In this document: piece by piece, positions 1 through 28,040 of the stretch | Layout of the letters: each line of letters begins with the position of its first letter | How positions within the stretch are numbered: position 1 is the stretch's first letter | Source: a virus | Virus record (IMG/VR): IMGVR_UViG_3300031787_000661 | Span: 1 to 28,040 of that record | Direction: 5' to 3' (one strand) | DNA length: 28,040 nucleotides | Position numbers and translations under genes: made by a program | The notes under the pieces: model-generated | What the model was told of the DNA's origin: nothing | The model's database searches: none | Seen by the model: only the letters and a program-made list of their open reading frames with translations

Positions 1-2
1 GA

Positions 3-977
3 CAGTATCGCGATAAGTATGGGGCAAATATGCCTTCAATGAAACTTGCCCGTATAATGTACGCTGAAAATAATCTGCTATTCAAAGATGTAGAATCAGC
101 AAGGTCATTTTTGAGATACATTGAGGGTAAATTTGGTAGTGCATACACAAAAAGCGTAAAAAAAACCGAATACTACATGAAAGAAAAAAGACCGATGAAT
201 CCGTATAACCTACCGGAATCACATCAAGAGAAAAGGCAACCATTTAAGCTACCTACCGCCTGTAACAACATTCTGCTGATTTCCGACTTGCACATCCCCT
301 ACCATGACATTGATGCCATTAATTTGGCTATCAAGTACGGTGTGGAAAACAAGATTAACACAATCTTTATAAACGGGGATTTGATTGATAACCACCAAGT
401 AAGCAGATTCGAGAAAGACCCCCGTAAAAGGTCTGTAAAGCAGGAATTTGATGCCACAAAGCAGTTCCTGCGATCACTACGGGCAGTATTCCCAGATGCT
501 CACATTTACTGGCTAAAGGGCAACCATTGTGTAAGGTGGGAAAAGTTCCTACTGCAAAAGGCATCTGAAATATGGGATGACCCGTATTTTCACCTGGAGG
601 AAAGGTTACAACTTAATGAGGAAAGAGTACATCTGTTGGATGATAAAGTATTGGTTAAAGCAGGTAAGTTATCAATAACGCATGGGCATCACATATTTAA
701 AGGGGTATTTGCACCCGTATCGCCTGCAAGAGGTGCCTTTCTCCGCACAAAGCAAACCGTTATAGTAGGGCATCTTCACCGGGCATCACATCACCCTGAA
801 ATTACATTAGATGGCGAAGTGATTAGTTGTTGGTCAACGGCCTGCCTCTGCGAATTGCGCCCCGATTATTCCCCGTTGGTTAGCAATAGTCAGCATGGGT
901 TCGCCCATATAATTGTAGAAAAGTCAGGCGATTTCCATGTGAAAAACTTTCAGATAATCAATGGTAAATTATACTGA
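3..977 (+). CDS. Metallophosphoesterase, 5' end outside window
   Basis: Calcineurin-like metallophosphoesterase, probably a metal-dependent nuclease or phosphatase acting on nucleic acid. The family motifs appear in order: ISDLHIPYHD (Asp-x-His), NGDLIDNHQ, KGNHCVRWE, THGHHIFKG and VGHLHRASH, which together supply the ligands of a two-metal site. The frame is open back to base 3 with protein-like sequence (QYRDKYGANMPSMKLAR), so the ATG at 30 is probably internal and the true start lies upstream. The first ~80 residues before the catalytic domain look helical and may bind DNA. The stop overlaps the next gene by 17 bases, so the two are likely co-transcribed. The substrate cannot be told from sequence. 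Confidence 0.85.
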   Translation, partial: QYRDKYGANMPSMKLARIMYAENNLLFKDVESARSFLRYIEGKFGSAYTKSVKKTEYYMKEKRPMNPYNLPESHQEKRQPFKLPTACNNILLISDLHIPYHDIDAINLAIKYGVENKINTIFINGDLIDNHQVSRFEKDPRKRSVKQEFDATKQFLRSLRAVFPDAHIYWLKGNHCVRWEKFLLQKASEIWDDPYFHLEERLQLNEERVHLLDDKVLVKAGKLSITHGHHIFKGVFAPVSPARGAFLRTKQTVIVGHLHRASHHPEITLDGEVISCWSTACLCELRPDYSPLVSNSQHGFAHIIVEKSGDFHVKNFQIINGKLY

Positions 978-1212
978 TATGAAAGTTGTTAGGCGCAAGT
1001 TGGGAAAGGAGAAAGCGGATGGCCTTGCGCACATTGACGATAACACCATTGAGATTGATGAACGGCTCAAAGGCAAATACCGGTTAGAAATAACCATACA
1101 TGAAGCACTACACATACTATACCCAACAGATAGTGAAACCGCTATCATTCGCAAATCAAAGCGGCTGACTAATGTATTATGGAAACAAGGTTATAGGTTG
1201 GTGGAGAAATAG
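961..1212 (+). CDS. Small HExxH metallopeptidase-like protein
   Basis: An 83-residue protein with the zincin motif TIHEALHILYP (His47, Glu48, His51). In zincins the two His bind zinc and the Glu is the catalytic base. A downstream acidic stretch (TDSET) could give the third ligand. It is much shorter than SprT or other complete metallopeptidases, so it is a minimal domain whose activity is uncertain. It overlaps the end of the metallophosphoesterase; an internal Met at 979 (MKVVRRK) is an alternative start. The stop codon overlaps the edge of the oppositely oriented tRNA-like element at 1211. The role may be processing of a host or phage protein, which is inference only. Confidence 0.7.
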   Translation: MVNYTDMKVVRRKLGKEKADGLAHIDDNTIEIDERLKGKYRLEITIHEALHILYPTDSETAIIRKSKRLTNVLWKQGYRLVEK

Positions 1213-1332
1213 TCAGGACAGGATTGAACCTGTGGAAGACGGCTTGATAGTTTCTGCGCGAGGGCTACTTTATTCGCCACCCCTCAATCTTTGTCTTCAA
1301 TTACGTTGCGGAACCAATTCCGCCACCTGACT
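1211..1332 (-). ncRNA. tRNA-like RNA element 1 (degenerate)
   Basis: Read on the minus strand, the ends form a 7-bp acceptor-like stem (AGTCAGG/CCTGACT) followed by TG, a D-arm-like hairpin GCGGAATTGGTTCCGC, and at the 3' side a T-arm ACAGG-TTCAAT-CCTGT whose loop is 6 nt instead of 7. The anticodon arm is replaced by ~70 nt that can form nested stems (GAAGAC/GTCTTC, TTGA/TCAA, GAGGG/CCCTC). The left 15 nt and right 19 nt are identical to element 2 at 1524-1671. No normal 7-nt anticodon loop is seen, so I call it tRNA-like or a decayed tRNA rather than a working tRNA. It abuts the 55-aa membrane gene. Confidence 0.5.
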
Positions 1333-1338
1333 ATTTTA

Positions 1339-1506
1339 TTATGGGTAGTAGTCTGTATTATAATCGTTATTCTTTTTTTGTCTATCACTTTGTCCTGAAA
1401 AATCATCACCATCTTTCTCTCTATAAATTATAGAACAGATTATAAACCATACTATAAATAAAATAAACAAAATAAAAATAACATTTACAATATATGTTAC
1501 TACCAT
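1339..1506 (-). CDS. Small single-span membrane protein (55 aa)
   Basis: Not recognised. Starts MVVTYIVNVIFILFILFIVW: residues 3-28 are one strongly hydrophobic segment (rich in Ile, Phe, Leu, Val), followed by a charged tail (YREKDGDDFSGQSDRQKKNN) ending DYYP. This gives a short N-terminal membrane anchor with a ~27-residue soluble tail. It lies between the two tRNA-like elements, 17 nt after element 2 and 6 nt before element 1 in the direction of transcription. The layout (one span plus polar tail) would suit a superinfection-exclusion or lysis accessory peptide, but nothing specific supports either. The clean hydrophobic-then-charged layout argues that it is coding. Confidence 0.6.
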   Translation of the reverse strand: MVVTYIVNVIFILFILFIVWFIICSIIYREKDGDDFSGQSDRQKKNNDYNTDYYP

Positions 1507-1523
1507 AATATTAATTTTTAAGT

Positions 1524-1671
1524 AGTCAGGACAGGATTCTAACCTGTATTTGATTGTACACTCAAACCTATTAGTTGCATTACCCAGCTATGCTACTTCC
1601 TACGGTTAGGAAGGGAGAGTATCGATCCAACCTTCTCCTAATAGTGCGTCTACCAATTCCGCCACCTGACT
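1524..1671 (-). ncRNA. tRNA-like RNA element 2 with tRNA-like insert in the anticodon arm
   Basis: On the minus strand: acceptor AGTCAGG/CCTGACT, TG at 8-9, D-arm GCG-loop-CGC with GG in the loop, A26, then CTATTAG pairing with CTAATAG 63 nt later, a long variable arm (TTTGA/TCAAA, loop GTGTACAA), and T-arm ACAGG-TTAGAAT-CCTGT with a 7-nt loop. This is a class II (Leu/Ser-like) cloverleaf interrupted in the anticodon arm. The 63-nt insert itself holds a hairpin CTTCCTA-ACCG-TAGGAAG, then TA and a canonical D-arm GCAT-AGCTGGGTA-ATGC, i.e. the order of a circularly permuted tRNA. T-loop position 56 is A instead of C, so function is uncertain. No anticodon can be assigned. Confidence 0.55.
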
Positions 1672-1677
1672 GTTGTT

Positions 1678-1773
1678 TTACTTATCCTCCCTCCCATACT
1701 TCGCATCATACTGCCCTAATTGGTAGGCAAGGAAACAAGTACCGATGAAGATTAACGCTGCGATTATAGCCAT
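1678..1773 (-). CDS. Tiny membrane protein (31 aa)
   Basis: Not recognised. Encodes a hydrophobic N-terminal segment (MAIIAALIFIGTCFLAYQLG) and a charged end (QYDAKYGREDK), a typical single transmembrane micro-protein. Its ATG lies inside the end of the preceding 134-aa gene in the overlap ATGGCTATAA, so translation is probably coupled. The same ten-base overlap joins the DnaA-like gene to the 134-aa gene at 2159-2168, which supports all three being real and in one operon. The stop is 7 nt before tRNA-like element 2. Function is unknown. Confidence 0.55.
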   Translation of the reverse strand: MAIIAALIFIGTCFLAYQLGQYDAKYGREDK

Positions 1774-2168
1774 TGTTTTAGTTTTTCGATGAAAGATAGT
1801 TTTTTAATTTCGGGTTGAATAACAGGTTGTTCTTTAATTCCATACCCTTTCCAATCCCAATCTTTATCAGCTAATTTAATTTGAACACATCCTTTGCCGA
1901 TACCGAATGGGCCCCAATGAGTGTCAATTGTAAAATCTTGATACATTTTATCTATATGTTCAATATAATTGTATAATCTACTACAATTTAAATCAGTTGG
2001 AACCTCAATAGGGCGTTTCAAAATTTCATCAATATTTAACGCAATAATTCTATCAATTTTTTCTTTTGCTTCGATTAAAAAATTATCTTTTGCCTTTTGC
2101 TTTTCATCATCAATTTCTTTCTTTAAAATTGGTGACTTTTCGATTGCTTCATTTAATGTTATAGCCAT
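1764..2168 (-). CDS. Hypothetical protein, 134 aa
   Basis: Not recognised. The first ~50 residues are charged and helical (EKSPILKKEIDDEKQKAKDN, then KEKIDRIIALNIDEIL), followed by a part with aromatic and glycine residues (HWGPFGIGKGCVQIKLADKDWDWKGYG) and a basic C-terminus (FIEKLKQWL). No signal peptide or membrane segment. It overlaps the DnaA-like gene upstream and the 31-aa membrane gene downstream through identical ATGGCTATAA junctions, so it is translated as part of a leftward operon. A cytoplasmic accessory role is likely, but nothing shows which. Confidence 0.7.
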   Translation of the reverse strand: MAITLNEAIEKSPILKKEIDDEKQKAKDNFLIEAKEKIDRIIALNIDEILKRPIEVPTDLNCSRLYNYIEHIDKMYQDFTIDTHWGPFGIGKGCVQIKLADKDWDWKGYGIKEQPVIQPEIKKLSFIEKLKQWL

Positions 2169-2485
2169 TGTTTTGAGTTTATGTATGATTTAATATCGTT
2201 GTCATACTTTGCCGTGAGAAAGTTGCTAACTAATTTCCGACTATGGATGATTGAGGTGTGATCCCGTTCAAACATCCGGCCAATCTTTGAGTAATTCAGT
2301 TTGCATTTCTCGAACAAAAGGAACTGGCAAATATGCCGAGGTACTACAAATCTGCGCTCCCTTACCTGGCTGAATAGGTTATCCCTTGTTATTCCCCAAT
2401 CGGAGCAAACAGTAGTTATTATTCACTCTGCATCTACTGATGCTTTTCGATCTCTGTTGATTCCGGGTATTGCGTATGGATTCAT
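2159..2485 (-). pseudogene. DnaA domain-IV-like DNA-binding protein, broken by in-frame TGA
   Basis: The frame begins at an ATG (MNPYAIPGINRDRKASVDAE), meets TGA at 2425-2423, then continues open for 87 codons with a clear DnaA C-terminal DNA-binding domain: VCSDWGITRDNLFSQVRERR, VVPRHICQFLL, then YSKIGRMFERDHTSIIHSRK. The IG..F.RDHTS.IH block is the DnaA signature that contacts DnaA boxes. No AAA+ part exists, so this is a stand-alone domain IV. After the TGA there is no ATG, GTG or TTG until deep in the domain, so either the gene is nonsense-mutated, the base is a sequencing error, or the TGA is read through. Its end overlaps the 134-aa gene. Confidence 0.75.
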
Positions 2486-2566
2486 TTTTCTTGATTTGAT
2501 TTGCCATGCACGCATAGACATCGAACATGAGTTTGGAAGATATTTTCATTGGTAATTATTAAAGGT

Positions 2567-2596
2567 AAAAAAACCCCCGATGCCGACCACCGGGGG
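2567..2596 (-). terminator. Rho-independent terminator (leftward)
   Basis: A hairpin CCCCCG/CGGGGG with an 11-nt loop (2574-2596) is followed on the minus strand by seven T residues (2567-2573). It closes the group of small genes that ends at 2610 and separates it from the DnaA-like operon further left, which therefore needs its own promoter or readthrough. Confidence 0.8.
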
Positions 2597-2609
2597 AAAC
2601 CAAAAAACC

Positions 2610-2798
2610 TCAACATGAAGAGCCAACAATGGCTGATGTAGGTTTCAAAGATAACATTTTTTTGAATTTCAGTACATGGCTAATCTCCCCACTATCATCA
2701 TAACAAATAATGTGGTTAAGATGCCTTTCGTATTGAAGTTCCAAATTTTCAGCGTAATTCTGCGCTTGTTTGATTGTGGAAAAAATAATAGTGGTCAT
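2610..2798 (-). CDS. Hypothetical protein, 62 aa
   Basis: Not recognised. Short soluble protein (MTTIIFSTIKQAQNYAENLE...) whose beginning suggests a beta strand followed by an amphipathic helix (KQAQNYAENLELQYERHLNH) and a second strand (HIICYDDSG). It is the last gene before the leftward terminator at 2567-2596 and lies 19 nt after the 130-aa gene. The region before its ATG (GGTTATGGTTTTAATTGG) has no Shine-Dalgarno sequence. No function can be offered. Confidence 0.6.
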   Translation of the reverse strand: MTTIIFSTIKQAQNYAENLELQYERHLNHIICYDDSGEISHVLKFKKMLSLKPTSAIVGSSC

Positions 2799-2817
2799 TG
2801 GTTATGGTTTTAATTGG

Positions 2818-3210
2818 TTATTCAATTCCGATTGTCATGCCCTTATATTCGATGTTTGAAGGGCATTGCAGGGTTACAGAAAGATGAGCCAAGTAACTCA
2901 TGAACTGCTGCGCAGATTCAAGAGAATCAAACCACCATTCGTGGTTGAACCACTCTTTGGGGGCATTGGTGCCTGAAATGGAAGCCGGCATAGTGTACCT
3001 TTGTGTTGGGTCCATGTGCAGCAGTTCCCGGAATGCTTCAATACTACTTGAGTGCGCATAAATGCAGTATTCTTCCCGAATGGCTAACTGGTTACGCTCC
3101 CATCCGGGACATTTCGTAGCGATGAATTTTTCCGCATCTTCGAGCGTGGTAAGGTCATCGGTCAAACGGCTTTCCGTTTCGAGGAAATAGACGTTGTAGT
3201 GCTTGGTCAT
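2818..3210 (-). CDS. Hypothetical protein, 130 aa
   Basis: Not recognised. Acidic soluble protein beginning MTKHYNVYFLETESRLTDDL and ending IEYKGMTIGIE, with a Trp-rich stretch (KEWFNHEWWFDSLESAQQF). Its first residues MTKHYNVY and about 12 bases before the ATG (CCAAATAAC) are nearly the same as at the start of the gene at 3529, so the two share a duplicated leader even though the rest of the proteins do not obviously align. It lies in the leftward cluster ending at the terminator at 2567. No catalytic motif is visible. Confidence 0.7.
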   Translation of the reverse strand: MTKHYNVYFLETESRLTDDLTTLEDAEKFIATKCPGWERNQLAIREEYCIYAHSSSIEAFRELLHMDPTQRYTMPASISGTNAPKEWFNHEWWFDSLESAQQFMSYLAHLSVTLQCPSNIEYKGMTIGIE

Positions 3211-3280
3211 GTTATTTGGTTTTTTTGGTTTAATAAATAATTTTGCCCCGGTTGTATGTTTTATTTTTTTGTTTGTTTGT

Positions 3281-3529
3281 TCATTTTTTTCGGTTTGGAA
3301 AAATCATTATCACTCTTGGTGTATCATTTGCAAGCTCAATAGTGTGTAATTCTTTTCCGTATGTTGAATTTATCGTTGTTTTTACTTCATCTTTTTTAAA
3401 TGCAGTATAAAACTTACTTGGTAGGTCTGGTTCAATTATAGGACAGAACTTAAACACATCACCAACTTGTAATTCGTCAAACCATTTAAACTGAAAAAAA
3501 TCTTTATAAACGTTGCAGTGCTTTGTCAT
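3281..3529 (-). CDS. Hypothetical protein, 82 aa
   Basis: Not recognised. I chose the ATG at 3529 (MTKHCNVYKDFFQFKWF) over an upstream ATG at 3568, because the 3529 start repeats the leader of the neighbouring gene (CCAAATAAC then MTKH.NVY) and because a promoter match sits at 3550-3582, inside the longer version. The body (WFDELQVGDVFKF ... KFYTAFKKDEVKTTIN ... HTIELANDTPRVIMIF) looks beta-rich. The phrase F.EL.VGD.F recalls small ASCH- or PUA-like folds, a weak hint only. Confidence 0.65.
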   Translation of the reverse strand: MTKHCNVYKDFFQFKWFDELQVGDVFKFCPIIEPDLPSKFYTAFKKDEVKTTINSTYGKELHTIELANDTPRVIMIFPNRKK

Positions 3530-3549
3530 GTTATTTGGTTTTGTTTCAG

Positions 3550-3582
3550 CAAAAATAAAGTTATTCACACATACAATCCAAA
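3550..3582 (-). promoter_or_regulatory. Leftward Bacteroidota-type promoter
   Basis: On the minus strand TTTG (3579-3582) and TATTTTTG (3550-3557) are separated by 21 nt, matching the Bacteroidota -33 TTTG and -7 TAnnTTTG pattern. Transcription would start about 10 nt before the ATG at 3529. A perfect DnaA-box-like 9-mer lies in the spacer. Confidence 0.5.
3561..3569 (+). promoter_or_regulatory. DnaA-box-like sequence TTATTCACA
   Basis: Exact match to TTATNCACA, lying between the -33 and -7 elements of the leftward promoter at 3550-3582. Binding by host DnaA or by the phage DnaA-domain-IV-like protein would be expected to block or tune this promoter. About one such match is expected by chance in 28 kb counting both strands, so the support is the position and not the match alone. 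Confidence 0.3.
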
Positions 3583-3593
3583 TATTTTTGGAA

Positions 3594-3776
3594 TTATTTT
3601 TTGAGTTTAGTGGAATTTTTTAGTAACTGCTTGATTTTCAATTCCTCATCGGGTGAAAGTTTTTCCTTTCCTCTTATCCAACCATGCACTTTTAATTTGC
3701 GGATGCCGGCCTGTTTTTCAATTTGCGATACGTTAAAGATGTGATCGCCTTGTAATAGTTGTTTGAGTTGTTCCAT
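3594..3776 (-). CDS. Small helix-turn-helix-like DNA-binding protein
   Basis: 60 residues. The segment VSQIEKQAGIRKLKVHGWIR then KEKLSPDEELKIKQLLK has the pattern of a short HTH: a helix ending in a turn at Gly, a recognition helix (KLKVHGWIRG) and a closing helix. The phrase (S.IEK.AGI......I.GK.KL) resembles small regulators of Bacteroidota phages. It may control the leftward or divergent promoters next to it (4020-4102). The length suits a Cro-like single-domain protein. It ends 24 nt before the -33 element of the next promoter. The regulatory role is inferred from position. Confidence 0.5.
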   Translation of the reverse strand: MEQLKQLLQGDHIFNVSQIEKQAGIRKLKVHGWIRGKEKLSPDEELKIKQLLKNSTKLKK

Positions 3777-3779
3777 AAT

Positions 3780-4019
3780 TTATAGTGTGTTTTTTAAATA
3801 TGCAATATTTAATGCTAATTCTGTTAATTGTGGATTGCCTTGAAAAATATGAGGATATGAATATCCTAATTTTCTGATTTCATTTTGTACTTCACTAAAA
3901 ATTAATTCTTTTTGTTTACTTTCCATTTCTTTGGCAACTTCAATGTCTAAATCATATAAAAATCCTTGATTTTTTAATTGTCGTTCTATCCATTCAACTG
4001 GCGTTAATGTTTTTTCCAT
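3780..4019 (-). CDS. Hypothetical protein with VEWhhxxQ...YDhDhxxAKEM motif, 79 aa
   Basis: First gene of the leftward cluster, transcribed from the promoter at 4036-4066. It begins MEKTLTPVEWIERQLKNQGF and continues with LYDLDIEVAKEMESKQKELI. The pattern VEW(I/L)E.Q......(L/V)YD.D...AKEM...Q recurs in the 137-aa protein at 12877, so both belong to one small helical family that I associate with Bacteroidota phages but cannot assign a function. It overlaps nothing and is followed 3 nt later by the HTH-like gene. Soluble, no membrane span. Confidence 0.7.
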   Translation of the reverse strand: MEKTLTPVEWIERQLKNQGFLYDLDIEVAKEMESKQKELIFSEVQNEIRKLGYSYPHIFQGNPQLTELALNIAYLKNTL

Positions 4020-4035
4020 ATAAAATATATTTCGA

Positions 4036-4066
4036 CAAAACTACAAAAATATTTGGTAATTACAAA
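4036..4066 (-). promoter_or_regulatory. Leftward promoter of the small-gene cluster
   Basis: On the minus strand TTTG (4063-4066), a 19-nt spacer and TAGTTTTG (4036-4043) fit the Bacteroidota promoter pattern exactly. The start point would fall ~7-10 nt later, leaving only ~10 nt before the ATG at 4019. A second -7-like TACTTTTG overlaps the -33 element. No equally good rightward promoter is visible for the gene at 4103. Confidence 0.6.
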
Positions 4067-4102
4067 AGTATCTCCGAATTTTACATCCTAAACCAATTTA
4101 AC

Positions 4103-4774
4103 ATGAACATCATTAAACACACGGCCACCGAAATAATGAGTATCGGTAAGGCCTTCGCAGAATCGGGAATGTTCCCCGATATCAAATCAGCCGCACAAGC
4201 AATCGTAAAAATCCAAGCAGGTGCCGAACTGGGCATCGCACCATTTGCCGCAATGTCTGGCATCCACATCATTAAAGGTAAACCAACCATAGGAGCCGGT
4301 ATTATGGCAAGTATGGTTAAGGCATCTGGCAAGTACAATTACAGAGTAGTAGAACAAACCGACAAGAAATGCTCCATTGATTTCTACGAGGGCAAGGAAT
4401 TAATCGGAAATTCCACTTTCACCATTGAAGAAGCAAAGAAAGCAGGTACACAGAACCTGGAGAGATTCCCACGCAATATGCTTTTTGCTCGTGCAATGTC
4501 TAACGGGGTAAAGTGGTACACTCCCGATGTATTTGCAGGACCGGTGTACGTTCCTGAAGAAATGGAGTTTCCCGAACTGCCAACAGTAGAACCTACTAAA
4601 CGGATCCTGACCAACGATCAATTCCAGTCAGCACTCGTTAAGATACAAGACGGCGAATGTATCAAAGGTTCAACCGTAACCGTGTATGACTGGGTTCGCA
4701 CAGAGTGCCAACTGACGGAAGAACAACAACAAATCTTTAACCTCATAAACTCAAACGACAATGGAACTGATTAA
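4103..4774 (+). CDS. RecT-like single-strand annealing recombinase (probable)
   Basis: 223 residues from MNIIKHTATEIMSIGKAFAE. The conserved stretches (GMFPDIKSAAQAIVKIQAGA, GIAPFAAMSGIHIIKGKPTI, AGTQNLERFPRNMLFARAMS, GVKWYTPDVFAGPVYVPEE) match a phage family I know as RecT-like: proteins that coat single-stranded DNA and anneal complementary strands in recombination-dependent replication. The ATG at 4103 is chosen because the frame further upstream (to 4007) runs over the divergent promoter and is not protein-like. It overlaps the next gene by 14 nt. The SSB-like gene at 6322 and nuclease at 7931 fit the same job. An alternative is a phage DNA-binding family outside RecT. Confidence 0.6.
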   Translation: MNIIKHTATEIMSIGKAFAESGMFPDIKSAAQAIVKIQAGAELGIAPFAAMSGIHIIKGKPTIGAGIMASMVKASGKYNYRVVEQTDKKCSIDFYEGKELIGNSTFTIEEAKKAGTQNLERFPRNMLFARAMSNGVKWYTPDVFAGPVYVPEEMEFPELPTVEPTKRILTNDQFQSALVKIQDGECIKGSTVTVYDWVRTECQLTEEQQQIFNLINSNDNGTD

Positions 4775-5225
4775 ATTCAACCACACTACGAAGGAAGAAC
4801 GCTCACAACTTGTACGTGAAATCTTCGATGAAGTATTAAATGGGCGTATCAATCCACTTGAACTGCACCTGAGATTGAAGTCAGCAGAGGAAGTGATTAA
4901 GCAGCTAACGGGGATGGAACCTTATAAAGCCATATTATTAGATGAGTGCCTTAAGCACGGCAAATCGTTTCAGTATCACACCGCAAAGGTAGATATTAGA
5001 GAGGTGGGGGTTAAGTATGATTATAGTCAGTGTGGGAATAATAAATTGGCTGAATTGTACGAAAAAGAGTATGCTATTAACTATGCAATAAAGGAATTGG
5101 AGGCCTATCACAAAGGACTTCCTGCATCCGGTATTCAAGTAGTACATCCCGAAACAGGCGAAGTAGAAACACATTATCCACCGGCGAAAACTTCCACCAC
5201 GAGTGTGGCAGTTACGTTGAAATAA
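4761..5225 (+). CDS. Hypothetical protein next to RecT-like gene, 154 aa
   Basis: Family not named. The N-terminal half is helical (TTKEERSQLVREIFDEVLNG, then LELHLRLKSAEEVIKQLTGM), the middle charged and the last ~30 residues low-complexity (HYPPAKTSTTSVAVTLK). The text KLAELYEKEYAINYAIKELE suggests a coiled coil. It starts inside the RecT-like gene and so is co-translated with it. Proteins in this slot often help the recombinase (loading factor, nuclease partner), but no active-site motif is visible. The C-terminal Ser/Thr tail is probably disordered. Confidence 0.65.
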   Translation: MELIKFNHTTKEERSQLVREIFDEVLNGRINPLELHLRLKSAEEVIKQLTGMEPYKAILLDECLKHGKSFQYHTAKVDIREVGVKYDYSQCGNNKLAELYEKEYAINYAIKELEAYHKGLPASGIQVVHPETGEVETHYPPAKTSTTSVAVTLK

Positions 5226-5233
5226 CCACGGCA

Positions 5234-5325
5234 GTCATGTTAGCGTAATCGGGAATGAATACCGACTTGGGATAACGCCTTCGCATTGTAGCGGAGAGAT
5301 ACGGGTTCGAGTCCCGTACATGGCT
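5234..5325 (+). tRNA. tRNA-like gene with 18-nt D-loop insertion (possibly Thr-UGU)
   Basis: Acceptor GTCATGT/ACATGGC (7 bp with one T-G pair), TA at 8-9, D-stem GCGT/ACGC, anticodon stem TTCGC/GCGGA, 5-nt variable loop, and a perfect T-arm ACGGG-TTCGAGT-CCCGT. Two oddities: the D-loop carries 18 extra nt (5255-5272), flanked by a repeated GGGA and able to fold as TCGG/CCGA; without it the loop would be a normal AATCGGGATA. The anticodon loop is only 6 nt (ATTGTA), so the anticodon is uncertain: UGU (Thr) if U33 is at 5286. No CCA is encoded. Confidence 0.6.
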
Positions 5326-5350
5326 CTTAACTAATCAAAAAAATAACAAA

Positions 5351-5656
5351 ATGTATAAGATTTATAAATACTCAATACCTACAAAAGAAAAATATATTAT
5401 TGAGTTACCTAAAGATGCCAAAATAATAAGAGTAGAAGATGTAGATGGGCTTTTCTTTTTGTGGGCTATAGTAAACACAGATGAAAATCATCCAAAAGAA
5501 AAAAGATGTTTAGAGTTTTATAAAACAGGTCAAGTTATTGAAACTCCTATTGATAGACTTAATTATTTAGGCACTTGTAAACTTTTTATTATGCAGGAAT
5601 TGTGTCTTTATGTTTTTGAAAATACATTTGAAACAGCTCAAATAAATTCACTATGA
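5351..5656 (+). CDS. DUF7352-like phage protein
   Basis: 101 residues. Layout typical of the small phage family I recall as DUF7352: an N-terminal strand (YKIYKYSIPTKEKYIIELP), a DAKIIRVEDVDGLFFLWAIV core, and the later phrase TGQVIETPIDRLNYLGTCKL before a C-terminal VFENTFE. Function of that family is unknown to me. The gene follows the tRNA-like gene and overlaps the next gene by four bases (ATGA), so it is probably co-translated with the putative oxygenase. Base composition here (5350-6290) is more AT-rich than the flanking recombination and methylase genes, which hints at separate acquisition of this pair. Confidence 0.65.
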   Translation: MYKIYKYSIPTKEKYIIELPKDAKIIRVEDVDGLFFLWAIVNTDENHPKEKRCLEFYKTGQVIETPIDRLNYLGTCKLFIMQELCLYVFENTFETAQINSL

Positions 5657-6291
5657 GATACGGTGAACTTCCAAAACCATTAGGAATATTTGAAGTAGAA
5701 TGCAATGAAATGATGTTCTATCAATATTTGCCTATAAAAATGATAGAGCAAACACAACCAATTTATGAGGAACGCTTAAGCTGCTTTGATAAATTGATTG
5801 GTGCAATTTGTTGTGATTATATAGGTGAATTTGGGTTAGATAATTATGTAAATTCATACGTTTATTTAACTGCAAAACATTTATATCAAATGCCAAATTG
5901 TTCTTTTAACAGAACTGGATGGCACTCTGATGGGTTCTTAACTGATGATATAAATTATATTTGGTGCGACAAGTACCCTACAATTTTTAATAGAACTGAA
6001 TTTCATTTACCATTAGATGATTTGCTTTCAATTGAAGTGATGGAAAAACAAGCTATTCCTTTTAACAATTATAGTTATAGAGAAAATCAGTTATTACGCC
6101 TTAATCAATATAACATACATAAGGTTGCCCCTGTTACAGAAGTGGGAATGAGAACATTTTTGAAGTTATCATTTAGTAAAGACAAATATGATTTAATTGG
6201 AAATTCACACAATTATTTGATAGATTATAATTGGGAAATGAAAAATAGAAAAGAACATCGTAATATTCCACAATCAATACTAAACTCTTAA
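5653..6291 (+). CDS. Putative 2-oxoglutarate/Fe(II)-dependent oxygenase
   Basis: 212 residues. The 2OG-Fe(II) triad and the 2-oxoglutarate anchor can be read directly: GWHSDGF (His91-x-Asp93), NIHKV (His156) and GMRTF (Arg167), with spacing usual for the double-stranded beta-helix fold (~63 residues between HxD and distal His, Arg 11 further on). Such enzymes hydroxylate or demethylate proteins, nucleic acids or small molecules. Placement between recombination genes and a cytosine methyltransferase makes nucleic-acid modification possible, but the substrate is not shown. ATGA overlap with the DUF7352-like gene. The main alternative is a conserved phage protein with a coincidental HxD/H/R arrangement. 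Confidence 0.55.
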   Translation: MRYGELPKPLGIFEVECNEMMFYQYLPIKMIEQTQPIYEERLSCFDKLIGAICCDYIGEFGLDNYVNSYVYLTAKHLYQMPNCSFNRTGWHSDGFLTDDINYIWCDKYPTIFNRTEFHLPLDDLLSIEVMEKQAIPFNNYSYRENQLLRLNQYNIHKVAPVTEVGMRTFLKLSFSKDKYDLIGNSHNYLIDYNWEMKNRKEHRNIPQSILNS

Positions 6292-6321
6292 TCACACTGG
6301 CTCTGAATACCCAGCGAATCA

Positions 6322-6678
6322 ATGGCAACACTAATTAACGCCTACATCACAAAGGCGAAACTTGAACAACTCCTTTCACAAGCAGAAAAAGGGGTGGCTT
6401 TTACCATCGCAGTAAACGATGAAGCGAATGCCTACAATCAGAACGTATCTCTGTACCTTGCACAGACAAAGGAGCAAAGGGAATCGAAAGAACCCAAGAC
6501 CTATTTTGGCAACGGTGCAGTAGTGTGGACTGACAACAAGGTTACACTTGCTCCAAAGAAGGATGCACCTGCTGAAAACAAGCAAGCAGTACCTGCGGAA
6601 AACAGGCAGGTTACTCCGATTTATGCAGTACCTATGCCGCCTGTTGATAATCATTACAAAGGCGATCTCCCATTTTAA
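6322..6678 (+). CDS. SSB-like single-stranded DNA-binding protein
   Basis: 118 residues. A beta-rich first half (INAYITKAKLEQLLSQAEKG, FTIAVNDEANAYNQNVSLYL, KTYFGNGAVVWTDNKVTLA), a Pro/Ala/Gln linker (~88-110) and a C-terminal DLPF. A flexible linker followed by an acidic-hydrophobic tip ending in Pro-Phe is the hallmark of SSB proteins, where the tip docks partner proteins. The OB-fold is shorter than in bacterial SSB (~110 residues), so this would be a compact phage version. The following hairpin at 6686 probably ends or attenuates the transcript. It would protect strands handled by the RecT-like protein and the primase-helicase. Confidence 0.55.
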   Translation: MATLINAYITKAKLEQLLSQAEKGVAFTIAVNDEANAYNQNVSLYLAQTKEQRESKEPKTYFGNGAVVWTDNKVTLAPKKDAPAENKQAVPAENRQVTPIYAVPMPPVDNHYKGDLPF

Positions 6679-6685
6679 TTCACAC

Positions 6686-6707
6686 GGGGAAGGGTAATAC
6701 CTTCCCC
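6686..6707 (+). terminator. Strong hairpin, probable terminator
   Basis: Perfect 8-bp stem GGGGAAGG/CCTTCCCC with a 6-nt loop (6694-6699), starting 8 nt after the SSB-like stop and followed by TTAATTTTG. The T-run is interrupted, so termination may be partial. Confidence 0.65.
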
Positions 6708-6708
6708 T

Positions 6709-6716
6709 TAATTTTG
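6709..6716 (+). promoter_or_regulatory. -7-like box TAATTTTG directly after the hairpin
   Basis: Matches TAnnTTTG and lies 6 nt before the ATG at 6723, so a transcript started here would be nearly leaderless and would restart expression of the methylase genes after the terminator. No TTTG is found at the right distance upstream, and chance matches are common, so support is weak. Confidence 0.25.
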
Positions 6717-6722
6717 TACTTT

Positions 6723-6917
6723 ATGACAATCCACCAATACCTCCGCAACAAAGACATCCGCACTAATACTACTGCAATGCTCAAAGACGGCAAATGGTAC
6801 CGTTACATTGGCGGTGCATGGGTGCCGGAAAAGCAGTTTGAGTTGATGTTTCCCCTACCATCGAAGATTGGGAACAACTCCGACAACCCGAATAAAAGAG
6901 CGTTATATCTTGATTAA
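6723..6917 (+). CDS. Hypothetical protein, 64 aa
   Basis: Not recognised. Small basic protein MTIHQYLRNKDIRTNTTAML with a following WYRYIGGAWVPEKQF and a polar end. The ATG at 6723 is preferred to an in-frame TTG at 6714, which lies inside the -7-like box. It ends 1 nt before the methyltransferase start, so it could be co-translated with it. No domain can be named; it may be a short accessory peptide of the methylase module. Confidence 0.5.
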   Translation: MTIHQYLRNKDIRTNTTAMLKDGKWYRYIGGAWVPEKQFELMFPLPSKIGNNSDNPNKRALYLD

Positions 6918-6918
6918 T

Positions 6919-7965
6919 ATGACCCACGGATCACTATTTAGCGGAATAGGCGGCTTTGATTTAGCAGCCGAATGGATGGGATGGGAAAACGTATTCCATT
7001 GCGAATGGAATGAGTTTGGACAAAAAGTATTACATCATTACTGGCCTAAAGCAATACAATACAATGACATCACTAAAACAGACTTCACTATTCACAGAGG
7101 AAACATTGACATCCTCACAGGAGGATTCCCATGCCAGCCATACTCATCAGCCGGAAAACGAAAAGGCAAAGAAGATGAGCGACATCTCTGGCCGGAAATG
7201 CTGCGAGCAATTAGAGAAATTCAACCACGTTGGGTTGTGGGCGAAAATGTTCTCGGCCTTGTTAATTGGTCAGGAGGGTTGGTATTCCACGAGGTGCAAG
7301 CTGACCTGGAAGCTCAGGGGTACGAAGTATGGCCGTATGTACTGCCAGCTGTATCCGTCAACGCTCCCCACAGAAGGGACAGGGTTTGGTTTGTTGCCTA
7401 CGCCAAAGACATTCGATGGTATGGCAGAGAGTGCAAATTCGGGGAAAACATTAATAAAGACGCCACAAGGTTTTGTGAATATAGACAAGAACGGAGTGAG
7501 ATGGGGGCCAAGCTTAAACGACATAGCGAGGAATCAACTACTCCCCACCCCAACGGCAATGGACTCAACGAACGCAACGGCAACGATGAAGAGCAGCCAG
7601 GTGAAGGAGGGTTCAATGCACTCAGTAACGCTGACACGGGCAATGAGTATGGGGATGTTGCCGACACCTGCAACAAGAGATTACAAGGGAGCCAGGTCAA
7701 CGGAAGCATTGGAGGAAGCGGGAAGGAATCAGACAAACTCACTACCGGATGCGTTCGCTCAAACTGGCAAAACTTCCCAACTCAATCCCCAATTTGTACT
7801 CGAAATGATGGGCTTTCCTCCCGACTGGACGGAATTACCTTTTCTAAGTGGCGAAACGAATCAATCAAAGCAGCCGGAAACGCTATAGTGCCGCAAGTCG
7901 TTTATCAAATATTTAAAGCAATTCAGCAATATGAAACACTACCCCGAATGGCGGATTCGATATAA
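6919..7965 (+). CDS. DNA (cytosine-5) methyltransferase
   Basis: 348 residues; transfers a methyl group from S-adenosylmethionine to C5 of cytosine in a specific DNA site. Motifs in order: I (SLFSGIGGFDLA, cofactor), IV (GGFPCQPYSSAG, catalytic Cys72), VI (GENVLG, ~108-113), VIII (HRRDRVWFV, ~151-158), a ~100-residue target-recognition region, then the C-terminal block WQNFPTQSP and RNESIKAAGNAIVPQVVYQI (motifs IX-X). The ATG at 6919 places motif I at the usual distance from the start. No restriction enzyme partner is obvious except the VRR-NUC-like neighbour, so it is probably a solitary protective or regulatory methylase. From 7064 to 7888 the same DNA carries a second long ORF. Confidence 0.9.
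   Translation: MTHGSLFSGIGGFDLAAEWMGWENVFHCEWNEFGQKVLHHYWPKAIQYNDITKTDFTIHRGNIDILTGGFPCQPYSSAGKRKGKEDERHLWPEMLRAIREIQPRWVVGENVLGLVNWSGGLVFHEVQADLEAQGYEVWPYVLPAVSVNAPHRRDRVWFVAYAKDIRWYGRECKFGENINKDATRFCEYRQERSEMGAKLKRHSEESTTPHPNGNGLNERNGNDEEQPGEGGFNALSNADTGNEYGDVADTCNKRLQGSQVNGSIGGSGKESDKLTTGCVRSNWQNFPTQSPICTRNDGLSSRLDGITFSKWRNESIKAAGNAIVPQVVYQIFKAIQQYETLPRMADSI
7064..7888 (+). CDS. Overprinted ORF in another frame of the methyltransferase gene, 274 aa
   Basis: Lies wholly inside the methyltransferase gene, same strand, shifted by one base. It starts MTSLKQTSLFTEETLTSSQE and contains CKLTWKLRGTKYGRMY, the repeated phrases LLPTPKTFDG, LLPTPTAMDS and MLPTPATRDYKGAR, and ends with NSLPDAFAQTGKTSQLNPQF, VLEMMGFPPDW. 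From memory, these phrases recur in proteins of Bacteroidota genomes and phages found with cytosine methyltransferases, so this frame looks like a real conserved protein, not a shadow. An open frame of >290 codons by chance has a probability of about one in a million per frame. Activity unknown; perhaps a partner of the methylase. The in-frame start at 7010 is an alternative. Confidence 0.6.
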   Translation: MTSLKQTSLFTEETLTSSQEDSHASHTHQPENEKAKKMSDISGRKCCEQLEKFNHVGLWAKMFSALLIGQEGWYSTRCKLTWKLRGTKYGRMYCQLYPSTLPTEGTGFGLLPTPKTFDGMAESANSGKTLIKTPQGFVNIDKNGVRWGPSLNDIARNQLLPTPTAMDSTNATATMKSSQVKEGSMHSVTLTRAMSMGMLPTPATRDYKGARSTEALEEAGRNQTNSLPDAFAQTGKTSQLNPQFVLEMMGFPPDWTELPFLSGETNQSKQPETL

Positions 7966-8368
7966 CACCGCACACTATCAGCACACCTTAAAGCATACAC
8001 CGTCAGTTGTAAAGGATGGATTCTACACCGGTCCGGCTAACTTCCCGAAAGTGGAAACGGCAAACGGATTAACACAATTCTGCATCAACTACATCAACTG
8101 GACAGGCGGCAATGCAACAAGGGTAAGTAGTGCAGGAAGATACCTGCAAGGCAGATACATACCATCCACAACACGCAAAGGAACGGCTGATATAATGGCG
8201 ACTATACAGGGCAAATCGGTGAAAATCGAAATTAAGGTAGGCAAAGACCGACCATCAAAGGAACAATTAGCCGAACAAGCACGGGAAAGACAAGCCGGGG
8301 GGATTTATGAGTTTGTGCATACACCGGAGGAATTCTTCATTATATTTGACCAGATTACAAGTCATTAA
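7931..8368 (+). CDS. VRR-NUC-like nuclease
   Basis: 145 residues. The C-terminal half reads RKGTADIMATIQGKSVKIEI, KVGKDRPSKEQLAEQARERQ, then GGIYEFVHTPEEFF. This is the PD-(D/E)xK arrangement of VRR-NUC domains: Asp in TADIM, Glu-x-Lys in IEIKVG, and the later S.EQ..Q...... helix. Such phage proteins cut branched or flapped DNA (Holliday-junction-like structures). The first ~60 residues (PEWRIRYNTAHYQHTL...) are family-specific and may bind DNA. It starts within the last codons of the methyltransferase. Function in recombination or replication fork processing fits the neighbouring RecT-like and primase genes. Confidence 0.7.
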   Translation: MKHYPEWRIRYNTAHYQHTLKHTPSVVKDGFYTGPANFPKVETANGLTQFCINYINWTGGNATRVSSAGRYLQGRYIPSTTRKGTADIMATIQGKSVKIEIKVGKDRPSKEQLAEQARERQAGGIYEFVHTPEEFFIIFDQITSH

Positions 8369-8391
8369 AGGCACAATATGACCTTAATGAC
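8361..8391 (+). promoter_or_regulatory. Inverted repeat between nuclease and primase genes
   Basis: GTCATTAAAGG and CCTTAATGAC can form a 10-bp stem with one bulged A and a 10-nt loop. It overlaps the stop of the nuclease gene and precedes the primase-helicase ATG by 28 nt. There is no T-run, so it is more likely an operator or mRNA-stability hairpin than a terminator. Confidence 0.35.
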
Positions 8392-8419
8392 CGAGATATA
8401 AGTCAAAAACCAACCCAAC

Positions 8420-10630
8420 ATGATAAAACAAATCCATGCCGAATATACCGACATCGGCATCAAAGTAATCCCTATAGAATGGGACACAACAAACAAACAA
8501 CCCGTATCACACAGGAACTGGAGCAATCCCGATGATCTTACCCTGCGCCCATCCGATAACGGGTTAATGATTCTCACCGGCAACAATTACGGGTGCCTTG
8601 ACTTTGACCTAAAGAATACGAAGGACAAAGACATCTTCAACAAGTGGATGGCTATGGTAACCAATGAGGCACCGGAGATACTCAACAACCTATTTATAGA
8701 GCAAACGAGGAACGGTGGCTATCATGTGTGGATGTACTACCGACACTTACCCAAGAAGCAGCAGTTAGCTGCCAATCCGGAAGGGAACGAGGTAATTGCA
8801 CTATACTGCAACGGCCCGGTGGTTTACACTTACCCTACACCTGGTTATACGGAGTTCCACCAATCAATGGCTGACCTTAAAGAAATAACGGTTGAACAAT
8901 ATAACTATTTGATAGAGGTTAGTCAGTACTTTAACGAGTACAAACCGGCCTATGATCCGACAAAGAAAGCCATCAACTACCCAAAAGGGTATGAGCAGCA
9001 GTTATCCGATTATGACGGACATCTGTCTGAAGATAGTTTTGAGGCGATTTTAAACACTATCGGCCTTCATCCCATACCTGACTATCATTATAGAAAAGCG
9101 GACAAATTTAGGGCCTACAGGCGGCAAGGAAGTACATCTGTTGGAATCAGCGCAAAGGTGTACCATGCGGCAAAAAGGGTGCTGATATTTTCCGCAAGCA
9201 TGGATAACTTCCCAAACTGGCACAATAAGGAAGAATACCCCGAATGGTCTTTGCCGGCATCCTTTATGCTTTTCTATCATTTAGGCCGTGATTGGGAGAA
9301 AGTACTGCAGCACATAGGCATCGTAAAGGACACAACATCATACCCTTACGATATTTTTCCACTACCTGTGCAAAAATCATTGTTTGAGGTAGCTAATGAG
9401 AAATCACTCCACCCCGAGTTCCTTGCAACTGCAGGACTATGGACTATCGCATCACTTGCCGGCAACTGCTTTACTTCCGATTTACCGGATGAAACCAAGA
9501 ATATCTTATTTGCATTAATGATTGCACCGGTATCAGTTGGTAAAACCCCTGCATTCAAAGCAATGTGCGAAACACCGTTAAAGGATTTGTTAGCAAGGGA
9601 GGATAAAGAATATGAAGAAGAAGTAAAGAATTGGAATCTACAACGGGCAGATGCCAATAGTCGTAAAGAACCTTTCAACAAACCACACCCAAAACGATTT
9701 CATCCCTTTGCCGTTGATGGCACAACAGAGGGGTATATCTCACTTATGCAAGACCAACAAGGCGGTATGGGTGTGTACCATGATGAAGCGGAAACAATAC
9801 TCAATGCAGGGGCGCATAAAGCAAATAACGATTCTATATCCTTCTTTACCCAAGCATTCAGCGGTGGCCGCTATACGCAAATACGGGCCGACAGGTCGAA
9901 GGAAAGGGTAGTGAAATCTCTTAACATATCCCTGCTGATGGGAACGCAGCCATCAAGACTGAAAAACTTATTTGGTGCCGACCGCATCCAGTCAGGGTTT
10001 GCATCCCGTTTTCTTATGGTGCAATCCGATTACATCAAGTTGCAGGAAGAAGTGGACCCATTCACCCCGACACGGGCAATGTGCCAAGAGTGGAGCGATT
10101 TAATATTTGAACTTTACAAGCACAACAAAGAATTCAGCAAAGGCGATAAGCCACCCCGTAAAATCATTGTAACGGATGAAGCAAGACCAATTTTAACAAA
10201 ATATTATAGGCAGCAACGCAAGGATGCCAATGACAGGAAAGCCAATTCGGTGGAGGACTATGTGATGGGTACGGAAGCGAAGATGTCAGCGTACTTCTTC
10301 CGATTCTGCCACATCATAGCCATCATGCAGAATCCAATGGTACCACTTGTTACTCGTCAGGTCGCTGACCAAGCATGGCAGCTTTACCGGTGGTATGCAG
10401 AATCCACCATGCATATTTTGGGTAGTATCTATGAGGAAAATGAATCCGGCCTTCCTACTGATCTCCGCTTGTTGGTTGATAATCTTCCGGCAAAGTTTAC
10501 CACGAAAGAAATGGAGGCACTTTGCACACGTTTAAATATCAAACCCCGTAGATTTGTTGATGCTATGCGAAGGCAGGATTTTCAGCGAATGTTTAAGCGC
10601 ATCGCACATGGAGTTTATGAAAAGATGTAA
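8420..10630 (+). CDS. Bifunctional primase/polymerase-helicase
   Basis: 736 residues. The N-terminal ~200 residues match the bifunctional DNA primase/polymerase (prim-pol) fold: the IGIKVIPIEW opening, GLMILTGNNYGCLDFDLKN with the metal-binding Asp61-x-Asp63, and NGGYHVWM with the active-site His102. The C-terminal part is a DUF3987-type helicase: Walker A variant APVSVGKTPAF (~369-379), Walker B region GMGVYHDEAETIL (~449-461), then GADRIQSGFASRF with a possible arginine finger. It would prime and unwind DNA at the phage fork in place of separate primase and helicase. No Shine-Dalgarno before the ATG. A terminator follows at 10663. Confidence 0.85.
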   Translation: MIKQIHAEYTDIGIKVIPIEWDTTNKQPVSHRNWSNPDDLTLRPSDNGLMILTGNNYGCLDFDLKNTKDKDIFNKWMAMVTNEAPEILNNLFIEQTRNGGYHVWMYYRHLPKKQQLAANPEGNEVIALYCNGPVVYTYPTPGYTEFHQSMADLKEITVEQYNYLIEVSQYFNEYKPAYDPTKKAINYPKGYEQQLSDYDGHLSEDSFEAILNTIGLHPIPDYHYRKADKFRAYRRQGSTSVGISAKVYHAAKRVLIFSASMDNFPNWHNKEEYPEWSLPASFMLFYHLGRDWEKVLQHIGIVKDTTSYPYDIFPLPVQKSLFEVANEKSLHPEFLATAGLWTIASLAGNCFTSDLPDETKNILFALMIAPVSVGKTPAFKAMCETPLKDLLAREDKEYEEEVKNWNLQRADANSRKEPFNKPHPKRFHPFAVDGTTEGYISLMQDQQGGMGVYHDEAETILNAGAHKANNDSISFFTQAFSGGRYTQIRADRSKERVVKSLNISLLMGTQPSRLKNLFGADRIQSGFASRFLMVQSDYIKLQEEVDPFTPTRAMCQEWSDLIFELYKHNKEFSKGDKPPRKIIVTDEARPILTKYYRQQRKDANDRKANSVEDYVMGTEAKMSAYFFRFCHIIAIMQNPMVPLVTRQVADQAWQLYRWYAESTMHILGSIYEENESGLPTDLRLLVDNLPAKFTTKEMEALCTRLNIKPRRFVDAMRRQDFQRMFKRIAHGVYEKM

Positions 10631-10662
10631 CTTTACTTTTCTTTTTTGATAGACAAAACCTC

Positions 10663-10692
10663 CCCCGATGTTTCTACATTGGGGTTTTTTTT
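10663..10692 (+). terminator. Rho-independent terminator after the replication module
   Basis: Stem CCCCGATG/CATTGGGG (one G-T pair) with a 6-nt loop, followed by eight T residues (10685-10692). It closes the rightward DNA-metabolism operon 33 nt after the primase-helicase stop, so the packaging operon must start from its own promoter. Confidence 0.85.
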
Positions 10693-10697
10693 GCAGT

Positions 10698-10945
10698 CAA
10701 ATTTGCAATAATTGCACCCACTGCAAATATGCAAACCATTGATAATCATAGCGTATGGTGGCAAATTTGCACTTTTGCGCAAATTTCAAGTAATAATAAT
10801 TTTATATCTCTATATATGCTAATATACTAATCCTTATATAGATATACATGGGGTGCAAAAATACTGCAAATTTGCAACTTTGGCTGATACTCAATGAGTT
10901 ATGAAGGTTTTGACTGCAAATATGGTGCAACTTTGTGCAAATTTG
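10698..10945. repeat. TGCAAATTTGCA-like repeat block with AT-rich core (candidate origin/operator)
   Basis: A gene-free 365-nt gap (10631-10995). Motif copies: CAAATTTGCA (10698), TGCAAATATGCAAA (10722), GCAAATTTGCA (10761), TTTTGCGCAAATTT (10773), TGCAAAA (10854), TGCAAATTTGCAA (10865), TGCAAATATGG (10915), TGCAA (10926) and TGCAAATTTG (10936). Several are perfect palindromes. Between the two groups lies a very AT-rich stretch (about 10787-10849, TA-steps). Iterated palindromes beside an AT-rich segment suit a replication origin; the last copy overlaps the -33 element of the promoter at 10942, which suits an operator for late transcription. Both roles are possible; the binding protein is unknown. 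Confidence 0.6.
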
Positions 10946-10974
10946 GAACTTTCGGGTGGTTATGGGTAACTTTG
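10942..10974 (+). promoter_or_regulatory. Rightward late promoter (Bacteroidota type)
   Basis: TTTG (10942-10945), 21-nt spacer, TAACTTTG (10967-10974). Predicted start ~7 nt later, about 15 nt before the GTG at 10996. The -33 element is part of the last TGCAAATTTG repeat, so the repeat-binding factor would compete with or recruit RNA polymerase here. Confidence 0.55.
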
Positions 10975-10995
10975 TAAACAACAAGTAAGTACAAA

Positions 10996-11274
10996 GTGCC
11001 AAAGAAAGGACATACTAACAACCCGAATGGTAGACCCAAAGGAACCCCCAACAAGGTTACCAAATCAATCAGGGAGCATTTCGCTACCGCTTTCGATTTA
11101 TTGCAAGAAGATGATCAGCACAACCTGACCGCATGGGCAAAGACAAACCCGACAGAGTTCTATCGTTTGGCATCGAAACTCATCCCGACAAAAGTGGAGG
11201 CGGACATCCAACAACCCGTCCAAACCATTATCCAAATCATTCCCGACCCAAATAGCGCTCCCATTGCCGATTGA
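10996..11274 (+). CDS. Small terminase subunit-like DNA-binding protein
   Basis: 92 residues from a GTG. The beginning KKGHTNNPNGRPKGTPNKVT is the Asn/Gly/Arg-Pro-rich tail seen in phage proteins that precede terminase genes, followed by a helical region (KSIREHFATAFDLLQEDDQH) and WAKTNPTEFYRLASKLIPTK, a phrase common in these small packaging proteins. It would recognise the phage DNA and hand it to the large terminase. It is the first gene after the late promoter, as expected, but the large subunit is 4.2 kb further on, with an island of transferases between. It is shorter than usual small terminases (~150 aa), so the call is probable rather than certain. Confidence 0.55.
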   Translation: MPKKGHTNNPNGRPKGTPNKVTKSIREHFATAFDLLQEDDQHNLTAWAKTNPTEFYRLASKLIPTKVEADIQQPVQTIIQIIPDPNSAPIAD

Positions 11275-12028
11275 GAAACTTTGTACCGGGTGTGGAAAAC
11301 ATAAATGCCGACTTCAGATGGATTTCAGCAAAGAATTTTGTTATCTTTGTATGACCAGAGCCGAAAACATGAAAATACATTACAACTTCGCCACACGCAG
11401 TAGGCCTACAAAAATGACTGCTGCCATTGCCACAATCAAAGCATACTCACAAAAAGCGGATTATACCATAGGCATAACGGTAGATGATGATGATGATGTA
11501 ACGCTTAATTCTACCCATTACCTCGAACTGCAAAGGGATCCGAATATCTACTTCACACATGGTAAGAGTGAAAGTAAGGTGCATGCTATCAACAGGGGCA
11601 TGGAAGGATGGAAGGGTGATATAGTGGTGAACATGAGCGATGATATGCGATTCCTTGTTCCAGGTTATGACATTAAAATAATCAATGCCTTCGCTGATAA
11701 TCTTGACCAGTTCATTCACTTTCCCGATGGCAGGGTTAATCACCTGCTACCTACCATGAGCATAATGGGGAGGACTTACTATGAAAGATTCGGTTATATC
11801 TACCACCCACAATACTTCTCCCTATGGTGCGACAATGAGGCAATGGATGTGGCGAAGAAGTTAGGAAAGTGGAAGTATGTGCCGGAACGCATCTTCGATC
11901 ATTACCACCCGGCATGGACTGGTGAGCCGATTGATGCGCAGTTAAGGCATACGCAGGGTTACTACCACATTGATGAACAAACCTACATTAAGCGGTCAGC
12001 CGCCGGATTCCCAAATGAGAATGTATGA
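11264..12028 (+). CDS. GT-A-type glycosyltransferase with N-terminal zinc-ribbon-like extension
   Basis: The catalytic part begins MKIHYNFATRSRPTKMTAAI and has the sugar-nucleotide Asp cluster TVDDDDDV, then NMSDDMRF, with a C-terminal region FDHYHPAWTGEP, typical of phage GT-A enzymes that act on proteins or glycans. Starting at the TTG at 11264 (overlapping the previous stop) adds ~30 residues with two CxxC pairs (CTGC at 7-10, CYLC at 26-29), spaced like a zinc ribbon. Starts at 11351 (MTRAEN) or 11369 (MKIHY) would give the bare enzyme. The regular cysteine spacing favours the long form. Donor and acceptor sugars are unknown. Confidence 0.7.
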   Translation: MPIEKLCTGCGKHKCRLQMDFSKEFCYLCMTRAENMKIHYNFATRSRPTKMTAAIATIKAYSQKADYTIGITVDDDDDVTLNSTHYLELQRDPNIYFTHGKSESKVHAINRGMEGWKGDIVVNMSDDMRFLVPGYDIKIINAFADNLDQFIHFPDGRVNHLLPTMSIMGRTYYERFGYIYHPQYFSLWCDNEAMDVAKKLGKWKYVPERIFDHYHPAWTGEPIDAQLRHTQGYYHIDEQTYIKRSAAGFPNENV

Positions 12029-12588
12029 CCCTATCAATTTTAATCTGCACCATCCAAGGCCGTGAGGGTTATCTTACCCGACTTTTGCAGGAATTAGTGC
12101 AGCAAAAGGCACGGTTACCAATTCAATTACTTGATGAAGTAGAAATCATTGTTGAATCGGATAATGGTGCTATGAGTACAGGCCGCAAAAGGAACTATCT
12201 CATAGGCAAGTCCACCGGGAAGTACATCGTATTCATTGATGATGATGATATGATTGCACCCACCTACATCGCTGACATTCTCGAAGCCGCAAAGCAGGAT
12301 CCTGATGTAATTGTGTTTAACGGTATAATGACCACCAATGGCAAGGATGAGCGAAAGTGGTATATCAGTAAGGAATACGGCTATGAAGCGAAGGATGGGG
12401 CATATTATCGCTATCCGAATCACATTGTACCTGTGCGCAGGGAGATTGCGGTTAAATTCCCATTCCAAGACATTAAGATTGGGGAAGATTACCTGTACGC
12501 TACTGCGATGCACAATGCAAAGGTTTTGCAGACAGAGGTCAAGATTGAGAAGGAACTTTATCACTATCAGTTTAGAACGAATAAGTAA
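12025..12588 (+). CDS. Family 2-like glycosyltransferase
   Basis: 187 residues: MTLSILICTIQGREGYLTRL (nucleotide-sugar-binding start of GT2), VEIIVESDNGAMSTGRKRNY, then the metal-binding FIDDDDMIAP (DxD) and a C-terminal acceptor part with GEDYLYATAMHN (Glu-Asp, a usual catalytic-base position of GT2). It is shorter than free-standing GT2 enzymes (~250-300 aa) but has all core motifs. It starts in an ATGA overlap with the preceding glycosyltransferase, so the two are co-translated and may build one glycan. No membrane segment, so it is cytoplasmic. Confidence 0.8.
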   Translation: MTLSILICTIQGREGYLTRLLQELVQQKARLPIQLLDEVEIIVESDNGAMSTGRKRNYLIGKSTGKYIVFIDDDDMIAPTYIADILEAAKQDPDVIVFNGIMTTNGKDERKWYISKEYGYEAKDGAYYRYPNHIVPVRREIAVKFPFQDIKIGEDYLYATAMHNAKVLQTEVKIEKELYHYQFRTNK

Positions 12589-12875
12589 TGGCAGAGTATA
12601 ATTGCAAATATTGTAATGATACAGGGAAAGTAGATAGTGTTTTTGGTGTGATACCTTGTTCACTTTGTGGTAATTTACATAAACCCAAACCCTACTACCA
12701 CACCGGCACATACGAAGCTATCAACGTTATCGAAGCATGGGGATTGAACTTCTGCTTGGGTAATGTTATTAAGTACGTCGCACGGGCAGGGAGAAAGACG
12801 GATAATCCTATTGAGGATTTAGAGAAAGCGAAGTGGTATATTGAAAGGGAGATTGAAAAACTAAAAGGCAAATAA
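12588..12875 (+). CDS. DUF3310-like protein with N-terminal zinc finger
   Basis: 95 residues. The second half, YEAINVIEAWGLNFCLGNVI, KYVARAGRK, NPIEDLEKAKWYIEREIE, matches the DUF3310 family, small phage proteins sometimes labelled nucleotide kinase although that activity is not clear from sequence. The first ~30 residues carry two Cys pairs (CKYC, CSLC) with DTGKV between, like a DnaJ-type zinc finger. The start overlaps the previous stop (TAATG). It interrupts the row of glycan genes and may work on nucleotides or DNA during replication. Confidence 0.75.
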   Translation: MAEYNCKYCNDTGKVDSVFGVIPCSLCGNLHKPKPYYHTGTYEAINVIEAWGLNFCLGNVIKYVARAGRKTDNPIEDLEKAKWYIEREIEKLKGK

Positions 12876-12876
12876 C

Positions 12877-13290
12877 ATGGCACAACAGACACCTGACCCG
12901 AAGTTAATTGATTCCATGGCTATGAGATATAGACATGATTTTGGGCTTTTAGAAGAACCACATAAAGAAGCCATAAGAACAACAATGAAACAATTATGGG
13001 AGGAAGTAGTTGGATTGGGGTTTTATAAAGATAAACAATTCGGAAATTCCGAACAGTTGGCACAACAGACGGCAGTAGAGTGGTTGGAAGAGCAATTTTT
13101 AAGAGAAAGGTTTGTTTATGATTTTGACTTTGACAAAGCCAAAGAAATGTTTCAGCAGCAGATAGAGGATGCTCAAATGGATATGTTTTATAAAAACAAT
13201 AACATTCCGTTTGGTATGCATTATCTAATAAAAAGAGATGAAGCATTAAAATACACAGAACAATACTACACCCAAACCTACGGCAAATGA
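12877..13290 (+). CDS. Hypothetical protein, 137 aa (same family motif as the gene at 3780)
   Basis: Contains TAVEWLEEQFLRERFVYDFD, FDKAKEMFQQQIEDAQMDMF, the same VEW(I/L)E.Q......YD.D...AKEM...Q pattern as the 79-aa protein at 3780-4019, so the two are paralogues in different operons. This copy has ~65 extra residues in front (MAQQTPDPKLIDSMAMRYRH...), including KEAIRTTMKQLWEEVVGLGF. It is helical, acidic and soluble. The function is unknown. Start and stop overlap or abut neighbouring genes (1 nt gap before, ATGA after). Confidence 0.7.
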   Translation: MAQQTPDPKLIDSMAMRYRHDFGLLEEPHKEAIRTTMKQLWEEVVGLGFYKDKQFGNSEQLAQQTAVEWLEEQFLRERFVYDFDFDKAKEMFQQQIEDAQMDMFYKNNNIPFGMHYLIKRDEALKYTEQYYTQTYGK

Positions 13291-13883
13291 GATACTCCCA
13301 AAACAACGAACAAGATGTAATTGAACAGTACTTCAATGTACCTGGTACATTCCTCGACATTGGTGCCAATGATGGACAAACTTTGTCCAATACCTATGCC
13401 CTGCAACTCAATGGATGGGGTGGGGTATTGGTAGAGCCAAGTGAAGATGCCTTCAATCGCATACCACCCAATGACAAGGTAAAAGCGTTCAATGTTGCTA
13501 TCGGTACGGCAGACGGCACTTGTACCTTTCATGAAATGGGAACACATTTGAACAGGGGCGATGTATCGCTTTTATCCACCATTAAGAAATCAGAGATGAA
13601 AAGATGGAATGGTACAGAGTTTAAGGAACGAATGACAGAGGTTTGGACTTATAAGACATTAGTAAAGAACTCACCATACAAAGTATTCGATTTCATTTCG
13701 ATTGATGCGGAAGGTATGGACTTTGAGATATTAGAACAGATTAACTTATCGCATACGCAAATGGTATGCATTGAACACAATGGCAATGCTGACCTATTTC
13801 AACTCATTAAAGAGTACTGCAATGGGTTCGGACTGCACAAAAAATTACTTAACAATTTAGAGAATGTAATATGGGCAAGATAA
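13287..13883 (+). CDS. FkbM-family methyltransferase
   Basis: 198 residues. SAM-binding motif I is FLDIGANDGQTLSN (~22-35), followed by VLVEPSEDAFNRI (motif II with the ribose-binding Glu) and the FkbM signature DFISIDAEGMDFEILE. These enzymes O-methylate sugars or small molecules. It lies between glycosyltransferase genes and overlaps the next gene by 13 nt, so it probably methylates the glycan those enzymes build. Cytoplasmic; no membrane segment. Confidence 0.85.
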   Translation: MRYSQNNEQDVIEQYFNVPGTFLDIGANDGQTLSNTYALQLNGWGGVLVEPSEDAFNRIPPNDKVKAFNVAIGTADGTCTFHEMGTHLNRGDVSLLSTIKKSEMKRWNGTEFKERMTEVWTYKTLVKNSPYKVFDFISIDAEGMDFEILEQINLSHTQMVCIEHNGNADLFQLIKEYCNGFGLHKKLLNNLENVIWAR

Positions 13884-14590
13884 TTACATCCCTTTCCTCC
13901 ACAGGCAGGGAGAACTACAATGAAGCGATGTTAGGACTTATCCGTTCAATCAATAGCAATGCTCCTCACTATGATACTCATCTTCGAAGTGTTGATGGGT
14001 ATGTAGATGAGTACAAAAGCAGAAAGATACTGCAAGGCAAATGGCCGAAATCGCAGCAATACGAATCATGGAGCCATCAAAATATGCCGTACCAGTTTAA
14101 GCCGGTAATGGTAGCTGAAGCGTATGAGTTAGGTTACCGAAAAATAATATGGTGTGATAGCACTATTAGAGTAATGCGCAACCCTGATCCGTTGTGGCAA
14201 CTTGCAGCCGAGCATGGTATAGTAGCGTGGAATAATGAAGGTCATCCGCTGCATAAGTATATGCCTGACCATCAAATCGCATGGTTAGGACTTAATAACT
14301 ATCAGGATGTTGTGTCAATGTATCAGATTATGGCTTGTTGCATAGTGTTCGACTTCGACCACCCAAAAACAAAGCCGATATTTGACAAGTGGATTGAAGG
14401 CGCCTTTAATAACTGCTTTCACCATAACGAAAGTAAGAATCCACACTATGTCAGCAGCAGACATGATCAATCGCTGCTATCAGCTATCATGAATCTCAAT
14501 GGTGTAAAGGTGCAGCCGTATGGTGGACTTGCATACCGGGAATTTATGCCAGTAGAACCGTTCTTCATTAATTGGGGGGTAAAAGATTAA
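13871..14590 (+). CDS. Putative glycosyltransferase (GT-A-like), 239 aa
   Basis: Reads MGKIITSLSSTGRENYNEAM, MPYQFKPVMVAEAYELGYRK, then IIWCDSTIRVM: a possible metal-binding Asp-Ser-Thr at the position of a DxD motif, after a strand and helix as in GT8-type folds. A later SRHDQSLLSAIMNLNG resembles the D-Q segment of such enzymes. The N-terminal nucleotide-binding strand is plain. I place it as a nucleotide-sugar transferase with moderate confidence; it could be a related protein without activity. It overlaps the FkbM gene and is part of the glycan island. Confidence 0.6.
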   Translation: MGKIITSLSSTGRENYNEAMLGLIRSINSNAPHYDTHLRSVDGYVDEYKSRKILQGKWPKSQQYESWSHQNMPYQFKPVMVAEAYELGYRKIIWCDSTIRVMRNPDPLWQLAAEHGIVAWNNEGHPLHKYMPDHQIAWLGLNNYQDVVSMYQIMACCIVFDFDHPKTKPIFDKWIEGAFNNCFHHNESKNPHYVSSRHDQSLLSAIMNLNGVKVQPYGGLAYREFMPVEPFFINWGVKD

Positions 14591-14599
14591 CTTTGTAAT

Positions 14600-14869
14600 A
14601 TGGAAAGTTTATACGATGTAAATAAGAAACTTACAATTGATGAAATACTTCAAGTAAATCCATGCTTGAAAGATGTTATATCATTTGTAAAAAAAGAAAA
14701 CCTTATAGCAAAGAAAAAAGTTATTTATTGGTATGAAGTATGGTCAAAAGCTAAACGAATGATGATGGATGAAATTGGCTGGATGTGTGATTATGATGAA
14801 ATTGCAGATTCATATCACTGGCATCTTTTCCATGATTACTTAAAAGATTTATCAACCTATTGTAAATAA
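14600..14869 (+). CDS. Hypothetical protein, 89 aa
   Basis: Not recognised. Begins MESLYDVNKKLTIDEILQVN and has a middle section KAKRMMMDEIGWMCDYDEIA rich in Met and acidic residues, ending HLFHDYLKDLSTYCK. Mostly helical and soluble. A -7-like TAACTTTG box (14588-14595) sits 4 nt before the ATG without a matching -33 element, so separate transcription is uncertain. The gene is AT-richer than its neighbours, which suggests a recent insertion into the island. Confidence 0.6.
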   Translation: MESLYDVNKKLTIDEILQVNPCLKDVISFVKKENLIAKKKVIYWYEVWSKAKRMMMDEIGWMCDYDEIADSYHWHLFHDYLKDLSTYCK

Positions 14870-14870
14870 T

Positions 14871-15452
14871 ATGGGCTACACAGGAAAAACAATCGAACTA
14901 ATAGACCTTGTAATTGACAGAGTGCAAACGGTGGTAGATTTAGGCGCACAGAATGATTACCGACATCCGACACTACCTGCACCATACGTTAAAGATACCT
15001 ACTATGCAAACAAGAACTATGTCGCATTTGACATTAGCGGAGAGAACGGTAGTGAACCGTATGACCTTTCACAACTACATGATTTCGGAGTACAGTATGA
15101 CCTTTTGGTGGATGCAGGAACCTCCGAACACGTTGGAACCAACGGCAAGCATGACATCAAAGCAATCTACAACTGTTGGAAGAACAAACACAACCTCGTT
15201 AAGGTCGGAGGATTCATTGTCAGCGAAAACCCAAAGACAGGGAATTGGCCGGGGCATGGATTTAATTACTATACAACGGACTTTTATAAGCTACTCGCTG
15301 GCTTTGGTAATTACTCTCTCATTGATATTGGTGAGCATCCTGCTATGGGTAACACGACAGACGGTTGGAATGTTTACTGTGTTATGCAGAAAACTAAAGA
15401 GGACTTTATAACCATGGACAAATTCAAGAAGTGTGGTATCGCAACAAGTTAA
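14871..15452 (+). CDS. Class I SAM-dependent methyltransferase
   Basis: 193 residues. Motif I VQTVVDLGAQNDYRHP, then YVAFDISGENGSEPYDL (acidic residue after the second strand, binding the ribose of the cofactor) and YDLLVDAGTSEHVG, a phrase typical of phage and sugar methyltransferases. The rest (IYNCWKNKHNLVKVGGFIVS, ENPKTGNWPGHGFNYYTT) is the usual strand 5 region and a substrate part. Likely modifies the glycan made by the nearby transferases. The last 20 bases overlap the start of the large terminase, so translation is coupled. Confidence 0.75.
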   Translation: MGYTGKTIELIDLVIDRVQTVVDLGAQNDYRHPTLPAPYVKDTYYANKNYVAFDISGENGSEPYDLSQLHDFGVQYDLLVDAGTSEHVGTNGKHDIKAIYNCWKNKHNLVKVGGFIVSENPKTGNWPGHGFNYYTTDFYKLLAGFGNYSLIDIGEHPAMGNTTDGWNVYCVMQKTKEDFITMDKFKKCGIATS

Positions 15453-16602
15453 GCAGATAAAGGCGACATCCGTATTCTATGCCAATGAAAAGGCATACAA
15501 TGAAGGTTACCCGATAATCTGCAATGAGGGGGGAAGTAGATCGTCAAAATCATTTTCCATCGTTCAACTGTTGATTCAAATAGCATCTACCCAACGTAAC
15601 AAGCGAATCAGCATCGTATCGCATTCCCTCCCACACATCAAACGGGGAGCATACAGGGATTTCAAGACCATTATGGAGGAATGGAATATGTGGAAAGATG
15701 AAGATTTCAGCTATACTGATTTCATATACAAGTTCCCTAATGGAAGTTATATCGAACTATTCGGACTTGAAGATGAGCAGAAAGCACGGGGGCCGGGCAG
15801 AGATATTCTTTTCGTAAACGAAGCGAACCTTATCCGTAAAGCACTATTCGACCAATTGGCCATGCGTACAACGGGAACTATCTTTTTAGATTGGAACCCT
15901 GCGGACTTCGTATCATGGGTGTACGATGTGGCCGACAATCCAAACAACAAGCGGATAAAATCTACTTACATACACAACAAAGGCAACTTATCCCAAACAC
16001 AGATAGACATCATTGAAGGGTATAAGAACCTGCCCGATGACTTCATGTGGAAGGTGTACGGATTAGGCGAAAGGGGTGCCGCAAAGGAGATAATCTATAC
16101 CAAATGGCAGATAATAGACAAGATGCCGGAGGGGGGAGATATGTTCTATGGTTTGGACTTTGGATATGTTCACCCACTTGCACTCGTCAACGTATGTCAT
16201 TACGAAGGGGCTAATTATGTCAACGAATTGATTTACAAATCTGGGTTAACTCCATCCGAAATAATCAGGGAAGTGAAAGACCACATTAGCGACCGCAAAC
16301 CGGTGTACTGCGATGCAGCCGAACCCAAAAGCATTGAGGAACTTTACAGGGGTGGTATCAATGCACAGGCAGCGAACAAAGAAGTATGGCCGGGAATATT
16401 GAAAGTTAAATCTTATCCGTTGTACGTTACTGCAAACAGTAAGAACATCATTCGGGAGTTGCAATCGTACAAGTGGAAGAAGGATAAGAACGATAATGTG
16501 ATTGATGAACCGGTGAAAGAGAATGATGATGGATTAGATGCAATGCGCTATGCCATCTTCACCCACTTGCACAAGCCGCAATTTCAGGTGGCAGTATGGT
16601 AG
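15433..16602 (+). CDS. terL: Terminase large subunit
   Basis: 389 residues; the ATP-driven motor that cuts concatemeric phage DNA and pumps it into the prohead. N-terminal ATPase: Walker A EGGSRSSKS (~32-40), Walker B GRDILFVNEAN, coupling motif FLDWNP. C-terminal nuclease: FYGLDFGYVHPLAL (metal Asp), YCDAAEPKSIEEL and NDDGLDAMRYA (further acidic residues). The start is a GTG (MVSQQVK) overlapping the previous gene. Its distance from the small-subunit-like gene is unusual. The phage type (cos or pac) cannot be told from this alone. Confidence 0.93.
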   Translation: MVSQQVKQIKATSVFYANEKAYNEGYPIICNEGGSRSSKSFSIVQLLIQIASTQRNKRISIVSHSLPHIKRGAYRDFKTIMEEWNMWKDEDFSYTDFIYKFPNGSYIELFGLEDEQKARGPGRDILFVNEANLIRKALFDQLAMRTTGTIFLDWNPADFVSWVYDVADNPNNKRIKSTYIHNKGNLSQTQIDIIEGYKNLPDDFMWKVYGLGERGAAKEIIYTKWQIIDKMPEGGDMFYGLDFGYVHPLALVNVCHYEGANYVNELIYKSGLTPSEIIREVKDHISDRKPVYCDAAEPKSIEELYRGGINAQAANKEVWPGILKVKSYPLYVTANSKNIIRELQSYKWKKDKNDNVIDEPVKENDDGLDAMRYAIFTHLHKPQFQVAVW

Positions 16603-16642
16603 GCGAATTAATCGTAATTTTGCCAGTAACAAATAATAACTT

Positions 16643-18010
16643 ATGGGTTTATTCGATTTCCTTAAACGCAAGGCAGCACCCGTTAAATCACCTGTTCAAG
16701 TTTCAATCGAAAGGGGATTGATAACTTGGGATGGTCAGAATCAGGCAGAAATTGTTAGGGATAGTTACATCGGCAATGACTTGGTATATGCCATCATTCA
16801 ACTGATTACCCAAAAGGCGAAGATTGCACCCTGGGGAGTGTATAAGGTGAAGGACAAGGCGAAAGCAAAGCAGTATCAGGCGAAACTAAACTCACCCGTT
16901 ACTATTGACCTCAAAGAACTAAAGGAACTGAAAGAACAGGCCTTTGAACTATACGAAGGCGATGCCCGGCTAAATGAGTTGTTGAAATATCCGAATAGCG
17001 AAGATTCATGGAGCGACCTTATCGAGCAATGGGTAGGGTTTAAGAAGATCACGGGCAATTCCTTTGTTTATGCGAAAATGGTGGGCGATGCATCTGTGAA
17101 CAAGGGCAAGCCAATGGAACTCTATGTACTACCTGCACAATACATGGCCGTTAAAGTTGACATTGAACAATTCCCACCAAAGAAAGTAGCTTATCAGTTG
17201 TACTATGGTCAGTACATACCATTCAACACGATTGAGATCCTACATGATAAATACTTCAACCCTGAATGGTCAGCAACCGGAGGGCAGTTGTATGGGTTAT
17301 CACCTTTACGGGCGGCAAGCAAGGTGTTAACAAGGTCGAATAGTGCAAAGGAAGCATCTGTTGCCATGTTTGATAATATGGGGCCGTTAGGAGTACTTTA
17401 TATGGATGATATGAGATTCGATCCGTTAAGTGGTGGTCAACAAGCACAGGCACTTAAAACACAATTATCAATGTCATCCGGTGCAGGCAAGTATGGAAGT
17501 GCAGCCATTAGTGCATATAAGGTTGGATGGCAGCAAATGGGCCTACCTGCAAAAGATCTGCAACTAATCGAAGCAGAGAAATGGGATAAGGAAGCGTTAT
17601 GCTCAATCTATGGTGTACCACCTGTACTGTTAGGTTCGCAAGATGCAGCCACTTATAACAATATGCGTGAAGCGGAGAAATCGCTGACTTTACGGGCAGT
17701 ACTTCCCGAATTAATTGCCATTCGGGATAACCTTAACCGGAAGATGAAAACGGATTGGGGGTACAAGAATACCGACATATTCGTGGACTTTGACCTTACC
17801 GTATATCAGGAACTTGAAGCCAACAGGGAAGCGCAGGCGCAATGGCTGAATACTTCATGGTGGCTGACACCGGAACAGAAACTAAAAGTAATGGGAATCG
17901 CACCCGATCCGAATGTGCCGCTTGAAGATTATCAAAAGTTGTATATCCCACAAGGTTTGATGCCAATGGATGACTTCACTAATCTGCCAGATGTACCGCC
18001 AACTTTATAA
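16643..18010 (+). CDS. Portal protein, HK97 type
   Basis: 455 residues. Begins MGLFDFLKRK and contains NDLVYAIIQLITQKAKIAPW, the LSPLRAASKVL region, and AEKWDKEALCSIYGVPPVLL, with NNMREAEKSLTLRAVLPELI: all typical of HK97-like portals, the dodecameric ring at one head vertex through which DNA passes. It is the usual next gene after the large terminase. A -7-like TAATTTTG (16615-16622) precedes it without a -33 partner. The end overlaps the minor head gene by 41 nt. Confidence 0.92.
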   Translation: MGLFDFLKRKAAPVKSPVQVSIERGLITWDGQNQAEIVRDSYIGNDLVYAIIQLITQKAKIAPWGVYKVKDKAKAKQYQAKLNSPVTIDLKELKELKEQAFELYEGDARLNELLKYPNSEDSWSDLIEQWVGFKKITGNSFVYAKMVGDASVNKGKPMELYVLPAQYMAVKVDIEQFPPKKVAYQLYYGQYIPFNTIEILHDKYFNPEWSATGGQLYGLSPLRAASKVLTRSNSAKEASVAMFDNMGPLGVLYMDDMRFDPLSGGQQAQALKTQLSMSSGAGKYGSAAISAYKVGWQQMGLPAKDLQLIEAEKWDKEALCSIYGVPPVLLGSQDAATYNNMREAEKSLTLRAVLPELIAIRDNLNRKMKTDWGYKNTDIFVDFDLTVYQELEANREAQAQWLNTSWWLTPEQKLKVMGIAPDPNVPLEDYQKLYIPQGLMPMDDFTNLPDVPPTL

Positions 18011-18845
18011 CAAATACCGGAAGAAATACAGGGTGCTAATCAAGAAGGAACTTGATAAGCAATGCAAAGCTATACTCAATGGCGAACAACCCGACCAAAG
18101 CGGACTAAAGCGTATTATAAGCCAACTGCACCAAGGTGCAGGAATGACAATGGCTAAATACAACTATGATAAGATTAGGCGCAAAGCAGGTATAAAGGAT
18201 AACTTGACACCGCAACAAAGATGGGCGATAGTGATTAAGATGTTCCTTGATCAAGGATTAACTATGCTGACCGATGGCATCACATCAACCACAAAGGAAA
18301 CTATCCGCAAGGTATTAATCAAAGGGATGCAGGAAGGGTGGAGCATAACCCAAATGATGACCGAACTCGAAAAGTCAGGTATCAATGCTTACCGTGCCGA
18401 ACTGATTGCCCGTACTGAAACAACAAGGGCCGCAAATCAGGGTGCATTGTTAGGTGCCGTATCAACAGGACTGCAGACCGAAAAGGAATGGATAGCGATA
18501 ACCGATGATAGGACAAGGCGCATCCCTCGTGATAAGTTCGACCATTTGCACATGGATGGTAAGCGTGTGGCAGTAGATGAACCGTTTTTAGTGCCAAAGG
18601 AAAATGATTTGAACATACTTGGAGTTAAGTCAGGTGAAGAAATGGAATACCCTGGTGATAGCAGAGCAAGTGCAGGGAACGTGTGTAACTGCAGATGCAC
18701 CGTTGGATTTGAAGTAGTGAGGGATGAAAACGATATGCCCGTATCAATACAAGGCAACTTAAGAGGGCCGGCCGGCACCCTGTGGAGTATGTGGAATAAT
18801 AGCTTATTTTTGCAATTACAAATGTTGATAAATGAAGCAATATAG
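17970..18845 (+). CDS. Phage head morphogenesis protein (Mu gpF-like)
   Basis: 291 residues. The central and C-terminal parts show the minor-head signature ARTETTRAANQGALLGAVS, W.AITDDRTR, FDHLHMDGKRVAVDEPF, EMEYPGDSRASAGNVCNCRC, a conserved His/Cys pattern of the gpF-like family found in a few copies per prohead beside the portal. The start is ambiguous: ATG at 17970, inside the portal gene, or 17991 (MYRQLYNKYRKKYR). It ends inside the protease gene. The extra C-terminus after the Cys cluster (~45 residues) is not conserved as far as I can see. Confidence 0.85.
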   Translation: MTSLICQMYRQLYNKYRKKYRVLIKKELDKQCKAILNGEQPDQSGLKRIISQLHQGAGMTMAKYNYDKIRRKAGIKDNLTPQQRWAIVIKMFLDQGLTMLTDGITSTTKETIRKVLIKGMQEGWSITQMMTELEKSGINAYRAELIARTETTRAANQGALLGAVSTGLQTEKEWIAITDDRTRRIPRDKFDHLHMDGKRVAVDEPFLVPKENDLNILGVKSGEEMEYPGDSRASAGNVCNCRCTVGFEVVRDENDMPVSIQGNLRGPAGTLWSMWNNSLFLQLQMLINEAI

Positions 18846-19557
18846 CGTTAAGGATATAATGAATGGGGTTGAAGATGTTGACAAAGAAAGCCGCAAGGTG
18901 AAAGCCGTATGGGCAAGAATGAGCAATGTTGACCTTGACAATGACATTATCAGTCCTGCTGCATTTACAAAGACAATCAATGAAAGAGGGCCGCAAGGTA
19001 AAAACCTTATATGGTCATTGGTTGACCATAAGACTTCTATGAAGTATGCTTTGGGTAAGCCGAAAGAGTTATACGTTGAAGGCGATGCACTCATAGCCGT
19101 AACTGAAGTTATTGAAACGGAAATGGGTGAAGATATGCTGAAATTATATGAAGCAGGTCTTATCAATCAGCACTCAATCGGTTTTAGCACAATCAAATCG
19201 GAGATGGATAATTCAACAGGCATCCGCACCATTACAGAACTTATGCTCTATGAAGGTAGTGCCGTTTTATGGGCAGCAAACCCCGAAACACCTACTATAT
19301 CCATCTACAAAGGAATGGATGCAGAGGTAGTGAAGGAAACGCTAAACGGGAGATTAGAGAAACTAATCAAAGCGTTCAAGCACGGCACATTCACAGATGA
19401 AACATTCTCCCTATTGGAGATTGAAATAAAGCAAATCCAAACTGCAATAAACGAAATCACCACTCAACCCGCAGCGAAAGCAGTCGAGCCGGAATCAACT
19501 GTTGTATTGGATGCACTCAAACAATTAAATAACAGATTTAAAACACTTGTAAAATGA
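18832..19557 (+). CDS. Prohead protease, HK97-type (peptidase family U35)
   Basis: 241 residues; cleaves scaffold and capsid N-termini during head maturation. The HK97-type protease core is visible: LVDHKTSMKYALGKP (catalytic His66) and LINQHSIGFSTI (catalytic Ser115), followed by ITELMLYEGSAVLWAANPE. The C-terminal ~70 residues (KHGTFTDETFSLLEIEIKQI ...) are helical and could be a scaffold-like tail. The start overlaps the minor head gene and the end overlaps the capsid gene by an ATGA, as is usual. Confidence 0.88.
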   Translation: MKQYSVKDIMNGVEDVDKESRKVKAVWARMSNVDLDNDIISPAAFTKTINERGPQGKNLIWSLVDHKTSMKYALGKPKELYVEGDALIAVTEVIETEMGEDMLKLYEAGLINQHSIGFSTIKSEMDNSTGIRTITELMLYEGSAVLWAANPETPTISIYKGMDAEVVKETLNGRLEKLIKAFKHGTFTDETFSLLEIEIKQIQTAINEITTQPAAKAVEPESTVVLDALKQLNNRFKTLVK

Positions 19558-20699
19558 CACAAGAACAAATCGCTGCGGAGGTTAAATCTATCGGTGATAA
19601 CCTTACGCAAGTATTGGCAAATAGTGCCAATGCAAAAACCGATGCCGCTGAAGCTAAATCCGTTGTAGCCGGACTTCAAAGCAAACTCGAATCAGTTGCA
19701 ACTGCTGCTGAACTGAAAGAGTTTAAAGATGCAATGCAATCTCAATTCGATGCCCTGACCACTAAAGTTAAGAAAGGTCAACCCGAAGGCAAATCATTCA
19801 GCGAAGCACTTGCCGAGAAACTCGAAGGAGTTAACATCGAAGCTGAAATGAGAAAGAATGGCCGCCTTCACCTCGAACTGCCTGAAGTTAAAACCATCAC
19901 TTTGGCTTCTAACCTGTCCGGTGATAGCGTTGCTACTTACAATAGCCGTCAAGCAATCAACCCTGCACAGTTGGTTAACTTCCGTGATTTTGTGCCTACC
20001 ACTCAAAGCCCCACCGGTTTGTATGTTACATACCGTGAGGCAGCCGGTAACGCCAACAACATCGCTGCACAACTCGAAGGATCTTTGAAGCGTGAGAACG
20101 ATTACTCTCTGACCGAGGTTAAAACTGTTAATCAGTTCATCGCAGGTTTCAGCAAATTCAGCCGTCAGATGTTAGCATCTCTGCCTTTCATGAGCCAAAC
20201 TTTACCCCGTTTGTTAACTCGTGATTTCTTCCGTGCAGAAAATGCTTCTTTCTTCTCTACCGTTTCCGGCGCCGCTACTGGTTCTACCACTACTTCCGCT
20301 GCCACTAACTTGGGTGATATTATCCAGTTGATTGGCAACTTGCGTGCAGGTGATTTCAGCGCATCCGTTGTATTCGTTTCAAACGCTACATGGTCTTTGT
20401 TGCTGAATGAATCATTCACCAATGGTTACTACATGGGCGCAGGTGGATTGCAAGTCGGTCAAGCAGGAGTATTGAACATTGCAGGTGTACCTATCGTTGG
20501 TTGCAACTGGGTGCCTAATAGCCGTGCATTCCTGTTCGATGCTAACTACCTGGAGAGAGTTGAAGTGAACGGTGTTAACATTGAATTGAGTTACGAAGAT
20601 CAAAACAACTTCGTTACCAACATGGTTACTGCCCGGATTGAGTGTTACGAAGCCATCAACTTGATGCTTCCTAACTCCGCTATCTTCGCTACTATCTAA
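19554..20699 (+). CDS. Major capsid protein, HK97 fold
   Basis: 381 residues. The first ~100 residues form a charged helical/coiled-coil segment (TDAAEAKSVVAGLQSKLESV ...) like the HK97 delta domain, which serves as built-in scaffold and is cut off by the protease. The body has the expected capsid features: FRDFVPTTQSPTGLYVTYRE (N-arm/E-loop region), SRQMLASLPFMSQTLPRLLT, FVSNATWSLLLNESFTNGYY, GVPIVGCNW and a C-terminal strand region ending AIFATI. Codons here look more regular than in neighbouring genes, as in a highly expressed gene. A terminator hairpin follows. Confidence 0.9.
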   Translation: MTQEQIAAEVKSIGDNLTQVLANSANAKTDAAEAKSVVAGLQSKLESVATAAELKEFKDAMQSQFDALTTKVKKGQPEGKSFSEALAEKLEGVNIEAEMRKNGRLHLELPEVKTITLASNLSGDSVATYNSRQAINPAQLVNFRDFVPTTQSPTGLYVTYREAAGNANNIAAQLEGSLKRENDYSLTEVKTVNQFIAGFSKFSRQMLASLPFMSQTLPRLLTRDFFRAENASFFSTVSGAATGSTTTSAATNLGDIIQLIGNLRAGDFSASVVFVSNATWSLLLNESFTNGYYMGAGGLQVGQAGVLNIAGVPIVGCNWVPNSRAFLFDANYLERVEVNGVNIELSYEDQNNFVTNMVTARIECYEAINLMLPNSAIFATI

Positions 20700-20709
20700 C
20701 ATCAATGAG

Positions 20710-20740
20710 GGGGGAGGGGAAACTCTCCCCCTTTATTATT
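20710..20740 (+). terminator. Strong terminator after the capsid gene
   Basis: A 9-bp stem (20710-20718 with 20723-20731, one G-T pair) closed by a GAAA tetraloop, followed by TTTATTATT. It would give high capsid expression and reduced readthrough into the glycosyltransferase and connector genes. Confidence 0.75.
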
Positions 20741-20771
20741 ATGAAAAAGCGTGAACGAAAAAAAGCCAAAA

Positions 20772-21695
20772 ATGCGTGTATTGTGGCACGTGCAGCAATA
20801 TCTCCCAAAGGCGAAGTCAGGGTCGGAATGGAACGCACACGAAATCAACAAGTGGTTAATGGAGCGTGGCCATCTCGTCAAGGTCATGACCTCCGCAATG
20901 AACAATGAGTACTATGAGTACGAAGGAATACCCGTTTTTAATCGCTCACATGATTGGTACTTTCACCATGATTGGGCGGATGTAATTTTCACACAATTAG
21001 ATTTTGCAGCAGATGTGGCAGAGGACTGCAAAAAGACAAAGAAGCCGGCCGTATGGTTTGCTCACAATACTTTCAATTACATATCCGTCAGACGGAATCA
21101 GCATATAAACGTGGTTTACAATTCCTATTGGGGGAGTGAACACGGAAAATATCCCAACAATTCATTCATACTTCAACCGCCTGTGAATATTGACCATTAT
21201 AGGGTTGAACGTGGGGAAGAAATAACGCTAATCAATCTCAATCGAAATAAGGGAGCCGAACTATTTTATGAGGTGGCACAAATGATGCCCGAATACAAGT
21301 TCTTGGCAGTACAAGGCGGCTATGGGGAACAGATTTACAAAGGGTTACAAAATGTAACCTTTTTGGCGAATCAGCCCGACATTAGGAATGCATACAAGCG
21401 CACAAAGATACTTTTGATGCCATCGCAGTATGAGAGTTGGGGAAGAACGGCAACGGAAGCAATGGCATCGGGAATACCTTGCATTGTAAGTGACTTACCG
21501 GCATTAAGGGAGAATTGTGGGGATGCAGGAATTTATTGCAGCCCTGACCGACCTCATCAATGGGTGAAGGCCATACAAAATGTGATGAATAATTACGAAC
21601 TTTGCAGTAGGGCGGCATTTGACAGGGCAGAGCAGTTAAGGCCGCATGATAAATTAATAAACTTTGAACAATGGGTAACTACTCTTTTACAATAG
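20772..21695 (+). CDS. Family 4 glycosyltransferase (GT-B)
   Basis: 307 residues from MRVLWHVQQYLPKAKSGSEW, the standard GT4 start with the acceptor-side loop. The C-terminal domain carries ILQPPVNIDHYRV and the conserved GT4 donor block KILLMPSQYESWGRTATEAM, ASGIPCIVSDLPALRENCGD with the E-x7-E pair binding the nucleotide sugar. GTG at 20751 is a possible earlier start. The gene sits between the capsid terminator and the connector gene, an unusual place, so it is a moron-like insertion that may glycosylate the capsid or modify host surface sugars. Overlaps the connector gene by 25 nt. Confidence 0.85.
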   Translation: MRVLWHVQQYLPKAKSGSEWNAHEINKWLMERGHLVKVMTSAMNNEYYEYEGIPVFNRSHDWYFHHDWADVIFTQLDFAADVAEDCKKTKKPAVWFAHNTFNYISVRRNQHINVVYNSYWGSEHGKYPNNSFILQPPVNIDHYRVERGEEITLINLNRNKGAELFYEVAQMMPEYKFLAVQGGYGEQIYKGLQNVTFLANQPDIRNAYKRTKILLMPSQYESWGRTATEAMASGIPCIVSDLPALRENCGDAGIYCSPDRPHQWVKAIQNVMNNYELCSRAAFDRAEQLRPHDKLINFEQWVTTLLQ

Positions 21696-22201
21696 ATTCG
21701 CAAATCACAGAGGTAAGCTATGCGGAGCCGGTAACGCTTGCAGAAGCGAAACTATACATTAGAGTTAGCCATACAAGCGAAGATGCGCAGGTATCGCAGT
21801 TGATTAGTTCTGCCCGAAAGATAATCGAAGATGCAGCAGGTATCAGCGTAATAACAAAGCAGGTGAAGGTATGGTTCAGCAACAAAGGAGGTGCCTATCA
21901 ATTGCCATACGGCCCTATCACTTCCGATATTACATTGTACGATGATTATACCGGTACAATCCTAACTGACAAACGAATCATAGGCGGTAATTATCCCCGA
22001 ATTACTTTTCCACAGATAGAGAACATGAGAGCGGAATATACGGTAGGTTATACCCATGTGCCGGCTGCGTTAAAGTTCGCTATTCTTGACCAGGTGAATC
22101 ATATGTACGAAAATAGGGGGGCAGGTGCAGAAGGTATGGGCATTTGTGAGAAAGCATGGAGAGCGTGTCAGCAGTTCACCCGTCAATCGCCAATACTATG
22201 A
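21671..22201 (+). CDS. Head-tail connector (HK97 gp6-like)
   Basis: 176 residues. The text VTLAEAKLYIRVSHTSEDAQ, VSQLISSARKIIEDAAGISV, then AALKFAILDQVNHMYENRGA matches the helical gp6/gp15-type adaptor that extends the portal ring and prepares it for the tail. The alternating short strand insert (WFSNKGGAYQLPYGPITSDI) is usual. The ATG is inside the glycosyltransferase gene. Position, next to head closure and gp10-like genes, supports the call. Confidence 0.8.
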   Translation: MGNYSFTIDSQITEVSYAEPVTLAEAKLYIRVSHTSEDAQVSQLISSARKIIEDAAGISVITKQVKVWFSNKGGAYQLPYGPITSDITLYDDYTGTILTDKRIIGGNYPRITFPQIENMRAEYTVGYTHVPAALKFAILDQVNHMYENRGAGAEGMGICEKAWRACQQFTRQSPIL

Positions 22202-22539
22202 GGTTAAAAGGTACAAGACCGAATTATCTGTCTGCAGAATTACTGCATGAGCCGATTGGTGTGTTACAACCTACACAGGTGAGCGATGGTGAGGGGGGTT
22301 ATACGGTTACCTATGCGAATACTGCCACCATTTGGGGTATGTTTATTCCGCTTGGTGATAGCCGTTCTTTGATTGCAGCGCAGGTAAGTTACACGGCATC
22401 CGCTACTGTATTCGTGCGCTACCCCCTTACAATCGATCAAACCTACAGATTAGAAATAAGCGGTGAGCAATACACCATTCATTCTATTACGAATGTTGAG
22501 AATAAGGATGAATATTTGGAAATACAAATCTTTAAGTAA
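22198..22539 (+). CDS. Head-tail joining / head-closure protein
   Basis: 113 residues from MRLKGTRPNY at 22198, where ATGA overlaps the previous stop; an upstream in-frame start at 22156 is less likely. Beta-rich, with VLQPTQVSDGEGGYTVTYAN, IWGMFIPLGDSRSLIAAQVS, FVRYPLTIDQTYRLEISGEQ, YTIHSITNVENKDEYLEIQI, the pattern of the phage head-tail joining family (SPP1 gp16-like). It forms the ring below the connector that keeps the packaged DNA inside. Confidence 0.8.
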   Translation: MRLKGTRPNYLSAELLHEPIGVLQPTQVSDGEGGYTVTYANTATIWGMFIPLGDSRSLIAAQVSYTASATVFVRYPLTIDQTYRLEISGEQYTIHSITNVENKDEYLEIQIFK

Positions 22540-23123
22540 TGGCCGAATTCAGCATGAATTTAGTGGGGGGCAAGGCGGTTAGAAAGATGTTTGACATTGC
22601 TGCTGAACGTATGGGTCCAGGTCTTAATAACTTGATGTCGCAATCAGCATTGAACATTGAACGCAATGCAAAGCGGATGGCACCTGCTAACTTTGGTAAG
22701 TTACGGCAAAGCATAAAGCATAACATCGGTGAGCCGTTGATGAAATCGGTTTATTCGGATATCGGGTATGCTGCTTATGTAGAGTTCGGCACAAAGAAAA
22801 AGGCAATGAGCCACCCGATACATAATGGATTCGCTGCCTATGCTGCACAATTCAGGGGGAAAGGTAAAGGCGATTACGGGGATATGATACTTGCACTTTT
22901 ACTCTATGTAAGGCGTAATAAGTTAGCAGGAACTTACAAAGTAAAATCAAGAAGAAGGCAAGGAAATAGAGATCAAAGATTGTCGGAAGATTTGAGGGTA
23001 GCTGAAAGAATGGCCTACTTTATACTTAAAAACGGCATCAAGCCACAACCATTCCTTATCCCTGCCTATCTTGATGAAAGACCGAAACTGATTAAGCGGA
23101 TTCAAAACTTGTTGCGCAAATGA
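22539..23123 (+). CDS. HK97 gp10-like tail completion protein
   Basis: 194 residues. Opening MAEFSMNLVGGKAVRKMFDI, then SQSALNIERNAKRMAPANFG, KLRQSIKHNI and IGYAAYVEFGTKK: the typical gp10 pattern of N-terminal helix, charged AKR.AP..tG.L..SI and AaYVEfGT. Residues ~85-150 (RGKGKGDYGDMILALLLYVR, RNKLAGTYKVKSRRRQGNRD) are a lysine/arginine-rich insert that makes it longer than the family norm (~120-140 aa). Overlaps both neighbours. It acts in tail completion at the head-tail joint. Confidence 0.8.
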   Translation: MAEFSMNLVGGKAVRKMFDIAAERMGPGLNNLMSQSALNIERNAKRMAPANFGKLRQSIKHNIGEPLMKSVYSDIGYAAYVEFGTKKKAMSHPIHNGFAAYAAQFRGKGKGDYGDMILALLLYVRRNKLAGTYKVKSRRRQGNRDQRLSEDLRVAERMAYFILKNGIKPQPFLIPAYLDERPKLIKRIQNLLRK

Positions 23124-23536
23124 TAATGAAAAACCCTGCCATACCGATTAAACAATGGTTAGTTACTCAACTGGCTGCCTATACCTACATTGATGTTTAC
23201 GATGCAATGGTGCCTGCAAATGAGCCGGCTGAATACATTACCATAACAGGTAGAACATCCGGGCAGGAGGAAGGGAAGGAAGGGTATATCAACATGGTTT
23301 CCGTCAACATAGATATAACAACGAAAAGTAGTAACTTTGGCTTCAAGAGGGCGGAGCAAATAGCGGAAGCGGTAATGGGTGCGATAAATAGTGATACGGT
23401 GGTTGTGTTACCTGTAGGATGGGATTGTAAGAATGTGGTATTGGCATCGGTAACTAACTTGGAGGACTTGGATCCATTTGATAACACTTTTCGTGTAATT
23501 TTGCGGTATGAATTTATAATTTCACAAACACAATAA
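23120..23536 (+). CDS. Tail terminator / completion protein
   Basis: 138 residues. Pattern PIKQWLVTQLAAYTYIDVYD, AEYITITGRTSGQEEGKEGY, then VSVNIDITTKSSNFGFKRAE, QIAEAVMGAINSD and FRVILRYEFII is the alpha/beta fold (DUF3168-like) that caps the tail tube at its upper end and joins it to the head. Translation can begin at 23120 or the Met two codons later (MKNPAIP); the first forms the ATGA overlap. A -7-like TAATTTTG (23496-23503) with TTTG 15 nt upstream near its end may add transcription of the tube gene. Confidence 0.7.
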   Translation: MIMKNPAIPIKQWLVTQLAAYTYIDVYDAMVPANEPAEYITITGRTSGQEEGKEGYINMVSVNIDITTKSSNFGFKRAEQIAEAVMGAINSDTVVVLPVGWDCKNVVLASVTNLEDLDPFDNTFRVILRYEFIISQTQ

Positions 23537-23538
23537 AT

Positions 23539-23979
23539 ATGAGTTACACTTTTGTAAATGCGAGGGACATCATCCTTCAACTGGATTTCGACAGAAACGG
23601 TAGTTTTCAGACCGTTGCCTGCCTTACATCAAACTCAATGGAGATCACCCGTGATGCCATTGATGCCGATAGTAAGTGTGGAGATGAGCAACTTCCCGGT
23701 AATTCCGTAAGTCAGACAATCAGTTGTAGTGGAAATGCCATTGACCAAACAGGTAGCGGTAGCCGTGAAAGCTATGACCGTTTGTATTCCATGCTCGTTA
23801 ACCGTGATTCTATTCCTGCCCGTTTTGGCCCTGCTTCCCCTGTATCCGGCGACATCGTGTATAGCGGTAACATCTTTGTTACTTCGCTTTCATTGGATGC
23901 AACTGACAAAGACCTGCTGAAATTCGATGCGGAGTTCCAGGTTCAGAATGCTCCACTTACCCAAACCAAGACCTACTAA
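23539..23979 (+). CDS. Major tail (tube) protein
   Basis: 146 residues. Beta-rich with SYTFVNARDIILQLDFDRNG, TVACLTSNSMEITRDAIDAD, VSQTISCSGNAIDQTGSGSR, ESYDRLYSMLVNRDSIPARF, YSGNIFVTSLSLDATDKDLL, KFDAEFQVQNA, the arrangement of TP901-1-type tail tube proteins, which stack as hexamers around the tape measure. It follows the tail terminator and precedes the chaperone pair, as expected for a siphovirus. Confidence 0.82.
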   Translation: MSYTFVNARDIILQLDFDRNGSFQTVACLTSNSMEITRDAIDADSKCGDEQLPGNSVSQTISCSGNAIDQTGSGSRESYDRLYSMLVNRDSIPARFGPASPVSGDIVYSGNIFVTSLSLDATDKDLLKFDAEFQVQNAPLTQTKTY

Positions 23980-23982
23980 TTT

Positions 23983-24336
23983 ATGCCCGTACCATTTGAG
24001 TTAAAAACTTCAACGGGCAGCGTTAGTTTACTTTGGAATAACTGGGCGATGCACCGATTCTGCGAAATGAATGGCAACTTGCCAATAGGTAAGATGTTGG
24101 AGATGTACGATGGGCAATCCTTAACCTTTAAGCACGTTATTACAATGGTGCAGGCGGCAAGTGAGGGAGCCGGCAAGGTGATAAGCGAAAGGGAAGCATC
24201 GCAGTTGATTGATGAGGGTGGTGGATTGCAGTTCACAGGATCGCAGGTACTTGAATTCATTCAGTACACTATGAAAGCAATGGTACCTGATATACCTGCT
24301 GATAAAAACGTACCGGAGGAAGAAAAAAAAAGTTAA
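23983..24336 (+). CDS. Tail assembly chaperone (G part)
   Basis: 117 residues: LLWNNWAMHRFCEMNGNLPI, GKMLEMYDGQSLTFKHVITM, VLEFIQYTMKAMVPDIPADK, ending ...EEEKKS. It has the small helical look of tail assembly chaperones that coat the tape measure before tube polymerisation. The last codons GAA AAA AAA AGT TAA lie on a run of nine A (24323-24331), the site where a fraction of ribosomes should slip by -1 into the next frame, producing the longer GT form. Confidence 0.75.
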   Translation: MPVPFELKTSTGSVSLLWNNWAMHRFCEMNGNLPIGKMLEMYDGQSLTFKHVITMVQAASEGAGKVISEREASQLIDEGGGLQFTGSQVLEFIQYTMKAMVPDIPADKNVPEEEKKS

Positions 24337-24653
24337 ACCACCGGGACAAGACTTGGGATGAGGTTATAATTCTCGCCATTGAATCGGGCCTAACTATTGA
24401 GCAGTTTTGGTCTATTCGGTGGCGAGATTTTTTATTATATCGCAAAGCGTATGAAGCGAAGCAGTTAGCGGAATGGCAGAGGACGAGGTTGATAGCGTAT
24501 GTGATGTACTGCACCAACACCGACACGAAGGGGCGCAAAAGCATAACAGATTTCTTACCTTTGTCAACGGATGAAGTACCGGATAGAGGGGAGAGATTGA
24601 CACAAGAGCAGTTCATCGAAAATATGAAGAAATTATCAGAAGCATTAAAATAA
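24330..24653 (+). CDS. Tail assembly chaperone extension (T part), made by -1 frameshift
   Basis: Open frame of 107 codons with no early ATG, reached by slipping back one base on A_AAA_AAA (24324-24330). It reads KLNHRDKTWDEVIILAIESG, LTIEQFWSIRWRDFLLYRKA, YEAKQLAEWQRTRLIAYVMY and ends LTQEQFIENMKKLSEALK. The text TIEQFWS.RWRDFLLYRKAY is typical of the T domain, which binds tail tube subunits. The fusion with the G part would be ~223 residues. It ends just before the tape measure, the standard place for this frameshifted pair. Confidence 0.75.
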   Translation, partial: KLNHRDKTWDEVIILAIESGLTIEQFWSIRWRDFLLYRKAYEAKQLAEWQRTRLIAYVMYCTNTDTKGRKSITDFLPLSTDEVPDRGERLTQEQFIENMKKLSEALK

Positions 24654-24657
24654 AGCA

Positions 24658-26286
24658 ATGGCACCGGAAAAACTCGAAATATTAATTAGTGCGGACAATA
24701 AGAAAGCCATTGCAGCCATTAAGGAAACTATCCTATCTCTTGATGGGGTTGAGAAATCAGCAGGTAATAGTGGTAAAGGAGTAAAGAAGTTGGGTACTGA
24801 CTTTACTGGAATGAGTAGAGTTATACAGGATTTGCCGTATGGTTTTAATGCTATATCGAACAACTTAACTCAATTAGTTCCTGCTGCCGGTGCTGCCGGG
24901 CTTGCCTTTTCAGGTATTGTTGCAGCTTTATCATTTGCTCAAATAGGGTTAGCGAACTGGACAAGGGGGTCGAAGGATGCTTCCGATGCAATGCAAGCAC
25001 AAACTAAATCAATAACTGATTTTAACATAAAGGTTTATGATGTAAAGGATGCCTTCAATTCAGCAAGGGCAGGAGTATTAAGTAAAAAAGAAGCACTTGA
25101 TAAGTATAATGATAGTTTAGGTAGTAGCATAGGTTATGCAAATAGCATACAGGAAGCGGAGGAATTAATGGTCAAAAATACTGCAACGGTTGTAAAAGCT
25201 ATGCAGTTGAGGACACAAGCAAACGTATTTCAAGCAAAAGCAGCAGAGTTAAATGCAAGATTGGTAAGTGGAGAGATGTTTGATTTTGATAAAGATTGGA
25301 TAGAATTTGCTATGAACGCAACAAAGTCCTTCTTTAAGAACATGAATCTTGCAGAAACTGTTTCAAATGATGTAAACAAATCACTCACACAACAAAACTT
25401 CCTTTTAGATTCAGCTAATAAGCTGAATGAACAAGCTATACAATTAGAGAAAACATTAGCAGGTTCAAGAACAAAGCCGGGAGGCGCAGCTGACACAACA
25501 AAAGCAGAAATAGATGCTTATGTAAAAGCACAAAAAGAACTTGAATACTATAATAATTTAATAGTAGAACAAACTGCCCTTAATAGGTTAAAAGCAACTA
25601 TGGGTAGGTTAGAAACTGGGACGGTAGATAGTGCAGGCATTAACCTTCCCCAACAAAGAGACATAACCAACATTCAGTTAACCACTACTGCTAACAACAC
25701 ATTAACCAAAGCACTTGGAGAACAATCAATGGCTTTGAGTATGTTAAAGTTAAAGAAGGATGAAGCATTCGCAGCAGATACTGCAAACTACTTAACGCAA
25801 TCAATGACTGGAATGTTCAATGCTATGATTAACGGTCAAAGCATTGGTACTGCATTGGGCGATATGTTCAAAAGGTTAGCGGTTGATATTGCAATGGCAG
25901 CAGCGAAGGCGGCAATATTTCAGGGTATTATGTCTGCATTAACTATGGGGGGAAGTGCTGCATTTAAAGGCGGTCAAGCAGTAGGGGCATCATTAATGGG
26001 TGGTACAGTTGGTGGTGGTAAGAAAGGCGGTGGGTTCCTTTCACTTCTTGGCAAACTTCTCGGTTTTGCTGAAGGTGGTACCGTTACAGGCCCCCGTTCT
26101 GGTTATCCGGTGATGTTACACGGTACAGAGCATATCGTAAGACCCGACCAAATGCGGTCAATAATCGCATCAGCATCGCAGATGGGTGGAGGCAATAGCA
26201 GAGTAGTGGTGGAGGGTGTAGTGAGAGGTAACGATATATGGCTTTCACAAAGTAGAACCAATACATTCAGAGCATTAACAACCTAA
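24658..26286 (+). CDS. Tail tape measure protein
   Basis: 542 residues. Begins MAPEKLEILISADNKKAIAA and contains long helical stretches (NKSLTQQNFLLDSANKLNEQ ...) and hydrophobic segments near 75-95 (AGAAGLAFSGIVAALSF) and ~420-435 (AAKAAIFQGIMSALTMG), with a Gly-rich C-terminal region FAEGGTVTGPRSGYPVMLHG, a repeated feature of tape measures. By the usual ~1.5 A per residue this length suggests a short tail of very roughly 80 nm (inference). The hydrophobic segments would enter the host membrane at DNA delivery. Confidence 0.85.
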   Translation: MAPEKLEILISADNKKAIAAIKETILSLDGVEKSAGNSGKGVKKLGTDFTGMSRVIQDLPYGFNAISNNLTQLVPAAGAAGLAFSGIVAALSFAQIGLANWTRGSKDASDAMQAQTKSITDFNIKVYDVKDAFNSARAGVLSKKEALDKYNDSLGSSIGYANSIQEAEELMVKNTATVVKAMQLRTQANVFQAKAAELNARLVSGEMFDFDKDWIEFAMNATKSFFKNMNLAETVSNDVNKSLTQQNFLLDSANKLNEQAIQLEKTLAGSRTKPGGAADTTKAEIDAYVKAQKELEYYNNLIVEQTALNRLKATMGRLETGTVDSAGINLPQQRDITNIQLTTTANNTLTKALGEQSMALSMLKLKKDEAFAADTANYLTQSMTGMFNAMINGQSIGTALGDMFKRLAVDIAMAAAKAAIFQGIMSALTMGGSAAFKGGQAVGASLMGGTVGGGKKGGGFLSLLGKLLGFAEGGTVTGPRSGYPVMLHGTEHIVRPDQMRSIIASASQMGGGNSRVVVEGVVRGNDIWLSQSRTNTFRALTT

Positions 26287-26287
26287 T

Positions 26288-28040
26288 ATGGCATACGGGA
26301 AGAAATATACATTTTCTGCAATCAGCAAGTCAGGGTTAACCTATGATGCTGAAATTTGGGAAAATGATTACACAGGTTCCGTGTATAGCGTAGCCACAGG
26401 AAATAGTCCATTTTTGTTAGAGTGCCTTGCTTCCGGTGATGATCCTTTTCAGCCCGTACTTCCTACACTATTTACCATAAGAGCCGATTTTACCGACTTT
26501 ACAGGCCCATATCCCGACCTTGTTTCAACAGACGATAAAAAGTACTATGTAAGATTTTCGGCCAATGGTGGCACTTATTTTATATGGCAGGGCTATGTAT
26601 TGATGGATAGTATTAGCATAGCTTTTACAACGGGCAGGAACTTTGTTGATATTATTTGCGTGGATGGGTTAGGATTGCTCAAATCAGTACCATACGTTCC
26701 TACATCTGCAAATATCAATACATCTGAATCACTACTGCAAATCATTCGCAACTGCTTAAAGAATATTGAATTTCCGGTGCAGTACTATATCAATTCGGCA
26801 ATCAATTACTATGCAACGGCACATAGTACATCAACATCATACATTCGCAATACTCACATCTTCCCTGCCCGTTGGACTAATAGCGATTATACTTATAAGA
26901 ACTGCTATGATGTACTCGAAGATATTTGCATTGCTCACGGTGCGCAAATATATCAATCGGGTGGGGAATGGTGGATAACTTCCGTAAATGAAAGAGCATC
27001 CGATACTATTCGTGTATTCCGTACAGATGGGGTATCTTCTACAGATACCTTATCGAATGTGCCTATAAATAGAACTATTCAGCCGTATCAAGATAATGGT
27101 TCAGTACCATTTTACTTTGTAGAAAATAGCCAAACCAAAATAATCAAAAAGTCATTTAATTCGCTTGAACTTACCGGAGAATTAAAGTACCCTGAAAATA
27201 CAGTTGACAATGGTAACATGGCATTGCTTACTTCCGGTATTCCGACAAATTGGAGTAGAACATTGGGAAGTGGTGGCACTTTTACGATGGGGCCTGAAAG
27301 CGGTGTATATGGTGCAAGGTTTACATCCGGAAGTACTCAATCAACATTTACTGCCTTGTCATGCGGCCTTGTAAGTGAAGGAGATATTTTAGAAATAGAG
27401 TTCCAATGTATTACTGCATCAACTGGCGACATGGAAATAGGGATAAGCGTTACAAGCGGTGCCACCGTGTATGCTTGGGGGAGATTGGTATCGGGTGCGC
27501 CTGAATGGTTCAATAGTTTTCTATATTTTGAAGAACCGAAAAACAATACAGCGTTAGAAACTAAAACTATTATCACAAATCCATCGCCAATTACAGGAAC
27601 TTTATCAATAGAATTTAGGGTAACATCGGCAGGTATATCCAATATGTTTGTTGCGAATGTGAAAAGAAAAGCAAAGTCAGTGTATGGCCCTAAACAAGTT
27701 TTATTTAATCAAACGGCAAGTAATCAGTATAAGAAACAAATAACAACTCCTATAGGTAATCAGTTTCCGTTACTAAACGTAACGCAACTGCAATCGCTTT
27801 TATCTATAACAGACAATGCTTTAACTGGATTCACTCGATTCGGCATTAGCGGAAGTTATTCAAACCTTGCCACATTGCTATTCAGTCAGTTATACAATAT
27901 CTACGCAAAGGCGAATATCAATATGCAGTTCACCCATTACAACTTATTTACAGGTACATACGTTGCAGGGTTATTGCATACAATAGGGGTAGAGGATCCA
28001 TCCGGTGTTATTAATGTTAATTCATCAAGATTCATTTTAG
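26288..28040 (+). CDS. Distal tail/baseplate protein, 3' end outside window
   Basis: Open from the ATG at 26288 to the window end (584 codons, no stop). Begins MAYGKKYTFSAISKSGLTYD, AEIWENDYTGSVYSVATGNS, PFLLECLASGDDPFQPVLPT, LFTIRADF, a sequence type I associate with the distal tail protein of Bacteroidota siphoviruses. The middle part has IYQSGGEWWITSVNERASD, and then a region rich in Thr, Ser, Asn (e.g. FTSGSTQSTFTALSCG) with beta character, as in proteins that bind the host surface. It follows the tape measure, where Dit/Tal proteins lie. Receptor binding is inference. Confidence 0.75.
   Translation, partial: MAYGKKYTFSAISKSGLTYDAEIWENDYTGSVYSVATGNSPFLLECLASGDDPFQPVLPTLFTIRADFTDFTGPYPDLVSTDDKKYYVRFSANGGTYFIWQGYVLMDSISIAFTTGRNFVDIICVDGLGLLKSVPYVPTSANINTSESLLQIIRNCLKNIEFPVQYYINSAINYYATAHSTSTSYIRNTHIFPARWTNSDYTYKNCYDVLEDICIAHGAQIYQSGGEWWITSVNERASDTIRVFRTDGVSSTDTLSNVPINRTIQPYQDNGSVPFYFVENSQTKIIKKSFNSLELTGELKYPENTVDNGNMALLTSGIPTNWSRTLGSGGTFTMGPESGVYGARFTSGSTQSTFTALSCGLVSEGDILEIEFQCITASTGDMEIGISVTSGATVYAWGRLVSGAPEWFNSFLYFEEPKNNTALETKTIITNPSPITGTLSIEFRVTSAGISNMFVANVKRKAKSVYGPKQVLFNQTASNQYKKQITTPIGNQFPLLNVTQLQSLLSITDNALTGFTRFGISGSYSNLATLLFSQLYNIYAKANINMQFTHYNLFTGTYVAGLLHTIGVEDPSGVINVNSSRFIL

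Follow-up and report, generated by a model that had tools for sequence, protein, structure and literature searches.

tmRNA (SsrA) possesses a tRNA-like acceptor and T-arm, and it carries a large domain in the position of the anticodon arm. The bacterial Y RNAs (YrlA) use a tRNA-like fold within a non-coding RNA, and the GOLLD and ROOL RNAs are found near tRNA genes. In the laboratory, tRNA-scaffold technology grafts a structured RNA onto a stable tRNA body in the place of the anticodon arm. GOLLD, ROOL and OLE are large, ornate RNAs that are structured and non-coding and occur in bacteria and phages (PMC12286853).

In a 28,040-base virus record (IMG/VR IMGVR_UViG_3300031787_000661), which is the whole stretch of DNA that was analysed and is referred to here as the window, and which carries the tailed-phage genes for terminase, portal and major head protein, we found two members, RNA1 and RNA2, of a family of tRNA-Leu-like elements. 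These elements resemble bacterial tRNA-Leu (class II, Rfam RF00005) in having the D-arm of Flavobacteriaceae, A15-U48, G18G19, a TTCGAAT T-loop, A73 and no encoded CCA. They differ from it in their acceptor, AGTCAGG with A1-U72, and in the replacement of the anticodon arm by inserts, some of which are longer than 100 nt; among the scanned loci, matching elements mostly scored ~27-42 bits with the Rfam tRNA model, as compared to ~48-75 bits for ordinary tRNAs. Unlike tmRNA, the elements keep the D-stem and a tRNA-Leu-type body and are far shorter, and neither ARAGORN nor Rfam called a tmRNA in the window or the element-bearing loci scanned. Rfam matches to YrlA were at chance level (E of 0.1 or more) and lay at ordinary tRNAs rather than at the elements. 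In contrast to the large GOLLD, ROOL and OLE RNAs, the elements consist of a short constant tRNA scaffold with hypervariable inserts, and Rfam gave no match to these RNAs in the window or the 11 loci scanned. Laboratory tRNA scaffolds are man-made, whereas the elements form a natural, multi-copy, exchanged phage family.

No described family fits these RNAs. They have no Rfam family of their own, and no non-tRNA Rfam family matched at the gathering score in the window and 11 element-bearing loci, a set in which one element gave a sub-threshold match to tRNA-Sec. A description of the family was not found in the open-licence literature; preprints and many journals lie outside that coverage, and an earlier description may exist.

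Two tRNA-Leu-like RNAs in the window

RNA1 (Table 1) reads, in minus-strand order, AGTCAGG-TG-GCG-GAATTGGTAGA-CGC-A, a 7-bp stem with 63 nt, the variable hairpin, ACAGG-TTAGAAT-CCTGT and CCTGACT-A. The earlier note had drawn a class II cloverleaf with acceptor, D-arm, T-arm and variable arm at 1524-1671, together with a large extra domain in the anticodon arm. Every arm was found where it had been placed, on the minus strand, and the extra domain was confirmed, with RNA1 proving to be one member of a whole family. The minimum-energy structure given by RNAfold was the same cloverleaf (z -1.8), and 11 of 200 shuffled sequences were equally stable. Since this is only modestly better than the shuffles, the fold energy by itself is weak evidence; the strong evidence for the predicted structure is its relatives, ~300 elements with a common acceptor, D-arm and T-arm. 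Neither RNA1 nor RNA2 was called a tRNA by ARAGORN or by Rfam at the gathering score, and an anticodon arm (5 bp, 7-nt loop, U33) is absent in both. The Rfam tRNA model matched RNA1 at 22 bits, below the gathering score.

Table 1. Positions of the RNA elements and other features in the window.
Feature	Position	Strand	Remarks
RNA1: tRNA-Leu-like scaffold with insert	1523..1671	-	148 nt plus discriminator A
RNA1 constant 5' part	1646..1671	-	5' strand of 7-bp acceptor 1671-1665 (paired to 1530-1524), T8 G9, D-arm 1662-1646; kept in ~300 elements
RNA1 anticodon-position insert	1568..1644	-	7-bp stem 1644-1638/1574-1568 around 63 nt with three hairpins
RNA1 variable-arm hairpin	1549..1566	-	TTTGA-GTGTACAA-TCAAA; two loop bases differ in L289
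RNA1 constant 3' part	1523..1547	-	T-arm 1547-1531, acceptor 3' strand 1530-1524, A73 1523
RNA2: second family member	1210..1332	-	122 nt plus A73; same acceptor and T-stem as RNA1; missed by the earlier note
RNA2 module	1232..1298 (limits approximate)	-	Stem GAAGAC/GTCTTC around a nearly invariant ~50-nt core
Small membrane-protein-like ORF between RNA1 and RNA2	1339..1506	-	55 aa; no PHROG match
Third odd tRNA-like RNA	5234..5326	+	ARAGORN tRNA-Lys; Rfam 34 bits
Long ORF	6868..7965	+	Overlaps the next ORF in a different frame
Long ORF	7010..7888	+	Matches a phage DNA methyltransferase family

The insert of RNA1 contains the hairpin CTTCCTA-ACCG-TAGGAAG (1613-1596) and GCAT-AGCTGGGTA-ATGC (1593-1577). 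Together with a T-arm-like hairpin, these had been read as a circularly permuted tRNA lying inside the anticodon arm. A tRNA of that kind has its 3' half ahead of its 5' half, each with complete arms. The arms so drawn are present, the inner stems are identical in L289, the one further phage in which this insert turned up, and the 22-bit Rfam match touches the inner D-arm. However, the inner T-arm-like hairpin is weak, as the earlier note itself had said, with just 3 of 5 bp pairing. A motif defined as a 7-bp hairpin, a two-base linker starting with U and a D-arm-like hairpin with GG was present in 1 of 229 insert families, as compared to 0.96 expected in shuffled repertoires; it also arose in 1% of shuffles of RNA1's own insert, and the remaining family members lack it. 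With a weak inner T-arm and a motif at chance level, the permuted tRNA was rejected as very improbable, and a branched junction, within an insert that is one of many, describes the structure better.

L289 matches the window at RNA1, with 96% identity over 137 nt, and nowhere else. Because this independent contig from an otherwise unrelated phage carries the same RNA, the suggestion that RNA1 is a fusion of two tRNA genes caused by an assembly error is excluded.

RNA2 has a six-base T-loop and an altered D-arm. Its insert recurs in L221, where similarity to the window is confined to RNA2, and in L349, L350 and L351. In relatives, the closing stem of the module is changed to GAGAAC/GTTCTC with its pairing compensated, and the core is nearly invariant in the five phages. 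RNA1 has a T-loop defect as well, a C56 to A substitution (TTAGAAT) at a position where C is kept in 285 of 288 elements among those listed. Given these defects, RNA1 and RNA2 may be decaying or less functional than their relatives.

The third odd tRNA-like RNA of the window has a D-loop hairpin, TCGG-GAATGAATA-CCGA, and no canonical anticodon loop. Its relatives (L122, L124, L127, L150, L157 and L191) keep the loop GAATRAATA, their stem changes preserve pairing and their acceptors differ; together these modified tRNA-like RNAs possibly constitute a second family. Elsewhere in the window, the region of the two overlapping long ORFs matches phage DNA methyltransferases.

Family size, scaffold and hosts

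The family was collected from two independent IMG/VR scans, one using the exact 5' end GTCAGGTGGCGGAATTGG and the other the 25-nt 3' end, each yielding at least 120 stretches. Together with related loci, the scans gave at least 313 elements, at least 296 of them distinct, in at least 192 loci. The shared scaffold comprises the acceptor AGTCAGG/CCTGACT-A, the D-arm TGGCGGAATTGGTAGACGC and the T-arm ACAGG-TTCGAAT-CCTGT (~300 elements among the matches listed). Collection by exact patterns makes the bait sequences look more constant than they are, an effect that is limited by testing the 5' and 3' ends crosswise. In loci found by the 3' scan only, the 5' scaffold was present within 300 nt of 71 of the 78 exact 3' ends; six of the remaining seven elements start with AGTCAGG or AGTTAGG and have an altered D-arm, and one (L271) is without a 5' half. 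Among 188 elements in the 5'-scan loci, 145 had exact CCTGACT and 182 had the consensus T-loop. The two scaffold ends predict each other.

Across 287 elements, pairing in the acceptor and T-stem was intact in 96-100%. Double compensatory changes numbered 26 in the T-stem and 7 in the acceptor, as compared to 2.6 and 0.5, respectively, in shuffles that ignore kinship among the elements. Where position 15 is A (273 elements), the tertiary 15-48 pair was A-T in 247; where it is G (eight elements), the pair was G-C in seven. Judged against a tRNA-Leu cloverleaf, the family has the acceptor, D-arm, T-arm and tertiary core (15-48 and elbow). The tRNA fold and tertiary core of the scaffold are under selection.

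A T precedes 82% of the elements, C mostly follows A73, and CCA is encoded in 9 of 309. Flavobacteriaceae tRNA-Leu genes have a D-arm identical to that of the scaffold and also share A73-C74, and their acceptors differ. The pattern of T(-1), A73 and C74, the rarity of encoded CCA and the likeness to Flavobacteriaceae tRNA-Leu make it likely that the elements are processed as tRNAs; charging with leucine is possible. Just 8 of 309 elements overlap long ORFs, and neighbouring elements lie on the same strand in all 117 pairs.

A one-genome-per-species collection of 84,980 prokaryote species contained only seven matching loci, all in metagenome-derived records. In the isolate phage collection, none had the scaffold at both ends, and matches in S-TIP37, phi3T and others were not counted as members. 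No plasmid record matched at both ends (one had a half-scaffold match), and one-mismatch matches in Chitinophagaceae genomes, apart from locus G016, did not extend into elements. Because isolate phages and plasmids yielded no two-end match and the prokaryote matches were all metagenome-derived, the family is mainly one of uncultured phages. Shine-Dalgarno-like motifs were rarer ahead of ORFs neighbouring the elements than in the control (5.5% vs 9.4%); this depletion and the tRNA comparison suggest that the hosts are probably Bacteroidota.

Inserts and their exchange between phages

The anticodon/variable region of the elements, and at times the D-loop, is replaced by inserts that are unrelated among elements. 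Grouping of 292 distinct elements gave 229 insert families, 188 of them seen once, a count that depends on the BLAST threshold; the Chao1 estimate was ~840 families. When inserts were folded alone, they were moderately more stable than shuffled sequences (mean z -0.78), with 12% below -2. Compensatory changes were present in insert stems of three families (A1-A3, in alignments of 3-7 sequences each), most clearly at seven of nine pairs in one hairpin. No strong sequence motif common to the inserts was found.

Six-nucleotide palindromes were depleted in 229 representative inserts (130, as compared to 215, sd 15, in shuffles), as expected from restriction avoidance. A kissing-loop dimer, which TGTACA in the window and TATATA in L289 had brought to mind, was rejected in view of this depletion; palindromic hairpin loops were slightly commoner in inserts (13 of 196 vs ~7 of 158). 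Extra T-arm-like hairpins were observed in 5 of 229 inserts, as compared to 0.4 in shuffles. Four of these are at L053 727, L096 9369, L250 291 and L027 5644, and the fifth (L088) may be the element's own T-arm.

Most inserts are placed at the tRNA intron position, which is consistent with intron-bearing or split tRNA-Leu genes from which the insert is spliced out, and an intron had been among the readings offered for RNA1. Removal of the insert from RNA1 leaves no anticodon arm, and canonical anticodon arms were present in 15 of 189 members, as compared to 10.4 in shuffles, which is the level expected by chance. There is also no common intron core, and no Rfam intron family matched either the window or the 11 element-bearing loci. 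Because no conserved anticodon arm would remain after excision, splicing is highly improbable.

Inserts move between unrelated phages. Besides those of RNA1 and RNA2, another module, which was searched for without the scaffold, was present in 21 contigs, with both scaffold ends in 19 and the 3' end only in L271; L353, one of the 21, is cut by the contig end. The L289 element contains a further insert of ~100 nt in its D-loop. Modules can occupy two scaffold positions, the anticodon and the D-loop. The D-loop inserts at L289 6391-6493 and in L093 from position 17 lie in elements whose anticodon-position insert recurs in other phages.

In relatives of the window, the site of insertion is downstream of an SprT-like gene, often right after a gene for a small membrane protein (which ends at 1681 in the window). 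Its occupants are 109 nt in L313 and L122, 94 nt in L316, 110 nt in L325-L327, 89 and 124 nt in L328, 116 nt in L331, 72 and 105 nt in L333 and 152 nt in L336; in other relatives it contains a truncated 5' remnant (L317) or is empty (e.g. L318 and L320-L324). Identity between the window and L122 ends at the scaffold/insert boundaries, and the adjoining small gene differs too. This loss of identity suggests homologous recombination within the scaffold. Together with the varying occupancy of one site, it is also consistent with DNA-level recombination cassettes, in which the scaffold would be an exchange site for small genes and the RNA would be incidental. We regard that reading as quite unlikely, since the compensation in the tertiary pair and stems demands RNA folding. 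Moreover, no common recombinase was found near the elements in the listed loci, and the commonest neighbouring ORF family was present in just 14 of the 192 loci listed. The lack of a common partner gene suggests that the elements act with a host factor or by an RNA-only mechanism.

The truncated remnant in L317, the missing anticodon and the T-loop defects of both window copies might also mean that the elements are decaying tRNA-Leu pseudogenes with neutral centres. This reading was already disfavoured, and it is very unlikely in light of the near-invariant ends flanking a variable centre, the conservation of insert modules across unrelated phages, such as that shared with L289, and the compensatory changes.

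The maximum number of members among the matches listed was 13, in L091. In such phages the elements sit within clusters that also contain 14-23 ordinary tRNA genes. One tRNA cluster with eight elements, in L102, also contains a near-threshold match to the freshwater-1 RNA (RF02979, 70 bits vs 72) at 8501-8562 on the minus strand.

Possible role of the elements

We propose that the tRNA-Leu-like scaffold is a handle that provides for the biogenesis and stability of structured RNA modules, which are exchangeable. The elements would share transcripts with small genes of the phage or with tRNA clusters, be cut out by the host's RNase P and RNase Z, and be finished at their ends by the CCA-adding enzyme, after which they may persist as L-shaped RNAs incapable of decoding. 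The insert would be the active part, presented on the tRNA body, and might bind a protein or mimic another RNA. From the sequence comparisons above, we give this explanation as a whole an even chance of being correct. It speaks against a simple guide or antisense role for the inserts that complementarity to phage tRNAs, the element's own contig and host rRNA was at chance (mean z ~0).

The diversity of the elements, their multiplicity, their spread over unrelated phages and the turnover at one site resemble those of anti-defence loci. By this analogy, which draws on how diverse the elements are, how many copies occur and how they are exchanged, the most likely setting would be a fast-changing conflict, either with the defences of the host or with competing phages. 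A more specific form of the explanation, which we would place just short of even, is that a common pool of exchangeable, structured RNA effectors, numbering in the hundreds or more, is displayed by phages on a constant, host-matured tRNA-Leu-like scaffold, each insert with a different target in host defence or rival phages.

The elements might instead be decoys, as had been suggested for RNA1, that occupy host enzymes or nucleases acting on tRNA (defence tRNases, LeuRS or EF-Tu), with the insert varying to escape or fit nucleases. The retention of the host-type D-arm, A15-U48 and A73 in the scaffold is in keeping with this, as are the many copies per genome adjoining tRNA clusters. On the other hand, the elements offer no anticodon loop to anticodon nucleases, and a pure decoy would not need conserved, compensated insert modules. 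We consider the decoy reading a possible but unlikely rival to the scaffold with exchangeable modules.

The family serves as a warning that programs that call tRNAs overlook or mislabel many phage RNAs. If the proposed explanation is true, there would be hundreds of uncharacterised RNA folds to mine, and the family would be a natural version of biotechnology's tRNA scaffold. Phages would then own an arsenal of cassette-like non-coding RNA modules made via host tRNA processing, an RNA counterpart to anti-defence protein islands.
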